Shown piece by piece: positions 1 to 64,000 of a stretch of 64,000 bases of DNA. The DNA lies in contig NC_017098.1 in the NCBI RefSeq assembly GCF_000242595.2, positions 3,086,501-3,150,500 on the forward strand. Reading direction: 5' to 3'. The notes beneath the pieces were generated by a model, which searched no databases, had not been told where the DNA came from, and saw nothing but the letters and a program-made list of their open reading frames with translations. The stretch is from Spirochaeta africana DSM 8902. Its GTDB lineage: Bacteria; Spirochaetota; Spirochaetia; DSM-27196; DSM-8902. Position numbers and translations under genes: made by a program. Every line of letters begins with the position of its first letter. The stretch's first letter is position 1.

Positions 1-2
1 TG

Positions 3-65
3 CCGCTGGAAGGCGCCCAGGCACTGGCAGATTTCATGACGGAATTTGCCAAGGCACACGGATAA
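3..65 (+). CDS. C-terminal end of an unidentified gene (partial)
   Basis: Twenty codons are open from the left edge and end in TAA; they read like the amphipathic C-terminal helix of a soluble protein (EGAQALADFMTEFAKAHG). A second frame is also open to about position 84, so the frame choice is a preference based on amino-acid composition. The stop lies just before the strong promoter of the next unit. Too little remains to name a family. Confidence 0.4.
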   Translation, partial: PLEGAQALADFMTEFAKAHG

Positions 66-81
66 ACCGCCGCAGATTTGT

Positions 82-110
82 TTGACAAACCGCCCGGGCG
101 GGAGTAGAAT
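82..110 (+). promoter_or_regulatory. Strong sigma70-type promoter with a palindrome in the spacer
   Basis: TTGACA at 82-87 and TAGAAT at 105-110 are separated by exactly 17 bases. The spacer contains a perfect 12-bp palindrome, CCGCCCGGGCGG (90-101), placed where a repressor could block polymerase. Predicted transcription start is near 117. No long open frame follows, so the promoter appears to serve the RNA at 117-297. Confidence 0.65.
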
Positions 111-116
111 TCTATA

Positions 117-297
117 CAAGGAGTTCGTTATGGCATGTACTGATGGACCACCTTGGAGGAAGGGCTGACATATGATGTCAGCTGCCCGCACGGGAAGCTG
201 GGTACTATGTACCCCAACACACAAGATCACCGATCGCCCCGCCACCAGTGGTGCTCCGGGGGACGGTTAAAAAAGCCGGCTTGATGCCGGCTTTTTT
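117..297 (+). ncRNA. Candidate structured small RNA, about 180 nt
   Basis: This stretch lies between a near-consensus promoter and an intrinsic terminator and carries no convincing reading frame. Local hairpins can be read directly: GACAT-ATG-ATGTC near 168-180, GGGTAC-TAT-GTACCC near 199-213 and CCACC-AGT-GGTG near 242-254. Several GGA motifs occur (for example in TTGGAGGAAGG near 148), which could bind CsrA. The size fits 6S RNA, but no long closing stem between the ends was found, and no known riboswitch core was recognised. The terminator and the separate promoter of the next gene argue for an independent RNA over a leader of the TrmB-like gene. Confidence 0.5.
269..297 (+). terminator. 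Rho-independent terminator
   Basis: A run of A, the stem GCCGGC / GCCGGC with loop TTGAT, then six T. The A-tract before the stem lets it work on both strands. It closes the candidate RNA. Confidence 0.85.
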
Positions 298-345
298 GTT
301 GCCTGCCTTCTGCGTGTGGCACAGCCTCGACCTCCACAACCGCGC

Positions 346-374
346 TTGACCACCTGTCGCATCTCGATCACAAT
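346..374 (+). promoter_or_regulatory. Promoter of the TrmB-like gene, probably leaderless
   Basis: TTGACC (346-351), 17-base spacer, CACAAT (369-374), then 8 bases to ATG at 383. No Shine-Dalgarno sequence fits in between, so transcription probably begins at or within a few bases of the start codon. Confidence 0.4.
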
Positions 375-382
375 TACTGCCT

Positions 383-1204
383 ATGTCGATCATTGATGAA
401 CTGGAACGGTTCCAGTTTTCCCGGATGGAGGCGCAAGTCTATGTCTGCCTGGTGCAGCATGGACGGCTGAACGGCAGCCAGATAGCCCGACAGCTGCACT
501 GCTCGCGGTCATCGGTCTATTCTGCCCTGAACAATCTTTACTCCCGCGGGGCGGTTACCATGCTGACCGGCGAGCCAACCGAGTATGCTGCCGAGGACCC
601 TGACGCCCTCTTTTCCCTGCTGCAGCAGCAGTATACCCGGGCCTTAACCCGGGTACGCAGTGAACTCAAGCAGAGCATGCAGGGAGCCGCGGAGCAGCAG
701 TATCACAACCTGCGCGGCAGTGAGAACTGCCTGCAGAAGGCCCGCGAACTCATCAGCCGCTCACGTTCCGAGGTTCTGCTGCACACTAACCTCGATATTA
801 ATCTGCTGGCTGACGCAATCAGGACAACCGCAGAACACGGCACCAGGGTTGTAGTGTTCAGCTTTATCCCGCTGCAGCGCAGCGACCTGCCAATAGAACT
901 GTATCTTGATACCAAATTCGGGGTGGACAAAACCCCGGACAAGCGCCTGCTGCTGGTCTGCGACCACCGCAGCGCCCTGATAGCCGGCGGACAGCCGGAA
1001 GGGAGCTTTGTCGGCACCTTCTCTGGCAATCCACTGCTGGTTTCGATTATTGCAGAACACATCCACCACGATGTCTATCTGTACAAGCTGTCCAGACAAC
1101 TGGGCAGAAATGTCGTGGATCCGTCAATCCAGCTGGACTCACTGCTGGAACGGAATTTCAAAGGGTGGCTGGATCGAGCCCACGAGATCAGCGATCAGCG
1201 CTGA
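383..1204 (+). CDS. TrmB-family winged-helix transcriptional regulator
   Basis: A 273-residue protein. Residues 1-75 form a TrmB-type winged helix (FQFSRMEAQVYVCLV, then SQIARQLHCSRSSVYSALNNL as the recognition region), followed by a helical segment to about 110 and a C-terminal ligand or dimer domain of the phospholipase D-like TrmB type (for example LLHTNLDINLLADAI). TrmB proteins usually sense sugars or other small metabolites; the effector here cannot be told. The gene stands alone behind its own promoter and converges with citrate synthase, the two ends overlapping by 10 bp. Control of the neighbouring RNA or of central metabolism is possible but unproven. Confidence 0.8.
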   Translation: MSIIDELERFQFSRMEAQVYVCLVQHGRLNGSQIARQLHCSRSSVYSALNNLYSRGAVTMLTGEPTEYAAEDPDALFSLLQQQYTRALTRVRSELKQSMQGAAEQQYHNLRGSENCLQKARELISRSRSEVLLHTNLDINLLADAIRTTAEHGTRVVVFSFIPLQRSDLPIELYLDTKFGVDKTPDKRLLLVCDHRSALIAGGQPEGSFVGTFSGNPLLVSIIAEHIHHDVYLYKLSRQLGRNVVDPSIQLDSLLERNFKGWLDRAHEISDQR

Positions 1205-2613
1205 TCAATCGGGATATAGGGCTCTTCCAGAGTGCCAGTATAGAAGGCACGCGGTCGGAATATCCGGTTGTGCGCCAGGTACTCCAGCACCCGCGAGGTC
1301 CAGCCGGCAACACGCGACACCGCGAAAATGGTGGTGTACAGATCGGTGGGAATCCCCATGCTGCGATAGACAATCCCTGAGTAGAAGTCGACATTGGGGT
1401 AGATCCCCTTCTCGCTCCCGAGCGAGGCAATAACCTGCTTCTCCAGCTCGGTGGCTGTATCGAACAGGCCGCGCAGCTGCTCGTTCTCTTCTGCCAGCAG
1501 TCCGGCCATCGGACCGAGAATGCGGGCGCGCGGGTCGTACGACTTGTACACCCGGTGACCGAAACCGGTAATCTTTTTGCCCTCGCCGCGTGCCTTCTTG
1601 TACCAGGAAGCAACCTTTTTGGGTCCGCCAATAGTCTCCAGCATCTTGACCACCTCGACATTTGCGCCGCCATGCAGCGGTCCGCTCAGTGCCGCAATAC
1701 CGGATCCGATGGCAAAATAGATGTCCGACAGGGTCGATGCTACCACCAGCGAGGCAAAGGTGCTGGCATTCATCCCGTGATCAGCATGGAGTATCAGGTT
1801 GATATCCATAACCCGCTCTTCCAGCCGGGTGGGCTTGCGACCGGTCAGCATGTACAGATAATTTCCAGCCAGGCTCAGATCCGGCAGCGGTTCCAGCGGG
1901 ATATGGCCTTCGCGTACCCGGCCAATGGTTGCAGCGATGCTCGGAACCCCGGCAATCAGCTTGTAACAGCTCTCGATCTCCTCGGCACTGACCAGGTTCT
2001 TGGCTGCCGAGGCCGGCCGCTTCATTACCCGCTTCATGAACTCGAATCGGGATTCCTCGCTGCCGCGCGGTTTGGTCTCCATGGCGATCGAGTCCTCGTC
2101 ACTGGCGATGGAATCGGTCGAGTAATACTGCTCATCGGAGTCACGGTAGGTCTGCTTCTGTCGCATCAGATTGGTTCCGAGTCGCAGCGAGGCCATCGGC
2201 CCCATGTCCTCAATCGGAAAGGTCATCAGCAAGCGTTGTGTCTTGGGGATAAACATGTTCTTGCGCAGAACATCCTTGAAGCTGTCCAGCTCTTTTTGCG
2301 AAGGCAGGCGCCCGTGCAGCAGCAGATAGGTTGTTTCCTCAAAAGAGGAGTATGCGCACAGGTCAAAGATATTATAGCCGCGATAGTACAGCATGCCCTG
2401 AGCCCCGTTTACATACCCGATCTTGGTTTCACAGGCAATTGCCCCTTCAAGACCCGGCCCTACGGTACACTGTACCGGCCAGTCGACATTATCGGTCAGA
2501 TCCCGTTCCAGATCCCCGCCAATTTCTGCCATTGCCCGCTCTTTGGCCTCCAGAATCAGTTCGGTCACCCGGGCCAGGCGTTCCTCTTCGATGCGATCCA
2601 GCTCATTTGCCAT
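1195..2613 (-). CDS. gltA: Citrate synthase
   Basis: A 472-residue enzyme condensing oxaloacetate and acetyl-CoA in the cytosol. Catalytic signatures are intact: HADHGMN (first His), GPLHGGAN (second His), GFGHRVYK and YPNVDFYSG (Asp). It is longer than the roughly 430 residues of E. coli GltA because of an N-terminal extension and an acidic, Ser/Asp-rich insertion in the first half (DSDEQYYSTDSIASDEDS, about residues 166-183). The start at 2613 is chosen because GAGGAGG lies just upstream; the in-frame ATG at 2637 is only two bases from the -10 element. Strand opposite to aspS, sharing the intergenic region. Confidence 0.93.
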   Translation of the reverse strand: MANELDRIEEERLARVTELILEAKERAMAEIGGDLERDLTDNVDWPVQCTVGPGLEGAIACETKIGYVNGAQGMLYYRGYNIFDLCAYSSFEETTYLLLHGRLPSQKELDSFKDVLRKNMFIPKTQRLLMTFPIEDMGPMASLRLGTNLMRQKQTYRDSDEQYYSTDSIASDEDSIAMETKPRGSEESRFEFMKRVMKRPASAAKNLVSAEEIESCYKLIAGVPSIAATIGRVREGHIPLEPLPDLSLAGNYLYMLTGRKPTRLEERVMDINLILHADHGMNASTFASLVVASTLSDIYFAIGSGIAALSGPLHGGANVEVVKMLETIGGPKKVASWYKKARGEGKKITGFGHRVYKSYDPRARILGPMAGLLAEENEQLRGLFDTATELEKQVIASLGSEKGIYPNVDFYSGIVYRSMGIPTDLYTTIFAVSRVAGWTSRVLEYLAHNRIFRPRAFYTGTLEEPYIPIDQR

Positions 2614-2638
2614 AGTAACCTCCTCTCCAAGTGCCATG

Positions 2639-2667
2639 ATTATACCCGAAAACCGGGGGAGCGCAAA
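2639..2667 (-). promoter_or_regulatory. Promoter of citrate synthase
   Basis: Read on the minus strand: TTTGCG (2667-2662; TTGCGC with a 16-base spacer also possible), 17-base spacer, TATAAT (2644-2639). The start near 2632 leaves a short leader of about 19 bases containing GAGGAGG before ATG at 2613. Confidence 0.6.
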
Positions 2668-2727
2668 TGACCACCCGGATCAGTCGGCATTGCCGGGCTA
2701 CCCGTCTTTTCCTGCAGCCGGTTTTGG

Positions 2728-2733
2728 TATACA
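2728..2733 (+). promoter_or_regulatory. -10 element of aspS, probably leaderless
   Basis: TATACA at 2728-2733 is followed by 8 bases and the aspS ATG at 2742. There is no Shine-Dalgarno sequence. The -35 region is poor (CTTTTC area), so this call rests on the -10 and spacing alone. Confidence 0.35.
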
Positions 2734-2741
2734 TTTCCCGC

Positions 2742-4529
2742 ATGGAATACAAGAAGCGAACCGTTACCTGTGGGGATCTGCGTGCCGAGCATGCAGGCAT
2801 GCCAGTTGTCCTGAATGGTTGGGTACACCGCAACCGTGATCATGGCGGGATTCATTTTATAAATCTCCGCGATCGCTACGGGATCACGCAGGTCGTGGTC
2901 GATCAGGACGCACCGGAAGCCACCCGCCACCTGGCCGAAAGCCTGAAGATGGAGTTCTGCGTCGCTATAACCGGTACCGTTCGCCGCCGCCCCGACAGTA
3001 TGATCAATCCCGATATGCAGACGGGTGAGATCGAGGTTGCAGCAACCGGGATCCAGATCCTGTCCAGCTGCGAGGTTCTCCCGTTCATGATTGATGAGGA
3101 AACCGAAACCCGCGAGGATCTGCGCCTGCAGTACCGGTATCTTGATCTGCGCAGCTTTGGCATGCAGCACCGGATAGCCCTGCGCAACCAGGTTTCGTTC
3201 CGGGTACGCGAGTATCTGCAGAACCAGGGGTTTTACGAAATCGAGACCCCAACCATGATCAAGTCGACCCCCGAAGGGGCCCGCGATTTTCTGGTTCCTT
3301 CCCGCTTGAACCCGGGCAGCTTTTACGCCCTGCCGCAGAGTCCGCAGCTGTACAAGCAGCTGCTGATGGTCTCCGGCTTTGATCGCTATTTTCAGCTGGC
3401 GCACTGTTTCCGCGACGAGGATGCCCGCGGCGACCGGCAGCCGGAGCATACTCAAATCGACATGGAGATGAGCTTTGTATCCCGTGACGACGTGTTCGCC
3501 GTTACCGAAGGCCTGATGGGTCATGTCTTCCGGTCCACCCTGGACATCGAACTCCCGGCCCGGTTTCCCCGCCTGAGCTATCACGAGGCAATGAATCGCT
3601 TCGGCTCCGACAAGCCGGATCTGCGCTTCGAGATGGAGCTGCAGGACTTTACCAGTTTTGCAGCCGGCAGCGGCTTCGGTGTTTTCGAAAGTGTCGCCGA
3701 GAGCGGCGGCAGCATCAAGCTGCTGGTGGTGCCTGGCGGGGCAGGCTACAGCCGCAAACAGATCACCGAACTCGAAGATGTCGCAAAGACCTACCACGCC
3801 AAGGGGCTGGCCTTTGCCAAGGTCACCGCCGAGGGTCTGGAAAGCGGTATCGGCAAGTTCTTTACCGACAAGGCAGCAGAAATCAAGGCCGCCTTCGGGG
3901 CCACAGAGGGGGATCTGCTGCTGTTTGTAGCCGACTCCTGGAAGGTAGCATGCACGGCCCTTGGGGCGGTACGCACCCGCCTGGGCACCCAGCTCGAGCT
4001 TATTCCCGCCAACACCTTCGCCTTTGCCTGGGTTGTGGACTTTCCGCTGTTCGAGTGGGACGATGAGCTGCAGAAATGGGAGCCGGCACATCACATGTTC
4101 ACTATGCCGCGCGCCGAGTATCTGGAGACCATGGAGCAGGATCCCGGCGCAGTCAAGGGAGATCTGTACGACCTGGTCTGCAACGGGTACGAGATGGCCT
4201 CCGGTTCCATCCGTGTGCACAACCCCGAGCTGCAGCAGCGTATCTTCGACATTGTCGGCTTTCCGCGCGAGGAGGCCGAGGAGCGCTTCGGCTTCCTGCT
4301 GAAGGCCTTCCGCTACGGTGCCCCGCCACATGGCGGGATTGCCCCGGGACTGGATCGCCTGTTGATGGTAATGACCGGCACCCCCACCATCCGTGAGGTC
4401 ATAGCCTTTCCGAAAAACACCCAGGGGATCAGTCCGATGGATGAATCTCCGAGTCCAATCGATGCAGACCAGCTGCGGGATCTCGGCCTGATGCCGCTGC
4501 CGCGGGAAGATGCCACCGGACAGACATGA
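2742..4529 (+). CDS. aspS: Aspartate--tRNA ligase
   Basis: A 595-residue class II synthetase charging tRNA-Asp (possibly also tRNA-Asn). The N-terminal OB-fold anticodon domain (about 1-110) includes LNGWVHRNRDHGG; then come motif 1 region (FYEIETPTMIKSTPEGARDF), motif 2 (FRDEDARGDRQPEHTQID), the bacterial GAD insertion (about 285-415) and motif 3 (GIAPGLDRLLMV). The order and length are those of the bacterial type. The start at MEYKKRTV matches family N termini; the open frame extends 25 codons further but across the promoter. The stop overlaps the next start as ATGA. Confidence 0.96.
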   Translation: MEYKKRTVTCGDLRAEHAGMPVVLNGWVHRNRDHGGIHFINLRDRYGITQVVVDQDAPEATRHLAESLKMEFCVAITGTVRRRPDSMINPDMQTGEIEVAATGIQILSSCEVLPFMIDEETETREDLRLQYRYLDLRSFGMQHRIALRNQVSFRVREYLQNQGFYEIETPTMIKSTPEGARDFLVPSRLNPGSFYALPQSPQLYKQLLMVSGFDRYFQLAHCFRDEDARGDRQPEHTQIDMEMSFVSRDDVFAVTEGLMGHVFRSTLDIELPARFPRLSYHEAMNRFGSDKPDLRFEMELQDFTSFAAGSGFGVFESVAESGGSIKLLVVPGGAGYSRKQITELEDVAKTYHAKGLAFAKVTAEGLESGIGKFFTDKAAEIKAAFGATEGDLLLFVADSWKVACTALGAVRTRLGTQLELIPANTFAFAWVVDFPLFEWDDELQKWEPAHHMFTMPRAEYLETMEQDPGAVKGDLYDLVCNGYEMASGSIRVHNPELQQRIFDIVGFPREEAEERFGFLLKAFRYGAPPHGGIAPGLDRLLMVMTGTPTIREVIAFPKNTQGISPMDESPSPIDADQLRDLGLMPLPREDATGQT

Positions 4530-5323
4530 ACCGTCCCGCGCTGATTATACTGCTGCTGTTGTTGTCAGCCGCCACGATCCGGGGTCTGCCCGATATCCCG
4601 GCCGACCTGCAGCGGCTGCAACATGCCTACCCCGGCGCCTTCGCGGTGCTGTACCGCGAGGGCTGGCGGGTGTGCTTTCCCGATGGCCCCTGCATTCCCT
4701 GGGATGCCGGGAGGCGCCACAGCTCATATGCCGACCTGCTGGCCGAGCCCAACCTCAAGGATATGTTTGCCCAGTCTTATCAGCCGCTGTCGCCCGATAC
4801 CGAGGAATACCCTGAGCTGCAGCATAACCATGACCCGGGGCGCATCCGGCATCAGGGGTTTTTTCAGGCCCTGTACGGCAGCACCCGGGAGGAGGTAGAG
4901 ACCCGGCTGCGCGATGTGGAATGGATGCCCACGGTATCCCCGCCCGGCCAGGCGCAGGTACTGCGGGTTACCACCGCGTTCGGCATCGCCGACCGGGTGG
5001 AACGAATCTCGGCCGCCCTTGAACAGCTGCCGGCGGAGTACCACCATTTTCTGATGCCGTCGGCAGGGGCATACTACTGGCGCACCATCGCCGGCACCAA
5101 CCGCCTGAGCATGCACTCATTCGGGATTGCGATCGATATCAATCCTCGTTATGGCGCCTACTGGCGCTGGGATACCCCGGCGTCGGCGAGAACCAGGCTG
5201 CCCGCCGAGATTGTCCGTATTTTCGAACGCGAGGGGTTCATCTGGGGCGGGAGCTGGTACCACTACGACAGCTTTCACTTTGAGTACCGTCCGGAACTGC
5301 TGCCCGCAGAACTCGATAATTAA
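4526..5323 (+). CDS. Secreted M15-family peptidase (D-Ala-D-Ala carboxypeptidase-like)
   Basis: A 265-residue protein with an N-terminal signal peptide (hydrophobic LIILLLLLSAA, cleavage near residue 20). The C-terminal half has the M15/VanY-type zinc site: HSFGIAIDIN supplies His and Asp, and WYHYDSFHFEYRPEL supplies the general base region and final His. It probably trims peptidoglycan stem peptides in the periplasm. It overlaps aspS by 4 bp (ATGA), so it is translationally coupled to the synthetase, an arrangement with no obvious functional logic. Substrate is inferred from the family. Confidence 0.8.
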   Translation: MNRPALIILLLLLSAATIRGLPDIPADLQRLQHAYPGAFAVLYREGWRVCFPDGPCIPWDAGRRHSSYADLLAEPNLKDMFAQSYQPLSPDTEEYPELQHNHDPGRIRHQGFFQALYGSTREEVETRLRDVEWMPTVSPPGQAQVLRVTTAFGIADRVERISAALEQLPAEYHHFLMPSAGAYYWRTIAGTNRLSMHSFGIAIDINPRYGAYWRWDTPASARTRLPAEIVRIFEREGFIWGGSWYHYDSFHFEYRPELLPAELDN

Positions 5324-5343
5324 TTATTTATTCTTACCGCAGA

Positions 5344-5376
5344 TTGGTTGACCAACCAACACGGGTGCGATAGCCT
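5344..5376 (+). promoter_or_regulatory. serA promoter with overlapping palindromic operator
   Basis: TTGACC (5348-5353), 17-base spacer, TAGCCT (5371-5376). The -35 box sits inside a perfect 16-bp inverted repeat, TTGGTTG-AC-CAACCAA (5344-5359). The leader of about 35 bases ends in GGAGGAAG before ATG at 5418. The placement is that of a repressor operator. Confidence 0.5.
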
Positions 5377-5417
5377 GAACCCAAATCATAAAAAGGCACG
5401 TCCCCCAGGAGGAAGAA

Positions 5418-6587
5418 ATGCACACCATCAAGACCTATAACAAGATCGCAGCCAGCGGTCTGGAAATTCTTGCCGGCAAAGGCTACACGGTCGATGAGAA
5501 TGCCGCAGATGCTCAGGGTATTATTCTGCGCAGTCACAAGCTGCAGCCCGAAGAAATTACCACATCCGTACTCGGTATTGCCCGTGCGGGTGCCGGCTAC
5601 AACAACGTACCGGTAGATCACTGCAGTGAGCATGGCATTGTAGTCTTCAACACTCCCGGCGCAAACGCCAACGGGGTCAAGGAGCTGGTTATCGCCGGCA
5701 TGCTGCTGTCCTCTCGCCAGGTATACCCGGCGCTGGCCTGGGCCCAGTCCATCAAGGATCAGGGCGAGGATGTGCCGAAAATGATCGAGAAAGAAAAATC
5801 CAGGTTTGCCGGCCCCGAGATTGCCGGAAAGACCCTTGGCATCATAGGCCTCGGCGCTATCGGGGTTCTGGTGGCCAACTCGGCAATTGCACTCGGGATG
5901 CGCGTTATCGGTTACGATCCCTTTCTGTCAGTAGAATCTGCATGGGGCATGTCGGCTGCAGTCGAGAAGGCCACCAACCCGGATCAGGTGTACCAGCAGG
6001 CCGACTATCTGACCATCCACGTGCCGCAAAACGACAAGACCAAGGGCATGATCAATGCCGAAGTCCTGGCTAAGATGAAGGACGATGCACGGATCCTGAA
6101 CTTTGCCCGCGGCGGCCTGGTGGACAACGCTGCAGTCCTGGCGGCACTGGATGCCGGCACATTGGGCGCCTACGTTACCGACTTTCCCGATGCCAGCCTG
6201 CTCGGTCGTGATGATGTAATCGCCATCCCGCACCTTGGCGCGTCAACACCGGAATCCGAGGAGAACTGCGCCATCATGGCAGCCAATCAGCTGGATGAGT
6301 TCCTGACCCGTGGCAACATCATCAACTCGGTAAACTTCCCGGCCTGCTCAATGCCGATGACCACCGGATTCCGCCTGACCGTCAGTAACCGCAATGTGCC
6401 CAAGATGGTCGGACAGATCACCACGGTTCTTGCGGATGCCGGGATTAATATCGAGGACATGATGAACCGTCACCGCGATGAGCTTGCCTACAATATTATC
6501 GATGTGGACGGGCCGGTCAGTGACAGCGTGGTGACCAGCCTGCAGGCAATTGACGGTGTGATTGCGGTTCGAGTAATCTCTTCCTAA
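5418..6587 (+). CDS. serA: D-3-phosphoglycerate dehydrogenase-like enzyme with ACT domain
   Basis: A 389-residue D-isomer 2-hydroxyacid dehydrogenase. Substrate-binding signature [12 protein letters not shown] (about residue 57) is followed by the NAD fold (GIIGLGAIG, about 141), [13 protein letters not shown] with the catalytic Arg, an acidic catalytic residue in VTDFPDAS and the His of IPHLGAST. Residues from about 310 form an ACT domain ([20 protein letters not shown]) typical for serine feedback. Length and ACT domain fit the short SerA class, first step of serine synthesis from 3-phosphoglycerate. It begins a run of plus-strand genes. A related 2-hydroxyacid oxidoreduction remains possible. 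Confidence 0.85.
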
Positions 6588-6607
6588 ACCAGAGTAAGGA
6601 AACGCCC

Positions 6608-7690
6608 ATGCGTTATATACGAATGATTATCACTGCCGCCGTACTGGCGGCAGTTGCCGGCTGCACCTCGGCCAATGCAATCCCCGAGGGCGGCCGGATG
6701 AGCCAAGGAGAACTTGTGAAGCTGACTGCCGCCGACGGGAGCACCGTCGATCACGAACTGGAAAACGGCCTGTATGCCGTTATGGAGACCTCAAAGGGCA
6801 GCATCCTGCTGAACCTGGAGTATCAGCGCACCCCGCTTACCGTGACCAACTTTGTCGGTCTGGCCGAGGGCACCATTGACAACGATCGCGGCGACGGCCC
6901 CTTCTATGACGGCCTGACCTTCCACCGGGTGATCGAGAACTTCATGATCCAGGGCGGCGACCCCCAGGGAACCGGCAGCGGCGGTCCCGGCTATCGGTTC
7001 CCCGACGAGATTCGCAGCGAGCTGCGGCATGACGCCCCGGGAATCCTTTCGATGGCCAATGCCGGCCCCGGCACGAACGGGAGCCAGTTCTTTATTACCC
7101 ATGAGCCGACCCCCTGGCTGGACGGTCGCCACACCGTGTTCGGTGCGGTCGTGGCCGGCCAGGATGTCGTGAATGCGGTTGCTCAGGGCGATACCATCGA
7201 GCAGCTGCGGATCCTGCGCGTTGGCGACGAAGCCCAGCAGTTCACCGCTGACCAGTCGGACTTCGACTCCCGCCTTGAGGAGCTGCGCCGCGAGGAGATG
7301 CAGGGGCAGGAAGCATTTATGGAGGAGCAGCGCCAGGACATCGCCGACCGCTTCGACGATCTGCAGGATGGTCCGGATGGCCTGCAATACACCATCACGG
7401 CGGCCGGCAGCGGCGAACCGGCCCGGGAGGGACAAACCGTCCGCATCAACTACACCGGCAGTTTTGTGCACGGCCAGGTATTTGACTCCTCCGAGGGACG
7501 TGAACCGCTCGAGTTTCAACTGGGCGGCGGCCAGATTATCCCCGGATTCGATCTTGCCGTGCGCGGCATGCAGCCCGGTGAAAAGCGCACCGCGGTTATT
7601 CCCCCACATCTGGCATATGGCGAACAGGGAGCCGGCGGCGTGATTCCGCCAAACGCCTACCTGGTGTTCGAGATCGAACTGCTCGACTAA
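6608..7690 (+). CDS. Dual-family immunophilin lipoprotein: cyclophilin fused to FKBP
   Basis: A 360-residue peptidyl-prolyl isomerase with two unrelated catalytic domains. Residues 1-19 are a lipoprotein signal (VLAAVAGC, lipid Cys at 19). About 55-210 is a cyclophilin domain ([20 protein letters not shown], then [22 protein letters not shown]); about 210-250 is an acidic helical linker; about 265-360 is an FKBP domain ([39 protein letters not shown]). Catalytic residues of both families look conserved. Such fusions are described in Toxoplasma, Flavobacterium johnsoniae and Treponema denticola. It probably folds envelope proteins. It lies 20 bp after serA with AAGGAAA before ATG. Confidence 0.9.
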
Positions 7691-7693
7691 GCA

Positions 7694-8602
7694 GTGACAA
7701 CGCAACGCAATACCATGGCGGTGTACCTTGGCCTGGTCACCGCCATGGCCTTTTACGGCCTGTCTTTCATATCCACCAAAGCTGTTCTCCAGGAACTGGG
7801 ACCGGTTGGCATACTACTGATCCGGATCTCGCTGTCCAGCCTGTTGCTTCATCTGGTATATCGCCTGCAGCGCTCACGAAAGCGCCAGCGGATTGCCGCA
7901 GGTGATCTGCGATTTTTTATGGTTGTAGCCCTGTTCCAGCCGTTTCTCTACTTTATGTCCGAAAACCTGGGGCTGGATCGTGTTTCCCCGGCTGTGGCCT
8001 CGATTATCATTGGCACCATACCGGTAGTTACGCCGGCCATCGCGGCCCCCCTGCTGGGCGAACGCCTCTCACGACTGAACATAATCGGACTTGTAGTGTC
8101 GCTGGCTGGCGTAGCTGTCATCACCGGCAGCGGCGACGGCACAGAGATATCCATAGCCGGTATTCTGCTGCTGTTTGGCGCAGTCCTCGCAGCTGCCGGT
8201 TATGCCGTGGCGGTACGACGCGTGCCGGCCCATTACGATGCATTTACTATTGTACGGATGCAGAACCTGCTGGGAATCCCCATGGTACTGCCCTTTTTCC
8301 TGCTGTTCGAGGTTGGCGCAGGTATCACTGTTTCTGCTACCGCAGCCCTGCATCTGGGGTTTCTATCGGTATTCCCCTCCACCATCTCGTTCATCCTGCT
8401 GAGCAACGGAATTCGACAGGTTGGCGCCGGGCGGGCAAACGCCTTTGCCAACCTGGTACCGGTATTTACCGCCGGATTTTCCGTGCTGTTCCTGGCCGAG
8501 CCGGTAGTGCTGCGGGTCTGGCTTGGCATGGCGCTGGTAATCGCCGGTGTATCGATCGCCCAGCAGCGGCACACTCCTCGTACCGGGATTCAGGAGTCGT
8601 AG
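7694..8602 (+). CDS. EamA/DMT-superfamily permease
   Basis: A 302-residue membrane protein with ten predicted transmembrane helices in two EamA repeats (first around GLSFISTKAVLQELGPVGILLIR, second from about 150). The family exports amino acids, nucleosides or related metabolites; the substrate is not predictable. The GTG at 7694 follows the immunophilin stop by 3 bp; ATG at 7715 is an alternative, and neither has a good ribosome-binding site. It is probably cotranscribed with the immunophilin. Next to serA, amino-acid export is a tempting guess only. Confidence 0.82.
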   Translation: MTTQRNTMAVYLGLVTAMAFYGLSFISTKAVLQELGPVGILLIRISLSSLLLHLVYRLQRSRKRQRIAAGDLRFFMVVALFQPFLYFMSENLGLDRVSPAVASIIIGTIPVVTPAIAAPLLGERLSRLNIIGLVVSLAGVAVITGSGDGTEISIAGILLLFGAVLAAAGYAVAVRRVPAHYDAFTIVRMQNLLGIPMVLPFFLLFEVGAGITVSATAALHLGFLSVFPSTISFILLSNGIRQVGAGRANAFANLVPVFTAGFSVLFLAEPVVLRVWLGMALVIAGVSIAQQRHTPRTGIQES

Positions 8603-8625
8603 TCCCCGAATCAGCGGATCGACCC

Positions 8626-8654
8626 TTGCTTTTTTGGGCCATATTGCAGAAACT
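8626..8654 (+). promoter_or_regulatory. Possible promoter of the diguanylate cyclase gene
   Basis: TTGCTT (8626-8631), 17-base spacer, GAAACT (8649-8654), then 9 bases to ATG at 8664 with no Shine-Dalgarno sequence. The -10 is weak (3 of 6). Confidence 0.3.
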
Positions 8655-8663
8655 TGTACCCAG

Positions 8664-9932
8664 ATGCAACTGCGAGACATAGTAACCCCACTGATAATCC
8701 TGCCCGCTGCTGCGGTGCTGAGCTGGGTATTTCCCCAGTATAACACGGCCTTTATCCAGGTCGGGCTGCAGTTCGTTGCCCTGCTGTTTTTTCTTGCCGG
8801 CATTCTGCTCAGCATCCTCTATCACCGGGGACGGGTGCTGGCCGCCCTGATGCTCATGCTGCTCACCGCGGCTGCTTTCGCCTCTCCCGTAGTTTTGTTG
8901 CTGGAACCGTATCAAACCACTATGGTGTACCGTTTGCTGCAGCTGAGCATGCCGCTGCTGCTGTGCGTTATTGCGATATCACCACGGCGGCGCATCCTGG
9001 ATCCGGCAAGCCTGGTCTGGCTCGCCAGCATCGCGCTGCTGGTCTTCGCGGTCTGGGCTGTGCCGAACACCGAGCAGGCACCCCGGCTGCTGCAGCCGCT
9101 GTTCACCCTCCAGCTCCTGCCCTTCCTGCCGCCGCAGCTGCTGCCCCAGGCCCTGCCGCAAATCAGCATCGCCATGGCCCTGTTCGGCCTGCTGTGCGTC
9201 ATTCTGGTCGAGTCGACCTATCACCGGGATCCCTCGCTGTCACTGGCCTGGATCTGCGCCTACGCTGCGGTCTGTCTGGCACTGATAACCCTGGAAACCC
9301 CGGCCCGGGCGATACTGTGGTTTACCGCCGCCGGTGCGGTGCTGGCTGTAGGGCTGATTCAGCATGCCCATCGCATGGCGTTTATCGATGCCCTGACCCG
9401 CATACCCAATCGCCGTGCTCTCGATGAACAGCTCTCCAGGCTGCGATCACGCTATGCCATCGCCATGGTAGATATCGATCACTTCAAGGCCTTCAACGAC
9501 ACCCACGGCCATAAAATGGGCGACCAGGCACTGCGAAAAACTGCCTCCCATCTGCGCGAGGTTGACGGCGGCGGCAAGGTTTTCCGATACGGCGGGGAGG
9601 AATTCACTATCCTGTTTCCGGGTAAAACTGCCCGGGAGGCTGGTCGCCACTGCCAGGCGCTGCGTGAGCGCATAGCCGGTGAGCCATTCTTCTTTCGCGG
9701 CAGCAACCGGCCGCGAAAACTGCGCAAAGCCGAGAAGCATCGCCGCCGCCCGACCCGAAAACGCGAGGCCAGTGACAGTCTGCAAATCACCGTAAGCATC
9801 GGGGTGGCGGCACAAGGCGACCGGGCCTCTACCTCGGCCCGGGTACTGCAGCTTGCTGACCAGGCCCTCTACCATGCAAAGAAAAACGGCCGTAATCGGG
9901 TCATAGTTGCCCGGGACGACGCTCCCAGATAA
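8664..9932 (+). CDS. Membrane-bound GGDEF diguanylate cyclase (SiaD-position gene)
   Basis: A 422-residue protein. Residues 1-240 hold several hydrophobic helices of an integral-membrane sensor with no recognised ligand motif. The GGDEF domain starts near 250 (DALTRIPNRRAL), has the metal and substrate motifs MVDIDHFKAFNDTHGHKMGDQ and an active-site GGEEF near 310. The product would be c-di-GMP. A candidate inhibitory-site motif, REVD, lies 8 residues before GGEEF where 5 is usual, so product inhibition may be missing. A lysine/arginine-rich insertion (about 346-372) interrupts the last part of the domain. It heads the kinase-phosphoprotein-cyclase-phosphatase cluster and takes the role SiaD has in Pseudomonas. 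Confidence 0.85.
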   Translation: MQLRDIVTPLIILPAAAVLSWVFPQYNTAFIQVGLQFVALLFFLAGILLSILYHRGRVLAALMLMLLTAAAFASPVVLLLEPYQTTMVYRLLQLSMPLLLCVIAISPRRRILDPASLVWLASIALLVFAVWAVPNTEQAPRLLQPLFTLQLLPFLPPQLLPQALPQISIAMALFGLLCVILVESTYHRDPSLSLAWICAYAAVCLALITLETPARAILWFTAAGAVLAVGLIQHAHRMAFIDALTRIPNRRALDEQLSRLRSRYAIAMVDIDHFKAFNDTHGHKMGDQALRKTASHLREVDGGGKVFRYGGEEFTILFPGKTAREAGRHCQALRERIAGEPFFFRGSNRPRKLRKAEKHRRRPTRKREASDSLQITVSIGVAAQGDRASTSARVLQLADQALYHAKKNGRNRVIVARDDAPR

Positions 9933-9945
9933 TTGCTTCCAGGAC

Positions 9946-9974
9946 TTGCAGGTTACCCTGCGGTGACCTACCTT
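9946..9974 (+). promoter_or_regulatory. Promoter of the siaB-like gene, probably leaderless
   Basis: TTGCAG (9946-9951), 17-base spacer, TACCTT (9969-9974), 6 bases, ATG at 9981; no ribosome-binding site. It would let the rest of the module be expressed independently of the diguanylate cyclase. Confidence 0.45.
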
Positions 9975-9980
9975 TATTAC

Positions 9981-10523
9981 ATGATAGAGAAACAATTACC
10001 CCAGCTGAATCACCTGTTGGGCGAGAACCGCATCCTCTTCTGCTTTAGCGGTCCGTTTCACCAGGAACTGATAGAGGAACTCGGCCGCGCCATCCAGGGG
10101 TATGTGCGCCAGTCGGACGAGCCCAGTGCCAATCAGCAGCTTGCGTTTCGGAACATCTTTGCCGTCTTTATCGAACAAAGCCAGAACATCAAACGCTATC
10201 TGGAATCGCTGGCAGACCCGGCAGCAGAACGCTCAGGCATTGTGGTGATTGGCAGGGATAACAACCAGTTCTTTGTGGAATCCGGCAACAAGGTTCGTCG
10301 CGATCATGTGCCGGAACTGAGGTCCAGGCTGGAACAGCTGCAACACCTGGACAAGGAAGCCCTTAAGCGGTTGTACAAGGAAACCATCCGCAGTGAACGG
10401 ACTGATGCCAGCGCCGGCCTGGGCTTTATTGATATGGCTCGCAAGGCGGCCGCCCCCCTGGATTTCAGCTTCACCCCTGTCGATGAGCAGTTTGAATTCT
10501 TCTCGCTCAGCGTAACCCTTTAA
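9981..10523 (+). CDS. siaB: SiaB-family protein kinase (DUF6272)
   Basis: A 180-residue cytosolic protein matching the SiaB family, GHKL-fold serine/threonine kinases related to anti-sigma-factor kinases such as SpoIIAB. An N-box-like segment (FIEQSQNIKRYLESL, about 60-75), a G1-like strand (GIVVIGRDNNQFFVESGN) and a G2-like GLGFIDMARKAA (about 148-159) are visible. In Pseudomonas aeruginosa SiaB phosphorylates SiaC; a SiaC-like gene follows 18 bp downstream. ATG at 9981 is chosen by the promoter spacing; GTG at 9963 is in frame but lies in that promoter. Confidence 0.8.
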   Translation: MIEKQLPQLNHLLGENRILFCFSGPFHQELIEELGRAIQGYVRQSDEPSANQQLAFRNIFAVFIEQSQNIKRYLESLADPAAERSGIVVIGRDNNQFFVESGNKVRRDHVPELRSRLEQLQHLDKEALKRLYKETIRSERTDASAGLGFIDMARKAAAPLDFSFTPVDEQFEFFSLSVTL

Positions 10524-10541
10524 CCGTATGGAGGCATATCT

Positions 10542-10922
10542 GTGGAAGCATTGCATATAGAACCAACGAAATCATCCCCCGAGATCACCTTTGATCCGGG
10601 AAGTGGAATCCTGCGCATCCAGGGGCAGTCCTATCCCGAGAATTCCTTCCAGTTTTTCGAGCCTGTCTTCGCCTGGCTGCAGCAGTATCTGGCTCAGCTC
10701 GCGGGGCCCTGTACCGTCCAGTTGAATCTCGATTATCTGAACACCTCCTCCTCGAAGTGTCTGATGGATTTTATCGATCTGATGGAAGATGCCTATAGCG
10801 AAGGCAAGCAAGTCAGGATAGAATGGCTGTACGATCCGGACAACGACAGCTCGATTGAACTCGCCGAGGAGTTCAAGGAGGATCTGTCGCTGCCGTTTGA
10901 CATCCTGAAACTCGAGGAGTAA
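10542..10922 (+). CDS. siaC: SiaC-family regulatory phosphoprotein (DUF1987)
   Basis: A 126-residue protein covering the whole DUF1987 domain (IEPTKSSPEITFD, SYPENSFQFFEPV, LDYLNTSSSKCLMDFIDLME, ELAEEFKEDLSLPFDI). The fold is related to SpoIIAA/STAS-like antagonists. Thr68, in YLNTSSSK, coincides in number and context with the Thr68 that is phosphorylated in P. aeruginosa SiaC. Unphosphorylated SiaC binds and activates the diguanylate cyclase SiaD there; the same switch is inferred here. Start is GTG with GGAGG 7 bases upstream. Confidence 0.88.
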   Translation: MEALHIEPTKSSPEITFDPGSGILRIQGQSYPENSFQFFEPVFAWLQQYLAQLAGPCTVQLNLDYLNTSSSKCLMDFIDLMEDAYSEGKQVRIEWLYDPDNDSSIELAEEFKEDLSLPFDILKLEE

Positions 10923-10927
10923 CCGCT

Positions 10928-11824
10928 GTGCCGGAATCCGGGTTTGAATCAGAAGAGCGCAGCCTGGAGCGTGCGCTTGCGTACCTTGCCTCTCTGGAGA
11001 ACGACGGCCAGGATCAAACCTCCTGCTCGGCAGAGCTGCGTGCCATTACCCAACAGTACCGGAAACTCCTGCGGCAGAGCCGCAAACTGATGCGTATCAG
11101 CGACCGGCTGCAGTTGCAGCTGTCCGAGGCAAACGATGCCCTGCGACTGGAGAACGAGAAACGCCGCAACCTGCAGACCATTATCCGTCAGTATATCCCG
11201 CGCAACACCTGGCAAAAAGCCGACCTTAACTCCCAGACCGCCTCGCTGGAGATCCCGAACGAAGAGGTGCAGCGCTCCTGTATGTTCCTGGACGTAGTCG
11301 ATTTTACCCGTTTCAGCGAAAGTCGGCCGCCCGAAGAGGTAATACACGCCCTGAATGCGGTCTTTCGCCCGGTAGTCGGCATGATTCTGGACAGCGGCGG
11401 AGACATCGACAAGTTTATCGGGGACTCGATCTTTGCCGTGTTTCAGGAGACACGCACCTCATTGATCAATGCTATCCGTATACAGCATATGGTTAACCGG
11501 ATGCAGTTTCTTTCGCTGCGCATCGGGATCCACGCCGGCAGGGTAATCATCGGAAATGTCGGGGGCGCCGCCCGTAAGGACAATACCTATATGGGCGACA
11601 ATGTAAACATTTCGGCGCGACTGCAAACCCATGCCCTGCCCGGAGGAATCATGATCTCCAGGGACGCCCTCAACGATGCCCAGCTGCAGCATGAACTGCC
11701 GGAACTGTATTCTCTGCCCAGAACCCCGCTGTTCGTACGTGGCCGCGAGCAGCCAATCGAAATAATCCAGATCGACCCCAAGGTAATTCAGGTAATTGCC
11801 GAGCATCAGTTTCCGGAGGAATAA
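10928..11824 (+). CDS. Class III nucleotide cyclase with N-terminal coiled coil
   Basis: A 298-residue protein. Residues about 35-85 are a predicted coiled coil; about 117-270 form a class III cyclase domain. Both metal-binding Asp are present (FLDVVDFTRFS and FIGDSIFAVF), as are the adenine-selecting Lys of DKFIGD and the transition-state Asn/Arg of NVNISARL, so adenylate cyclase activity is favoured over guanylate cyclase. No membrane segment is seen. GTG start 5 bp after siaC with GAGGAG upstream; its stop overlaps the next start by one base (TAATG). Tight packing says it works with the Sia-like switch. Confidence 0.86.
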   Translation: MPESGFESEERSLERALAYLASLENDGQDQTSCSAELRAITQQYRKLLRQSRKLMRISDRLQLQLSEANDALRLENEKRRNLQTIIRQYIPRNTWQKADLNSQTASLEIPNEEVQRSCMFLDVVDFTRFSESRPPEEVIHALNAVFRPVVGMILDSGGDIDKFIGDSIFAVFQETRTSLINAIRIQHMVNRMQFLSLRIGIHAGRVIIGNVGGAARKDNTYMGDNVNISARLQTHALPGGIMISRDALNDAQLQHELPELYSLPRTPLFVRGREQPIEIIQIDPKVIQVIAEHQFPEE

Positions 11825-13899
11825 TGGCCATGACGCTGCGCAATCTGACCGTATTAGCCGTACTCGCCCTGCTGCTGCCAACCGGCTGCAGCTTTACCGA
11901 GGCTCCCTATGCGGTAGCAGGCCGGCTTGATGCCGCTGACTGGCATCCCGAGCGGGACGGACTGCTCGACCTCCGCGGCGAATGGGAGTTTCACTGGCTC
12001 CAGCATATCGACCCTACCCGGCCATCCCCACCAGGATTCCGCCATGTGCCACAGCCGCAGCTGTGGAATGATCTTGAACTCCCGGAGGGCCCGTTGCCGG
12101 CCGAGGGGTTCGCCTCTTTCCGGCTGCAGGTGGCCCTGGATGAAGAGTGGCCCGAAATTATTGGCATCCGGGTCATGGAAATGAGCACCGCCTTCCGGCT
12201 TTACATCAACGGAACCCTGGTGAGTCAGGCCGGTACCGCGGCCACAACCCCGGAGGCCACCGAGGCCCGGCTGGTGCCCCAGACCAATGTCTTTCATCGC
12301 CACCACGCCGAGGTTCTGGACATCGTGCTGCACGTGTCGAACTTTATCGACCGCGAAGGGGGGCGGCGACGTTCATTGTATATCGGCAGCGAACAGCAGA
12401 TCCACCGTACCCAGCACCGGGCTATTGCCTTTGAAGGGATCCTGACCGGGGCTTTACTGTTGATCGGCCTGTATCATGTAGTGCTGTTTTCGTTCCGGCG
12501 CAAGGAGCCCCTGCCGCTGGTATTTGCTCTGGTATGTGCGGTATTTGCCCTGCGCGGGGTTTTTGAAGGCGAGCGACTGATCCTGATGATGTTTGATCTC
12601 CCGTTCGAACTGTACGGCAAGCTTTGGTTCATCCTGTACTATGTCCTGGCGCCGGTGGTAATGCTGTTTCTGCATTATCTCTTCCCGCGAGAGTCCTGGC
12701 CATGGCTGCTGAAGACCGTGCTGTCGGTTATGGCCGCATTCTGCCTGGCCACCCTGGTGCTCCCGCTCTCGGCGGCTATCAGGATCATGCCGTTTTTTCA
12801 CCCGATCACCCTTGTTTCCATGCTGTATGCGGTTCGTGTACTGGCACTGGCGATTCTGCACGACCGGCCAGGCAGCAGGGTATTCACCCTTGGTATGGCA
12901 ATTCTGATCGCTACCGGGATCCATGATCTGCTGTACACCGAAAACATCATAGAATCGACATATCTGGCTCCCGCCGGCCTGCTGGCCTTTGTGTTCAGTC
13001 AAGCCTATTTTATCGCGGCACGCTTTTCCAACTCCCTAACACGTGTTCAGGGGCTGTCCGAACAGCTGCGGGCCTATTCACTCGAACTGGAGGACAAGGT
13101 TGCCCTGCGCACCCGTGAGCTGGAACAGCGCAATCGCGCCATTATGGAAAGCATAGAGTATGCCCAGCTTATCCAGTCATCGGTGCTGCCATCCCCTGCC
13201 GAACTGCAGGAGCTTATCCCGCATCATTTTGTTATCTGGAGGCCGCGCGACCTGGTGGGTGGAGATTTCTACTGGAGCCGGGCACTGGGGAAATCACGCG
13301 GCTGGATTGCCGTAGGTGACTGCACCGGGCACGGTGTACCCGGTGCACTCATGGCGATGATGGCAACCAGTCTGCTGAATCGCGAAGCCCACCTGCTTGA
13401 ACCGGACAACCCGGCAGCATTCCTCCATGAACTGAATCTGGCGGTGCGCGAATCACTACATCAGGACATGCATGACGGCAAGGCTCACGAAGGGTTTGAC
13501 ATGATCCTGGCCTATCTGGAGCCCGGCAGATTAACCGCTGCCGGAGCGCATCTCGGGCTGTATACCCTCCAGGACGACGGCCCTGCCTATTTCCCTGGCT
13601 CGCGCAAGGGGATCGGGTATGTGGAGCCCTCCTCCGACTTCCGCTACGAAAACTTCTCGATTGCGCTGCAGCCGGGGGATCATGTGTACATGATGAGTGA
13701 CGGGTTACTTGATCAGAGCGGCGGCGAGAAGGGGTTTGCGTTCGGGCGCCGTCGTTTGCTGAAACTGCTGGAGGAGCTGCACCAGCATCCCTTTGCCGAA
13801 CACAGCCAACGGCTTGATCAGGCCGTCAAGGAGTATGCCAATGGAGAAGCCCAGCGGGACGACATCGTGGTTGTCGGATTTTCCACAGAAACCGGCTGA
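11824..13899 (+). CDS. siaA: 7TM sensor with SpoIIE/PP2C phosphatase domain (SiaA-like)
   Basis: A 691-residue receptor. After an N-terminal signal (with a Cys near residue 20 in a poor lipobox, LLPTGC) comes an extracytoplasmic domain resembling 7TMR-DISM extracellular jelly-roll domains (about 35-195; LRGEWEFHW, FRLYINGTLVSQAG). Seven helices follow (about 205-410), then a coiled coil (about 415-455) and a SpoIIE-type phosphatase (about 465-690) with metal motifs VGGDFYWS, VGDCTGHGVPGALMA, MMSDGLLDQ and QRDDIVVVGF. SiaA of Pseudomonas dephosphorylates SiaC but carries a different sensor. The inferred job is to turn on SiaC when the outer domain, possibly carbohydrate-binding, is engaged. 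Confidence 0.85.
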   Translation: MAMTLRNLTVLAVLALLLPTGCSFTEAPYAVAGRLDAADWHPERDGLLDLRGEWEFHWLQHIDPTRPSPPGFRHVPQPQLWNDLELPEGPLPAEGFASFRLQVALDEEWPEIIGIRVMEMSTAFRLYINGTLVSQAGTAATTPEATEARLVPQTNVFHRHHAEVLDIVLHVSNFIDREGGRRRSLYIGSEQQIHRTQHRAIAFEGILTGALLLIGLYHVVLFSFRRKEPLPLVFALVCAVFALRGVFEGERLILMMFDLPFELYGKLWFILYYVLAPVVMLFLHYLFPRESWPWLLKTVLSVMAAFCLATLVLPLSAAIRIMPFFHPITLVSMLYAVRVLALAILHDRPGSRVFTLGMAILIATGIHDLLYTENIIESTYLAPAGLLAFVFSQAYFIAARFSNSLTRVQGLSEQLRAYSLELEDKVALRTRELEQRNRAIMESIEYAQLIQSSVLPSPAELQELIPHHFVIWRPRDLVGGDFYWSRALGKSRGWIAVGDCTGHGVPGALMAMMATSLLNREAHLLEPDNPAAFLHELNLAVRESLHQDMHDGKAHEGFDMILAYLEPGRLTAAGAHLGLYTLQDDGPAYFPGSRKGIGYVEPSSDFRYENFSIALQPGDHVYMMSDGLLDQSGGEKGFAFGRRRLLKLLEELHQHPFAEHSQRLDQAVKEYANGEAQRDDIVVVGFSTETG

Positions 13900-13917
13900 C
13901 CGCCGGATACTGCAAGA

Positions 13918-14790
13918 TCAGTTATAGACCACCGAGATATAGGCCTGGGAGAAACTGCTGTCTGCCAGACTGCCCAGGAACTGCTCGGCATCACCACGCT
14001 GGTGGTATGGCCCCACCCGCAACCGGTAGATGATCTGACCATCACGATCGATGGTGGTCATCAGGGGGTGCATGGCGGTCTCTTTGTGGAATTGCTGACG
14101 CGCAGTCTGGGCGTTGGTGCGGCTGCTGCCGGCAAAAACCTGCACCCAGTATTCCTGCGATGCCCGCGGGGTTGATTCCCTGGTCGGGGCTTCTACTGCC
14201 GGTCGGGTCGCCGGTGCATCGGCGGTGGGGGTCGCTGCAGCAGGACGGGAGGGCTCGGGCTGCCGGGGTTCCTGCGCGGTCCGGCTGGTGTCGGCAGCTG
14301 GCCGCGGCGCATCGGGTGGCCGCGGCGCATCGGGTGGCCGCGGCGCATCGGCTGGCTCGGTTGCCGGGGCAGCATCTGCGGGTGCAGCTGCATCGACTTC
14401 CGTATCGGGCAGGGATTCCGCGGTATCCGGGCGTGCTGCCGCACGATCTTCTGGTTCCTGACGGACCCGATCATCGGCGGGGAATCGACGATCCCTGTCG
14501 CGCGCTCCGAACACAATCGTAATACCATCCTCGGTCAGTTCGGAAACCTCCGGGACGATCTCTTCTGGCAGCTGATCATCTGGCTCGGTTGCAGGATCCT
14601 GCACCTCCCGTGCCCTCCGGTCACGCGCCTCCTGTTCCTCGAGATAGGCAAAAGGATCAAACTCCACCCGGCTGATCTGCTCAGCAGCCTCCTGCTGGCG
14701 GGGATAGAACCACATAAGCCCGAGTACAACGACTGCGGTCAAGAATACAGCTACACTGAGGCCGGTTATTAGTAGTCGATTGCGTTCCAT
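13918..14790 (-). CDS. SPOR-domain membrane protein
   Basis: A 290-residue bitopic protein: short cytoplasmic tail, one transmembrane helix (about 7-29), a long acidic and Pro/Ala-rich periplasmic linker with repeats of APRPPD (about 150-175), and a C-terminal SPOR domain (about 213-290; YWVQVFAGSSRTNAQTARQQF, YRLRVGPYHQRGDAEQFLGSL). SPOR domains bind denuded glycan at division sites. GGAGAGGGAAGC precedes ATG. It follows coaE by 15 bp and ends the minus-strand run. A divisome role is inferred from the domain only. Confidence 0.82.
   Translation of the reverse strand: MERNRLLITGLSVAVFLTAVVVLGLMWFYPRQQEAAEQISRVEFDPFAYLEEQEARDRRAREVQDPATEPDDQLPEEIVPEVSELTEDGITIVFGARDRDRRFPADDRVRQEPEDRAAARPDTAESLPDTEVDAAAPADAAPATEPADAPRPPDAPRPPDAPRPAADTSRTAQEPRQPEPSRPAAATPTADAPATRPAVEAPTRESTPRASQEYWVQVFAGSSRTNAQTARQQFHKETAMHPLMTTIDRDGQIIYRLRVGPYHQRGDAEQFLGSLADSSFSQAYISVVYN
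14300..14353. repeat. Three tandem copies of an 18-bp unit
   Basis: Unit GGCCGCGGCGCATCGGGT at 14300-14317 and 14318-14335, with a third copy differing at one base (14336-14353). In the coding frame of the SPOR gene each unit encodes APRPPD-type residues of the periplasmic linker. Confidence 0.9.
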
Positions 14791-14805
14791 GCTTCCCTCT
14801 CCGGG

Positions 14806-15378
14806 TTACCGCTGCAGCAGTGTGTCCAGACGTCTGTACAACCACCTGCGGCTGCCCCAATTCGATACACTTAGTATATCGGCGCCCCCGGAACGGGCTT
14901 GAGCGACAATATGAAGCTGGGCGCGGTTTCGCCGGAAAAACCCCTGCAGAGAGATTCCATCTCGAGTCCTGCCGCGCAGGAACCGCACCAGGACAGGGGC
15001 ATTCAGCCAGAGGATCCGATCACACAGCAAATGCAGCCCCATCCGGAACAACAGGGCAGCGTCCACCAGTACATCCACACCCGGATGTTCGGCGATATGC
15101 CGGGATACCTCGGCTGCCATCAAGGGATGCAGCAGCGCCTCCAACCGGGCTAGCTGCTGCGGATCATTGAACACCAGCCGTCCCAGCTCCTGGCGGTCAA
15201 CCGTGCCGTCCGGGCACAGCACCTGGTCACCGAACAATCCTGCGGCTGCCGCTGCCTGCTGATCCAGCACCCGATGTCCGATGCGATCGACATCCAGATG
15301 CAGCCAGCCCTGCTGAGCGAGGTATGCGGCCGCTGTACTCTTGCCGGCGCAGTAACGGCCGGTCAAACCGACCACCAT
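14806..15378 (-). CDS. coaE: Dephospho-CoA kinase
   Basis: A 190-residue enzyme for the last step of coenzyme A synthesis. P-loop GRYCAGKST lies at residues 7-15, followed by the family's LDVDRIGHRVLD segment (about 28-39) and LVDAALLFRMGL near residue 106. Length is normal. Its ATG overlaps the polA stop (ATGA), so it is coupled to polA. Substrate and reaction follow from the family. Confidence 0.9.
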   Translation of the reverse strand: MVVGLTGRYCAGKSTAAAYLAQQGWLHLDVDRIGHRVLDQQAAAAAGLFGDQVLCPDGTVDRQELGRLVFNDPQQLARLEALLHPLMAAEVSRHIAEHPGVDVLVDAALLFRMGLHLLCDRILWLNAPVLVRFLRGRTRDGISLQGFFRRNRAQLHIVAQARSGGADILSVSNWGSRRWLYRRLDTLLQR

Positions 15379-18206
15379 CAGTGCATCGCTCCCCAGCTGT
15401 CGCCATTCTCCACACTAACCTGCAGGGGCACACTCAGTTCCATAACACCGGTCATCTCCTGCTCCAGTAGCCCGCGCAGCCTGTCGACCTCCTGCTCGGG
15501 GCATTCCAGAATCAGCTCGTCATGTACCTGCAGTAACAAACGACTCTGCATACCCTGCGCTCGCAGCTGCTCTGCCACCCGCAGCATTGCGAGCTTCATG
15601 ATATCTGCGGCAGTCCCCTGAATCGGGGTGTTAACCGCGATTCGTTCTGCTCCGCTTTTTTCGTTCTTGTTGCGGCTGTGAATAGCCGGAATGCTGCGCT
15701 CACGCCCCAACAGGGTGGTGCTGCGCCCGGTCTGCTCCGCGCGCTGCACCGTCTCGGCCACGAACTGCTGGATACCAGGATAGGTTGCAAAATAGGCCTC
15801 GATAAAGCGATCAGCCTCGGCTCGCGGGATCCCCAGCTCCCGACTCAACCGGAAAGCTGACATACCGTACATCACCCCGAAATTGATCGTCTTGGCAATC
15901 CGTCGTTGTTCGGCAGAAACCCTGTCCGGTGCGGTCTGGAAGATCAGGGCCCCGGTAGACCGGTGCACATCCTCGCCCTCGCGAAAGGCGCGCTGCAGAC
16001 CAGGATCCGCGCTGAGATGAGCCAGCACCACGAGCTCTATCTGGGCGTAATCGGCACTTACAAATACCCAGCCGCTGCGTGGGCGGAAGGCAGCACGAAT
16101 CTTTCGCCCCTCGTCATCCCGGATCGGAATGTTTTGCAGGTTCGGGTCCTTGCTGGACAGCCTGCCGGTCGCGGTACCGGTTTGCTGGTAATGGGTATGA
16201 ATCCGCCCGGTTGCAGGATTAACCAGCTTTGGCAGGGCATCCACATAGGTGGACTTGAGTTTTGCCAGGCGTCGGTACTGCAGTATCAGATCCGGCACCG
16301 GGTCCTCCTTGGCCAGTTCCTGCAGAACCGATACATCGGTCGAGTATCCTGACTTGGTCTTTTTCCTGGGTTGCAACCCTCGTTCGGTAAACAACACGGT
16401 CTGCAGCTGCTGTGTACTGTTGATGTTGAACTGATATCCCACAATTTCGTAAATCTCATCGGTGATTCGCTGCAGGCGCCCCTCCAGCTCCTGACTGAGC
16501 TGCGCAAGGTAGCCAGTATCAACCTGGATACCGGTCATTTCCATCTCTGCCAGCACCTGAATCAGCGGCAGTTCAATATCATAGTAGATCCTCTCCAGCT
16601 TGCGGCTGCGCAGCTGGGGCTCCAGCTGGTGATACAGACGGAGGGTGATATCGGCATCCTCGGCAGCGTAACCAGCAGCGGTCTCCAGCTCCACCTGGGC
16701 AAAGCTGCCGCCCTTGGGGACGATATCGCCGTATTTTGTGGTACGATAGCCTAGCAGGCGCTCGGCCAATGCATCCATCCCGAAACTGCCAGCTGCGGCA
16801 TCCAGCACCCAGGCAGCCAGCATGGTATCAAACCCGACCCGGGAAAGCGGCACCCCGTGATTCTGCAGCACCTTGATGTCGTACTTTGCATTCTGCAGCA
16901 CCAGCACCACCCCGGTATCCCCGGTCAGGCTGGCCAGCAGCTGCAGGGCCTCTTGCTGCGGCAGCACCTCTCCGTTCGGCCCCGACAGGGGACAGTAGCA
17001 GCCGCTGCCCGCCGCAAAGCTGAGCGAAAAGCCGACAAGACGCGCCGACATCTCATCAAGGGAGTCGGTCTCGGTATCTATTGCACACACCCCGGCCTTC
17101 CGGGCACGCTCGATCCACTCCTCCAGAGATGCCATATCGGTAACCAGGGTGTAGCTGCCGGGACTGTTATCCGGTGCGACATGCCCCTGCGGCGGTTCCC
17201 CGGACGGCCCGTGAACCTCCTCCAGAGGGAGCTCCCCCTGCAGGCCAGGTGCAGATGGCGCTGTCGCATCAGCCGCCCGATCCGACACAAGACCATCAGC
17301 GTGACTGGGGTGCGCCACAGCTCCGGTATCAGCGGTTTCGCTCCAGCCCATTTCGCGAGCCAGAGACTGAATATCCTCCCGCAGCAGAATCGGCACTGCC
17401 CGGGACAGGTTCAAGCGCTCGGTTCTGAGTTCCTCAAGCTCGAGGGGCAGCTGTACATCCTCGACCAGCCGGATCAAATCGCGGCTCAGATAGGCATTCT
17501 CCCGTCCATCGGCAAGCTTGGTCTGCTGGCTTTTGGAAGTAACCTGATCCAGGTGCTGGTAAATCCCGTCAAGGGTGGTGAAGCGCTCCAGCAAAGCGAC
17601 AGCAGTCTTGGCGCCGATCCCCTTTACCCCGGGTATGTTGTCGGAACTGTCACCAACAAGCGAGAGATAGTCCAGGATCTGCTCCGGATACACCCCCCAG
17701 GCATCAAACACCCCGGCACGATCCATCTCCTGCAGCCCGCTTTTATCCGGCTTCAGGATTCGCACCGACCCCTCCACCAGCTGCAGCAGGTCCTTGTCCC
17801 CGGACACCACGTAGCAGCTCATATCCCGCTGCCGTGCAACGGCGGCACAGGTAGCCATCACATCATCGGCTTCATAGCCCTCTACCCGTATCTGCGGCAC
17901 CCCCAGAGCCTCCAGCAGTTCTTCGATAATCGGTATTTGCGCCGTAAGGTCATCCGGGGTTTTGTCTCGCGTCTGCTTGTACGGAGGATACCGGTCGTGA
18001 CGGAAGGTTGGCCCGATCGAGTCCAGCGCAACTGCAAAGTACCCCGGTTCGTAGCGCTGGAACAGCTGCATGATGGTTCGGGCAAACCCGAATACCGCAG
18101 AGGTATTCTGTCCCCGGGAGTTACGCAGCGGATTTCTGATAAAGGCGAAATAGGATCGGTAGATAACACTGTACCCATCCAGGATAAAGAGACTGTCCTG
18201 ATTCAT
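15378..18206 (-). CDS. polA: DNA polymerase I
   Basis: A 942-residue protein with all three activities. The 5'-3' exonuclease/flap domain spans about 1-295 (LILDGYSVIYRSYFA, VEGYEADDVMAT, GDKDLLQLV). The proofreading domain (about 345-530) keeps its acidic residues (AIDTETDSLDE, FDTMLAAWVLD, YAAEDADI). The polymerase (about 540-942) has motif A SADYAQIELVVLAHLS, O-helix RRIAKTINFGVMYG and motif C LQVHDELILE. Between exonuclease and proofreading domains lies a non-conserved linker. ATG at 18206 is chosen because MNQDSLFILDGY matches the family start and a -10 element sits 7 bases upstream; the open frame runs 70 codons further into flgN. Confidence 0.95.
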   Translation of the reverse strand: MNQDSLFILDGYSVIYRSYFAFIRNPLRNSRGQNTSAVFGFARTIMQLFQRYEPGYFAVALDSIGPTFRHDRYPPYKQTRDKTPDDLTAQIPIIEELLEALGVPQIRVEGYEADDVMATCAAVARQRDMSCYVVSGDKDLLQLVEGSVRILKPDKSGLQEMDRAGVFDAWGVYPEQILDYLSLVGDSSDNIPGVKGIGAKTAVALLERFTTLDGIYQHLDQVTSKSQQTKLADGRENAYLSRDLIRLVEDVQLPLELEELRTERLNLSRAVPILLREDIQSLAREMGWSETADTGAVAHPSHADGLVSDRAADATAPSAPGLQGELPLEEVHGPSGEPPQGHVAPDNSPGSYTLVTDMASLEEWIERARKAGVCAIDTETDSLDEMSARLVGFSLSFAAGSGCYCPLSGPNGEVLPQQEALQLLASLTGDTGVVLVLQNAKYDIKVLQNHGVPLSRVGFDTMLAAWVLDAAAGSFGMDALAERLLGYRTTKYGDIVPKGGSFAQVELETAAGYAAEDADITLRLYHQLEPQLRSRKLERIYYDIELPLIQVLAEMEMTGIQVDTGYLAQLSQELEGRLQRITDEIYEIVGYQFNINSTQQLQTVLFTERGLQPRKKTKSGYSTDVSVLQELAKEDPVPDLILQYRRLAKLKSTYVDALPKLVNPATGRIHTHYQQTGTATGRLSSKDPNLQNIPIRDDEGRKIRAAFRPRSGWVFVSADYAQIELVVLAHLSADPGLQRAFREGEDVHRSTGALIFQTAPDRVSAEQRRIAKTINFGVMYGMSAFRLSRELGIPRAEADRFIEAYFATYPGIQQFVAETVQRAEQTGRSTTLLGRERSIPAIHSRNKNEKSGAERIAVNTPIQGTAADIMKLAMLRVAEQLRAQGMQSRLLLQVHDELILECPEQEVDRLRGLLEQEMTGVMELSVPLQVSVENGDSWGAMH

Positions 18207-18213
18207 GAACACA

Positions 18214-18242
18214 ATAATAGGGGTTTCAGCCCTGAATATCCA
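18214..18242 (-). promoter_or_regulatory. polA promoter, probably leaderless
   Basis: Minus strand: TGGATA (18242-18237), 17-base spacer, TATTAT (18219-18214), 7 bases, ATG at 18206. The -35 box lies inside the last codons of the flgN-like gene. No ribosome-binding site is present. Confidence 0.45.
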
Positions 18243-18687
18243 CCATGCTGCCGCCGCCGGCAGCGGCATACGGCGAGGTGTGCCGGTTTGGTATGCGCAG
18301 CTGGGCCACCTTGTGGCGCATCTGCTCGATCTGTCGCGATAACCGGGCCCGGTTATCGGCGTTATGGGCCGAAATGCGGCTGCGCATCTCGGTAAGGTTG
18401 GTCTGCATGGCTGCAATGTCGGCAGGAAAGGCTGTGCCGCCGTTCAGCTGCTGGTACATCTGCTCCAGCGGGGCAATGGTTTTCTGGGTCTGCACGATCT
18501 GCTCCAGCACCGAGGTCTCCAGCTCCACCTGCTGCTCCAGAGCATCCAGATTATCCTGTGCGATAGCGGACTGCTGGGTATCCAGAACATGCAGATAATC
18601 CTGAAAGCGCTCCCGCTGGCGCTCCAGCATACGGCGAAGCTTGCGCAATACCGCCTCCCGCTGAGTGATCTCGTGTTCCGAATACAT
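18226..18687 (-). CDS. flgN: FlgN-like flagellar export chaperone
   Basis: A 153-residue, mostly helical protein of the FlgN type: two long amphipathic helices (about 5-75 and 95-130) and a C-terminal segment that in the family binds hook-filament junction proteins. Identification rests on helical pattern, size and adjacency to fliS; primary-sequence motifs of FlgN are weak. Start ATG at 18687 is preferred over GTG at 18693 because AAGGAG lies 5 bases before it. It sits 9 bp after fliS. Confidence 0.65.
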   Translation of the reverse strand: MYSEHEITQREAVLRKLRRMLERQRERFQDYLHVLDTQQSAIAQDNLDALEQQVELETSVLEQIVQTQKTIAPLEQMYQQLNGGTAFPADIAAMQTNLTEMRSRISAHNADNRARLSRQIEQMRHKVAQLRIPNRHTSPYAAAGGGSMVDIQG

Positions 18688-18696
18688 AGGCACTCC

Positions 18697-19122
18697 TTAA
18701 CCGGCTACATTGATACCACCACTGGGGGCGGCCCCATCCTGTGAACGCCCGGCAATCTCCGACCACGCCTCACGCAGGGTGTGCAGCTGCCGTCGTACCG
18801 GACGCAGCAGCTTGACATCCTTGTTGATGTTTGCCTCCAGAATCTGCCGGCCGAAGTATGAATACAGACTGAACAGATTCTGTGCGATTTCACCGCCCTG
18901 CTCGAAGTCCACCGACACCATCAGCTCGGTGATGCAGTCCTTGGCCTTGGTCAGCGCCTCGTTAACGGTGTCGTACCGCAGCGAATCACCTTCCAGCAGT
19001 TCCATTGCGGCATCGATCTGGCGGATTGCCTCATCGTACAGCATCACAATCAACTGCCCGCGACTGGCGGTGCGTACCCTGGTTTCCTTGTACGCGTTGA
19101 GTGCATTACGGGAATACCCCAT
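18697..19122 (-). CDS. fliS: Flagellin export chaperone FliS
   Basis: A 141-residue protein with the FliS pattern: NALNAYKETRVRTASRGQLIVMLYDEAIRQI at the N terminus, an acidic helical middle and LFSLYSYFGRQILEANI before the last helix. FliS binds the C-terminal region of flagellin and prevents early polymerisation. Start at 19122 is supported by GGAGG upstream. It lies between the deacetylase-like gene (22 bp) and flgN. The C-terminal tail (residues about 125-141) is Gly/Ala rich and not part of the fold. Confidence 0.9.
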   Translation of the reverse strand: MGYSRNALNAYKETRVRTASRGQLIVMLYDEAIRQIDAAMELLEGDSLRYDTVNEALTKAKDCITELMVSVDFEQGGEIAQNLFSLYSYFGRQILEANINKDVKLLRPVRRQLHTLREAWSEIAGRSQDGAAPSGGINVAG

Positions 19123-19144
19123 ATTCAGCCTCCCATTCCTTCTG

Positions 19145-21523
19145 TCATTGCACCCGGTCCCGTAACGTCGAGACCGGTACGAAACTATATCCTCGTTCAA
19201 TCAAGGCGTTCACCAGCACATCGAGATACTGGAAGAGATAGTCATCCCTTCCGCCATCAAGCTGATCCTCGCCCGGAACCCCCACCTGCATGGCGATAAT
19301 AGAGCCGGGCTGCTTCTGGTCGATAATTCGCTCAACCAGTTCCGGACTCCGGCGATACAGGCCGGAACCCCCATCTTGCGTCCGTTTCGGCACCCAGTCA
19401 AGTGCATCCACATCTCGCCCGATGTATGCGTACCCCAGTTCCTCGGCAGCATCAAGAATGCCGGAACTGACATAATAATACGGCGCATGCCAGATAAGCG
19501 ATAGCTCCCGTCCGGAAGCCGCAAAGAAATCGTCCTCATTTCTGGCCAGCCCGTGCTGGATAAAGTCCGGTGTCATGCGAAAGCGGGTATCGGTCATATC
19601 AAAATGGGCATGGAACATGTTTCCCACTTCATGACCGGACTCGGCAATCTCACGGGCTGCTGCCGGATTGCGTTCGATAAACTCGCCATTCACAAAGAAC
19701 GTAGCACGAATTCCGTAATCCCGCAGTACCTGCAGAATTGTGGCCAGTCCCTCTACACCATCGGCTGCGTTGAAGACCAGCGCAACCTCCCGACGCCGGA
19801 TTCGCGATCCGTGCGAGAACACCCGGAAATCGATCTCGTCATCATATTCAGGAAAGGGTTCGTAGCGTCGTGGCGGAAGATCGAACAGCCGCCGGGTGGC
19901 TACACCGCGATCCTCCCGCAGCATTACCAGGTTGCGGTACGGGGTGCCCTCGGGTTGGCTTTCCAGAAACACCCGGAAATGCTGATTTACCTGCTGGGGA
20001 GGCTGCAGTTCTTCAGATGTCGGTTCAATCCAGCGCTGTTCGTCTGTCAGCCATTCACGTACCGTTCCCCCGGCAGACACCACCGGGCGACCGCTTGTCG
20101 CGCCAAACCCGATAGTCCGAGGTGCCGCGAAGCCTGCCCACCGGGCCTGACCGGCCGCGGTATCGAACACCTCGTAGCGTTCAGGACCTGCCAGGGCAAT
20201 GCGGGTATCATCCAGCCACAGTGCATGCAACACCTTCGGGTGCGCATGTGCATCCAGCAGCTCCCAGTCGCGATACCGGCGAATCTCGATACCATCTACG
20301 GTTCGCAGCAGGATACGTGAATGGCGACTGTCCAGAGCCAGCCCAAGCACGCCTTCCTGTGGCACACGCTCGAACTGAAAACTGCGGGTATCCCCGGCCA
20401 GATCCAGTCTGAACAGTTCATGATGCGGCTCTCCGTTACGCAGCGAGGTAGTTATCAGGGTTACCAGATCATCACGTGACCAGGCGATATCAGCGACACG
20501 GGCATTGCGCGGCAGATACAGATACGGCAACGAAGACACCTCGCCAGTGGAGGTGTAGTCATCCCCCTGCAGATACAGCAGAAAGACAGTGCGCTCTGAT
20601 TTGGTAAACAACATCGTGCTGCCGTCGGGGGCGATAGTGAAGCGATCAAAATTGCCGTCGAAAACAAAGGGCAGCTTGCCCACCATCGTACCGATCCGGA
20701 TAATATCCTGATACAGGGTACGGGCAAATAACTCGTTGGGACGGATACGATACACCAGCGAGCCGCGAATATAGTACAGACTGCCGGAGTGTCCCCATTG
20801 CACACTCTGGATCTGACCGGGCCCCAGTTGCCGCATATGCGCCTCGGAAACACGTCCGCGGCGATGCTGCTGCAGTGAGAAGTAGTACAACTGTCCCCCG
20901 GCACTGTACACCAGATTGGCACCATCCGGCGCCCAGCTCACCGGAACCCTGTCCAGACGCAGCGGTGTATACTCGGCCAGTACGGTTTCCTGCTCGGAGT
21001 GCACATCGTACAGCACCAGATCCCCGTACGCCGGGGATGATTTTCGGAAAAAGACCAGAAACTGGCCATCGGGAGATACACTGAGTGGCGGGAGCTTGCC
21101 GGTTCTGATTGCATCACCCCGGGTGAAGGCAGGATAATGCGCCGCCGGCTCTACGACCCCGCTATCGGTATCCAGGTGAAACAGCCCGAACCGGTTGTGG
21201 ACCCGCAGCTGTTGACTGCCGGGTATCCGGGACACCCGCTCGGGAAAGATCGTCAGCTGGGCAAGCGATCGATCCTCCATATCTGCCAGGAATGCAGTGC
21301 GATAGGCACCGAAACCGGGAGCCTGCAGCCCTGCCTCGAACAGCAGCTCATTCCCGGTGGACACCCGTACAGAGGAAAAAACAGTCTCGGCCGAAACCGG
21401 AAGGACTACTGCCCCCATCACTGCAAACCACAGTGTGACCAGCGTCCATGGCTGCAGTATCAGGCGATGCCGCGACAGACGCAGCGAACCTCGATTTCTT
21501 GTAACAGCATTCGGTATACCCAT
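19145..21523 (-). CDS. Beta-propeller protein with degenerate NodB-type deacetylase domain
   Basis: A 792-residue exported protein. A hydrophobic signal segment (about 24-45) precedes a long region (about 50-520) with TolB/WD40-like repeats (LSVSPDGQFLVFFRKS, VSWAPDGANLVYSAGGQLYYF, FTIAPDGSTMLFTKSE). The last 230 residues resemble a NodB polysaccharide deacetylase (YGIRATFFVNGEFIERNPAAAREIAESGHEVGN). Key residues are altered: the usual TFDDG reads VFNAADG, the first His of the metal pair reads Met (GNMFHAHFDM), and the late LMH motif reads AMQV. Catalysis is therefore doubtful. Gene lies 34 bp after the zinc-ribbon gene and before fliS. Confidence 0.72.
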   Translation of the reverse strand: MGIPNAVTRNRGSLRLSRHRLILQPWTLVTLWFAVMGAVVLPVSAETVFSSVRVSTGNELLFEAGLQAPGFGAYRTAFLADMEDRSLAQLTIFPERVSRIPGSQQLRVHNRFGLFHLDTDSGVVEPAAHYPAFTRGDAIRTGKLPPLSVSPDGQFLVFFRKSSPAYGDLVLYDVHSEQETVLAEYTPLRLDRVPVSWAPDGANLVYSAGGQLYYFSLQQHRRGRVSEAHMRQLGPGQIQSVQWGHSGSLYYIRGSLVYRIRPNELFARTLYQDIIRIGTMVGKLPFVFDGNFDRFTIAPDGSTMLFTKSERTVFLLYLQGDDYTSTGEVSSLPYLYLPRNARVADIAWSRDDLVTLITTSLRNGEPHHELFRLDLAGDTRSFQFERVPQEGVLGLALDSRHSRILLRTVDGIEIRRYRDWELLDAHAHPKVLHALWLDDTRIALAGPERYEVFDTAAGQARWAGFAAPRTIGFGATSGRPVVSAGGTVREWLTDEQRWIEPTSEELQPPQQVNQHFRVFLESQPEGTPYRNLVMLREDRGVATRRLFDLPPRRYEPFPEYDDEIDFRVFSHGSRIRRREVALVFNAADGVEGLATILQVLRDYGIRATFFVNGEFIERNPAAAREIAESGHEVGNMFHAHFDMTDTRFRMTPDFIQHGLARNEDDFFAASGRELSLIWHAPYYYVSSGILDAAEELGYAYIGRDVDALDWVPKRTQDGGSGLYRRSPELVERIIDQKQPGSIIAMQVGVPGEDQLDGGRDDYLFQYLDVLVNALIERGYSFVPVSTLRDRVQ

Positions 21524-21557
21524 CTCACCTACCTATCGGCTGTTCTGTTGATTGGCT

Positions 21558-21821
21558 TTACGGCTTGCAGGATATTTGCTTGTCAATTCCGGCCCCCTGC
21601 AGCAGCCCGGTCAGCTCGTTCTCCAGATCACAGAGCTGCTGCAGGAGTTGATCCAGGCGCAGCAGACCGGCATGGGTTTCCAACCGCTTCAATGGAGCGT
21701 CGAACACCTCGTGATAACTGGATTGTCCGATCGCTGCCGGACAGTACCCGCAAAAGCTGCACACGTCACCCGGCAGATCGATTATTTCACCGCAGCACGC
21801 ACAGAAATTGACGCTTGCCAT
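21558..21821 (-). CDS. Small zinc-ribbon protein, unknown function
   Basis: An 87-residue protein with two Cys pairs near its start (FCACCGEIIDLPGDVCSFCGYC), a typical zinc ribbon, followed by about 60 residues of amphipathic helix with a heptad-like pattern (LLRLDQLLQQLCDLENELTGLL). The start at 21821 is chosen because a -10 element ends 6 bases before it; the open frame continues upstream across the promoter. It is the first gene of the minus-strand run leading to the deacetylase-like gene and fliS. The family is not recognised; zinc binding and coiled-coil oligomerisation are inferred. Confidence 0.65.
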   Translation of the reverse strand: MASVNFCACCGEIIDLPGDVCSFCGYCPAAIGQSSYHEVFDAPLKRLETHAGLLRLDQLLQQLCDLENELTGLLQGAGIDKQISCKP

Positions 21822-21823
21822 AT

Positions 21824-21856
21824 ATCTATAATAGATTCGCACCAGGCAAACTGCAA
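21824..21856. promoter_or_regulatory. Divergent promoter region with a palindrome over both -10 elements
   Basis: A perfect 13-bp palindrome ATCTATAATAGAT (21824-21836) contains TATTAT on the minus strand (21833-21828) and TATAAT on the plus strand (21827-21832). The minus -35 is TTGCAG (21856-21851) with a 17-base spacer, leading to ATG at 21821 six bases after the -10. The plus-strand -10 would serve the dehydrogenase at 21891; its -35 is poor (GAAATT, 21804-21809). Confidence 0.45.
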
Positions 21857-21890
21857 GTCGTATCTGCTGACACCAGGCAAGGAGTACTAC

Positions 21891-22853
21891 ATGAAACCGC
21901 AGGCTGTTTTTCTGGATGCTGCAACCCTCGGAGAAGACATATCGCTGCAGCCACTGCATCGGGCAGCCGAGATTACTATCCACCAGACTACCCCCGAGGC
22001 AGAGGTTCTGGAACGCTGCCGCGGGGCCTCGGTGGTGGTCACCAACAAGATTCGCTTCGATCGTCACCGGCTGCAGAGCCTCAGCCAGACACTGCGGCTG
22101 ATCTGCCTGACCGCAACCGGCTATGACAACATCGACATCACGGCCGCCAGGGAGTTCGGTATCACCGTCTGTAATGTCCGCGACTACTCAACCGACAGTG
22201 TCGCCCAGCACACCCTGGCAATCACCCTGTCCCTGCTGCAGCATATCACCTATTACGCGGAGTTTACCGCCAGCGGCAGCTACTCCGCCGCACCGGCCTT
22301 TACCCATTTTGGCAGGCCCTGGTTCGAGCTGGCCAACAAAACCTGGGGGATAATCGGGATGGGGGCAATCGGTCGGAAAACGGCCGCCATAGCCGCCGCC
22401 CTTGGCTGTCGGGTGCTTTACTACTCCAGCTCGGGACAGGATCGCGAGCCTCGTTTTGAACGGGTCGAGTTGGCTGAGCTGCTGCAGCGCAGCCAGGTAG
22501 TCTCGATTCATGCCCCGCGCACCGAGCGAACCAGTGGGCTGATTGCCGCTGCCGAGCTTGCACAGATGCAGTCGGACGCGATCCTGGTGAATGTGGGACG
22601 TGGCGGCATCGTGGATGAGGCTGCACTTGCGACAGCACTGCAGGCCGGAGAAATTCGCGGTGCGGCCCTCGATGTATTTGTGGATGAGCCACTCCTGCCG
22701 GACTCACCTCTGCTCGGCATCGATCGTTCCAGACTGCTTCTGACCCCGCATGTCGCCTGGGGCAGCATCGAGGCTCGCAGCCGGGTAGTAGCCGGGGTAG
22801 CCGACAACATCCTGGCCTTCCAGCGCGGCACACCGGAGAATACTGTAGGCTGA
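21891..22853 (+). CDS. D-2-hydroxyacid dehydrogenase (glycerate/hydroxypyruvate type)
   Basis: A 320-residue NAD-dependent dehydrogenase. TATGYDNIDI near 80 is the substrate loop, GIIGMGAIGRKTAAIAA near 147 the dinucleotide fold, VNVGRGGIVDEAAL carries the catalytic Arg, DVFVDEPL the Glu and LTPHVAWGS the His. It lacks an ACT domain, unlike the serA-like gene at 5418. Closest activities are hydroxypyruvate or glyoxylate reductase. ATG follows AAGGAG at 7 bases. It stands alone, divergent from the zinc ribbon and convergent with phoH. Confidence 0.87.
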   Translation: MKPQAVFLDAATLGEDISLQPLHRAAEITIHQTTPEAEVLERCRGASVVVTNKIRFDRHRLQSLSQTLRLICLTATGYDNIDITAAREFGITVCNVRDYSTDSVAQHTLAITLSLLQHITYYAEFTASGSYSAAPAFTHFGRPWFELANKTWGIIGMGAIGRKTAAIAAALGCRVLYYSSSGQDREPRFERVELAELLQRSQVVSIHAPRTERTSGLIAAAELAQMQSDAILVNVGRGGIVDEAALATALQAGEIRGAALDVFVDEPLLPDSPLLGIDRSRLLLTPHVAWGSIEARSRVVAGVADNILAFQRGTPENTVG

Positions 22854-22914
22854 GCGTGGTGCAGCGCTGCTGTACCCTGGCCGGCGGCATAGCGCCACAG
22901 CAGTTCTACTGCCA

Positions 22915-22944
22915 GTACGTGCCGCCAGTTCAGGGCGGCGGTAC
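22915..22944. terminator. Hairpin between convergent genes, possible terminator
   Basis: GTAC-GT-GCCGCC, loop AGTTCAG, GGCGGC-G-GTAC. The stem is strong but has no T-tract on either strand. The same 95-bp gap also holds ACAGCAGTTCT (22897-22907), repeated at 22951-22961 inside the phoH end. Confidence 0.45.
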
Positions 22945-22948
22945 ATTG

Positions 22949-24253
22949 CTACAGCAGTTCTGCCGCCAGTTCTGCCAGCCGACTGCGCTCGCTCTTGGTA
23001 AGGGTGACATGACCGAACAGATCCTGCCCCTTGAAGGCCTCCACCATAAAGGTCAGCCCGTTTGAGCTTGAGTCCAGGTAGGGGCTGTCAATCTGATAGG
23101 GATCCCCTGTCAGCACAACCTTGGACCCCTCCCCGGCACGACTGACTATAGTCTTGACCTCATGCGGCGAAAGGTTCTGGGCTTCGTCGATTATAATAAA
23201 CTGTTCCGGCAGACTCCGCCCGCGAATATAGGACAGGGCCTCCAGTTCTATCACCTTGTTGTTGATCAGCTGATCCGGGGTTTTCACGTTGGGCTTCTTG
23301 TAGACACTCAGGATAAACTCAAGGTTGTCGAACAGGGGCTGCATCCAGTGTGACAGCTTCTCGTTCTTGGCCCCCGGCAGATACCCGATATCCTTGCCCA
23401 TCGGGATAACCGGTCGGCTCACCAGTACCCGCTGATAGGTTTTGTCCTCCATGACCATCTTGAGGCCGGCGGCGATTGCCAGCAGGGTCTTTCCGGTGCC
23501 TGCCTTGCCCACCAGCGAAACCAGCTGCACCGAATCATCCAGCAGCAGTTCGAGTGCCATGCGCTGTTCTTCGTTCAGCGGTCGTATCCCCCCGACCGAG
23601 GGCATCTTGTGATCCACATGTAGCAGGCATCCCTGATCAGCGCTGTAGCGCGCCAGGGTGATCTCCTCTGCATTGCCGGCATGCAGGGCGGTAAACTGAT
23701 TGGGAATCAGCCGATCCGGCCACTGCAGGGTACCCCACTCCTCCAGGTAGTCGATATTTTCCCGACTGGTGTTCACATGCATCCAGCCGCTGTACAGGGT
23801 ATCGATGTTAACCTTCTGCTTTTCGTAGTCCACCGCACGCAGCCCCAGGGCTGTCGCCTTGACCCTGGCATTGATATCCTTCGAGACAAAAAAGACCTCA
23901 CGGCCCTCCTGCTGCAGCTTGTAGGCAGCCAGGATAATCTTGTTGTCGTTTTTGTCGATCTGCAGGTCAACATTGATGTCATGGGCGTGGTCGAGTTCCA
24001 CCCGCAGAATGGAGCCGTTCTCCAGCTTGGCCCCCTCGCTCAGGCGACCGCCTTTTCCCACGCTCTCCAGAAACCGGATCGCATGCCGGGCGTTGCGGCC
24101 GCGTTCATCGCTAAAGCTCTTCAGTTTGTCGAGCTCCTCCAGCACCCACAGTGGCACGACAATCTCGCTGTCACGGAAGCTCAATACCGCATCCGGGCGA
24201 TGAATGAAAACATTGGTGTCGATAACGAAAGATTTTCCTGTTAGATCAGCCAT
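22949..24253 (-). CDS. phoH: PhoH-family ATPase with N-terminal PIN domain
   Basis: A 434-residue PhoH2-type protein. Residues about 5-140 are a PIN RNase domain with the acidic residues of VIDTNVFIHRPDAV and further Asp/Glu sites; about 230-430 is the PhoH ATPase with Walker A GKAGTGKTLLAIAAG, Walker B FIIIDEAQNLSPHEVKTI and VLTGDPYQIDSPY. PhoH2 proteins are reported as RNA helicase/RNases. ATG at 24253 is selected by a promoter whose -10 ends 6 bases upstream; there is no ribosome-binding site. It diverges from the XPB helicase with interlocking promoters. Confidence 0.92.
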   Translation of the reverse strand: MADLTGKSFVIDTNVFIHRPDAVLSFRDSEIVVPLWVLEELDKLKSFSDERGRNARHAIRFLESVGKGGRLSEGAKLENGSILRVELDHAHDINVDLQIDKNDNKIILAAYKLQQEGREVFFVSKDINARVKATALGLRAVDYEKQKVNIDTLYSGWMHVNTSRENIDYLEEWGTLQWPDRLIPNQFTALHAGNAEEITLARYSADQGCLLHVDHKMPSVGGIRPLNEEQRMALELLLDDSVQLVSLVGKAGTGKTLLAIAAGLKMVMEDKTYQRVLVSRPVIPMGKDIGYLPGAKNEKLSHWMQPLFDNLEFILSVYKKPNVKTPDQLINNKVIELEALSYIRGRSLPEQFIIIDEAQNLSPHEVKTIVSRAGEGSKVVLTGDPYQIDSPYLDSSSNGLTFMVEAFKGQDLFGHVTLTKSERSRLAELAAELL

Positions 24254-24259
24254 ACCCAA

Positions 24260-24305
24260 AGTATCGTATGGCTTGTTGCATCCTGCAAGCTCTTTCCGGT
24301 ATCCT
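24260..24305. promoter_or_regulatory. Interlocking divergent promoters of phoH and the XPB helicase
   Basis: Minus strand: TTGCAG (24288-24283), 17-base spacer, GATACT (24265-24260), 6 bases, ATG of phoH at 24253. Plus strand: TTGCAT (24276-24281), 18-base spacer, TATCCT (24300-24305), 7 bases, ATG of the helicase at 24313. The two promoters cross, so they cannot both hold polymerase at once. Confidence 0.5.
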
Positions 24306-24312
24306 CGCACAC

Positions 24313-25974
24313 ATGAACACCCCCCTGATCGTCCAGAGCGATGGTTCCATTCTGCTGGATGTCCATGACCCCGGCGCCGATGAGGCGCGTTCCGCAATTG
24401 CCGGCTTTACCGAGCTGATCAAATCACCGGAACACATGCACACCTATCGAATAACCCCGCTCTCCGTCTGGAACGGGGCATCAGCCGGGCTGCAGCTTGC
24501 GGAGATAGAACAGAGTCTGTCGGGATACAGCCGGTTTCCGGTTCCCGGTAACATCCTGTTCCAGCTGCGCGATCTCTACAGCCGCTACGGGGTAATAACC
24601 ATGCACGCCACCGATGAAGAAGGGATACTGGAGCTGCAGGTGCATAATCCCGATGTCCTGGCAGAGCTCCAGGAAAACCGCGAACTGAACAAGTTGACCG
24701 AACAGACTGCCAGCGGGTTTCGACTGCACCTGTACCAGCGCGGAACGGTAAAGCAAACCCTGATTCACATCGGCTATCCGGTACAGGACCTCGCGCCACT
24801 GGCAGAGGGTGAGGACTATCCCTTTGCGCTGCGGAAAACCACCACATCCGGCCGGCCGTTTGCCCCGCGCGAGTACCAGGTCGCCGCCGTCGAAAGCTTT
24901 GTCGGCGATGGACGGCCGGGCACCGGATTCGGTACGGTGGTACTGGCCTGTGGGGCCGGCAAGACCATTGTCGGTATGCAGGCAATGTATCGTTTACAGA
25001 CCAGTACCCTGATCCTCACCACCAACATCGCGGCCGTGCACCAGTGGATTCGCGAGCTGGTCGATAAAACCGACATCCCCCGTGAGGACATCGGCGAGTA
25101 TACAGGTGAGCGCAAGGAGATCAAACCGATCACCGTGGCAACCTACCAGATCCTGGTGTGGCGCCCCGATGTCGAGTCGGATTTTCCTCATTTTTCCCTG
25201 TTCAGCAGCCGTCGCTGGGGATTGATCATATACGACGAGGTACATCTCCTGCCGGCACCCATGTTCCGGGTTACCGCAGAAATCCAGGCGGTACGCCGTA
25301 TCGGGCTTACCGCAACCCTGGTGCGCGAGGATGGTCGGGAAGGGGATGTTTTCTCGCTGGTAGGACCAAAACGCTACGATGTCCCGTGGAAAGAGCTTGA
25401 GGAGCGCGGCTGGATCGCCGCAGCCGAGTGCCACGAGATCCGCCTGCCGCTGCCAGCCGAACTGAAAATCCCCTACGCTACCGCCGATAAGCGGGCCAAG
25501 TTCCGTATCGCCAGCGAGAATCCCCTCAAGATCGAGGCAACCAGACAGCTGATTGCCAAGCATCCCCAGGATGCAATCCTGGTAATCGGGCAGTACGTTG
25601 CCCAGCTCAAGAAGCTGGCAGCCGAACTCAATGCCCCGCTGATAACCGGCAGCACCCCCAATCAGCAGCGAGAAGAGATTTACCAGCAGTTTCGCGACGG
25701 AGAACAGCGGATTATCGTAGTCTCCAAGGTGGCCAACTTCGCCATCGACCTGCCGGATGCCTCGATGGCCATTCAGGTGTCCGGCACCTTTGGCTCCCGT
25801 CAGGAAGAGGCCCAGCGACTTGGCCGCATCCTGCGCCCGAAGGATCGCAATGTACTGTTCTTCTCGCTGGTCAGTCGTTTTACCACCGAGGAGCAGTTCA
25901 GCGCCAACCGCCAGAAATTCCTTACCGAGCAGGGCTACAAATACCATATTGAACTCTACGACCCCGAGGTATAA
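24313..25974 (+). CDS. XPB/Rad25-type DNA helicase
   Basis: A 553-residue superfamily 2 helicase. The N-terminal 180 residues are the damage-recognition-like region of bacterial XPB (FTELIKSPEHMHTYRITPLSVWNG). Core motifs: REYQ (Q motif-like), ACGAGKTIVG (I), IIYDEVHLLPA (II, DEVH), GLTATLVREDGRE (III with the XPB RED motif), SGTFGSRQEEAQRLGRILRPK (V-VI). It probably opens DNA during repair or transcription. The next gene, 9 bp on, is its usual companion type. No Bax1 nuclease gene is nearby. Confidence 0.9.
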   Translation: MNTPLIVQSDGSILLDVHDPGADEARSAIAGFTELIKSPEHMHTYRITPLSVWNGASAGLQLAEIEQSLSGYSRFPVPGNILFQLRDLYSRYGVITMHATDEEGILELQVHNPDVLAELQENRELNKLTEQTASGFRLHLYQRGTVKQTLIHIGYPVQDLAPLAEGEDYPFALRKTTTSGRPFAPREYQVAAVESFVGDGRPGTGFGTVVLACGAGKTIVGMQAMYRLQTSTLILTTNIAAVHQWIRELVDKTDIPREDIGEYTGERKEIKPITVATYQILVWRPDVESDFPHFSLFSSRRWGLIIYDEVHLLPAPMFRVTAEIQAVRRIGLTATLVREDGREGDVFSLVGPKRYDVPWKELEERGWIAAAECHEIRLPLPAELKIPYATADKRAKFRIASENPLKIEATRQLIAKHPQDAILVIGQYVAQLKKLAAELNAPLITGSTPNQQREEIYQQFRDGEQRIIVVSKVANFAIDLPDASMAIQVSGTFGSRQEEAQRLGRILRPKDRNVLFFSLVSRFTTEEQFSANRQKFLTEQGYKYHIELYDPEV

Positions 25975-25983
25975 GCTGAACTG

Positions 25984-27987
25984 ATGGATAAACAGCTGTT
26001 TTCCCGCTACCTGATGTCGCTGCCCGATGCCGCCTTCTTCGATCTCTATCGAACCTACCTTGGCGCGGTGCAAACCCCGTTCAAGAAGCAGGATCTGGTA
26101 CGCGATCTGCAGCGGCTGTTGCAGGAACCTGATCTGCAGCAGCGTATCCTGGCCCTGTTGGATCGGGATGATCGCCAGTGGCTCAGCATTATCGGGCTGT
26201 CCGGTTCGCTGCCCCCCGAACAGCTGCAGTCACTTTTCGGCAACGAGCTTTCAGCCATAGAGATCCATCAGCGGATCCTGAACCTTGAGGACCGGCTGCT
26301 GGTGATAACCGATCCGGACACCCTGCAGCTGCGACTCAACCCGCTGCTTGAATCGCGCCTGCAGCAGGAGGTGGTGCATCTCGAGGCTATCCTGCCGGAT
26401 CACGGTGCCACTGCCGGCACAACACCGGGCGCGATGAACGACCCCGCCCTGTTCATGCTGCTGGCCTATTTCCGCATTCCCCGGGAGCTGTTTCGCCAGT
26501 CCGGGGGTCTGCGAAAGCGCGAGCATGACCGGCTGCAGCACATATTCCCCCAGTTCACCGGAAAAGGGGTTCTGGGCTCCACTATCGAAAGCATTATCCA
26601 GAGTCTGACTGCTTTGGGGCTGCTGGAGCGCGTCCAGGGCACCGATCAGTACGGTGCCGAAACCGTGGTCTGGGAGCGATTCTTTGCAACCTCGCCACGG
26701 GACCGTATCGCGTACCTGACTGCCGGCATGATTGCCGACACCCCCGAGGCTATAGCCGATGCAGCCGCCTGTGTTGCCGGATTGCTGCAGCTGCTGCGCC
26801 CGGGCCGACGCTATCGCAGCGAGGATGTCCGTGAGGCCGCCAGGCTTGCCCATGCAGCGGCTGGTCGCCAGCAGGCCCCATGGATCGAGGATATAATGCG
26901 CGGGCTGGAAACCCTCGGTATTTTTTCCTCTCGGAACACGCAGTTTACCAGCACCGGCGAAAGTCCGGTGCTGGGCAGCCAGAATCTTCCTTCAGAACAA
27001 TCGGGCGACCCGGCAGCTGCGGTAGTAGTACAACCCTCGTTCGAGGTCACCCTGACCCACACCGCCGATATTCCCGCGCTGCTCCCCCTGACCGCCCTGC
27101 TGGAACCAGTACGCTTCGATCTGTACCCCCACTTTGAGCTTACCCGGGATCGCTGCCTGCGCAGCCTTACCCGTCAACCGGATGCGGTTACCGTGCTTCA
27201 AGACAGCTGTAGCGCTCCCCTGCCCCAGAATGTGGCAATGTCACTGGAGCTGTGGGCATCCGAGGGCAGGAGTATCACCCTGCACACCGGCACGGTACTC
27301 ACTGCGGACGCAGAGCGCCGCCATATAATCGAGCACCACCAACAGCTCTCCGGGCTTATCCGCAAGACCCTCGCGCCCGGCGTGTTTCTGATGAACGGCT
27401 CACCGGCCGAGATCCAGCAAGCATTTGCTGCTGCCGGACTGGGCTATCTGCCAAGCCAGACCCGCCCGGATACCCGCCCCAGTCTGCAGCAGTTCGCCCC
27501 CCTGCCGGGCACTCTGTTTCCAGCCATCGATCACAACCGCCAGCCCCGATCGCCGGAACCAGACACACCAGACAGTGTCGGACTGCTGCGGGAGCTGAAT
27601 CAGATTATCGACACCCGGATCGAGGATGACGACCATCGCGAGATGCTGCGCCGGCGCAGCAGCGCAAAGCTGCTGCTGCTGCCGGAGCAGATTGACCCGG
27701 CATACCTGCCGAATGAACGCACCGAGGCTCACGGGCTGGACTATCTGGGCAAGGTACGCCTGCTGGAACGGATACTGCAATCCCCATCGGATCTGGCTGA
27801 GATCACCGAGCGCGACCGCACCGGCAAGCCGGTACGCCGCCTGCTGCGGCCAACAAAACTCAGCCCGAGCGGGAATGAACTGTTTCTCTCCGGGCTGCAG
27901 CTGCCAGGCGGGGAACCGGTGCGGGTTGCCGTACGCAAGATGAGCCTGGTTCGCAAGGTACGCTCCGGCTTCAATTCCCGGCGCTGA
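25984..27987 (+). CDS. Helicase-associated protein, partner of XPB
   Basis: A 667-residue protein with the layout of bacterial XPB-associated proteins: winged-helix-like segments in the first 330 residues, a helicase-associated middle (about 335-510; VVVQPSFEVTLTHTADIPALLPLTAL, LIRKTLAPGVFLMNGSPAEIQQAFAAAGLGYL) and a C-terminal domain with a WYL-like pattern (about 580-660; LRPTKLSPSGNELFLSGLQLPGG). No ATPase motif is present. It lies 9 bp after the helicase and is surely cotranscribed. Its 3' end overlaps aroDE, on the other strand, by 17 bp. The WYL assignment is by pattern only. Confidence 0.7.
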   Translation: MDKQLFSRYLMSLPDAAFFDLYRTYLGAVQTPFKKQDLVRDLQRLLQEPDLQQRILALLDRDDRQWLSIIGLSGSLPPEQLQSLFGNELSAIEIHQRILNLEDRLLVITDPDTLQLRLNPLLESRLQQEVVHLEAILPDHGATAGTTPGAMNDPALFMLLAYFRIPRELFRQSGGLRKREHDRLQHIFPQFTGKGVLGSTIESIIQSLTALGLLERVQGTDQYGAETVVWERFFATSPRDRIAYLTAGMIADTPEAIADAAACVAGLLQLLRPGRRYRSEDVREAARLAHAAAGRQQAPWIEDIMRGLETLGIFSSRNTQFTSTGESPVLGSQNLPSEQSGDPAAAVVVQPSFEVTLTHTADIPALLPLTALLEPVRFDLYPHFELTRDRCLRSLTRQPDAVTVLQDSCSAPLPQNVAMSLELWASEGRSITLHTGTVLTADAERRHIIEHHQQLSGLIRKTLAPGVFLMNGSPAEIQQAFAAAGLGYLPSQTRPDTRPSLQQFAPLPGTLFPAIDHNRQPRSPEPDTPDSVGLLRELNQIIDTRIEDDDHREMLRRRSSAKLLLLPEQIDPAYLPNERTEAHGLDYLGKVRLLERILQSPSDLAEITERDRTGKPVRRLLRPTKLSPSGNELFLSGLQLPGGEPVRVAVRKMSLVRKVRSGFNSRR

Positions 27988-29500
27988 ACCCAGGACGCGA
28001 ATCCAGCTGTTGCAAAAACCGTCGACTCTGCGCCTCCGCCTGTGCAATGAACATCATTCGTCCGGTAATTACCGGACATCCGGCACCAGCCGCCCGACGC
28101 AGCAGGGCAGTATGTTCGGGGGTGTAGATTATGTCGTAGACCAGCTCATCGCCAGAGAATCGGTAACCCGAAATCGGGTCGGCATCGATAGCCGGTTCCA
28201 TACCAACCTGAGTAGTTTGCACGATCAATCCCGGATCCTGCCCCCAGCATTCGGCACACACCCGCCGCACATCCCCGTCCGATGGCAACTCAGCTGCCAG
28301 AACCGTGCTGTGCGGCACTGTTTGCATCATTGCGGCAGCCAGGTCGTCAGCCCGGGACGCAGTCCGGTTGAGCACCAGAACCTGGGCCCCGCTGCTGAGC
28401 AGGCCATAGACTATGGCTCTGGCAGCGCCGCCGGCGCCAATCACCAGACAGTGCATCCCGCGCAGATTCAGACCCCGCTCTTGAAGGGGGTGCAGGAAGC
28501 CCTCGACATCGGTGTTCAGCAGTTCTATCCCATGACCGGCCACCACGGCGGTATTGGCAGCTCCTACCGCCTGCACTGCCGGCACCGGTTCTGCGGATTC
28601 CCATCCCAGTGCTCCATGCTTGTGTGGGATGGTAATCGAGACACCCTGCAGCGGCCACTGTCGGATAACCTGTTCCCCAAGCGTGGCATCACTGAGCGGG
28701 AAGGGTATATAGGCGGCATCCTTGCCCGCCTCTGCAAACCGTTCATTATGAAACTCCGGTGATTTTGAATGCATCACCGGGTTCCCGAAGATGGCAAAAT
28801 ACCGGGTATCGGGGTGGTGCAGATGGGTGCGATATTTGCGTGCCAGCTCGGCTGCACCAAGCTGCCCGGGAGCAGCCGCTGATCTTGCCGTCTCGGCAGC
28901 ATAGGTCCAGCACGAGCCGAAAACCCGAGGACAGATCCGCGAGGGGATTCCCCACTCGCCCATGCCGAGAATCACCTGGAAACCAGGGCGGAAACTGCGG
29001 GCAAACTGCAACAGCTGCAGCAGATCAGCGGTTGAGCCGGGCATGACCGCCGCCTTGGCGAGCTGGTCGGCCGGAATCTGCTCCAATGCCTGCAGGCGCT
29101 GCATGTCCAGACCGGGCTCGAAGGCATGACAGGATCGGATCAGCCGTACCCCGGCGGCCTGCGCCGCAGTAACAAGCCGGCTATCATCAGGCTGGTTCAG
29201 CTGTTCGATCTCCAGGTCCAGCCATACCTCCGGCAAAAACTCATCAATCAGTTCACCCAGTCTCCGGTTGCGTTGCGCCCGTGCGATCTGGCACGCGCCA
29301 CCATCCTGCGGCAGCCGCCAGGTGACGATAACCGTTTCGAAACGCCGCCTCAGCAGCTCCAGGCTGCGACGCAGCTCCCCGGCAGGAATCTCGGCCCAGG
29401 AATCCAGGCGCAGTTCTACCCCGCTGGCCGCCGGATCCAGCGCCATACCACGCCGACGGGCGTCCTCACCGGAAGAGGCACAGAGTGTTACGGTAATCAT
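27971..29500 (-). CDS. aroDE: Bifunctional 3-dehydroquinate dehydratase/shikimate dehydrogenase
   Basis: A 509-residue fusion for steps 3 and 4 of the shikimate pathway. Residues 1-225 are a type I dehydroquinase with the His of SCHAFEPG (about 124) and the Schiff-base Lys of DQLAKAAVMPGS (about 149). Residues about 235-505 are AroE: FGNPVMHSKSPEFHN, GVSITIPHK with the catalytic Lys, NTDVEGFL with the Asp, NADP fold VIGAGGAARAIVYGL and LNRTASRADD. The same fusion occurs in plants and chlamydiae. Its ATG overlaps the stop of the upstream EAL gene (ATGA). Confidence 0.93.
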   Translation of the reverse strand: MITVTLCASSGEDARRRGMALDPAASGVELRLDSWAEIPAGELRRSLELLRRRFETVIVTWRLPQDGGACQIARAQRNRRLGELIDEFLPEVWLDLEIEQLNQPDDSRLVTAAQAAGVRLIRSCHAFEPGLDMQRLQALEQIPADQLAKAAVMPGSTADLLQLLQFARSFRPGFQVILGMGEWGIPSRICPRVFGSCWTYAAETARSAAAPGQLGAAELARKYRTHLHHPDTRYFAIFGNPVMHSKSPEFHNERFAEAGKDAAYIPFPLSDATLGEQVIRQWPLQGVSITIPHKHGALGWESAEPVPAVQAVGAANTAVVAGHGIELLNTDVEGFLHPLQERGLNLRGMHCLVIGAGGAARAIVYGLLSSGAQVLVLNRTASRADDLAAAMMQTVPHSTVLAAELPSDGDVRRVCAECWGQDPGLIVQTTQVGMEPAIDADPISGYRFSGDELVYDIIYTPEHTALLRRAAGAGCPVITGRMMFIAQAEAQSRRFLQQLDSRPGFSAGN

Positions 29501-30876
29501 GTCGGCAGCTTCCTCCCGCTGGTTATGAGTTGACTGAATCTGTTCACATCAACCGGAGGACTGTAGTAATAGCCCTGCATGGTGTTGCAGCCCTGCTGCA
29601 GCAGAAAATCATGCTCTGCCTGGGTTTCAACACCCTCAGCCTGGGTCTGAATCTTGAGACTGCGCGCCATAAACTGGATGGTGCGGATAATCTCCTGACG
29701 ATTCGGATGCTCTGGTGCTCCCTGCACGAAGGAACGGTCAATCTTGATGGTGTCCACCGGAAAATCCTGCAGGTAGCGTAACGAGGAATACCCGGTGCCA
29801 AAGTCATCAATCGCAAACCGGACCCCCAGCTGGCGAAGCTCAGCCACCTTGTGGGTTACCTCATCGGTATTCTGGAGCAACGCTCCCTCGGTCAGTTCAA
29901 GCTGCAGAACCCGCCCGTGCAGCTGGTGATTGTCCAGAATTCCCTTGACCCGTTCGACCAGATCCGGCTGATTGAACTGCAACGGCGAGGTATTTACCGA
30001 GAAATAGCCGCGAAATCCCATCTGACGCAGATCAACCAGGGTATGCAGGGACTGATACAGCGCCCACTGCCCGATGTGCCGAATAAACCCGTTGTCTTCT
30101 GACATCGGAATAAAAACGTCCGGTGGTACCAGCCCTCTCTCCGGGTGCTTCCAGCGCACCAGAATCTCGGCCGCTACAATGGTTCCTTCCGGATTTACAA
30201 TGGGCTGAAACAGCAGGTAAAAATGGGAGAACCCCTTGCGCAGCTGATCCCGCAGATCAGCCTCCAGCTCCTCACGGGTCCTGGTACGATCTCCCAGTTC
30301 CTGGGAATAATACAGAATTCTCTGTCCGGTCTCTCTGGCCTCGTTCAGCGCCATGGCTGCCTTCCACATAAGTTCCTGTGGACCCCGGGTATCGGCGTCG
30401 GCCAGTGCCACACCGACATGGCAGCCGAAATTCACATCATCTGCCGGGGGCTCGTGACGGGCCGCAATGGCAGCTACGACCCGCTCCAGCAGCTGCCGGA
30501 ATTTCTCGGCAGATACGTCACTTTGCAGCAGACAGAGGAACTCATCGGCGCGATCTGACTGATAGATGTTCTCTCCCAGCACCCGACGAATCCGCAGGAT
30601 GCTTTTTACCAGTAACGCCTTGCTGGGATCACGGTTGTCCTTGATACGATCGTATGCTGCATCCAACCTGATAACGGCCACACCACAGCTGCCGCCCCCC
30701 ATCTGCACCCGCGCCTGCAAACGACGCTCGAACAGCCGGCGAATCGGCAACCCGGTATCGGGATTGGTGTTCAGCAGGCGTTTGAGCTCATGGTTTTCCT
30801 GGTCCAGCCGGGAAAGCTGCTCCCGCAGCTCTTCGGAGCTGCCTGTCTGATCCGGTTTTTCGTTCTGGGTACTCAT
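29497..30876 (-). CDS. EAL-domain c-di-GMP phosphodiesterase with degenerate GGDEF domain
   Basis: A 459-residue cytosolic protein: coiled coil (about 13-38), a GGDEF domain (about 38-195) whose signature is degraded to RADEF, and an EAL domain (about 205-455). The EAL domain has EILVRWKHP for EALLRW, SVNTSP, LELTEGALL, AIDDFGTGYSSLRYL, IKIDRSFV and AEGVET, so all metal and catalytic residues look present and hydrolysis is likely. The degenerate GGDEF may act as a GTP-sensing regulatory domain. It lies 24 bp after the membrane protein gene and its stop overlaps the aroDE start. It could offset the cyclase at 8664. Confidence 0.88.
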   Translation of the reverse strand: MSTQNEKPDQTGSSEELREQLSRLDQENHELKRLLNTNPDTGLPIRRLFERRLQARVQMGGGSCGVAVIRLDAAYDRIKDNRDPSKALLVKSILRIRRVLGENIYQSDRADEFLCLLQSDVSAEKFRQLLERVVAAIAARHEPPADDVNFGCHVGVALADADTRGPQELMWKAAMALNEARETGQRILYYSQELGDRTRTREELEADLRDQLRKGFSHFYLLFQPIVNPEGTIVAAEILVRWKHPERGLVPPDVFIPMSEDNGFIRHIGQWALYQSLHTLVDLRQMGFRGYFSVNTSPLQFNQPDLVERVKGILDNHQLHGRVLQLELTEGALLQNTDEVTHKVAELRQLGVRFAIDDFGTGYSSLRYLQDFPVDTIKIDRSFVQGAPEHPNRQEIIRTIQFMARSLKIQTQAEGVETQAEHDFLLQQGCNTMQGYYYSPPVDVNRFSQLITSGRKLPT

Positions 30877-30886
30877 CGTACTAATA

Positions 30887-30915
30887 AGTATATGCCAATT
30901 TCAGCTTTCTTCAAA
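30887..30915 (-). promoter_or_regulatory. Possible internal promoter of the EAL gene
   Basis: Minus strand: TTTGAA (30915-30910), 17-base spacer, TATACT (30892-30887), 10 bases to ATG at 30876. No ribosome-binding site. The -35 falls within the 3' end of the preceding gene. Confidence 0.35.
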
Positions 30916-31461
30916 GGAAAAGGGTTTTCCGATACACAAGGCCAGAGACCTTCCAAGCTGCTGCAGTTCAACACCATCGCTGCCGTCCTCGAGGCGATGG
31001 GTAGTGTCATGCAGCTGCAAAGCAAGCCGATAATAGCGCATGCGGCGTTCAACGTGACCACGCAGCCCGGCATTCAGGGCACCCGGGCGCGGTTTGGCGG
31101 ATTCGGCTATCATCCGCAGCCCTACGAGCTGAACCGAGCGAACCTCTTGCAAGGGAAACGAATATCGGCCGAGTTTGCAGCCAAACACCGAAACATAGCC
31201 ATACACCTGCTGTTCTGCCAGGTTGAAGCAGATCACCCGATTGACCGCTGCGGTCATAGCGCATACCCCGGTAAGCAGCAGATACAGCATACTGCCAAAG
31301 GGATGCTGCGCGAGCGGTGCCTGTCCGGCACCGATAATGGCCGCAATCACCAGCAGCCCGGCCGTTGCAGCAAAACTCCAGCGGCGAAAGGGGTTGCCGG
31401 ACAGACACGGGCACTGCGGTTGTCGGGTTTGAAGCACCAGGCGTGAACGCACACTGATCAT
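30901..31461 (-). CDS. Small membrane protein, unknown function
   Basis: A 186-residue protein with two transmembrane helices (about 31-49 and 56-76) and a cytoplasmic C-terminal part of about 110 residues rich in basic residues (FPLQEVRSVQLVGLRM), with a pattern like PH-like bacterial membrane domains. The start at 31461 lies 8 bp after oppF; GAGTGAG, overlapping the oppF stop, can serve as ribosome-binding site. No family is recognised. Confidence 0.6.
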   Translation of the reverse strand: MISVRSRLVLQTRQPQCPCLSGNPFRRWSFAATAGLLVIAAIIGAGQAPLAQHPFGSMLYLLLTGVCAMTAAVNRVICFNLAEQQVYGYVSVFGCKLGRYSFPLQEVRSVQLVGLRMIAESAKPRPGALNAGLRGHVERRMRYYRLALQLHDTTHRLEDGSDGVELQQLGRSLALCIGKPFSFEES

Positions 31462-31468
31462 TGAAAGC

Positions 31469-32626
31469 TCACTCGTTCGGGGGGTTATGACAGGCAATGC
31501 GGTGCCCGTCCCGGTCTTTTTCCAGCTGCGGGGTTTCCAGTCGACACCGTTCTGTGGCATACCGACAGCGAGGATGAAAGCTGCAGCCCGACGGGGGGCT
31601 GACCGGACTCGGCACATCCCCCTGCAGGATAATTCCCTCACTCTGGTAATCCGGATCGGCTACCGGCACCGACGACAGCAGGCTTATGGTATAGGGGTGA
31701 CGCGGCTGGGCATAGAGCTGGGGTGCGGCGGCATTCTCCACCATCTTGCCCAGATACATCACGGCAACCCGGTCCGAGATGTACTGCACCACACTCAGGT
31801 CATGCGCGATAAACACGTAGGTGAGGTCGAAATCATCCTGCAGCGATATAAGCAGATTCAGCACCTGTGCCTGGATCGATACATCCAGCGCACTGACCGG
31901 TTCATCGCACACTATCAGGCTCGGGGTTACCGCCAGGGCACGGGCAATCCCAATGCGCTGTCGCTGGCCGCCGGAAAACTCATGCGGGTAGCGATTGGCA
32001 GCAGCACGCGGCAGCCCGACCTTGTCCAGCAGTTCGGAAACCCATCTATCCAGGGTCGGTCCGCTGTGAGTGCCGAACTCACGCGGCCCCTCGGCGATCA
32101 GATCCTTTACCAGCATCATCGGGTTCAGCGATGCCCAGGGATCCTGGAACACCATCTGGATTCTTCGCCGTGCGGCTTTCAGATCGGGACGGTGCATGGA
32201 CAGTATATCGCAGGAGCGCGCCTCGGCATCGGCACGATCCTGCAGCCGCCTGGCCGCGCGCTGCAGGCTGCGGAGCTCGGCTCGTCCTACCCGCGACCGT
32301 GGAGGAGCCAGCTCGAGTTCACCTATCCGCAAAAGCTTCTGAGCCCGCTCGCCGTCGAGCTCCTCCGTCCGCGTGATCGCCGGACGATGCTGGTCAGGAT
32401 CCAGAAAGACCCGTCCGCTGTCAGGCTCATACAGACGCAGCAAACAGCGCCCGACCGTGGTTTTTCCACAGCCGGACTCCCCCACCAGCCCCAGGGTCTC
32501 GCCCCGGGAAATATCCATATCTACACCATCAACTGCCTTGAGGCTCAAGGTCTTGCCGGAGAACGGCCCGGCCTTGACCGGGAATGTTTTGCGCAGCCCG
32601 CGCACCTCCAACAGCTTCTCACTCAT
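31469..32626 (-). CDS. oppF: Oligopeptide ABC transporter ATP-binding protein OppF
   Basis: A 385-residue ATPase. Walker A GESGCGKTTVGR, Q-loop FQDPWASLNPMM, signature FSGGQRQRIGIARAL, Walker B LIVCDEPVSALD and the C-terminal oligopeptide-transporter zinc/cluster motif (SGCSFHPRCRYATERC) are present. Between Walker A and the Q-loop lies an unusual charged insertion of about 65-70 residues (around ELDGERAQKLLRIGEL to RRLQDRADAEARS), making it longer than the usual 320-330. ATG at 32626 overlaps the oppD stop by 8 bp and has AGGAGAAAGCG upstream. Confidence 0.9.
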   Translation of the reverse strand: MSEKLLEVRGLRKTFPVKAGPFSGKTLSLKAVDGVDMDISRGETLGLVGESGCGKTTVGRCLLRLYEPDSGRVFLDPDQHRPAITRTEELDGERAQKLLRIGELELAPPRSRVGRAELRSLQRAARRLQDRADAEARSCDILSMHRPDLKAARRRIQMVFQDPWASLNPMMLVKDLIAEGPREFGTHSGPTLDRWVSELLDKVGLPRAAANRYPHEFSGGQRQRIGIARALAVTPSLIVCDEPVSALDVSIQAQVLNLLISLQDDFDLTYVFIAHDLSVVQYISDRVAVMYLGKMVENAAAPQLYAQPRHPYTISLLSSVPVADPDYQSEGIILQGDVPSPVSPPSGCSFHPRCRYATERCRLETPQLEKDRDGHRIACHNPPNE

Positions 32627-33641
32627 CGCTTTCTCCTGTGCTGCGTATCTCGTCGCCGTACAGAAAACAGCGAACCTGATGACCATTCTCCCGATACATC
32701 AGTGCGGGCTCATTCTGAAAACATTTCGGCATAGCCCGTGGACAGCGATCGGCAAAACGACACCCGCTTGGCGGCCGCTTTGGGTCCGGCAGAGTGCCGG
32801 GAATGGTCTGCAGCAGTCGTCGGGTACCATCAGCATGAAACTTGCTTTCTCCCAGCACCGGCACCGATCCGAGCAGCCCCTGCGTATAGGGGTGCATTGC
32901 GCGCTTGAAGATATTCTGCACCGTGGTGGTTTCTACCACCACCCCGGCATACATCACCATCACCCGCTCGCTGAAGTTGGCAATCACGGCCAGATCATGG
33001 GTGATGAACATGATCGCGGTATCGCGCTCATGTTTCAGGCGTCTCATCAACCGCAGTATCTGGGCCTGTATTGTCACATCGAGTGCGGTGGTCGGTTCAT
33101 CCGCGATCATGAGCGCCGGCTCACAGGCCATTGCCATGGCGATCATCACCCGCTGCCTCAGACCGCCGGAGAGCTGGAAGGGATATTCATGCACCCGCGC
33201 TGCCGGGTCACTGATGCCCACCTCGGCAAGCAATCGGGCACTCTCGGCCAGCGCTTCCTTCTTGCCCATGTCACGATGCAGCATCAGCACCTCGGAGATT
33301 TGATACCCGATGGTATACACCGGGTTCAGCGAGGTCATCGGCTCCTGAAAGATCATCGAGATATCATTGCCGCGGATCTGGCGCATCTCCTGCTCTCGTA
33401 GCTGCAGCAGGTTCTGCCCCCGGAACAGCACCTTGCCATCAACAATCTTCCCTGGAGGATCGGGCACCAGTCGCATAATCGACATTGATGTCTGACTCTT
33501 GCCGCAGCCGGACTCACCGACTATCCCCAGGGTCTCCCCGCGATTTACATGGAAATCTACCCCGTCCACTGCCCGGACGGTGTAACCGTGCATGGTAAAG
33601 TATGTCTTGAGGTTCTGTACCTCCAGCAGTTTTTCGCTCAT
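32619..33641 (-). CDS. oppD: Oligopeptide ABC transporter ATP-binding protein OppD
   Basis: A 340-residue ATPase of normal size. Walker A GESGCGKSQTSMS, Q-loop IFQEPMTSLNPVYT, signature LSGGLRQRVMIAMAM, Walker B LMIADEPTTALD and the C-terminal SGCRFADRCPRAMPKC motif are visible. It pairs with OppF below OppB and OppC at the inner membrane. ATG at 33641 is chosen because AAGGAAG precedes it. The signature is LSGGL in place of LSGGQ, common in OppD. Confidence 0.93.
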   Translation of the reverse strand: MSEKLLEVQNLKTYFTMHGYTVRAVDGVDFHVNRGETLGIVGESGCGKSQTSMSIMRLVPDPPGKIVDGKVLFRGQNLLQLREQEMRQIRGNDISMIFQEPMTSLNPVYTIGYQISEVLMLHRDMGKKEALAESARLLAEVGISDPAARVHEYPFQLSGGLRQRVMIAMAMACEPALMIADEPTTALDVTIQAQILRLMRRLKHERDTAIMFITHDLAVIANFSERVMVMYAGVVVETTTVQNIFKRAMHPYTQGLLGSVPVLGESKFHADGTRRLLQTIPGTLPDPKRPPSGCRFADRCPRAMPKCFQNEPALMYRENGHQVRCFLYGDEIRSTGESDE

Positions 33642-33664
33642 ATAACTTCCTTCATGCTGCCTCA

Positions 33665-35095
33665 TCAATGCTTGCTGCGCGGATCCATAGAGTCACGAAT
33701 CCCGTCGCCAAGAAAATTCCAGGCCAGAATTGCCAGAAAAATGGCAAACCCGGGAATCAGAATCCAGGGAAAATTGCTGACCACGCGTGTGCTGCGGGCT
33801 ACCGACAGCATCAGCCCCCAGGAGGCCTGTGGTTCGGTAATCCCCAGGCCCAGCAGACTGAGCGCCGCCTCACCCAGAATAAACCCGGGGATTGCCAGGG
33901 TTACCTGGATAATCGAGTAGCTGAAGGTGTTCGGCAGTACATGGCGCCGGATTATCTTCCAGTCCGACAGCCCCATGGTTCGCGCACTCAGGACATAATC
34001 CTCGGTTTTGATCGACAGCACCATGCCGCGAATAACCCGTGCCAGGGTAGCCCAGCCAACCAGGGAGAGAATCATAACGATCAGCAGATACACCTGAACC
34101 GAGTCAAGCCCGGGCGGAAAGGCTGCCCGCAGGGTAAAGAGCAGGTACAGCGAGGGAAATGCAATCACAATCTCGGACAGCCGCATGAGGATAGTGTCGG
34201 TTATCCCCCCGAAATAGCCGGAGATGCCGCCAATGATTATCCCGAAGATAAAGGTAATCGCCGCGCCGAGGATCCCCACCGACAACGAAACCCGACTGCC
34301 ATGCAGCAGTCGGGACAACAGGTCCCGCCCCAGCTGATCGGTACCGAACAGGAAAAACCCACCGGTAGGCGATGTTACAAAGTGCCGATGCATGGTAGTC
34401 AGCCCGAGAAATCTGTAAGGAATCCCCTCGCCAAAAAATTGAAGGAAGTTCTTGTTGCCCTTGGCGAGCCAGATCTCGATTGGCACCTCGACCCCTTCCA
34501 CCATACGGGTTCCCAGCTCTACCCGCCGATGCTCATCAACATCCCCCAGGGATTCGATATCGGCAATCTCGTCCGCCAGCCGGGTCAGGATCGGATCGGC
34601 TGGATCCAGTCGATAATGCCGCCGCACACCGTCGATGATTGCTTCAGCCCGCTCATCCTCGCTGCGCGCACTGGAAACGACCCGGCGCTCGGCCCGCCCT
34701 ACCCGCGGCTCTATGGTGACCGCGCGCAGGGTGCGCATCGGAACCACCCCGTACTCCCGGCGAGCCTGATTAACCATGCGCTGCTCATAGACAAACGGCC
34801 GCAGCTGCCTGCCCTCATCGCTGCGATGGAACAGCTGGATCTGTGTCGGGGGATGATACGATTTGCTGCGGTCGGTCCAGGCCATGCTGAACGGCGAGAG
34901 TACATCGGCAAACAGTGCTGCCGAATACAACACTATCAGGATTACCAGGCCAACCTTACCCAGGGTATGCTTGCGAAACCGTCGCCGGTACACCGTCCAC
35001 AGCGATTGCCCTTTGTCCTGCTCTGCCGCCAGATCGGCAGCCACATCGTCCGCAGTGGGCGGATCTGTCTGTAGGGAGTTAACATTTGTATCCAT
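33665..35095 (-). CDS. oppC: Oligopeptide ABC transporter permease OppC
   Basis: A 476-residue permease, long for OppC (about 300). The first transmembrane helix (about 45-68) is followed by a soluble insertion of about 170 residues, some of it highly charged (RVGRAERRVVSSARSEDERA), before the permease core begins (LLGTDQLGRDLLSRLLHGSRVSLSVG, about 248). The coupling loop EAA motif reads RTMGLSDWKIIRRHVLPNT. Similar TM1-core insertions are known in some spirochaete OppC proteins. The ATG directly follows the oppB stop. Confidence 0.9.
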   Translation of the reverse strand: MDTNVNSLQTDPPTADDVAADLAAEQDKGQSLWTVYRRRFRKHTLGKVGLVILIVLYSAALFADVLSPFSMAWTDRSKSYHPPTQIQLFHRSDEGRQLRPFVYEQRMVNQARREYGVVPMRTLRAVTIEPRVGRAERRVVSSARSEDERAEAIIDGVRRHYRLDPADPILTRLADEIADIESLGDVDEHRRVELGTRMVEGVEVPIEIWLAKGNKNFLQFFGEGIPYRFLGLTTMHRHFVTSPTGGFFLFGTDQLGRDLLSRLLHGSRVSLSVGILGAAITFIFGIIIGGISGYFGGITDTILMRLSEIVIAFPSLYLLFTLRAAFPPGLDSVQVYLLIVMILSLVGWATLARVIRGMVLSIKTEDYVLSARTMGLSDWKIIRRHVLPNTFSYSIIQVTLAIPGFILGEAALSLLGLGITEPQASWGLMLSVARSTRVVSNFPWILIPGFAIFLAILAWNFLGDGIRDSMDPRSKH

Positions 35096-36244
35096 TTAAT
35101 TCACCCGTATCCGAGGATCAACCAGTGCCAGCAGAATATCGGCAATCAGGTTCCCGATTACCAGCAGGATAACCCCGTAGATCAGACTGCCAACCACCAT
35201 ATACAGATCCTGCTGCAGCAGCGCCTCCAGAATCAGCCGTCCCAGCCCCGGCCAGCCAATGACATTCTCCACCAGCGCTGCCCCCGACATGATCAGCCCC
35301 AGCTGAAATCCGAGTATGGTGATCATGGGGTTGATTGCATTGCGGAGCGCATGCCGATAAATCACCTTGTTTTCTGTCTGCCCCTTGGCTCGCGCGGTTA
35401 CGATATACTGCTGATTCATTATCTCCAGCATGTTGCCGCGCATGTAGCGGGTCAGCTGAGCCATCTGACTGGTTCCGATTACAAATGCCGGCAATATGAG
35501 GTGCCGGGCGATATCAAGAACCTGACCGACACCGCTCATCTGGGCATGATCGATACTCGTCATCCCGCCGATCGGCAGCAGCCGGAAGCCGAAAGTGGAG
35601 ATCACGTACAGCAGCAGAAACGCCAGAAAAAAGTTCGGGATCGCCAGTCCGAAAAAGGCAAAAAAGGATATCACCTGATCCTTCCACTTGTACTGGTTAA
35701 CCGCCGCAATAATACCGAACGGAATACTGACAACCCAGGCAAAGATCAGCGCCGTCACCGACAGCAGAATGGTGGCCGCAGCCCGCTGCTGCACCAGAAA
35801 AAAAACCGGTGCCCGCAGAGTCATGGAGTACCCGAAATTCCCGCGCAACGCATTCCAGATATAGCGGAAAAACTGGATATACCACGGCTGATCCAGACCG
35901 AACTGCTGCCGAAAGACCTCCAGATCCTCCGGGCGGATGTTCGGATTCATTACCATACGGGTAAACACATCGCCCGGTGCCAGCTGAATCAGACCAAACC
36001 CGATTGCAACCACCGCCAGCACGATCGGAATCATGTGCACCAGTCGTCGCAGGATAAACATCAGCATCATAGGACTGAGCCACACCAGACGGAACAGCCA
36101 CATCAGCACCTCTGCAGCAAACAGCCCTGCTGCAGCTCCCAGTCCGCCGATGGTTGTCAGTACAAGCCAGAGCAATGGATCCAGCAGAAAGGTCCAGCGC
36201 CAGTTAACCCGTTCTGTTATGGTTGCAAGAAAAATAGTGTTCAT
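35096..36244 (-). CDS. oppB: Oligopeptide ABC transporter permease OppB
   Basis: A 382-residue permease with six core helices. The conventional OppB start would be at MLMFILRRLVHMIPIVLAVV (about residue 61); the open frame adds an extension with another hydrophobic segment (about 20-55), which may be real since no better start signal is seen inside. EAA loop: ARAKGQTENKVIYRHALRNAI. C terminus ALVDPRIRVN is typical. It follows oppA across a strong hairpin at 36266-36288. Confidence 0.92.
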   Translation of the reverse strand: MNTIFLATITERVNWRWTFLLDPLLWLVLTTIGGLGAAAGLFAAEVLMWLFRLVWLSPMMLMFILRRLVHMIPIVLAVVAIGFGLIQLAPGDVFTRMVMNPNIRPEDLEVFRQQFGLDQPWYIQFFRYIWNALRGNFGYSMTLRAPVFFLVQQRAAATILLSVTALIFAWVVSIPFGIIAAVNQYKWKDQVISFFAFFGLAIPNFFLAFLLLYVISTFGFRLLPIGGMTSIDHAQMSGVGQVLDIARHLILPAFVIGTSQMAQLTRYMRGNMLEIMNQQYIVTARAKGQTENKVIYRHALRNAINPMITILGFQLGLIMSGAALVENVIGWPGLGRLILEALLQQDLYMVVGSLIYGVILLVIGNLIADILLALVDPRIRVN

Positions 36245-36265
36245 GAGTTACCTGACCTTGATAAC

Positions 36266-36288
36266 GGGGCGCGGCAGTACCGCGCCCC
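36266..36288 (-). terminator. Intercistronic hairpin between oppA and oppB
   Basis: A perfect 9-bp stem GGGGCGCGG / CCGCGCCCC with a 5-base loop, with no following T-tract. It probably attenuates or protects the oppA transcript so that the binding protein is made in excess over the membrane parts. Confidence 0.6.
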
Positions 36289-36306
36289 GAATGTACACAT
36301 CGTCAC

Positions 36307-38073
36307 CTATTTCTGGTAGATACGATGCAGGATACCATCCCACTCGTAGTCGTTCACCGGCTGGGGAAAGATATTGCCCCACTCATTACGATAGGCATGC
36401 ACCAGGGCGGCGTTAGTGGTGTGAACCCACGGCACCTCTTCGATCCAGATCTCCTGGATGGTGCGATAACCATCGATACGCTGCTGCTCATCGGTGGTGT
36501 TGTTGGCATAGTCCCAGGCCTCGTCGACACGAGCTTCCCACTCACGTCGCGGACTTTCCTGACTCGGCTCGATCATGTGCAGGTTTCCGCGGGAGGGGTA
36601 CACATTGGCGCCACTGATCGGATCGACCGAGCCGGTAAGCCCGATCAGGATCAGGTTCCAGTCAAAGGTAGAGGTAAGCCGCCCGACCATGGTGTTGAAG
36701 TCCTCCGGCTGAAAGTTCAGCTCGATCCCGATCTCGGCAGCATCCTGCGCGTACATTTCGCCGATTGCTTCCCGCTCGCGGTTACCGGCGTTGGTGCGGA
36801 AATCCAGCGAGATCCGGTTCCCGTCCGGGTCCTGGCGCCAGCCGTCGCCGTTCTGATCGACATATCCGATGGAATCCAACAGATCCCCGGCGGCCTCGAG
36901 ATCGTACGGGAATGATGCCTCCGGCGCGCCCTCCCAATAGTACGGTGAGATTACCGGCACAAAACTGTACTGCGGATAGCCATAGCCGAACTGGATATTG
37001 TTTACCATCGACTCGCGGTCGACCAGGTGGGCCATTGCCTGTCGAAAGGTCTTGTTGGACAGCCAGGTAAGCTCGGGCTCACTGATCCCGTTCGGATTCT
37101 GGTTAAAGGCGATAAAATTCGATGATGCCCGCGGACCGACACTGTAGACCTCAAAGCCGACATCGTCCTTGCGATCCAGGGCAATGGAAACGTCCTCACC
37201 GCGCATGTGCAGAAAGTCATGATCCCCGGACAGGAAGCGCTGCAGCTGAGTATCCTGATCCGGCAGAAACTCGATGACCACCTCGTCCAGGTACGGCAGC
37301 GGGGTTCCCCACTCATCCTCTTCGAAATAGTACTCGTTGCGCTCCAGCACAACCCGCTGGCCGGCATCATAGCTGCGCAGTACAAACGGACCGTTACCAA
37401 CAACCTCGGTAACATCTACGTCTACGCCCCAGATGGTATTCATTGCCTCTACACCCTGCTCCTCGATAATCGGGCGCATGATGTGCATCGGCAGGGGCGG
37501 CACATAGCTTGCATTAAAGATGCCGGCATAGACAAACGGCATGGTAACCGAGAAGGTACGCTCATCGATGGTTTCCCACACGGTCGGCTCCCCGCTGGGC
37601 ATCAAGCCGTTACGATAGTTGGTCTCTACGACAGGATCCAGGTATATCTCGTTTACCGCATCTACAAAATCGCTGGCGACCACCGGCTCGCCGTCTGACC
37701 ACTGCATACCCTCCCGCAGGGTGTAGGTCACGGTACGTTCATCCTCGGATATCTCCCAGCTCTCGGCAGCCCAAGGCTCCCATTCAAGGGTCATCTGGTT
37801 GCGTCGTACCGGCCGGGCATACAGTCGATCGGTCACATCGGTGGTCGAGGTTTCTGCTGCCACAATGGTGTTAAAGGTGCGAGGATCGCTGCCAAACACC
37901 GAGAACACAAACCGGCCGCCTGGCTGTCCCTGCTCCCACTCGCTGTACACGACCTCTACCAGCCCCTCGAACTGACCGTAGCCGCTCTCCTCGATATCCA
38001 CGACCTCCTGATCGCCGCACCCAGCCAGCAGAATTGCCAGCACAACGCCAATCCCTACCAAGCGTAACCTCAT
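36307..38073 (-). CDS. oppA: Peptide-binding lipoprotein OppA
   Basis: A 588-residue family 5 solute-binding lipoprotein: signal peptide with lipobox ILLAGC (Cys 19), an acidic tether, then the SBP_bac_5 fold (LYARPVRRNQMTLEWEPWAAESWEISEDERTVTYTLREGMQWSDGEP). It captures oligopeptides for OppBCDF. AAGGAGG gives a strong ribosome-binding site. It is the first gene of the operon that continues through opp, the small membrane protein, the EAL protein and aroDE, separated only by short gaps. Confidence 0.93.
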   Translation of the reverse strand: MRLRLVGIGVVLAILLAGCGDQEVVDIEESGYGQFEGLVEVVYSEWEQGQPGGRFVFSVFGSDPRTFNTIVAAETSTTDVTDRLYARPVRRNQMTLEWEPWAAESWEISEDERTVTYTLREGMQWSDGEPVVASDFVDAVNEIYLDPVVETNYRNGLMPSGEPTVWETIDERTFSVTMPFVYAGIFNASYVPPLPMHIMRPIIEEQGVEAMNTIWGVDVDVTEVVGNGPFVLRSYDAGQRVVLERNEYYFEEDEWGTPLPYLDEVVIEFLPDQDTQLQRFLSGDHDFLHMRGEDVSIALDRKDDVGFEVYSVGPRASSNFIAFNQNPNGISEPELTWLSNKTFRQAMAHLVDRESMVNNIQFGYGYPQYSFVPVISPYYWEGAPEASFPYDLEAAGDLLDSIGYVDQNGDGWRQDPDGNRISLDFRTNAGNREREAIGEMYAQDAAEIGIELNFQPEDFNTMVGRLTSTFDWNLILIGLTGSVDPISGANVYPSRGNLHMIEPSQESPRREWEARVDEAWDYANNTTDEQQRIDGYRTIQEIWIEEVPWVHTTNAALVHAYRNEWGNIFPQPVNDYEWDGILHRIYQK

Positions 38074-38137
38074 CTCATCCTCCTTACAGATACTGGCCGC
38101 AGAACCTCAGCCCGGCGGCCGATAAAGCAGTTTCTTT

Positions 38138-38166
38138 ATCCTAAGGGGAAAACAGTGATCACGCAA
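38138..38166 (-). promoter_or_regulatory. Promoter of the opp operon
   Basis: Minus strand: TTGCGT (38166-38161), 17-base spacer, TAGGAT (38143-38138). The spacer holds GTGATCAC, an 8-bp palindrome. The early leader can form GATAAAG-AAACTG-CTTTATC (38140-38121), partly overlapping the -10. The leader of about 60 bases carries AAGGAGG. Confidence 0.45.
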
Positions 38167-38241
38167 GATTTTCCATCATACTACAATTTTGTTACTCGAG
38201 CTGCACAAAACAACCTGTTCGTAGCCTTGTCGCCTCCGTAT

Positions 38242-40902
38242 TCAGTCCGGTGCACCGATTACATCACGAGCCTTGCTGCCATTCTGCGGGCCAACAATCC
38301 CGACGCGCTCCATCTCCTCGACCAAACGAGCCGCCCGGTTGTACCCGATCTTCAGCCGGCGCTGCAGATACGAAGCAGAGGCCTTGTTGGCGGTTACCAC
38401 GATATCTATGGCCTTCTCCATCAACGGATCTTCGAGCTCGGGCTGGGCATAGTCCTCGTCTTCATCATCGATAAAAATTTCATCGTCTATGTAGTCCGGT
38501 TCGCCCAGGGTCTTTACATGGCTGACAATCCGCTCAACCTCATCCTCGGAAAGAAAGGCTCCCTGCATACGAAACGGGAAGGGATCCCAGGCGCTGGTGA
38601 ACAGCATGTCGCCGCGTCCGAGCAGTTTCTCGGCACCACCGGTGTCGATAATGATCCGACTGTCCACCTTGCTGGCAACCATGAATGCAATCCGCGATGG
38701 AATATTTGCCTTGATCAGTCCGGTTATGACATCGGTCGAAGGCCGCTGGGTCGCCAGCACCAGGTGAATCCCCACCGCACGGCTCATGGCACACAACCTG
38801 GCTACGGTAGATTCGAGCTCCTTGCCGCTGGTTGCCATCAGGTCAGCGAACTCGTCTACGATAATAACTATGTACGGCAGACTGGCGGTTGCCAGCTTGC
38901 GCTCCTTGATCTTCCGGTTGTAAGAAGCGATATCACGAACCCCCATAGCGTCCAGCAAACTGTAGCGCCGCTCCATCTCGTAGATTGCATACTGCAAAGC
39001 CTGGAAAGCCCGCTTGGGATCAGTGATCACCGGGGTCAGCAAATGAGGGATATCGTTGTAGAACTTTAGCTCGACGATCTTCGGGTCGATCAGGATCAGC
39101 CGCACATCCTCCGGTGCGCGCCGATACAGAATCGAGCAGATTATGCTGTTTACGCACACCGACTTGCCCGAACCGGTAGCACCGGCGATCAGCAGATGCG
39201 GTGTCTTGGCCAGATCCACAATCTGGGCATCGCCGGGAATGTCCTTGCCCAGTGCCAGCGGGATTGCCACATCGTCCTTGGTAAACTTCTTGTCGTGCAG
39301 CAGCTCACCAAAGGAAACCAGACTCCGCTTCTGGTTGGGGATCTCGATCCCGACCGCGTGCTTGCCAGGAATGGGAGCCACAATACGAACAGACTGAGCC
39401 GCCAGTCGCAAAGCGATGTTATCGGCCAGCGAAGAGATCTTGGCCAGCTTGACCCCGGGAGCAGGCAGAATCTCGAACATGGTGATAACCGGCCCTTTGC
39501 GAATCCCGGTGACCTCAGCCTCGATATTGAACTCCTGCAGGGTCTCTTTCAGTGCCTGGGCAGAGGCCCTGGTTTCAGGCCCGATTACCCCGACCGATTG
39601 ATTCTCGTAGTGATCCAGCAGCCCGTCGACCGGCACCGAGTAGCGCCCCCGGGTAATGCGTTTGGGAGGTGGCGCCTCTGCCAGAATCCGTGCATCACGT
39701 TCCCGCTCGACATCCTCGACCTCGTCAGTCTCGTCAATTTCATCGGTCTCGTCAATTTCATCGGTCTCGTAAGTCTCGTCTATTTCATCTGTCTCGCCAC
39801 TCTCGTCGTCCGCCGAGAATTCCGGCTCCTCTGCGGTCTCAGAGTCGCCTTCGGTCAGGCCGGTCTTTCCATAAACCTCGGTATCCGGAGCGTCGGTCAA
39901 AACATCAAGTTCATCTGCCGCTGCAAAATCGGTCTCCAGACCGTTGCCTGCGTCCGGCTCGGCAGATTCCACCGACTGGTCATCTGCATCATCAGCATCA
40001 TCTGCCGGCGCATATGCTGTTGGCACCGCCGATCGTGATCTGGGAAAGCGTACATGGATTACCGGATCTTCCTCGCTCGAGGCCGCGGATGGTCCGCCCA
40101 CAGGCTGTTCAGGCTCGACCGCAGATCCGGATATCTCCGGTTCTGCCGATGCCGACTCCTCCATCAGGGGCGCTGGTCTGGGCCGCGCCAATACCAACCG
40201 GTTGAAGGCCTCTGTCGAAAGCGGATCGGCCTGTCGCACCCCGGCCGGACGTTCATCATCGGGACCATAGTCCACCGGATCATAGACATCAGTATCCGCA
40301 GCATCCCGAACGAACGGGGACTCATCCTGATCATCGGGCTCTGCGTACCCGGCAGGCTGTTCCTGGTAGTAATCACCATAGTCATCATCGGAGTCGTACC
40401 CTGCTGCAGCTGCTTCACCAAGACCACGACGATACCCGCCGGCATGTGGCGGCAGCAGCTGTCCAACCCGTAGAATCGCCAGTGTCCCTGCCACTGCCGC
40501 TGCCGCGGCAACCCCGGCTGCCACCGGAGCTCCAAACAGGCCAACGGCAGCCGCTGTTACCGGGGATGCCGCCGGATCTGCCGCAAACCAGATGCGTAAC
40601 GCAACGGCGGCGGCTCCCATCGGCAGCGGTGACAACACAACCATAGCAATCCAGTCAAGGCGAAATCTCGGCGCGCGAACCGCTAACGCAGCGACATAGA
40701 GCATAAGGGGGACCACCACCCCCGCATAATGAAAGCTACGGAACAGGAAGCGTCCTGGCTGAGCAAGCAGAATCAGCATGAATCCCCAGGTCTGATACGG
40801 CAGCATCGCCAGTACAAAAGAGAACAGGCTGAACATCGATGCCGCAACAAGCAGTACTTCTGCAGATCTGGTGGCATCGGTTTCTGATCGATAGGTGCTC
40901 AC
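38242..40902 (-). CDS. ftsK: DNA translocase FtsK/SpoIIIE
   Basis: An 886-residue translocase. The N terminus has four membrane helices (about 15-170), followed by a long acidic linker (about 175-420) including repeats of TDEIDE. The motor (about 440-800) has Walker A GATGSGKSVCVNSI, Walker B YIVIIVDEFADLMAT and ATQRPSTDVITGLIKANIP. The C-terminal gamma winged helix (about 825-886; KASASYLQRRLKIGYNRAARLVEEMERVGIVG) reads polar DNA motifs and activates XerCD-type recombination. It pumps chromosome ends through the closing septum. It lies 31 bp after the transglycosylase. Confidence 0.94.
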   Translation of the reverse strand: MSTYRSETDATRSAEVLLVAASMFSLFSFVLAMLPYQTWGFMLILLAQPGRFLFRSFHYAGVVVPLMLYVAALAVRAPRFRLDWIAMVVLSPLPMGAAAVALRIWFAADPAASPVTAAAVGLFGAPVAAGVAAAAAVAGTLAILRVGQLLPPHAGGYRRGLGEAAAAGYDSDDDYGDYYQEQPAGYAEPDDQDESPFVRDAADTDVYDPVDYGPDDERPAGVRQADPLSTEAFNRLVLARPRPAPLMEESASAEPEISGSAVEPEQPVGGPSAASSEEDPVIHVRFPRSRSAVPTAYAPADDADDADDQSVESAEPDAGNGLETDFAAADELDVLTDAPDTEVYGKTGLTEGDSETAEEPEFSADDESGETDEIDETYETDEIDETDEIDETDEVEDVERERDARILAEAPPPKRITRGRYSVPVDGLLDHYENQSVGVIGPETRASAQALKETLQEFNIEAEVTGIRKGPVITMFEILPAPGVKLAKISSLADNIALRLAAQSVRIVAPIPGKHAVGIEIPNQKRSLVSFGELLHDKKFTKDDVAIPLALGKDIPGDAQIVDLAKTPHLLIAGATGSGKSVCVNSIICSILYRRAPEDVRLILIDPKIVELKFYNDIPHLLTPVITDPKRAFQALQYAIYEMERRYSLLDAMGVRDIASYNRKIKERKLATASLPYIVIIVDEFADLMATSGKELESTVARLCAMSRAVGIHLVLATQRPSTDVITGLIKANIPSRIAFMVASKVDSRIIIDTGGAEKLLGRGDMLFTSAWDPFPFRMQGAFLSEDEVERIVSHVKTLGEPDYIDDEIFIDDEDEDYAQPELEDPLMEKAIDIVVTANKASASYLQRRLKIGYNRAARLVEEMERVGIVGPQNGSKARDVIGAPD
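39721..39796. repeat. 18-bp tandem repeat in the FtsK linker
   Basis: The unit TCGTCAATTTCATCGGTC occurs twice perfectly (39731-39748, 39749-39766) and continues as diverged copies on both sides. On the coding strand it gives repeats of Thr-Asp-Glu-Ile-Asp-Glu in the acidic linker. Confidence 0.85.
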
Positions 40903-40933
40903 AAACCCCTCCTACCTCGTGTTATCGGCGGCA

Positions 40934-43141
40934 TCAGTCCACGGAATAAGGCTGGAAGTCCGGGAAAATATGGAAAAACACCTCTTCTGCCGAACCGTCG
41001 TAATAGAGTTCACTGTAATGAGCGGCTGAAACAAATATCTTGCGGATGTAATGGCGGGATTCCTCGAACGGCACCCCCTCATGAAACAGCACCAAGCTGT
41101 CTGTCCATGGCTGATTCCGCCAACCGTTGACCCGCCCTTGACCGGCATTGTAGGCAACCAGTGCCTGAACCGGATGCGCAAAGCGATTCAGCAGTCGCTG
41201 GTAGTACAGACCTCCAATCTTCAGATTGGTCAATGGATCGCTCAGATCGGGGTCTTCCATTCGCAGCAGGCGTGCCATGTCGTTGGCAGTGGCGGGCATA
41301 AGCTGAGACAGTCCCATGGCTCCCACCCAGGAACTGATCCCCGGATCAAAATAGCTTTCCTCACGGACCAGCGCATAGAACACCGGCGGGTACAACTCAT
41401 AACGGCTGAGCACGGTAGCCATTTCATCAGAAAAGGCCTGCGGGTAGCGCAGCCGGACAAAGTCCTCGCTGGTGCTATCTGGTGAATGAACTCGCACCGC
41501 GCGATCCAACAGTCGCATGCCATCGATATATCGCTGTTGTCGGTGGTGTTCGGCGGCGAAGCCGGCAATCTCGTCAAGACTGAACAGGGCAGCCCGCGGA
41601 TGGGCAACCCGATAGCCTTCATTCAGCAGTTCGGCAGCATACATCTGCCTGGCCCAGTCCCGATACTCCTCGGCTTCGTACCGGTGCCCCGCACCGGATC
41701 CCGCTGGCGGGGTGTCCAGCACCGGAAGCTCCCGTGGAGCACCGAGCGCAATAGCCGCTACCATGCTGTAGTACGGGTCCTCACGCTGTGCTGCAGCTGT
41801 CTCAAGCAGCTGGCGTCGATCCAGATCGATCTCCGCGCCGACCTGCACCGCCTCGGCAAGTATCCAGGCTACACGCGCCTGCATCCCCGGCGACAGGACC
41901 TCGTCGAGGGTTGTATAGAGATACGCGATATCATTCCAGCGCTGATCACGAACAAGGCGGGACACCAGATCGTGCAGCAGATCATGAAAGAAGGGCGGAT
42001 CCTGTATCCACTCCCCGAGCTGCGCCAGATCCTGCAGCGCGGTGTCCATCCCCATCCTGATGCCGGCACGCCACCAGTTCCAGACCCGACGTTGTCCGGC
42101 AGCGCCGGCAGCAACACTTCCCGGCTCCAGAGAAAGGGCGCGTTCAAAGGACTCCCGTGACTCCCGGTACCGGTTACCCTGCAGCAGCAGACGCCCAGCG
42201 ATCTCTGCCGCCAGGGCAGCTGTCACCAGATCCCCGTCAGCACTGCGGGAGGATTCGAACTCTGCCAGCTGGGCGGCCGTTGCCGACTGGGTTCGGCTTT
42301 GCCCGGCAGCCGTCTGGATATCCCACAACAGGACCGCAGTAATCTCCGGCCAGGGTTCCTCCAACAATCCGGCAGCCGAGCCTCGAAAGCTGCGCTGGGA
42401 AATCGCTGCCTTATGCTGCAGCAATCGATACATATCCTCACCAACCAGATCCCGGCGATCCGATGAAAAAGCAATATAGCGCTCAAGACGCCAGTGTTCA
42501 TCCGCGGCGGGAATGGTGAGCAGAAAATGCACGAGCAGCGGTTCGGAAAACTCTCCGTTCAGCCGATATCCGTTTACCAGCTGCCAAAGCACCACCTCGG
42601 CATCCTGCCGTGCCTGATCAAATTCAGAAAGGTGTACGAGCACCTCCGCCAGCTGTGCATCGGCCTCCCGGTCATACCAGTACGACGCAACAGCGCGCAC
42701 TCCGTGGAAATACTCGGGGAATCTGGTGAACAGCAGCTCGGCGGCAGCATCGGTATCGGTTACGGCGTCTGGGGCAGTGGTATCGGCGTCTGCTGCGGCG
42801 TCGGACACCGTGTCTGGCTGTGCATCGTCTGCATCCAGCAGGATTATCCCGGCCTCCACCGCAAACGGCGGTGACTCATGCTGCAGCGACAGCAGGAGGT
42901 ACTGCTCTGCCGCCGCCCTGTCGGTTGGCAGCAGGTGCACCCCGGTCAGGAACGCGGCCCCCTCAGGACCGGCCAGGACATCCTCCGGAGCCAGGTCACC
43001 GTTGGCAACCAGTTCAAGAAAGGCATCCGGTGCCAGGCTCTGCGCCATCGCCTCGGAGCCACAAGCGAGAAAAGTAGTGCTTACAAGCGCGATCCAGACA
43101 CACTGGATACACGCGGGGAAAAAGAGTTGATAACGATTCAT
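40934..43141 (-). CDS. slt: Soluble-type lytic transglycosylase (Slt70-like)
   Basis: A 735-residue exported protein. The signal ends in a loose lipobox (TTFLAC, Cys about 27). A long helical, TPR-like superhelix (about 40-560) resembles the U and L domains of Slt70. The catalytic domain (about 575-715) has the Glu in VREESYFDPGISSWVGAMGLSQLMPATA, and LVAYNAGQGRVNGW. It cleaves glycan strands to 1,6-anhydro ends. An Ala/Asp repeat (AADADTTAPDAVTDTDAA, about 117-134) breaks the N-terminal part. It lies 12 bp after the Hsp70-like gene. Confidence 0.9.
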   Translation of the reverse strand: MNRYQLFFPACIQCVWIALVSTTFLACGSEAMAQSLAPDAFLELVANGDLAPEDVLAGPEGAAFLTGVHLLPTDRAAAEQYLLLSLQHESPPFAVEAGIILLDADDAQPDTVSDAAADADTTAPDAVTDTDAAAELLFTRFPEYFHGVRAVASYWYDREADAQLAEVLVHLSEFDQARQDAEVVLWQLVNGYRLNGEFSEPLLVHFLLTIPAADEHWRLERYIAFSSDRRDLVGEDMYRLLQHKAAISQRSFRGSAAGLLEEPWPEITAVLLWDIQTAAGQSRTQSATAAQLAEFESSRSADGDLVTAALAAEIAGRLLLQGNRYRESRESFERALSLEPGSVAAGAAGQRRVWNWWRAGIRMGMDTALQDLAQLGEWIQDPPFFHDLLHDLVSRLVRDQRWNDIAYLYTTLDEVLSPGMQARVAWILAEAVQVGAEIDLDRRQLLETAAAQREDPYYSMVAAIALGAPRELPVLDTPPAGSGAGHRYEAEEYRDWARQMYAAELLNEGYRVAHPRAALFSLDEIAGFAAEHHRQQRYIDGMRLLDRAVRVHSPDSTSEDFVRLRYPQAFSDEMATVLSRYELYPPVFYALVREESYFDPGISSWVGAMGLSQLMPATANDMARLLRMEDPDLSDPLTNLKIGGLYYQRLLNRFAHPVQALVAYNAGQGRVNGWRNQPWTDSLVLFHEGVPFEESRHYIRKIFVSAAHYSELYYDGSAEEVFFHIFPDFQPYSVD

Positions 43142-43153
43142 GCAGCAGACAGA

Positions 43154-43951
43154 CTACCCGATAGCCGCCGTCCAGGCAATCAGCACCGGCAGCAGCGACT
43201 GCGGCGCTGGCAGGTTTTCTCCACGCACAAGCAGAAAGATCCCGAAACCGATCAGCCCCAGCGCAGCCAGCACAATCAACAGAATAATTGCCTTTGCTAT
43301 CGGGTGGAGTCGACGAACAGCCTTGAGAGGCCGACGGCTGGCAGCCCCAGCCGGAACTTCCTCATCCTCGTAGGGATCATATTCCGGGTGGAAACCGTCA
43401 TTCTCCTCAACCTCGAATCTGGGTGGTTCGGGAAGTTCGGCATCCGGCTCCAGATTGCTGTCCTGCAGCCCTGCCTCCAGCTCACGCTCGAAATCATCGT
43501 CCATGGACAGATCAAGATTGGCAGAGGCATCATCGATATCCTCAAGCCCGCCATCGATCATAACATCGTCTATCTGGTCATCATCGAGTGAGAAATCCGG
43601 AATATCGAACCCGCCGGATTCATTCAGGGTATCAAGGTTAACCGAGAAGCTCTGATAGCTGCCGCTGCCCAGATCGTTAGCGGTGGCCTGCAAGTCGTGC
43701 TGGGTATCCAGCCGAAGCTTCAGTTCAATTTCCCTCTTACCGTCTGCGGTTGGCTCAATATGCTCTAACAGTAAGCTGCCTATGTACTCGGCACCGGCGA
43801 CCTCGTCGGAATCACCGCGGAACAGGTCAATCTGTACACTGCTTTGATGTTCCCGCGCCGGTGCCAGACGCACCCGCTTGTTTGCAACCTCATCATCCCC
43901 GAAAATCGGGTAAAAGCCGCCGTCAGCTGTCTTAATTCCAATATTGGCCAC
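43154..43951 (-). CDS. Membrane-anchored Hsp70 substrate-binding domain without ATPase
   Basis: A 265-residue protein. Residues 1-105 follow the DnaK beta-type substrate-binding domain from its first strand (IGIKTADGG, like GIETLGG of DnaK) through HQSSVQIDLFRGDSDE, YIGSLLLEHIEPTADGKREIELKLRLD and LQATANDLGSGS. No nucleotide-binding domain or helical lid is present. A very acidic region (about 110-205) leads to one transmembrane helix (about 222-245). Topology is probably N-terminal domain in the cytoplasm with a C-terminal anchor. Start is GTG with GAGGAGGG upstream. It is the first gene before slt and ftsK. Function is unknown; holding of unfolded or envelope-bound chains is a guess. Confidence 0.7.
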   Translation of the reverse strand: MANIGIKTADGGFYPIFGDDEVANKRVRLAPAREHQSSVQIDLFRGDSDEVAGAEYIGSLLLEHIEPTADGKREIELKLRLDTQHDLQATANDLGSGSYQSFSVNLDTLNESGGFDIPDFSLDDDQIDDVMIDGGLEDIDDASANLDLSMDDDFERELEAGLQDSNLEPDAELPEPPRFEVEENDGFHPEYDPYEDEEVPAGAASRRPLKAVRRLHPIAKAIILLIVLAALGLIGFGIFLLVRGENLPAPQSLLPVLIAWTAAIG

Positions 43952-43982
43952 ATTCCCTCCTCAGAACGAGGTGTATGACACC

Positions 43983-44041
43983 AGTATACACGCTTTTTCC
44001 CCTGACAACAATTGACATCTGTCTCTCCTCCACAAGATAAT
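43983..44041. promoter_or_regulatory. Divergent promoters of the Hsp70-like and TPR genes
   Basis: Plus strand: TTGACA (44012-44017), 18-base spacer, GATAAT (44036-44041), 6 bases, GTG at 44048. Minus strand: TTGTTG (44011-44006), 17-base spacer, TATACT (43988-43983), giving a leader of about 25 bases with GAGGAGGG. The two -35 boxes abut back to back. Confidence 0.55.
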
Positions 44042-44047
44042 ACTATT

Positions 44048-45406
44048 GTGGGTATAACAGTAGCTATCATAATACTTGCCGTCGTAATTTTCCTGTTACT
44101 GGCGGTTACTCTGGCTGTGCGCAACTCTGATCCCGGCGGTGGAAAGCGGGCGTCCCGGAAACGCAACAAGGATGCTGCCACGCTTATGAAGGAGGCCAAA
44201 AAGAAGCTGGCCTCTAATCCCAAGGATGCCGACGCCCTGCTTACCATGGCCGACATACATTTCGAGGAGGGTGCCTGGGAGAAATGCTTCCGGACCTACG
44301 AAATCCTGATCGACCTCTCCCCGAGCCACCCGCAGATCCCCGAGTTTCATGTAACCCTGCGCCATGCCCTGGCAGCCATGAAGCTCAAGCGCTATGAGGA
44401 TGCCTACAAAAGCATGGTGGTTGCCCGTACCCTGCAGGCAGACCAGTTTGATGTAAACTACAATCTCGGCTTCCTGGAATACCAGCGTAAAAACTACGAG
44501 AAGGCCATCCAGCTGCTGCGTGCCGCAGAAACCCAGGAGCCTGAACATATCGACACACGTCGCTATCTTGGTCAGGCGTATGCCAAGGCAAAAAAATACA
44601 AGGACGCCATCAATCGGCTCAAATCGGTGGTCGATGCACAACCCGACGACAAGGCCTCGCTGTTCATTATGGCGCAGTGCTTCTATGATTCCGGACAGAA
44701 CGAGAAGGCCTTGCGGATTTTTTCGCATCTGCGTCCGGATCCCAAGTGGGGTCCGCAAGCATCGCTGTACGCCGGGACGATCAATGTAAAGCTGCGTCGC
44801 TATGAACAGGCCCAGCTTGATTTCGAGATCGGACTGCGTCACCAGCAAATCCCGACCGACATCATGCTGGAGCTCAAGTACCGCCTGGCGGCCGCATACT
44901 CCCGCAACCAGGAACTTGACCGGGCACTGCCGCTGCTGCACGAGATCCGCAATACAAATCCGAATTACAAGGATGTACAGGCCCAGATTGCATCTGCATC
45001 GGAGCTGCATCAGAACCGCAATCTCCAGACCTACCTGATTGCCCCACCATCGGAGTTTGTGACCCTCTGCCGCAAGCTTACCTCCAGCTATTTCCCGCAA
45101 AGCCAGACCAAGATCACCGATATCAGTGTACAGAAAAGTGAATACACCGATATCCTTGCAGAAATAGAAACCAGCAAATGGATGGATGTAATTCTGTTCC
45201 GCTTTATCCGCTCTACCGGTCAGGTGGGTGAGTTCATGCTGCGTGACTTTCACGGGCGTATCAAGGAATGCAAGGCCGGGCGTGGGCTGTGCTTTACCGC
45301 CGGGAAATTTACCGAGGGGGCCGAGGCGTTTGTCGAGGCACGTCTTATCGATCTGATCCCCAAGGATGAGCTGCTCAAGCGTCTGCGCGCGCTGTCCCGT
45401 CGCTGA
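44048..45406 (+). CDS. Membrane-anchored TPR protein
   Basis: A 452-residue protein: one N-terminal transmembrane helix (about 2-22), a Lys/Arg-rich stretch, then about eight TPR-like repeats (about 45-325; for example DADALLTMADIHFEEGAWEKCFRTYEILIDLSP and FDVNYNLGFLEYQRKNYEKAIQLLRAAE), and a C-terminal domain (about 340-452) of unknown family. The TTG at 44012, which opens the frame, is the -35 box itself; GTG at 44048 falls at the predicted transcription start and keeps the whole membrane helix, so it is preferred. It may scaffold a membrane complex; divergent from the Hsp70-like gene. Confidence 0.75.
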   Translation: MGITVAIIILAVVIFLLLAVTLAVRNSDPGGGKRASRKRNKDAATLMKEAKKKLASNPKDADALLTMADIHFEEGAWEKCFRTYEILIDLSPSHPQIPEFHVTLRHALAAMKLKRYEDAYKSMVVARTLQADQFDVNYNLGFLEYQRKNYEKAIQLLRAAETQEPEHIDTRRYLGQAYAKAKKYKDAINRLKSVVDAQPDDKASLFIMAQCFYDSGQNEKALRIFSHLRPDPKWGPQASLYAGTINVKLRRYEQAQLDFEIGLRHQQIPTDIMLELKYRLAAAYSRNQELDRALPLLHEIRNTNPNYKDVQAQIASASELHQNRNLQTYLIAPPSEFVTLCRKLTSSYFPQSQTKITDISVQKSEYTDILAEIETSKWMDVILFRFIRSTGQVGEFMLRDFHGRIKECKAGRGLCFTAGKFTEGAEAFVEARLIDLIPKDELLKRLRALSRR

Positions 45407-45472
45407 TCTGGCGGGACCTCTCTGGGTCCTGGTACTTCGCGCTGCCGGTACCCCCCGACTATACGATCATTC

Positions 45473-46138
45473 TTACGGCTGACATATCGCCAGGCAGCGC
45501 TGCTCGGATACCCCCGGTACCTGCAATGGCTGTATCCGCCCCGAAATCCCGGCGGCATCCAGCTCGGCTCCGGCAGTTGCCGGATCCCCCTTGTACAGCA
45601 CCCAATGACCGCCGGGGGCGGTGATCCGTCGCATCCCGGCCACAATCTCCGGCTGCAGCGGGCGGAAGGCCCGGCTGACCAGCACCGCATAGCTGTCGCT
45701 GACGGCAGCAAGATCCTGCTGGACTACCTGCAGGGAATAATCCGGCAGCAAAGCCGCAATGTTGCGCAGAAATCCGCAACGCTTTCCTGATCTCTCGACC
45801 AGGGTTACCCTGAGCCGCGGCATCGCAATCTGCAGCACCACCCCGGGGAACCCGTTACCGCTTCCCAGATCGGCCACGGATGTCGCTGTATCGGATGCCG
45901 CTGTATCGGATGCCGCTGCATCGGAAACCCTATCCAGCAGATATGGCACCCCAGCCAGTGAATCAAGGAAATGCTTACGGATCAGCTCGGGGCCCGAGGC
46001 ATTTACCAGACCCAGGCGCGGGTTCCAGAGGGCGATCTCCCGGCCGTACAAATGCAGATCCCTGAGCTGCCGGTCGTCCAGCACCACCCCGAGCTGTCGA
46101 GCGCCATCAGCCAACAGCTGTGCATCAGCATCGTTCAT
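45473..46138 (-). CDS. rsmG: 16S rRNA (guanine-N7) methyltransferase RsmG
   Basis: A 221-residue SAM-dependent enzyme methylating G527 of 16S rRNA (E. coli numbering). Motifs: LVNASGPELIRKHFLDSL, SAM site VADLGSGNGFPGVVL, VERSGKRCGFLRN and VSRAFRPL. Just before the SAM motif, a 15-residue low-complexity insertion (SDAAASDTAASDT, about 72-86) is encoded by a triplicated 15-bp unit. Its ATG overlaps the mnmG stop (ATGA), the classical mnmE-mnmG-rsmG order. Confidence 0.93.
   Translation of the reverse strand: MNDADAQLLADGARQLGVVLDDRQLRDLHLYGREIALWNPRLGLVNASGPELIRKHFLDSLAGVPYLLDRVSDAAASDTAASDTATSVADLGSGNGFPGVVLQIAMPRLRVTLVERSGKRCGFLRNIAALLPDYSLQVVQQDLAAVSDSYAVLVSRAFRPLQPEIVAGMRRITAPGGHWVLYKGDPATAGAELDAAGISGRIQPLQVPGVSEQRCLAICQP
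45879..45923. repeat. Three 15-bp tandem units in rsmG
   Basis: GATGTCGCTGTATCG (45879-45893), GATGCCGCTGTATCG (45894-45908) and GATGCCGCTGCATCG (45909-45923). Each adds five residues (Ser-Asp-x-Ala/Thr-Ala type) to RsmG, so slippage here keeps the frame. Confidence 0.9.
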
Positions 46139-48057
46139 CAGCTGCTCCGCCCGAAGGCAACCATCAGCACCGCGATATCCGAATTGCGGATGCCACTGAT
46201 GCGTGAGGCCTGTCCTACCGACAGCGGTTGAACCCGGCTCAGCTTTTCCCGAGCCTCATTGGAAAGCCCCTCTATACCATCGTAGCGCGTCTCGGCTGGT
46301 ATTCTGATCTTTTCAATCTTCCGGAATCGCTCGATCTGCTTCTCCTGACGGGCCACATAGCCCTCGTACTTTACATCCAGCTCAACCTGCCGCACCCAGT
46401 CATCAGGGTAGGCAGCGAACTCTGGCGCCAGCTGAACCAGGGTGCGCATGGACATCGAAGGATCCTTCAGCACCAGGTAAAAGCTCTTACCCAGACTCCG
46501 GGACAGAAATTCGCGCGAACCGTTCAAGTCCAGATCTGCTGCAAGATCGGCAGCGGTCAGCTTGCGCCGCTTCAACAGCTTTTTCATAGCCTCTATCGCA
46601 TCGCGCTTGGCACGAAAGCGTGCATATCGCTCCTCCGAGTGCAGACCGATCTCGTACCCCAGATCATAGAGTCGCATATCGCTGGAGTCATAGCGAAGAT
46701 TGATCCGATGCTCGGCCCGGGAGGTGAACATGCGATAGGGCTCCTCGGTTCCCTTGGTCACCAGATCGTCGATCAATACCCCGATATAGGCATCGGCGCG
46801 AGACAGCATCACCGGATCCCGTCCCTGCAGCCGGCGTGCTGCATTTATCCCGGCAAGCAGCCCCTGGGCTGCTGCCTCCTCATACCCGGAGGTCCCGTTG
46901 GTCTGCCCGGCTACATACAGCCCCTGCACCAGTTTGGTTTCCAGGGTTGGATATAGCTGACTCGGATCAATATGGTCGTACTCGACGGCGTACCCCGGGC
47001 GCATGATTTTGGCATTCTCCAACCCGGGGATAGTGCGAATAAACGCCTCCTGCACATCCTCCGGCATCGACGAGGATATCCCGTTCAGGTACATCTCGTC
47101 GGTATCCAGCCCCTCCGGCTCGATAAAGATCTGATGACGATCGCGATCGGGAAATTTCTGCACCTTGTCCTCGAGGGACGGACAGTAGCGCGGTCCGGAT
47201 CCCACAATCGCACCGGAATAGAGGGGTGATCGCTGCATGTTATCCCGAATAACCTGGTGGGTCGCATCGTTGGTAAAGGTGATAAAACAGGGAAGCATCG
47301 GACGCTCCACCCCTTCCTCACGGGAGAAAGAGAACGGCACAATGTCCTCGTCGCCGAACTGCGGCTCCAGCTTACTGAAGTCGAGCGAGCTGCGCGCAAC
47401 CCGTGCCGGCGTACCGGTCTTCATTCTCCCCAGGCGGAATCCCAGTCTGCGCATAGGCTGCTCAAGCCCATGGGCTGCCGGCTCGGAAATGCGCCCGGCG
47501 GTCTGGGTGTACTCCCCGATAAATATCCGGCCGTTCAGAAAGGTGCCGGTGGTTAAAACCACCACCTTCGCCGCAAACCGCCGACCTCGCTCGGTTACGA
47601 CCCCGGAGATTCGCGGGAGCTCGGTTTCATTATCCTGCAGTCCCGCGTCCGGAAGCTGCGATGCATCAAGCCCGATATCCAGCATGAAATCCGTTACAGT
47701 GTCCTGGAAGAGCTCCAGATTATCCTGCCGTTCCAGGGTTTTTTTGGCCAGATTCTGGTAGGCGACCTTGTCTGCCTGCGCCCGCGGAGCCTGCACGGCC
47801 GGGCCCTTGCTGCGATTCAGCACCCGGAACTGGATCATGGTAGCATCAATTATTCGCCCCATTTCCCCACCAAGGGCGTCAATCTCCCGTACCATATTCC
47901 CCTTGGCCAGTCCGCCAACGGCAGGGTTGCAGGACAGTTTCCCGATGGTGTCCAGATTCTGGGTTATCATAAGGGTGGAGAAGCCAAGGCGTGCCAGCGC
48001 CAGCGAGGCCTCAATACCGGCATGCCCGCCACCAACTACAATTGCATCGTAATCCAT
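46138..48057 (-). CDS. mnmG: tRNA uridine-5-carboxymethylaminomethyl modification protein MnmG
   Basis: A 639-residue FAD enzyme. FAD site [19 protein letters not shown] at the N terminus, [63 protein letters not shown] and the C-terminal MnmE-binding helical domain ([25 protein letters not shown]) are all present. With MnmE it modifies U34 of several tRNAs. It lies 32 bp after mnmE with no clear ribosome-binding site. Confidence 0.96.
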
Positions 48058-48089
48058 AGCTTTTTTGTATCATATCCGCAAGAAAAAGA

Positions 48090-49469
48090 CTATTTCCCTA
48101 CGCAGAAGCCGCTGAACATTGCATCCAGGACGTCCGCCGAGGTGACCTCGCCGGTAATCTCGCCCAGTGCTCCCAGCACCTCCTGCAGGTCCAGCGCAAG
48201 GATATCCATAGGCTCACCGGCATCTACGTCCGACGCCACCTGGTCGAGTCCCTGTAAGGCACGCAGCAGCAAATCATGCTGACGCTGGGAATCGATCACC
48301 ACAGCCCCGTCCGAGATCCCCTCTCCCTGACCAACCGACGCCAGCACTGCATGGTGCAGGGCGTCAAGACCCGCCCCTGTTCTGGCACTGATGGCTACGG
48401 CGTCGGACGGCAGCTTGTCCGGCAGATCTGCATCAGCCGTATCCAGCTTGTTCCAGACCTGGATACACGGCACCCCGCTGTCACGGATCTGCTCAAGCCG
48501 GGACAGGTCTTCAGGCTGCAGCCCCTCGACGGCATCGATCAGATACAGCACCAGGGCGGCCGACTCTATGATCATACCTGAGCGACGAATCCCCTCAAAC
48601 TCCACGGATTCATCGGTGTCGCGCAGGCCGGCTGTATCGAACAGGCGCACCGGGATTCCCTCTATACTTACCATGGTCTCGATATAATCCCGGGTGGTTC
48701 CGTGCTGATCCGAAACAATCGACCTGTCCTCACGGACCAGCAGATTAAACAGGCTGGACTTGCCGGCATTCGTTCGCCCTGCCAGGGCGATGCGCACCCC
48801 CTCCTGGTAGAGCCGGCCACTGCGGTAGGTGGATTGCAGCCCGCGCAGCTCCTGACGGGCAAAATCGATATCTGACCGGGGCAGCGGAACCTCACCGATC
48901 TCATCTTCCGGGTAATCGAGCTGGATCGATACCGCAGCCATTGCCTGTACCAGCCGCTGCTTGACTGCATCTATCCGCTGAAAGATACCGCCGGACAAAC
49001 GCGCCAGTGCCAGCGAATGTGCCGTCCTGGTTTTCGCCGTCACCAGCTCCTGCACTGCCTCGGCTCGGGTAAGATCCAGCTTTCCGTTCAGGAAGGCCCG
49101 CAGGGTAAACTCGCCGGGTTCGGCGGAACGAAACCCGTGCTGCAACAGCAGCCCCATAATCGCCTGCAGACCGGCCGGGCTGCCATGACACGAAAACTCG
49201 AGACTCTCCTGTCCGGTGTAACTGCGCGGGGCACGAAAGACCGTGGCCAGGACCTCGTCATAGCGCTGCCCGGAGGCCGGGTCCTGCAGATAGCCATGCA
49301 GTACCGTGTGGCCCTCTGCTGCCCGCAGCTGATCCGGGCGACTGAACAGTGCGCTGCACAGCTCGATACAGCCATCCCCACTGGTGCGAATAACCCCGAT
49401 TGCGCCCTCACCAAACGGGGTTGCAACCGCCGCAATCGGGTCGTCAGATAGCGATAGATAGGTGCTCAT
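48090..49469 (-). CDS. mnmE: tRNA modification GTPase MnmE
   Basis: A 459-residue protein: N-terminal folate-binding domain (DPIAAVATPFGEGAIGVIRTSG), helical domain, inserted G domain (GRTNAGKSSLFNLL, GTTRDYIE, DTAGLRDT, NKLD) and the C-terminal FCVGK with the catalytic Cys. It is K+-dependent and works with MnmG. ATG at 49469 is preferred over the ATG two codons upstream because TACCTT ends 6 bases before it. First gene of the mnmE-mnmG-rsmG operon. Confidence 0.95.
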   Translation of the reverse strand: MSTYLSLSDDPIAAVATPFGEGAIGVIRTSGDGCIELCSALFSRPDQLRAAEGHTVLHGYLQDPASGQRYDEVLATVFRAPRSYTGQESLEFSCHGSPAGLQAIMGLLLQHGFRSAEPGEFTLRAFLNGKLDLTRAEAVQELVTAKTRTAHSLALARLSGGIFQRIDAVKQRLVQAMAAVSIQLDYPEDEIGEVPLPRSDIDFARQELRGLQSTYRSGRLYQEGVRIALAGRTNAGKSSLFNLLVREDRSIVSDQHGTTRDYIETMVSIEGIPVRLFDTAGLRDTDESVEFEGIRRSGMIIESAALVLYLIDAVEGLQPEDLSRLEQIRDSGVPCIQVWNKLDTADADLPDKLPSDAVAISARTGAGLDALHHAVLASVGQGEGISDGAVVIDSQRQHDLLLRALQGLDQVASDVDAGEPMDILALDLQEVLGALGEITGEVTSADVLDAMFSGFCVGK

Positions 49470-49475
49470 AGCCAT

Positions 49476-49521
49476 AAGGTACCGTTAAACAATTGACCGT
49501 GGCTACCAGAGAGCGTACCAT
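49476..49521. promoter_or_regulatory. Divergent promoters of mnmE and the glycerophosphodiesterase
   Basis: Plus strand: TTGACC (49493-49498), 17-base spacer, TACCAT (49516-49521), start near 49528. Minus strand: TACCTT (49481-49476), 6 bases before the mnmE ATG; its -35 is weak (TAGCCA at an 18-base spacing). Confidence 0.45.
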
Positions 49522-49555
49522 ATCCCTACCCGAACCAGGAAAGCGAGAACCAGCC

Positions 49556-50365
49556 ATGCATATACCCCGCGGATTTTCCAGTCATCAGCTCCCGTTGTTG
49601 TTTGCTCATAGAGGCCTGCGCACCGGCTTCCCGGAAAACACCATGGCAGCCTTCACTGCCGCCAGACAGCAGCAGATACCCGGGATTGAACTCGATGTCC
49701 ATATAACCGCTGACGGAAAGGTTGTAGTAGTACACGATGATGACCTGACACGGGTTGGCAACTGCCCGCTGGTGATTGAGGAATCCCGTTGGGATGATCT
49801 GCGCAGGATTGATATCGGCAGCCACTGCAGTCGGGAATTCTCGGCAGAGCGGATCCCCCTGCTCGAGGACGTGCTGGCGACCTTCGGCCAGGACTGCTAT
49901 ATAGATATTGAACTGAAGAATTCGGTGCGACTGGATCGAGGTCTTGCGGCCGCCACTGCCGCGGTCATTCGTCGGGTACAGCCAGCCAGGCCACTGCTGA
50001 TATCCAGCTTTAATCCCCTGGAGCTGAAGCGCTTCCGTACGCAGATGCCTGAGCTGCCGACCGCAGCAATCTACTCGCGGGACGCAGAGGTGCCCTGGTA
50101 CCTGCGCAGCGGATGGGGATCCTGGATCGCGCGCACCGATGGCCGAAAACCGAAACGCGATATTGTACCTGAACGGCTGGCCGGTATCTTACGGCGGCGC
50201 TGGATTCTGCCATGGACAGTAAATGATGCCCGGGAAGGACTGGACCTGCTGCAGCGAGGTGCCATCGGTATCGTGTCGGACGACCCCCGACCACTTATGC
50301 AGCTGTTACGGGAGACTTCTGACCAGATCCTGCCCGATGCCCCCTCCCAGGTTACGAAACGCTGA
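49556..50365 (+). CDS. Glycerophosphodiester phosphodiesterase
   Basis: A 269-residue cytosolic GDPD enzyme giving glycerol 3-phosphate and an alcohol. Active-site motifs FAHRGLRTGFPENTMAAF and ELDVHITADGKVVVVHDDDLTR, then DIELKN and the late PWTVNDAREG strand are intact. No signal peptide is visible with this start. ATG at 49556 is chosen because the first codons of the longer frame (TTG at 49493) are the -35 box. The 3' end overlaps the convergent lipoprotein gene by 60 bp. Confidence 0.9.
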   Translation: MHIPRGFSSHQLPLLFAHRGLRTGFPENTMAAFTAARQQQIPGIELDVHITADGKVVVVHDDDLTRVGNCPLVIEESRWDDLRRIDIGSHCSREFSAERIPLLEDVLATFGQDCYIDIELKNSVRLDRGLAAATAAVIRRVQPARPLLISSFNPLELKRFRTQMPELPTAAIYSRDAEVPWYLRSGWGSWIARTDGRKPKRDIVPERLAGILRRRWILPWTVNDAREGLDLLQRGAIGIVSDDPRPLMQLLRETSDQILPDAPSQVTKR

Positions 50366-51802
50366 TGAAATAGCCCGGCCGGAACTTCCTGCCCGGGCGC
50401 GGCTGGAGGTAGAGGTGGTGTACAGCACCGTGCCGCTGTGGATATCCACCGCCTGTACACTGCCACTCACATTAACGATAAAACCGTCGGCCTCATCAAA
50501 CTCGCGTATCCCGGCGCTCCCGAATACCAGTCTTTCGATCTCGTCCCCATAGCCCGCCCGTACTGCCTGCAGCAGCTCAGCCTCGGACAGCTCCAGCAGA
50601 ACTGACGGGTTCATGCTGATACTCCGAACCTGGAACCCGGCATCCAGCAATGCTTCGCGCACCCCCTCGCCGGTAGCCTGCTCCCGGATCGGGCTGCCGG
50701 CAATGTCGGTGTCCAGAATCAGTACGGCTGTCGGAATGTTCCGTGCCCGACTCTCTACATCTAATGCCACCGCTGTACGGGCAGACAGGATCACGTCTTC
50801 CAGGGAACGTACCAGCGAACGATACCGTCCACCAAGGCGGAACAGCGGCTCCATGCTGCCGGAGAGATCAAGACTCATGGTAACCCGTTCGCTGCCGACA
50901 AAGCTCGGCGCGGGATGCCGGAACTGTGCCAGACCGGCGGAATCGGTACGCACCTGCGCCGTACGGATAGCCAGCCTGCGCCCATTCAGCATCTCGCGGT
51001 AGCCAACCTGGATCGGCAGATCCGCTACCGGCTCGCGCCGGCCATCCCGCTGATAGTAGACATATACCCCGATCGGCTCCCCGACCGGCTCATGTACAAC
51101 CCCGGCTACACGATCAAAGGTCGGTTCGAACACCAGATTTTCCACAATCTGTCTGGCAAGCACCATGTTCCGATCGAACCGGATATCCGCGTTGGCAACC
51201 TCGCTGGCAGCCGCCGCTGCAGCTGCCTGCAGCAGAAACGGCAGCGCTGCCCCGTAGCGCCCCTGCTGGTACAGCTCATGCCCGCGCCGCTCCGGCACAT
51301 CGATGGCATCAAGCTGTTCCTGGAACAGCTCACGGAATCGCTGCTGCTCTGCCTCCAGCTGGGACCGTTCATAGCGACCCAGCAGATACACAATGACCTG
51401 CCCCTCGTGCCTGGCGACAAAACTGTCGATAACCTGGAACCCGCTGACAACCGCCTGCCCCCGCTGCTGCACCTGCTCAACCAGCTCGGCCTGATAGCTG
51501 TCAAGATCGGACCTGGCGATGGCGCTTGTCTCGGCAGTGATCTCTACCCCGATAAACCGGATGATCTCGTTGATCATGTTGTAGGTAGCGGCCTCCTCAG
51601 CCTGGGGCTGAATGCCGTCCGGATCCAGTGCCGAACCGACAAAGTATTCGTAGCGATCATCGCCGGCAGGGCGCTGCAGCACCCAGTCAGGTGCATCACG
51701 GTACTGCGGTTCGGTAGCACAGCCGACACCGAACACCAGCAGCACCAGCAGAAGCCAGAAAAAGGAGGTCGTGTATGTATTCAGGAAACGGGTTTGCTGC
51801 AT
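50306..51802 (-). CDS. LPP20-type lipoprotein of unknown function
   Basis: A 498-residue lipoprotein: signal with lipobox FGVGC (Cys 28), an LPP20-like domain (about 35-155; APDWVLQRPAGDDRYEYFVGSALDPDG, AATYNMINEIIRFIGVEI), a helical middle containing repeats like TPR (about 160-210), and C-terminal beta-rich domains (about 225-498) including a region resembling curli-type or CsgG-like assembly proteins (RNIPTAVLILDTDIAGSP). Weak ribosome-binding site (GAAAGG). It lies just beyond the terminator of the upstream lipoprotein operon, so it has its own promoter. Function not known. Confidence 0.6.
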   Translation of the reverse strand: MQQTRFLNTYTTSFFWLLLVLLVFGVGCATEPQYRDAPDWVLQRPAGDDRYEYFVGSALDPDGIQPQAEEAATYNMINEIIRFIGVEITAETSAIARSDLDSYQAELVEQVQQRGQAVVSGFQVIDSFVARHEGQVIVYLLGRYERSQLEAEQQRFRELFQEQLDAIDVPERRGHELYQQGRYGAALPFLLQAAAAAAASEVANADIRFDRNMVLARQIVENLVFEPTFDRVAGVVHEPVGEPIGVYVYYQRDGRREPVADLPIQVGYREMLNGRRLAIRTAQVRTDSAGLAQFRHPAPSFVGSERVTMSLDLSGSMEPLFRLGGRYRSLVRSLEDVILSARTAVALDVESRARNIPTAVLILDTDIAGSPIREQATGEGVREALLDAGFQVRSISMNPSVLLELSEAELLQAVRAGYGDEIERLVFGSAGIREFDEADGFIVNVSGSVQAVDIHSGTVLYTTSTSSRARAGSSGRAISSAFRNLGGGIGQDLVRSLP

Positions 51803-51837
51803 CTTACTGCCTTTCTAAAAATCTCACTGCCATACGC

Positions 51838-51870
51838 AAAAAAACGGCCGCATGCAGCTGCATGCGGCCT
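51838..51870 (-). terminator. Terminator built on a perfect 24-bp palindrome
   Basis: Half-site GGCCGCATGCAG and its exact reverse complement (51846-51869), followed on the minus strand by seven T (51844-51838). It ends the operon whose last gene stops at 51876. Confidence 0.85.
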
Positions 51871-51875
51871 GTTGT

Positions 51876-52532
51876 TTACATAAACCGGCCGCTTTGCACC
51901 AGATCACGAACACGCTGTTCGTTGTCGTCCAGCTCCTCTTCTGCCCGGGCATCATCAACCGCATTGGCGATCTGCTCATCCAGGACATCACGGTCGATCG
52001 TCATCAGGACGATTGCGCGATACTCCTCACGATCGATATTTCCCTGTTCGTCGAACCAGCGGATATGAATCCACCAGTCACCGGCAGTACTGCGCCCGCT
52101 GAACTGCGCCTCGCTGATCGAGGTAACCACCTCTTCCAGGTAGGCGGCGACATCATCCAGGTCACCGGCGAGTGCCCCGGTAAAGTACTGCTCGACCCGG
52201 GTGCTTACCCGCTGGGAAAATTCCGCATTGGCGTTGAAATTGGTAACCCAGCGCTGTACCGCAGTCAGATTGCCGCCGGTCTGTTCGGCCACAATAACAT
52301 ACTGCCCCTCATACTCCGGCATTGCCTCCAGCGCGGCTGATCCCTCGAGTGAGCGGATTACCCATTCCGGGGTATCTACACCGAGCACCGAACCCTTGTG
52401 CTGAAGAATCTCGAACCGGGCGGTGGTCTCATCGGCCGGAACCCTGCGTTCCGGTTCCGGCTCGGGCGCCGGTGCTGTACGACACCCCATGGCAACCGCC
52501 GCAACCATCAGAACCAAAGCTATCTTTTTCAT
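51876..52532 (-). CDS. Small lipoprotein of the same envelope cluster
   Basis: A 218-residue lipoprotein: signal MKKIALVLM with lipobox VAMGC (Cys 17), a short Pro/Glu tether, then an LPP20-like domain (TPEWVIRSLEGSAALEAMPEYEGQYVIVAEQTGGNLTAVQRWVTNFNA, about 55-110) and an amphipathic helical C terminus. ATG at 52532 has GGAGGAAGC upstream. Last gene of the three-gene operon 55446-51876. No enzymatic motif is seen. Confidence 0.65.
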   Translation of the reverse strand: MKKIALVLMVAAVAMGCRTAPAPEPEPERRVPADETTARFEILQHKGSVLGVDTPEWVIRSLEGSAALEAMPEYEGQYVIVAEQTGGNLTAVQRWVTNFNANAEFSQRVSTRVEQYFTGALAGDLDDVAAYLEEVVTSISEAQFSGRSTAGDWWIHIRWFDEQGNIDREEYRAIVLMTIDRDVLDEQIANAVDDARAEEELDDNEQRVRDLVQSGRFM

Positions 52533-52590
52533 GCTTCCTCCTGTAATTCTGGATACCCCTATAGTATCCCGCTTTCTGCAATAATCCATG

Positions 52591-53913
52591 TTACAGACCA
52601 AGATCAAACGTTATTGTCTTGCCCCGCGTCATAACCAGAAACAGATTTTCCATACCGGCAACACGATCTGAAAGGTCATACATCAGATCCTCCAGCTCAT
52701 CTATCCGTCCGAAGAAGTAAACCGCATACCGGGTTTCATCCGCAGTCTGGCTGATAGTAACCAGATCGCTGACCTCGTCACGCAGACGGGTTCGCATACG
52801 ACTGATTACCCGGGGATCACCGGTATTGATCAGCACCATCTCGTAGCGGATGCCTCGGGAATAGGCCTGCGCCAGCAGATTCTGTGCCTGCTGCACTGCA
52901 GTCGGCATCGCCCCGAATACCGCGGACTGGACCGCGTTGCCGATAGCATCACGCTGGCCGGTACGGCTGAAGGTTCGCTGGCTGCGAAACGGAACGGAAC
53001 CCAGCAGCTGGGCAGTCGAGGTTTCATAAATCCGGATGATAATATTGGCGGTCCCAAAATGGCTGTCTCCCTGGGTCTCACCCTCAACATCAACATCCAC
53101 CTCCAGATACACATCGGCATTCAGACGCTGGGCGATCCACTGCACCAGACTGACATCCCGCTGCGCCTCGGCCTCGAAAATCATCTCCTGATCCTGCCGC
53201 AGACGCTCGATCTGTGATGCATCGATCAGGGTATAGCCTTCACTGGCAAGAAAGCTGTTGGCCTGGGCTACCGCCTGGCGCAGAAACACCGGATCAGTGT
53301 CAGACTCCTCGGGATAAAACACCATGTAGGTCATGTTCTGGATATATCGCTGCAGGAATCTGGCCTGTTCACTGGTCGCACCGTCGTAGAGGTCTTCTTC
53401 CGCAATCTGTTCAGGAAGCCGTGGTGCTGCTGGCGCGGCCGGCGTACCAGGGGTAACCGCTACCTCAGGATCGTCCACCTCGGTTATCCCCAGTGAATCC
53501 AGTGTACGACGGATCACATCCAGCCGAACCGGAATCTCGATCTCCATTACGTATCTGGGCTCCCTGATGCTGCCAAGATTATCACGGTGGAGTATCTCCA
53601 TCCGCTCGTTAACCACATAGGCATTCGGGTTGCGGGTGTTGTACAGCTGCATCTGCAGCTCCTCCCGATGCACCACCTCGGCCGGCTCACCGATAATCGC
53701 TATCACCCCCTGGCGGATGGCATCCACCTTGGCGCTGTTCATAGCCTGGCCAAGGGTATCGCCCTCACCGCGACCAACAACGATGGTATCACGATCCACC
53801 GGTGCAGCTGTCCGCGGCGCCTCGGTCGCACAGGAGGAAACAAGAAGAATCAGGAGAATCAGCACAGTCATAGCTGTGGATATAAACCCCGTTTGTCGCC
53901 AGGTTGTTACCAT
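52591..53913 (-). CDS. Lipoprotein with FlgT-like N-terminal domain
   Basis: A 440-residue lipoprotein: signal helix and lipobox LVSSC (Cys 28), then a domain of the FlgT-N/LPP20 type (about 42-145; VVGRGEGDTLGQAMNSAKVDAIRQGVIAIIG, ending in an NERMEI to MEIEIPVRL strand pair), a Pro-rich hinge (about 150-170), a CsgG/FlgT-M-like part (about 215-350; IDASQIERLRQDQEMIFEAEAQRD, RLNADVYLEVDVDVEGET) and a C-terminal alpha-beta domain. It lies 21 bp after the outer-membrane gene and works presumably in the same envelope complex. Confidence 0.65.
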   Translation of the reverse strand: MVTTWRQTGFISTAMTVLILLILLVSSCATEAPRTAAPVDRDTIVVGRGEGDTLGQAMNSAKVDAIRQGVIAIIGEPAEVVHREELQMQLYNTRNPNAYVVNERMEILHRDNLGSIREPRYVMEIEIPVRLDVIRRTLDSLGITEVDDPEVAVTPGTPAAPAAPRLPEQIAEEDLYDGATSEQARFLQRYIQNMTYMVFYPEESDTDPVFLRQAVAQANSFLASEGYTLIDASQIERLRQDQEMIFEAEAQRDVSLVQWIAQRLNADVYLEVDVDVEGETQGDSHFGTANIIIRIYETSTAQLLGSVPFRSQRTFSRTGQRDAIGNAVQSAVFGAMPTAVQQAQNLLAQAYSRGIRYEMVLINTGDPRVISRMRTRLRDEVSDLVTISQTADETRYAVYFFGRIDELEDLMYDLSDRVAGMENLFLVMTRGKTITFDLGL

Positions 53914-53934
53914 TTTTTTGCTCCTTACATGGTT

Positions 53935-55446
53935 TTATTTAAAATTGATCCCGAATGTTAACGACGGCCCCATAACCGACGGCAGATTCTGCATACCCAC
54001 ATAGGCGGTCAGCCCCGGCTCCAGATAGAGCACGGTATCCCTGCTGACATGGTACCCCATACGCAGGCCGCCACTGACCCCGATATGACTCAGCACGGCA
54101 TCGCGCTCGTCATCATCGTCATCGTCGCCGGAGGTAAATGCCCCCCCGGTACCGCCAAACATTACGTAGGGTGACAGGCGTGTCCTGCCCAGGATCAGCA
54201 GATACTCAGCGCCGAACGCAAAGGTTCCCCCCAGGTAGGTACCCCGACTGGTGGTAAACCGATCGTTGGCAAACAGAAACGGAAACTCGAGCTTGACCAC
54301 CGGTCTGATCGGATAAAATCCCCGAGAGGCCGTAAATCTGAGGCCGACAATCGGTACCATCTCGAGCGCCGACACATCATCACCGGCAAACAGCGGCATA
54401 TTCAGCGACTGGACACCGCCATACAGCTCGACCTCGCCACCCCCTCGGGGCACCTCGCGCAGCTGATCGCCGATCTGCGGTCGCGGGTCGGCATAGATCG
54501 GGACACCAAAACTGAAGTTCTCCCGCACCTCGGTAACGTATATAAGGCCGGTTTCCTGGGTATCATCGTAGGCCCCGACCCGGCGTGCGGTAAGAATCAC
54601 AAACTCATCACCAACGTTCAGACCCATGTTGCGTCCGAACTCTATCAGGACCTGACGTCCGATCAGATCGGTGATACCGGTCATGATCTGGAATTCGGGA
54701 ACAGTACGGATACGAAAATCCAGCTGACCAGGCAGAGAGGATACCGCCGAGGATATTGCCCGCGACAGGTTTTCACCTGACCCGCTGGAGGAAATGGTAA
54801 AGCGCTCGAAGGTTCGCGCTGTCTCCATGTCGATAAACGCAAATGAAACCTGGATCTCTACCCGATAGGTGGCCTCACTGGTAAGCTCGGCACGATAGTA
54901 GCTGACCGAGGGTATAACCAGATAATAGCCGTCGGTCAATCGGCGAAAATCCTGTTCGGTGAAAGCCTGACGGCCAAGCTGAACCTCTTCGGGGAGCTCG
55001 ACCGCATCGCTGCGAAAATCCCGCAGAGCACGGATAAACCCGTCAACATCCTCAGCATCGATACTATAGGCCTCACCGACCACATCAAATCGACCGATAC
55101 GCACAAACACCTCGCGTATCAGCTGATCGATGTTGGTAAACCCACGTTCAAACTCGCTGCGCACCTCTTCCGGGGTCGGGATGCGAAAATTGCGCTGTTC
55201 GATACGGACAGTGGTGCCGGCCTTGGAGTCCCGCCGGGTACCCGTCCGCGGGTTATCAATGATTACCTCGATCTCCAGCATGTTCTGCAGCTCTCGCGGG
55301 ATTTCGATCCGAACCGGGACAGAATCATAACTCAAGCCGAATACGGCGATCTCCTGCTGCTCGGAAAACTCCTGCGCCATCGCCGGAAGCAAACAGGAGA
55401 GAACAATCGCGGCCGCAAGAATACCGATGCGTGTTCGTCTGGGCAT
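53935..55446 (-). CDS. Exported protein with FlgT-C-like domain and C-terminal beta-barrel
   Basis: A 503-residue protein. Signal peptide (cleavage near LPAMA, residue 25). Mixed alpha-beta segments (about 30-265) are followed by an FlgT-C-like barrel (about 270-350; NMGLNVGDEFVILTARR, TGLIYVTEVRENFSFG, PQIGDQLREVP) and an outer-membrane-type beta-barrel (about 350-503) with alternating strands, an acidic loop (GDDDDDDE) and the terminal LTFGINFK, Phe near the end. ATG at 55446 has GGAGG upstream. First gene of the operon with two lipoproteins. Confidence 0.65.
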   Translation of the reverse strand: MPRRTRIGILAAAIVLSCLLPAMAQEFSEQQEIAVFGLSYDSVPVRIEIPRELQNMLEIEVIIDNPRTGTRRDSKAGTTVRIEQRNFRIPTPEEVRSEFERGFTNIDQLIREVFVRIGRFDVVGEAYSIDAEDVDGFIRALRDFRSDAVELPEEVQLGRQAFTEQDFRRLTDGYYLVIPSVSYYRAELTSEATYRVEIQVSFAFIDMETARTFERFTISSSGSGENLSRAISSAVSSLPGQLDFRIRTVPEFQIMTGITDLIGRQVLIEFGRNMGLNVGDEFVILTARRVGAYDDTQETGLIYVTEVRENFSFGVPIYADPRPQIGDQLREVPRGGGEVELYGGVQSLNMPLFAGDDVSALEMVPIVGLRFTASRGFYPIRPVVKLEFPFLFANDRFTTSRGTYLGGTFAFGAEYLLILGRTRLSPYVMFGGTGGAFTSGDDDDDDERDAVLSHIGVSGGLRMGYHVSRDTVLYLEPGLTAYVGMQNLPSVMGPSLTFGINFK

Positions 55447-55527
55447 ACAGCCTCCATTTGTATAGATCAGGCCGCAGCCGGAGAACCGCTGCAGCACCCT
55501 TACTTTAGCACATGTACAGACAAGAAA

Positions 55528-57435
55528 CTAATTTTCAGGATCGAAAATGGATACCGATGAGCTGCGTTCTGCATGCCGCGCCAGGACATGACGCAGCCCC
55601 AACACTACATCACTATCGGATCGATTGGTGATGGTGACCGAAACCCCGCGCACCGCAGAAACCTGTACGCGCTGCTCAGGCTGCCCGCGAACGATCAGCT
55701 GGTCGTCCTCCCGCCCGATCCGCAGCTGCATATCCTGCTGTAATGGAACCTGCAGCTCCTCGGCCGAAGCCGATTCGTCCAGGCCCTGAATCTGCACCAT
55801 ACCGTAGCCGGCGGGATCAGGATCGGAAAACAGTAGCTCGAAGATAACGTCGGAACTCCGGAAAAAGACATCAGGCAGCTGCACCGACTCGCCGGGAGCA
55901 ATCCGCAGCACGGCGCCGCGGGCGGCTACCTCCTGCTCACCGAGGATCTCAGCCTCCTGACCGGCAAAACTCTCAGCGAAAATCAGGGTATGCGGATACT
56001 GCAGTTCCATGGCCCGTCTGAACTCACCGGTATTGATACTGGGCTGATGCAGGCTGTTGCGGTAGTACACCCCGAATTCCTCCAGCACACCAGTCACACC
56101 AGCGGCGATTCGCGTGCGCCCCTCATCTCCTTCCGGGCGGTGCTCTACCGCGGTCCCGGCAGGGACGGGACGCGAATCGACTCCGATCAGAATTCCATTG
56201 ATCAGCCACATGCCGTAGGCTGTGTCGCCCTCGACCAGATAGGAGAAGCTCCACTGCACCGACTCGTCCGCCGGTATGATCGAGCGCTGCACCGAGAATC
56301 GGCTGCGTTCCGCCCCGACGACCGCATGCAACTGTCCGGCCTCACTGTAGAGCTGGACATACGGGCCGCCCTCGGTGTGTATCCAGTCCTCGCGTTCCGC
56401 CGCCTCGCCAAATCTGCCGCGGAAGGTTACCGTAAATGGCGCGGCATTCTCGCCGGAACCGGGGAAGATTGCCCGCGTTGTCTGCAGGTACTCGTCGGGT
56501 GGAATACGATGCCCCAGCCTGCCCTGTTCGATTACCAGCTGCGCCACTCCACCACCTGACATGGTGAAATGTCCGGCCGTCCGCGCCGCCTCATTCCGCA
56601 TACCGATATCTCGAAGATTGCCATTCAGGCGCAACAGGCTGTAGTAGGAGTCCCGCGGCTGCAACTCGTAGGAGCGAGCTGCCTGATTCGAGGATACCAC
56701 CACCTCGCCGCGCTGCTGTCGGGGACCGGCAAACTCGAACGGGACACCGTCCGGCGGCGGTGCCGGATAGACATCAACCCGTACGGTGTACACCCCGTCA
56801 CGTTCCGGCGACTGTACCTGCACCTCATCCATTCCCTCACTTAACAGACCGAACGCCTTTACCCCGCCATCGAATCGCCACACGATAAACGGATCCGCGG
56901 CAGCCCCGCTCTGCTGAATACCCAGCTGCAGAATACCCTGTGAATCCGGCTCGAATCGTGACGGATAGACCGAGATACCGCTCAGGCTGTACTCGGCAGA
57001 CTCCAGAAAGATCGGTCGCACCGTACTGGCAACCAGACGCTCCTGCTGATACAGCCGGTAGCGCAGCTCGTAATAGCCATCCTCCAGGTCATCCGGCAGC
57101 AGCATATCGGGAAGGCTGGCCGAACCGAGTACATTCTCGCTCATCTCCTGCCGGGCGATCTCTTCCCCGTCAGCATCGTACAGCCTGACCTGAAGTACCG
57201 GAGCCGGACCTTCGGCAATCCGGCTGTTGGGGGCCACCTGCAGTTCAACCGACACCGGCTCGCCTGCCCGGACGATCGCCCCGCGGCGACCCGGATTGAT
57301 GGTTACCTCAGCCTGCCGGTCCAGGTTGGGCATCAGCATCCCGGCATCGCTGCAGGCTGCTGCCAGCAGTATCAGCCCGGTTGCCACGGCGGCTTTAGAG
57401 AAAAATATAATGGATCGTGTGCGTATAGTACTCAC
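55528..57435 (-). CDS. Large lipoprotein of unknown function
   Basis: A 635-residue lipoprotein: signal helix ATGLILLAAAC (Cys about 28), then beta-rich domains. Residues about 45-150 resemble an Ig-like bundle (VSVELQVAPNSRIAEGPAPVLQVRLYDADG), 160-270 a second one, and 300-470 a concanavalin/LamG-like segment (FTVTFRGRFGEAAEREDWIHTEGGPYVQLYSEAGQLHAVVG). No active-site motif is evident. The start is GTG at 57435, 8 bases after TATACT; the frame opens at 57495 but across that element. It is divergent from alr and has 81 bp before the outer-membrane operon on the same strand. Confidence 0.6.
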   Translation of the reverse strand: MSTIRTRSIIFFSKAAVATGLILLAAACSDAGMLMPNLDRQAEVTINPGRRGAIVRAGEPVSVELQVAPNSRIAEGPAPVLQVRLYDADGEEIARQEMSENVLGSASLPDMLLPDDLEDGYYELRYRLYQQERLVASTVRPIFLESAEYSLSGISVYPSRFEPDSQGILQLGIQQSGAAADPFIVWRFDGGVKAFGLLSEGMDEVQVQSPERDGVYTVRVDVYPAPPPDGVPFEFAGPRQQRGEVVVSSNQAARSYELQPRDSYYSLLRLNGNLRDIGMRNEAARTAGHFTMSGGGVAQLVIEQGRLGHRIPPDEYLQTTRAIFPGSGENAAPFTVTFRGRFGEAAEREDWIHTEGGPYVQLYSEAGQLHAVVGAERSRFSVQRSIIPADESVQWSFSYLVEGDTAYGMWLINGILIGVDSRPVPAGTAVEHRPEGDEGRTRIAAGVTGVLEEFGVYYRNSLHQPSINTGEFRRAMELQYPHTLIFAESFAGQEAEILGEQEVAARGAVLRIAPGESVQLPDVFFRSSDVIFELLFSDPDPAGYGMVQIQGLDESASAEELQVPLQQDMQLRIGREDDQLIVRGQPEQRVQVSAVRGVSVTITNRSDSDVVLGLRHVLARHAERSSSVSIFDPEN

Positions 57436-57443
57436 CAATGTAG

Positions 57444-57496
57444 AGTATACCCCATATCTGCGTGCCTTTCCACAATGAAATGTTTTACAGTACACT
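57444..57496. promoter_or_regulatory. Divergent promoters of alr and the large lipoprotein
   Basis: Plus strand: TTTCCA (57467-57472), 18-base spacer, TACACT (57491-57496), 7 bases, ATG of alr at 57504. Minus strand: TATACT (57449-57444), 8 bases, GTG at 57435; no good -35 at the usual distance. Neither gene has a ribosome-binding site. Confidence 0.4.
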
Positions 57497-57503
57497 GTTT
57501 TTT

Positions 57504-58658
57504 ATGCGTCCAACCAGAGCACTTGTTCATATATCGGCCATTCGTCACAACATACGCCTAATTCGCGAACAATATATCCGGCAGGCAGCTGCTGAACCGA
57601 TTATCTGTGCAGCGGTAAAGGCCAACGCTTATGGTCATGGCGCTGTCGAGGTGGCCCGGGCAGTTCTGGATGCCGGCGCAGCGTGCCTGGGTGTTGCCGT
57701 GCCCGAGGAAGGGATCGAACTGCGTCAGGCAGGGATATCGGCAGCAATACTCCTGTTCAGCCCGTTCTTTCCCGAGGAATCGACAGCTATAGCAGAGAAC
57801 AACCTGGTGCCAATGGTGTTCGACGCCGAACGGATTACCGCCCTGAATGCGGCCGCAGAACGATCCGGGCGGACCACAGATGTCTATCTCAAGATTGATA
57901 CCGGGATGGGTCGGGTCGGCTGCAGTATGCCCCAGGCGGTCGAGCTGGCCACAGCCATACAGTCATCCCGGGGCCTGCGGCTCGTCGGGCTCGCGACCCA
58001 TTTTGCCGCCAGCGACGGCAGTAGCCTGGATTTTGCCCGGACGCAGCTTGGCAGATTTCGTGATGCAGCGGCTACCCTCCGGGCTGCAGACATAGACCCG
58101 GGCATCCTGAGCGCCGCGAACTCGGGGGCAGTCATTACCATGCCCGACAGTGCCGGGCTTGATATGGCGCGACCGGGCATCATGATCTACGGTTACTACC
58201 CCTCACACGACGTCAGTCGCCCACTGCAGCTGCAGCCAGCCATGACCCTTGAATCCGCGGTGGGCTTTATCAAGCAGGTGCCCGCGGGGACGCCGATCAG
58301 CTACGGTATGACCTACACCACCGCCCGGGAAACCCGTATCGCAACCATCCCGATCGGCTATGCCGACGGGGTATTCCGGGCCCTGTCCAATCGGGGGCGG
58401 GTCTGGATCAAGGGTCGCACCTACCCGATCGTCGGCAGGATCTGCATGGATCAGCTGATGGTAGATATCGGCATGGATTCCGGCATCACACTCTACGACC
58501 GTGCGGTTCTGTTCGGTCCGCCCCAGCCTGCGCCCGCGCATACCCCCTGGCCGGAGGATCCGCCAACTGCCGAGGAGGTCGCCGATCTCTGCGACACTAT
58601 CCCCTACGAGATTACCTGCGCCGTATCGGGGCGAATCCCGCGCGTCTATGTAGACTAA
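57504..58658 (+). CDS. alr: Alanine racemase
   Basis: A 384-residue PLP enzyme making D-alanine for peptidoglycan. The Lys that binds PLP lies in AAVKANAYGHGAVEVAR (about residue 35), the Tyr base in SYGMTYTTARETRIATIPIGYADG (about 260-280), with KIDTGMGRVG, THFAASDGSS, ANSGAV and MARPGIMIYG between. The C-terminal beta domain has VGRICMDQLMVDIG. ATG at 57504 is set by the promoter spacing and matches family starts. A Pro-rich loop (PPQPAPAHTPWPEDPP, about 340) is longer than usual. It overlaps pepT by 4 bp, tail to tail. Confidence 0.95.
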   Translation: MRPTRALVHISAIRHNIRLIREQYIRQAAAEPIICAAVKANAYGHGAVEVARAVLDAGAACLGVAVPEEGIELRQAGISAAILLFSPFFPEESTAIAENNLVPMVFDAERITALNAAAERSGRTTDVYLKIDTGMGRVGCSMPQAVELATAIQSSRGLRLVGLATHFAASDGSSLDFARTQLGRFRDAAATLRAADIDPGILSAANSGAVITMPDSAGLDMARPGIMIYGYYPSHDVSRPLQLQPAMTLESAVGFIKQVPAGTPISYGMTYTTARETRIATIPIGYADGVFRALSNRGRVWIKGRTYPIVGRICMDQLMVDIGMDSGITLYDRAVLFGPPQPAPAHTPWPEDPPTAEEVADLCDTIPYEITCAVSGRIPRVYVD

Positions 58659-59947
58659 GAAGCCGGGCTGCTGTCGGCTTCGGCCCAGCGCCGCGCAAGC
58701 AGCACCGCCGTCTCGACCGCCCGGACCATTGCCGGCACCGCCACCCATTCACGAACGCTGTGAAAGTTGACCCCTCCGGCAAATATGTTGGGGGTAGCGA
58801 CACCCAATTCACACAGCTTGGCACCATCGGTGCCGCCACGGATGCTCCGCTCTACCGGTTCGATCCCGGTATCGCGAATGGCCTGCCGGGCCCGCTCCAT
58901 CACCCCCGGCTCGGCGGCTATAGCCTCCCGCATGTTCAGATACTGCTTGTGCGGCTGCACCGCCACCCGCCCCCCGGGGAACTGGGCCTCGACAGCCGCG
59001 GCAATAGCTCGCAACGCCTCGATGCGACGCTCGATCTCGACAAACTCGAAATCCCTCAGATAAACCTCGATGCGTGCCGATCCCATGTCGGCCTTGATCT
59101 CCAGGGGTGCATAATAACCGTAGCGCTCGTCGGTGGCCTCCGGGCTCTCGTTGCGCGGCAGCATACTTACAAACTGCGCCGCCATAGTAACCGCATTTAC
59201 CAGACGCCCGCGGGCATACCCCAGATGGATCACCTCACCGGTACACAACACCTCGACCATGTAGCCATTGTAACACTCTCCCTCGAGCTCACCCTCTTCA
59301 CCCCCATCCAGGGTATAGGCAACATTCGCGCTGATCATGTCCCGGGAAAAGCCATCCAGACCGCGACCGATCTCCTCATCCGGGGTAAACACCAGCTCCA
59401 GCGGCACCCGGGGGATCTCGGGATGCTGCAGCAGAAACCGCACCGCACTCAGTATCTCGGCCAGGCCAGCCTTGTCATCCGCCCCCAGCAGGGTATCGCC
59501 TGACGAGGTGATAACCGTCTCGCCGCGGTAGTTCTGCAGCAAAGGATTTTCCTCCGGCGTAAGCACGACATCCCCGGAAATCCGGATATCCCCGCCCTGG
59601 TAGTTTTCCCAGAGCAGCGGCTTGACCCTTTCTCCGGATGCCTCGGGCGAGGTATCAAAATGGGCCATCAGACACATCGCCGGCACTGGCGGGTCGGCGG
59701 CCGTGCCGGGCACCCGGGCGATTACATAGCAGCTGTCGGTCAGCTCGACATCGGTTACCCCCATGTCATGCAGCTCCTGCACCACCACCTTCGCGAGATC
59801 AAACTGGCGAGGTGTCGAGGGGATGCTGGGAGAATCCTTGTCCGAGGTGGTATGGATCTGTACATAGCGCAGAAAGCGGTCGGTAACATCGGCAGCAATG
59901 GCAGTTCGCTCACGGCGAAGCGCTGCTACAACTTCGGTAATAGTCAT
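58655..59947 (-). CDS. pepT: Peptidase T (tripeptide aminopeptidase)
   Basis: A 430-residue M20 metallopeptidase releasing N-terminal residues from tripeptides. Zinc and catalytic motifs: LMAHFDTSPEASG (His, Asp), LLGADDKAGLAEIL (bridging Asp), FTPDEEIGRGLDGF (catalytic Glu), AYTLDGGEEGELE (Asp) and FAGGVNFHSVREWV (His). The dimerisation domain sits at about 205-320. It would finish digestion of peptides taken up by the Opp system. ATG at 59947 lies 6 bases after a -10 element. Confidence 0.94.
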   Translation of the reverse strand: MTITEVVAALRRERTAIAADVTDRFLRYVQIHTTSDKDSPSIPSTPRQFDLAKVVVQELHDMGVTDVELTDSCYVIARVPGTAADPPVPAMCLMAHFDTSPEASGERVKPLLWENYQGGDIRISGDVVLTPEENPLLQNYRGETVITSSGDTLLGADDKAGLAEILSAVRFLLQHPEIPRVPLELVFTPDEEIGRGLDGFSRDMISANVAYTLDGGEEGELEGECYNGYMVEVLCTGEVIHLGYARGRLVNAVTMAAQFVSMLPRNESPEATDERYGYYAPLEIKADMGSARIEVYLRDFEFVEIERRIEALRAIAAAVEAQFPGGRVAVQPHKQYLNMREAIAAEPGVMERARQAIRDTGIEPVERSIRGGTDGAKLCELGVATPNIFAGGVNFHSVREWVAVPAMVRAVETAVLLARRWAEADSSPAS

Positions 59948-59953
59948 GTGGCG

Positions 59954-60012
59954 AGTGTATCCTGTGAAAAAGGTTGCCGCAACTCGACTGCCGCACAAAT
60001 CTTGGGTACATT
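59954..60012. promoter_or_regulatory. Crossing divergent promoters of pepT and the DUF2156 gene
   Basis: Minus strand: TTGCGG (59982-59977), 17-base spacer, TACACT (59959-59954), 6 bases, ATG of pepT. Plus strand: TCGACT (59984-59989), 17-base spacer, TACATT (60007-60012), 8 bases, ATG at 60021. No ribosome-binding sites. Confidence 0.5.
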
Positions 60013-60020
60013 ACACCCCT

Positions 60021-61007
60021 ATGGATTTACCGACCTACCCCGCCTTTGCGCCACTACAGCTGGAGATGCGCCCGCTGCTGCATCCCGTGCTGGCACAGCT
60101 CCCGGATGGCGTCTCGGAATTTACCTTTGCGGGACTGTATCTGTTTCGGCACGAATACTCCTACGAGATTGCCCGCACCAGCGATGGGCTGCTGCTGGGG
60201 CGCGGCCGGAAAAACGGGCGCAGCTTTGCTCTGCTGCCCCAGGGCCTTCCCGCCGGCCCGGCCGGAACCAGCCTGCTGCGATCCCTGCTGGCGGAGTACG
60301 ACTACATCCGCGGGTTTCCTGAACGTCTGCTGCGCGATCAGCTGGACATCCTGCGTGCTGCCGGGATATGGGCAGCTGCCGACCGCGACAACTACGATTA
60401 TCTGTACGACCGTCACGATATGGCCGACCTGACCGGCAAGAAATTCCACAAAAAACGCAACCTGATCCACAACTTCGAACGCACCTACCCGGAACACCGG
60501 GTAGAGGGGTTCAGCCCGGCGCACACCGCCCCTGCCCTGGAGGTACTGGACCGCTGGCGCAGCCAGGTACAGATCGAGGGCGATTATCCCCAGGCCCGCG
60601 AGGCGGTAGAACTGTTCGATACCCTTGAACTGAGCGGCAATGTGGTCTGTATTGGCGGAACCCCGGCAGCCTTTTCGCTGGGAGAACCCCTGGCCGGCGG
60701 CAACTCGTATGTTGTCCACGTCGAAAAGGGTGATCATGAGCTGAAGGGGATCTATCAGTATATCTTCCGGGAGCTGGTGCGCTCCCTGCCAGGTGAGATC
60801 ACCAGCATCAACCGGGAACAGGATGTCGGTGATGTCGGGCTGCGCCAGGCCAAACTTACCTACCGGCCGATCGGCTATACCCGGAAATTCCAGCTCTGGG
60901 CCAGCAAGCCGCCAGGATTTCCCGATCAGGCTATAGCCCTGTCCCCGCACCAGCAGCAGCTGCGGATCCCGGCAGACAGCGAGCTCGATCACCAGGCGGA
61001 CAGCTGA
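60021..61007 (+). CDS. DUF2156 protein (aminoacyl-lipid/GNAT-like transferase fold)
   Basis: A 328-residue cytosolic protein of the DUF2156 type, the tandem acetyltransferase-like fold also found in the C-terminal part of phosphatidylglycerol lysyltransferase (MprF). Signatures: EFTFAGLYLFRHEYSYEIAR, LYDRHDMADLTGKKFHKKRNLIHNFERTYP (about 135-165), ITSINREQDVGDVGLRQAKLTYRPIGYTRKF. There is no membrane domain, so it is the stand-alone form whose substrate is unknown. The start at 60021 is set by the -10 spacing. It ends about 70 bp before the porin-like gene. Confidence 0.82.
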   Translation: MDLPTYPAFAPLQLEMRPLLHPVLAQLPDGVSEFTFAGLYLFRHEYSYEIARTSDGLLLGRGRKNGRSFALLPQGLPAGPAGTSLLRSLLAEYDYIRGFPERLLRDQLDILRAAGIWAAADRDNYDYLYDRHDMADLTGKKFHKKRNLIHNFERTYPEHRVEGFSPAHTAPALEVLDRWRSQVQIEGDYPQAREAVELFDTLELSGNVVCIGGTPAAFSLGEPLAGGNSYVVHVEKGDHELKGIYQYIFRELVRSLPGEITSINREQDVGDVGLRQAKLTYRPIGYTRKFQLWASKPPGFPDQAIALSPHQQQLRIPADSELDHQADS

Positions 61008-61025
61008 TGTTCCGGACGCGGAATT

Positions 61026-61054
61026 TTGTTTTTTTCCGGCTTCGGTGATAGAAT
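61026..61054 (+). promoter_or_regulatory. Promoter of the beta-barrel protein gene
   Basis: TTGTTT (61026-61031), 17-base spacer, TAGAAT (61049-61054), the same -10 as the small RNA promoter. A leader of about 18 bases contains AAGGAG (61064-61069). Confidence 0.55.
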
Positions 61055-61077
61055 CAAAGGTGTAAGGAGAACATGCC

Positions 61078-62178
61078 ATGAAACGAATATACGGATTGAT
61101 TGCTGCATTGCTCGTGGCCGGACTGCTGTTCGGTGCTCCGGTATTTGCACTGGACGATCCCCTCGGGGACGCCGGTATCACCAAGGGGTTCGAGGACTTC
61201 GCCGACGAGATTGCCAATGCCCTGCCGTTCAATACCATGATCGGGCTGCAGTGGTCCGACGCCCACATAGGACAGCTGATGCGGGTACCCCCGAAGTTCG
61301 GGATCGGGACCGCGGTGGGGTTTACCACCATCCCGCTGTCGGCACTGGAGAGCGCCACCAACGCCTTCGCATTCGATGACGCCGACGGCGTCGACCTCAG
61401 CGATGAGCTTGGCATGCTCGGGGCCATCGGGCTGCCCCTTCCCGGGTATGTAATCGATGCCCGAATCGGTGGTTTCCTGTTACCGTTTGATGTCGGGGTC
61501 AAGGCCGGCATCCTGCCCGAGGTAAGCGCCGGCGACTTCGATCTGGACTATCTGCTGATCGGGGGAGATGTCCGCTACCGGGTTATTCGCGGCCGCATGG
61601 GGCTGCCCACCGTTTCGGTTGGCGCCGGGGTAAACTACATGCGCGGCGGTATCGGGATACCCGGGGTGTTCGGGGACAACATCGAGCTTGAGTCGGTAGA
61701 GCTGCCGGATTACGATGATCCCCAGCAAACCAGGACCTACGATCTGTCACTGTCCGACCCCAGCCTGGACTTCTCCTGGTCCACCACGGTGTTCGACCTC
61801 AAGGCCCAGGCCAGCAGTAATTTCTTTATCCTGACACCCTACATCGGGGCGGGGCTCTCCTACGCCCGCAGCACCGCCGGTGGTGGGCTGTCCTCATCGA
61901 TGGTTGTCAGCGAAGGCGGCGACACACTTAACGATGATCAGATAGCCGACCTGCAGAAAGCCTACGACGAAGCCCGCAAACAGAACAGCGACCTGCCGGC
62001 AATCGATTTTTCCGGCGACAGCGGTATCCTGGTTGAGCGCGGGGTAAGCGGCTGGGGCGCCCGTGTGTACGGCGGCACCTCGGTGAATTTCTTTGTGGTC
62101 AAGCTGGACCTCGGGGCGATGTACAACCTGACCTCCAACAGCTTTGGCGCCAACATCGGCCTGCGCTTCCAGCTGTAG
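61078..62178 (+). CDS. Outer-membrane beta-barrel protein
   Basis: A 366-residue protein with a classical signal peptide (cleavage after VFA, about residue 24). The rest is glycine-rich with alternating hydrophobic strands (FGIGTAVGFTTIPL, ARIGGFLLPFDVGVKAGIL, PYIGAGLSYARS, VKLDLGAMYNLTSNSFGANIGLRFQL). The last strand ends in FQL, like the aromatic C-terminal signature of outer-membrane proteins. No porin family is recognised by motif. ATG at 61078 has AAGGAG 8 bases before; the ATG at 61073 is out of frame. Confidence 0.75.
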   Translation: MKRIYGLIAALLVAGLLFGAPVFALDDPLGDAGITKGFEDFADEIANALPFNTMIGLQWSDAHIGQLMRVPPKFGIGTAVGFTTIPLSALESATNAFAFDDADGVDLSDELGMLGAIGLPLPGYVIDARIGGFLLPFDVGVKAGILPEVSAGDFDLDYLLIGGDVRYRVIRGRMGLPTVSVGAGVNYMRGGIGIPGVFGDNIELESVELPDYDDPQQTRTYDLSLSDPSLDFSWSTTVFDLKAQASSNFFILTPYIGAGLSYARSTAGGGLSSSMVVSEGGDTLNDDQIADLQKAYDEARKQNSDLPAIDFSGDSGILVERGVSGWGARVYGGTSVNFFVVKLDLGAMYNLTSNSFGANIGLRFQL

Positions 62179-62183
62179 GCTGC

Positions 62184-62774
62184 ATGCCCGGCAAACTGTT
62201 ACGTCTCCTGCGCCGCAGCCGCGGCCAGGAAATGCCGGTTGTCACCACCAAGGGTGGTGACACCGGTAAATCCACCCTGTACAGCGGCGAGTTCCTGCCG
62301 AAAAACGATCGTCACTTTGAGGTAATCGGGGATATCGACGAGCTTTCGTCGCTGTTGGGGATTGCCCGTTACCAGCCCAGGGTCAAGGCAGCCCGGATTG
62401 CACGCGAGTTTATGCGGATCCAGGAGCTGCTGCATCATGCCATGGCCACCATCGCCACCAACAAGGACTCCGAGCTGTACACCCAGCTGCCCAAGATCCT
62501 TGACAGCGATATCGAATGGCTGGAAAAACAACAGAGCTTTTATGCCGAGCGCACCCGCATCGAACCGCGGTTTGTCCTGCCCGGCGAAAAATCAGCGGCC
62601 TCGGCCTGGCTGGACTACTGCCGCAGCGTGACCCGGCGCTGCGAACGCCGGATTGTCAGCTTTATCCAGGTTGAACGGCACATCGTACACCACGATATGC
62701 ACTGCGCCCAGCGCTTCTTTAACCGTTTGTCAGACTATCTGTTTGTACTGGCAAGGCACATAGAGGATACATAA
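62184..62774 (+). CDS. PduO-type cob(I)alamin adenosyltransferase
   Basis: A 196-residue enzyme that transfers the adenosyl group of ATP to cob(I)alamin. Family motifs are VTTKGGDTGKSTLYSGE (ATP site), FEVIGDIDELSSLLGIAR, RFVLPGEKSAASAWLDYCRSVTRRCERR and LNRLSDYLF-like FNRLSDYLFVLAR. The family usually starts at the residues before VTTKGGD, so ATG at 62232 is possible; the extra 16 N-terminal residues are basic (MPGKLLRLLRRSRGQE). Neither start has a strong ribosome-binding site. It is 5 bp after the outer-membrane gene, so likely cotranscribed. Confidence 0.88.
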   Translation: MPGKLLRLLRRSRGQEMPVVTTKGGDTGKSTLYSGEFLPKNDRHFEVIGDIDELSSLLGIARYQPRVKAARIAREFMRIQELLHHAMATIATNKDSELYTQLPKILDSDIEWLEKQQSFYAERTRIEPRFVLPGEKSAASAWLDYCRSVTRRCERRIVSFIQVERHIVHHDMHCAQRFFNRLSDYLFVLARHIEDT

Positions 62775-62775
62775 G

Positions 62776-62837
62776 CAGCCCCTGTGGGGCCATGCATCGC
62801 CGTGGCGGCTCGCATCTTCGCCGCAGCAGTCACGGCG
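62776..62837. terminator. Convergent gap with two hairpins, possible terminator
   Basis: GCCCC-TGT-GGGGC (62778-62790) is followed by a nested structure: CGCCGTG (62798-62804) with CACGGCG (62831-62837) outside, GCGGC (62805-62809) with GCCGC (62820-62824) inside. There is no T-tract. It separates convergent genes. Confidence 0.4.
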
Positions 62838-62876
62838 ACATCTCATATCCCCGCGCCCCCGGCAATCAACACGCGC

Positions 62877-64000
62877 TTACCCGACAGCGGCCGGAAACAG
62901 TAACGGAATAGCAATAAAGGTACCGATCGAGCTGCCAATCGAGGTAAACAGAAACACCAGCAGCACCCGGGTTATCCGGTTGCGATAGAACCCCCGCAGT
63001 GACAGCGCATCCTCGGTGAGTCGCTCGAAATCCTCTACACGGGGCTTGCGGAACACCGCCTCGATCAGCCCGGCTACCATGCCTACCCCGATGGTCGGGT
63101 TCATGCTGGTGATTGGCGCCGCCAGTACGCTTAACAGGATGGTGAGCGGGTGGGCCAGGGCGGCAATCGCGCCAACCCCGGACAGGGTACCGTTCACCAC
63201 AATCCAGCGATACAGCCCGCTCATTCCGCCGGCGAACCCGGAGCGATAGAACCCCAGTCCGATCAGGGTTATCACCAGCACCGGAATGACATACGGGAGG
63301 ATCTTGCTGATCCGGGTACGCGGAGGGACACTGTTGATCTCGTCCAGGCTGTCTGCAGCCTGACCGGTCTTCAGATCCTCCAGCCAGCGCAGCATCCCCG
63401 GAACGTGGCCGGCACCAACAACCGCAACTATCCGGCTGCCGGGTGCCTGAAATACCTTGGTTGCCAGAAACTGGTCCCGCTCGTCGATAAGCACATGCTT
63501 GGCCTGCGGCAGAAAATCCGCCAGCTCCTCCATCATCCCGTGGAGCTCACTCTTTTCCTTGAGTTTCTCGATCTCGTCCTCGGAAAATTTTTCCCGGGAG
63601 AATCCGGCGCTCAGCAAAGCAGCCAGCAGTTTATTCTTGCCCCAGAATCCGGTCTGACTCCAGGCGCGGCGCAGGGTTGTCTGGATCTCCCGGTCGCACA
63701 GTACGAAGGGAATACCCCGTTCCTTGGCGGCATTCACCGCTGCCAGCATTTCCTCGCCCGGACTCACTCCCAGATCCGCGCCCAGCCTCCGCTGGAACGA
63801 ACTCAGCACCAGGTTAACCAGCAGCAAAAACCCGCGTCCCTGCTTGAGTACCTGGGCTATATCCAGGCTTTGCCAGCGATTCTTCTGTGACAGGGTCTGA
63901 TAGCGGCTGTGATCGATCTCGACGCACACCGTATCCGGCAGTTCTGTCTGGATTATCTCGCGTACCTGATCAACGCTGTCCCGGGAAACATGAGCCGTGC
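62877..64000 (-). CDS. TraB/PrgY-family membrane protein (5' end outside the window)
   Basis: At least 374 codons are visible and the frame stays open to the right edge: translation upstream of the first in-window start gives TAHVSRDSV and LPDTVCVEIDHSRY, the conserved opening of the TraB family (GTAHVS motif). The TraB domain continues to about RIVAVVGAGHVPGMLRWL with the second conserved Gly-His, and the C terminus has about four transmembrane helices (from KILPYVIPVLVITLIGL). PrgY proteins of this family bind peptide pheromones and the fold is related to EreA/ChaN-like hydrolases; the role here is not known. Confidence 0.85.
   Translation of the reverse strand, partial: TAHVSRDSVDQVREIIQTELPDTVCVEIDHSRYQTLSQKNRWQSLDIAQVLKQGRGFLLLVNLVLSSFQRRLGADLGVSPGEEMLAAVNAAKERGIPFVLCDREIQTTLRRAWSQTGFWGKNKLLAALLSAGFSREKFSEDEIEKLKEKSELHGMMEELADFLPQAKHVLIDERDQFLATKVFQAPGSRIVAVVGAGHVPGMLRWLEDLKTGQAADSLDEINSVPPRTRISKILPYVIPVLVITLIGLGFYRSGFAGGMSGLYRWIVVNGTLSGVGAIAALAHPLTILLSVLAAPITSMNPTIGVGMVAGLIEAVFRKPRVEDFERLTEDALSLRGFYRNRITRVLLVFLFTSIGSSIGTFIAIPLLFPAAVG

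Follow-up and report, generated by a model that had tools for sequence, protein, structure and literature searches.

A SiaABC-type phospho-switch in Spirochaeta africana predicted to act on a class III cyclase through a SiaD-like stalk

Introduction

The locus described here raises the question of which of two cyclases answers to a SiaC-type phosphoprotein. In Pseudomonas aeruginosa, SiaC activates the diguanylate cyclase SiaD via two repeated motifs on the helical stalk of the enzyme. Residue T68 of SiaC inserts between the SiaD stalks, where it hydrogen bonds with S82 and Q86, and the parallel dimers stabilised at the stalk activate SiaD (PMC8457831). A cluster in Spirochaeta africana DSM 8902 (NC_017098.1) combines the siaA, siaB and siaC genes with a membrane GGDEF protein encoded upstream (gene 1) and a class III cyclase encoded directly downstream of siaC (gene 4). 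A sequence-only reading of this DNA had assigned the SiaD role to the membrane protein. The switch instead appears to drive gene 4, since it is gene 4 that carries the kind of helix that SiaC grips in SiaD; judged from sequence comparison, the probability that SiaABC here gates cAMP synthesis via this stalk-bearing enzyme is about 0.74.

The locus

The window, a stretch of 64,000 nucleotides, spans positions 3,086,501-3,150,500 of a single-contig genome of 3,285,855 bases. It contains five plus-strand ORFs (Table 1), separated from gene 1 to gene 5 by gaps of about 48, 18, 5 and -1 nt, so that the tight packing proposed earlier is real and the genes lie close to where they had been placed. The siaB frame can be opened from a TTG at 9933; the ATG at 9981 is probably the start. 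The 8-bp inverted repeat upstream of siaB could be a weak terminator or attenuator, or an operator. Co-transcription of gene 1 with the siaBC genes is possible.

Table 1. Features of the SiaABC locus, in window coordinates
Feature	Position	Strand	Evidence or remark
Gene 1, multi-TM membrane diguanylate cyclase (GGEEF)	8664..9932	+	PF00990 (GGDEF) 1.3e-33
Inverted repeat, 8 bp, between gene 1 and siaB	9950..9969	+	AGGTTACC-n4-GGTGACCT, consensus scan only
siaB, predicted GHKL-like serine/threonine kinase of SiaC	9981..10523	+	NF038262 1.9e-51; PF19788 2.7e-40; 6kko_A 2.3e-26
siaC, STAS-like phosphoprotein	10542..10922	+	NF038265 equivalog 3e-45; PF09345 4.4e-44; 6kko/7e6g 2e-31
Thr68 codon of siaC	10743-10745	+	in YLNTSS
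Gene 4, class III (predicted adenylate) cyclase with N-terminal SiaD-type stalk	10928..11824	+	PF00211 (Guanylate_cyc) 2.1e-16; NF038266 1.3e-4
Putative SiaC-binding stalk motif of gene 4, residues 47-72, LLRQSRKLMRISDRLQLQLSEANDAL	11066..11143	+	30.4 bits; inside predicted helix 31-89
Class III cyclase homology domain of gene 4	11276..11743	+	D122, D166, K162, T220, N227, R231
Gene 5, siaA-like: signal peptide/N-domain, 7TM-DISM receptor, SpoIIE/PP2C phosphatase	11824..13899	+	PF07695 at 203-400; PF07228 at 492-685

The phospho-switch core

The reading of the locus as a SiaA/SiaB/SiaC phospho-switch is well supported by homology. SiaB scores 174 bits against the family model NF038262 (cut-off 85), and its identification as a SiaB-like kinase is borne out by PF19788 and the solved structure 6kko. 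The adjoining siaC is the only copy in the genome, and its product passes the equivalog model NF038265 with 153.2 bits (cut-off 150). It aligns without gaps to the Pseudomonas SiaC in 6kko and 7e6g with Thr68 in register, in agreement with the earlier placing of this residue at the Pseudomonas phosphosite. Across 47 SiaC sequences, position 68 is always Thr (35/47) or Ser (12/47) and the flanking N67 and S69 are invariant, so that the loss of the phosphosite in relatives, named in advance as evidence against the switch, did not occur; two loci from the taxonomic order to which the window belongs (L169, L171) carry the Ser variant. Nor are siaBC genes elsewhere consistently unlinked from phosphatases and cyclases, the other observation that had been named as damaging. 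In the SiaC loci compared, a phosphatase and an effector with the stalk normally accompany them.

Gene 5 provides the phosphatase. Its SpoIIE domain (PF07228, 1e-23) lies within residues 409-687, which match the SiaA model NF038263 (4.5e-68), and its closest solved structure is the SiaA PP2C domain 6k4e (1.1e-49). The catalytic aspartates of SiaA are listed in PMC7647112, and the equivalents of the metal-site residues D457, D474, D600 and D653 are all kept in gene 5.

The putative SiaC-docking stalk of gene 4

The NCBI model for SiaD, NF038266, matches residues 36-75 of gene 4 with model positions 54-93, that is, with the stalk. Within this region lies KLMRISDRLQ, a match to the proximal of the two SiaC sites on Pseudomonas SiaD that preserves the Ser and Gln in contact with Thr68. 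A PSSM of 26 residues, built from 46 proteobacterial SiaD stalks only, gives gene 4 the score listed in Table 1, which none of 1000 shuffled sequences reaches (best shuffle 16.3). A scan of the genome at E<=10 returned no site beyond gene 4, to which the stalk is thus exclusive. The specificity of the motif is also apparent from 80 other SiaC loci. A GGDEF gene adjoins siaC in 78 of these and every one scores at least 34.9 bits, many of them having served as the PSSM training set; the 35 other GGDEF proteins encoded in the same loci score 5.1 or less. What the motif singles out is therefore the effector, not the GGDEF family at large. Of the two loci without such a gene, L050 has a class III cyclase with the stalk and L059 a histidine kinase.

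When the contact residues given in PMC8457831 are mapped by alignment, 7 of the 13 on the SiaD side are identical in gene 4 (K53, R56, I57, S58, D59, R60 and Q62), as are 10 of the 14 on the SiaC side between the two SiaC proteins. Ser58 and Gln62 correspond to the SiaD pair that hydrogen bonds with Thr68. Gene 4 differs from SiaD at the docking site in having L61 for Y85 and Q64 for M88, and only a single docking motif is present, against the two of SiaD. AlphaFold run without an alignment folds residues 31-89 into a single helix with a pLDDT of about 83-85 over residues 41-70; the model is confident for the stalk only and informative for residues 1-80. Against the whole PDB the best match of residues 1-101 is SiaD at an E value of 0.7, not significant by itself, and a profile of 16 stalk modules from which the SiaD rows were left out again finds SiaD (7e6g) as its best PDB match, at 2e-4.

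The catalytic domain of gene 4

Behind the docking stalk, gene 4 carries a PF00211 domain where SiaD has GGDEF. It cannot therefore be called a SiaD, although a similar way of working is expected. The class III cyclase recognised among the five genes in the sequence-only reading was identified correctly. Its domain retains by alignment D122 and D166, K162 and T220, and N227 and R231, which we take to be the metal aspartates, the adenine pair and the transition-state pair, respectively. This is the adenylate set of class IIIb, common to the bicarbonate-responsive cyclases, and the residues predict cAMP as the product. The tree of class III domains is too poorly resolved to date their recruitment, and from that domain only the split between K/D and K/T residues was used. 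Counting gene 4, class III cyclases account for 11 matches in the genome, and its 14 cNMP-binding matches provide candidate readers of cAMP.

The upstream GGDEF gene

Gene 1 has the GGDEF domain that had been read from it. The SiaC effector role given to it did not hold up: the stalk is absent from this protein and sits on gene 4. NF038266 matches gene 1 in the GGDEF part only (full model 114 bits, cut-off 290), and the PSSM for the docking stalk scores -3.9, a value equalled by 389 of 1000 shuffles. By sequence, there is only a short linker between the last transmembrane helix and the GGDEF domain, leaving no room for a stalk. The N-terminal 272 residues have matches in 4 of 387 spirochaete genomes, and SiaC occurs in none of the other three. 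Gene 1 was rejected as SiaD for want of the stalk and because its N-terminal part is not retained along with SiaABC. It is probably an accessory neighbour that SiaC does not grip. The five-gene order was searched for in other genomes, as had been suggested, and was not found there because gene 1 lies outside the conserved set; the order siaB, siaC, effector, siaA recurs (L052, Nitrincola).

The receiver in other loci

SiaC matches occur in 25 of 393 sampled spirochaete genomes, with 5/46 in the taxonomic order to which the window belongs, and a class III cyclase lies directly 3′ of siaC in six other spirochaete genomes. The link between SiaC and a stalk-bearing effector is conserved, and the enzyme behind the stalk varies. 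In spirochaete SiaC loci the stalk is found on class III cyclases (L118, L119, L120, L121, L122, L123, L124), on GGDEF proteins (L130, L132, L135, L136, L139, L169, L171), on histidine kinases (L125, L133, L137, L138, L141) and on a second PP2C (L126, L134). Among Proteobacteria, the class III cyclase of L050 has a diverged stalk and PAS-histidine kinases with the stalk are present in L059 and L105.

A profile of the module gives matches better than 1e-4 in 16 of 387 spirochaete genomes, and SiaC is present in 15 of the 16. Most of the profile came from these very genomes, so what carries information is the lack of such matches in the others. In the sole genome of the 16 that lacks SiaC, the module adjoins a SiaBC-like pair. 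Matches from outside the profile comprise two GAF-class III cyclases that are unlinked to siaC in SiaC genomes (L207, L208) and an HD-domain protein facing a pair of the slr1658/slr1659 type, a distant SiaB/SiaC-like couple (L209). The module profile also matches some other coiled coils weakly.

A tree built on SiaB and SiaC from 45 loci shows the effector types scattered. The minimum number of changes is 10 when four types are distinguished and 5 when class III is set against all others; several rows are long-branched and the exact count is accordingly soft. Constraining the class III loci to one clade is rejected by the AU test (p 1e-87; 7.6e-6 without L050). L050 itself falls inside the proteobacterial GGDEF group (support of the enclosing group 100/99), and L169 and L171, the two Ser68 loci from the taxonomic order to which the window belongs, have GGDEF effectors. 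The scatter of class III effectors over this tree indicates that outputs were swapped repeatedly. The balance of these observations tilts towards SiaABC being a general-purpose phospho-switch whose portable N-terminal stalk receiver of some 70-90 residues has been grafted repeatedly onto different enzymes. If so, one kind of phosphoprotein could govern cAMP or c-di-GMP signalling, feed a His-Asp relay or control a further tier of phosphatase, and the input would come from SiaA sensors that can be exchanged for one another.

Proposed mechanism and alternatives

In the proposed mechanism, a signal perceived by the 7TM-DISM receptor of gene 5 would cause its PP2C domain to remove the phosphate from SiaC Thr68, and SiaB would restore it. 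Up to the stalk these steps rest on homology to demonstrated chemistry. From there on, we infer docking of SiaC on gene 4, the direction of control, activation through the dimer and cAMP as the product. Unphosphorylated SiaC would dock on the N-terminal stalk of gene 4, its Thr68 fitting in at Ser58/Gln62. Class III cyclases need a catalytic dimer, and the docked SiaC would keep a pair of stalks together in a parallel coiled coil, favour this dimer and promote the predicted cAMP synthesis. Phosphorylation of SiaC would block docking and turn the cyclase off. With one docking motif in gene 4 and two in SiaD, a 2:2 rather than a 2:4 complex is expected.

Gene 1 lies upstream on the same strand with a GGDEF domain, and proteobacterial SiaC effectors are nearly always GGDEF proteins, so SiaC could be expected to activate gene 1 as it does SiaD in P. 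aeruginosa, the class III cyclase being an extra. This is very unlikely: the stalk is present in 78/78 siaC-adjacent GGDEF genes of the comparison loci, whereas gene 1 has neither a stalk nor room for one, and its N-terminal part does not travel with SiaABC. The tight packing of five genes on one strand would also suit a coupling of cAMP and c-di-GMP in which SiaC acts directly on gene 4 and reaches gene 1 by an indirect route or an unrecognised contact. Such dual control is unlikely, given that gene 1 has no SiaC-docking site, that an inverted repeat separates it from siaB and that SiaABC is paired with a diguanylate cyclase of the gene 1 type in no other locus examined.

A small chance is left for the same wiring with a different sign or product, SiaC docking inhibiting gene 4 or gene 4 making cGMP. 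The sign cannot be read from a docking motif by itself, and class III domains include guanylate cyclases; against this, K162/T220 is the adenylate-type pair and SiaD is activated by stalk-stabilised parallel dimers (PMC8457831). It is scarcely credible that the stalk match reflects a generic coiled coil in an enzyme unrelated to the switch. The region is indeed helical and the module profile has its weak coiled-coil matches, but strong matches are found in SiaC genomes in 15/16 cases (387 searched, the profile being largely from these), the sixteenth adjoins a SiaBC-like pair, and shuffles and the 35 non-effector GGDEF proteins score near zero. The generic coiled coil was rejected on the shuffles, the own-genome scan and this GGDEF control. 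Control of gene 4 by SiaC, with cAMP as the product, is thus the preferred reading.

Relation to known systems

The locus resembles P. aeruginosa SiaABCD in its SiaA-type PP2C, its SiaB, its SiaC with Thr68 and the cyclase gene directly 3′ of siaC that bears a SiaC-docking stalk. It differs in having a class III (predicted adenylate) cyclase as effector instead of a GGDEF enzyme, one docking motif instead of two, a 7TM-DISM input on SiaA in place of a two-TM sensor, and the order B-C-effector-A with an extra diguanylate cyclase upstream. The RsbRST stressosome modules, such as Moorella MtT-MtG, likewise combine STAS, kinase and PP2C proteins in a partner switch with varied outputs including diguanylate cyclase (Pane-Farre 2005, cited in PMC4976288). 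They are an established precedent for a single switch of this kind that feeds more than one output, so the principle is known; the present instance is new as far as the open-licence literature goes. The stressosome modules use other STAS and kinase families, no SiaD-type stalk is known in them, and their core is absent here. Gene 4 shares its catalytic domain and the Lys/Thr adenine-specificity pair with class IIIb adenylate cyclases such as CyaC and the photoactivated OaPAC, but would be regulated through a SiaC-docking stalk and not by PAS, GAF or BLUF input. The open-licence literature yielded no report tying SiaC (SiaB, DUF1987) to adenylate cyclase or to any effector but SiaD.

Should the stalk prove to be a portable receiver for SiaC, the enzyme under the control of each SiaABC cluster could be read from a short motif across phyla. 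The arrangement would link Ser/Thr phosphorylation directly to cAMP and to two-component signalling, and would offer builders of switchable enzymes a natural plug-in part. For annotation, a GGDEF gene beside siaABC need not be the effector.

Sensory input

The seven-helix receptor reported on the SpoIIE-type phosphatase is confirmed by the 7TMR-DISM_7TM model PF07695 (2.6e-20, 73.6 bits, cut-off 29), alongside PF07228 and 6k4e for the phosphatase. Gene 5 thus has the architecture of other 7TM-DISM receptors fused to SpoIIE phosphatases, from which it differs in having a PP2C domain of the SiaA group (closest structure 6k4e) and a linkage to siaBC. The sequence-only reading had taken the receptor to mean that the input signal must differ. 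SiaA inputs are many and exchangeable, however, and the 7TM-DISM receptor is just one among them, so it is not what makes the locus new: SiaA proteins beside siaBC elsewhere carry dCache/HAMP, PDC, SBP_bac_3, protein kinase-AAA-GAF or CBS domains. Nor is it unique, as L130 has a 7TM-DISM SiaA like that of the window, but with a GGDEF effector. The N-domain of gene 5 has no significant Pfam match and AlphaFold of gene 5 alone gives an unusable model (pLDDT 40); an extracytoplasmic jelly-roll (DISMED-like) fold is plausible. The related 7TM-DISM SiaA of L130 has a match to a GH2 sugar-binding domain (GH2_N-like, 2.7e-4).

The stalk module away from SiaC

The stalk, an N-terminal SiaD-type helical segment predicted to dock SiaC, is also carried by an HD_5 (HD-GYP-like) protein that faces a slr1658/slr1659-superfamily pair. 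This arrangement suggests that use of the receiver module is not confined to true SiaC but includes a SiaB/SiaC-like couple that is only distantly related, with a phosphodiesterase possibly as the controlled target. Two GAF-class III cyclases bear the stalk with no siaC adjacent; siaC is present elsewhere in both genomes, and in one of them (G179) the detected siaC is also unlinked to siaB. At three other loci (L128, L129 and L131) the SiaC genes have neither SiaB nor SiaA as neighbours; next to them is either a membrane protein with ankyrin repeats or a cNMP-binding/patatin protein.

Coordinates of the features discussed
Feature	Location	Position
Gene 1, membrane GGDEF protein	window (+)	8664-9932
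8-bp inverted repeat, between gene 1 and siaB	window	9950-9969
Stalk HD_5 protein	L209	2239-4067
Stalk GAF-class III cyclase	L207	2443-4074
Stalk GAF-class III cyclase	L208	3658-5283

Gene 1 and SiaA variants

The GGDEF domain of gene 1 contains an inserted basic stretch (RPRKLRKAEKHRRRPTRKREAS), and a possible RxxD stands at a distance from GGEEF unlike that of the usual I-site, so that product inhibition may be absent. The inverted repeat may be a terminator, attenuator or operator.

The SiaA phosphatases of L119, L120 and L121 have about 1770 residues; a domain scan of the L119 protein found Ser/Thr protein kinase, AAA and GAF domains followed by PP2C. At L139 SiaA-SiaB-SiaC is present as two back-to-back sets, in which the sensor is SBP_bac_3 in one and dCache in the other, and a single stalk-GGDEF effector was detected between the sets.
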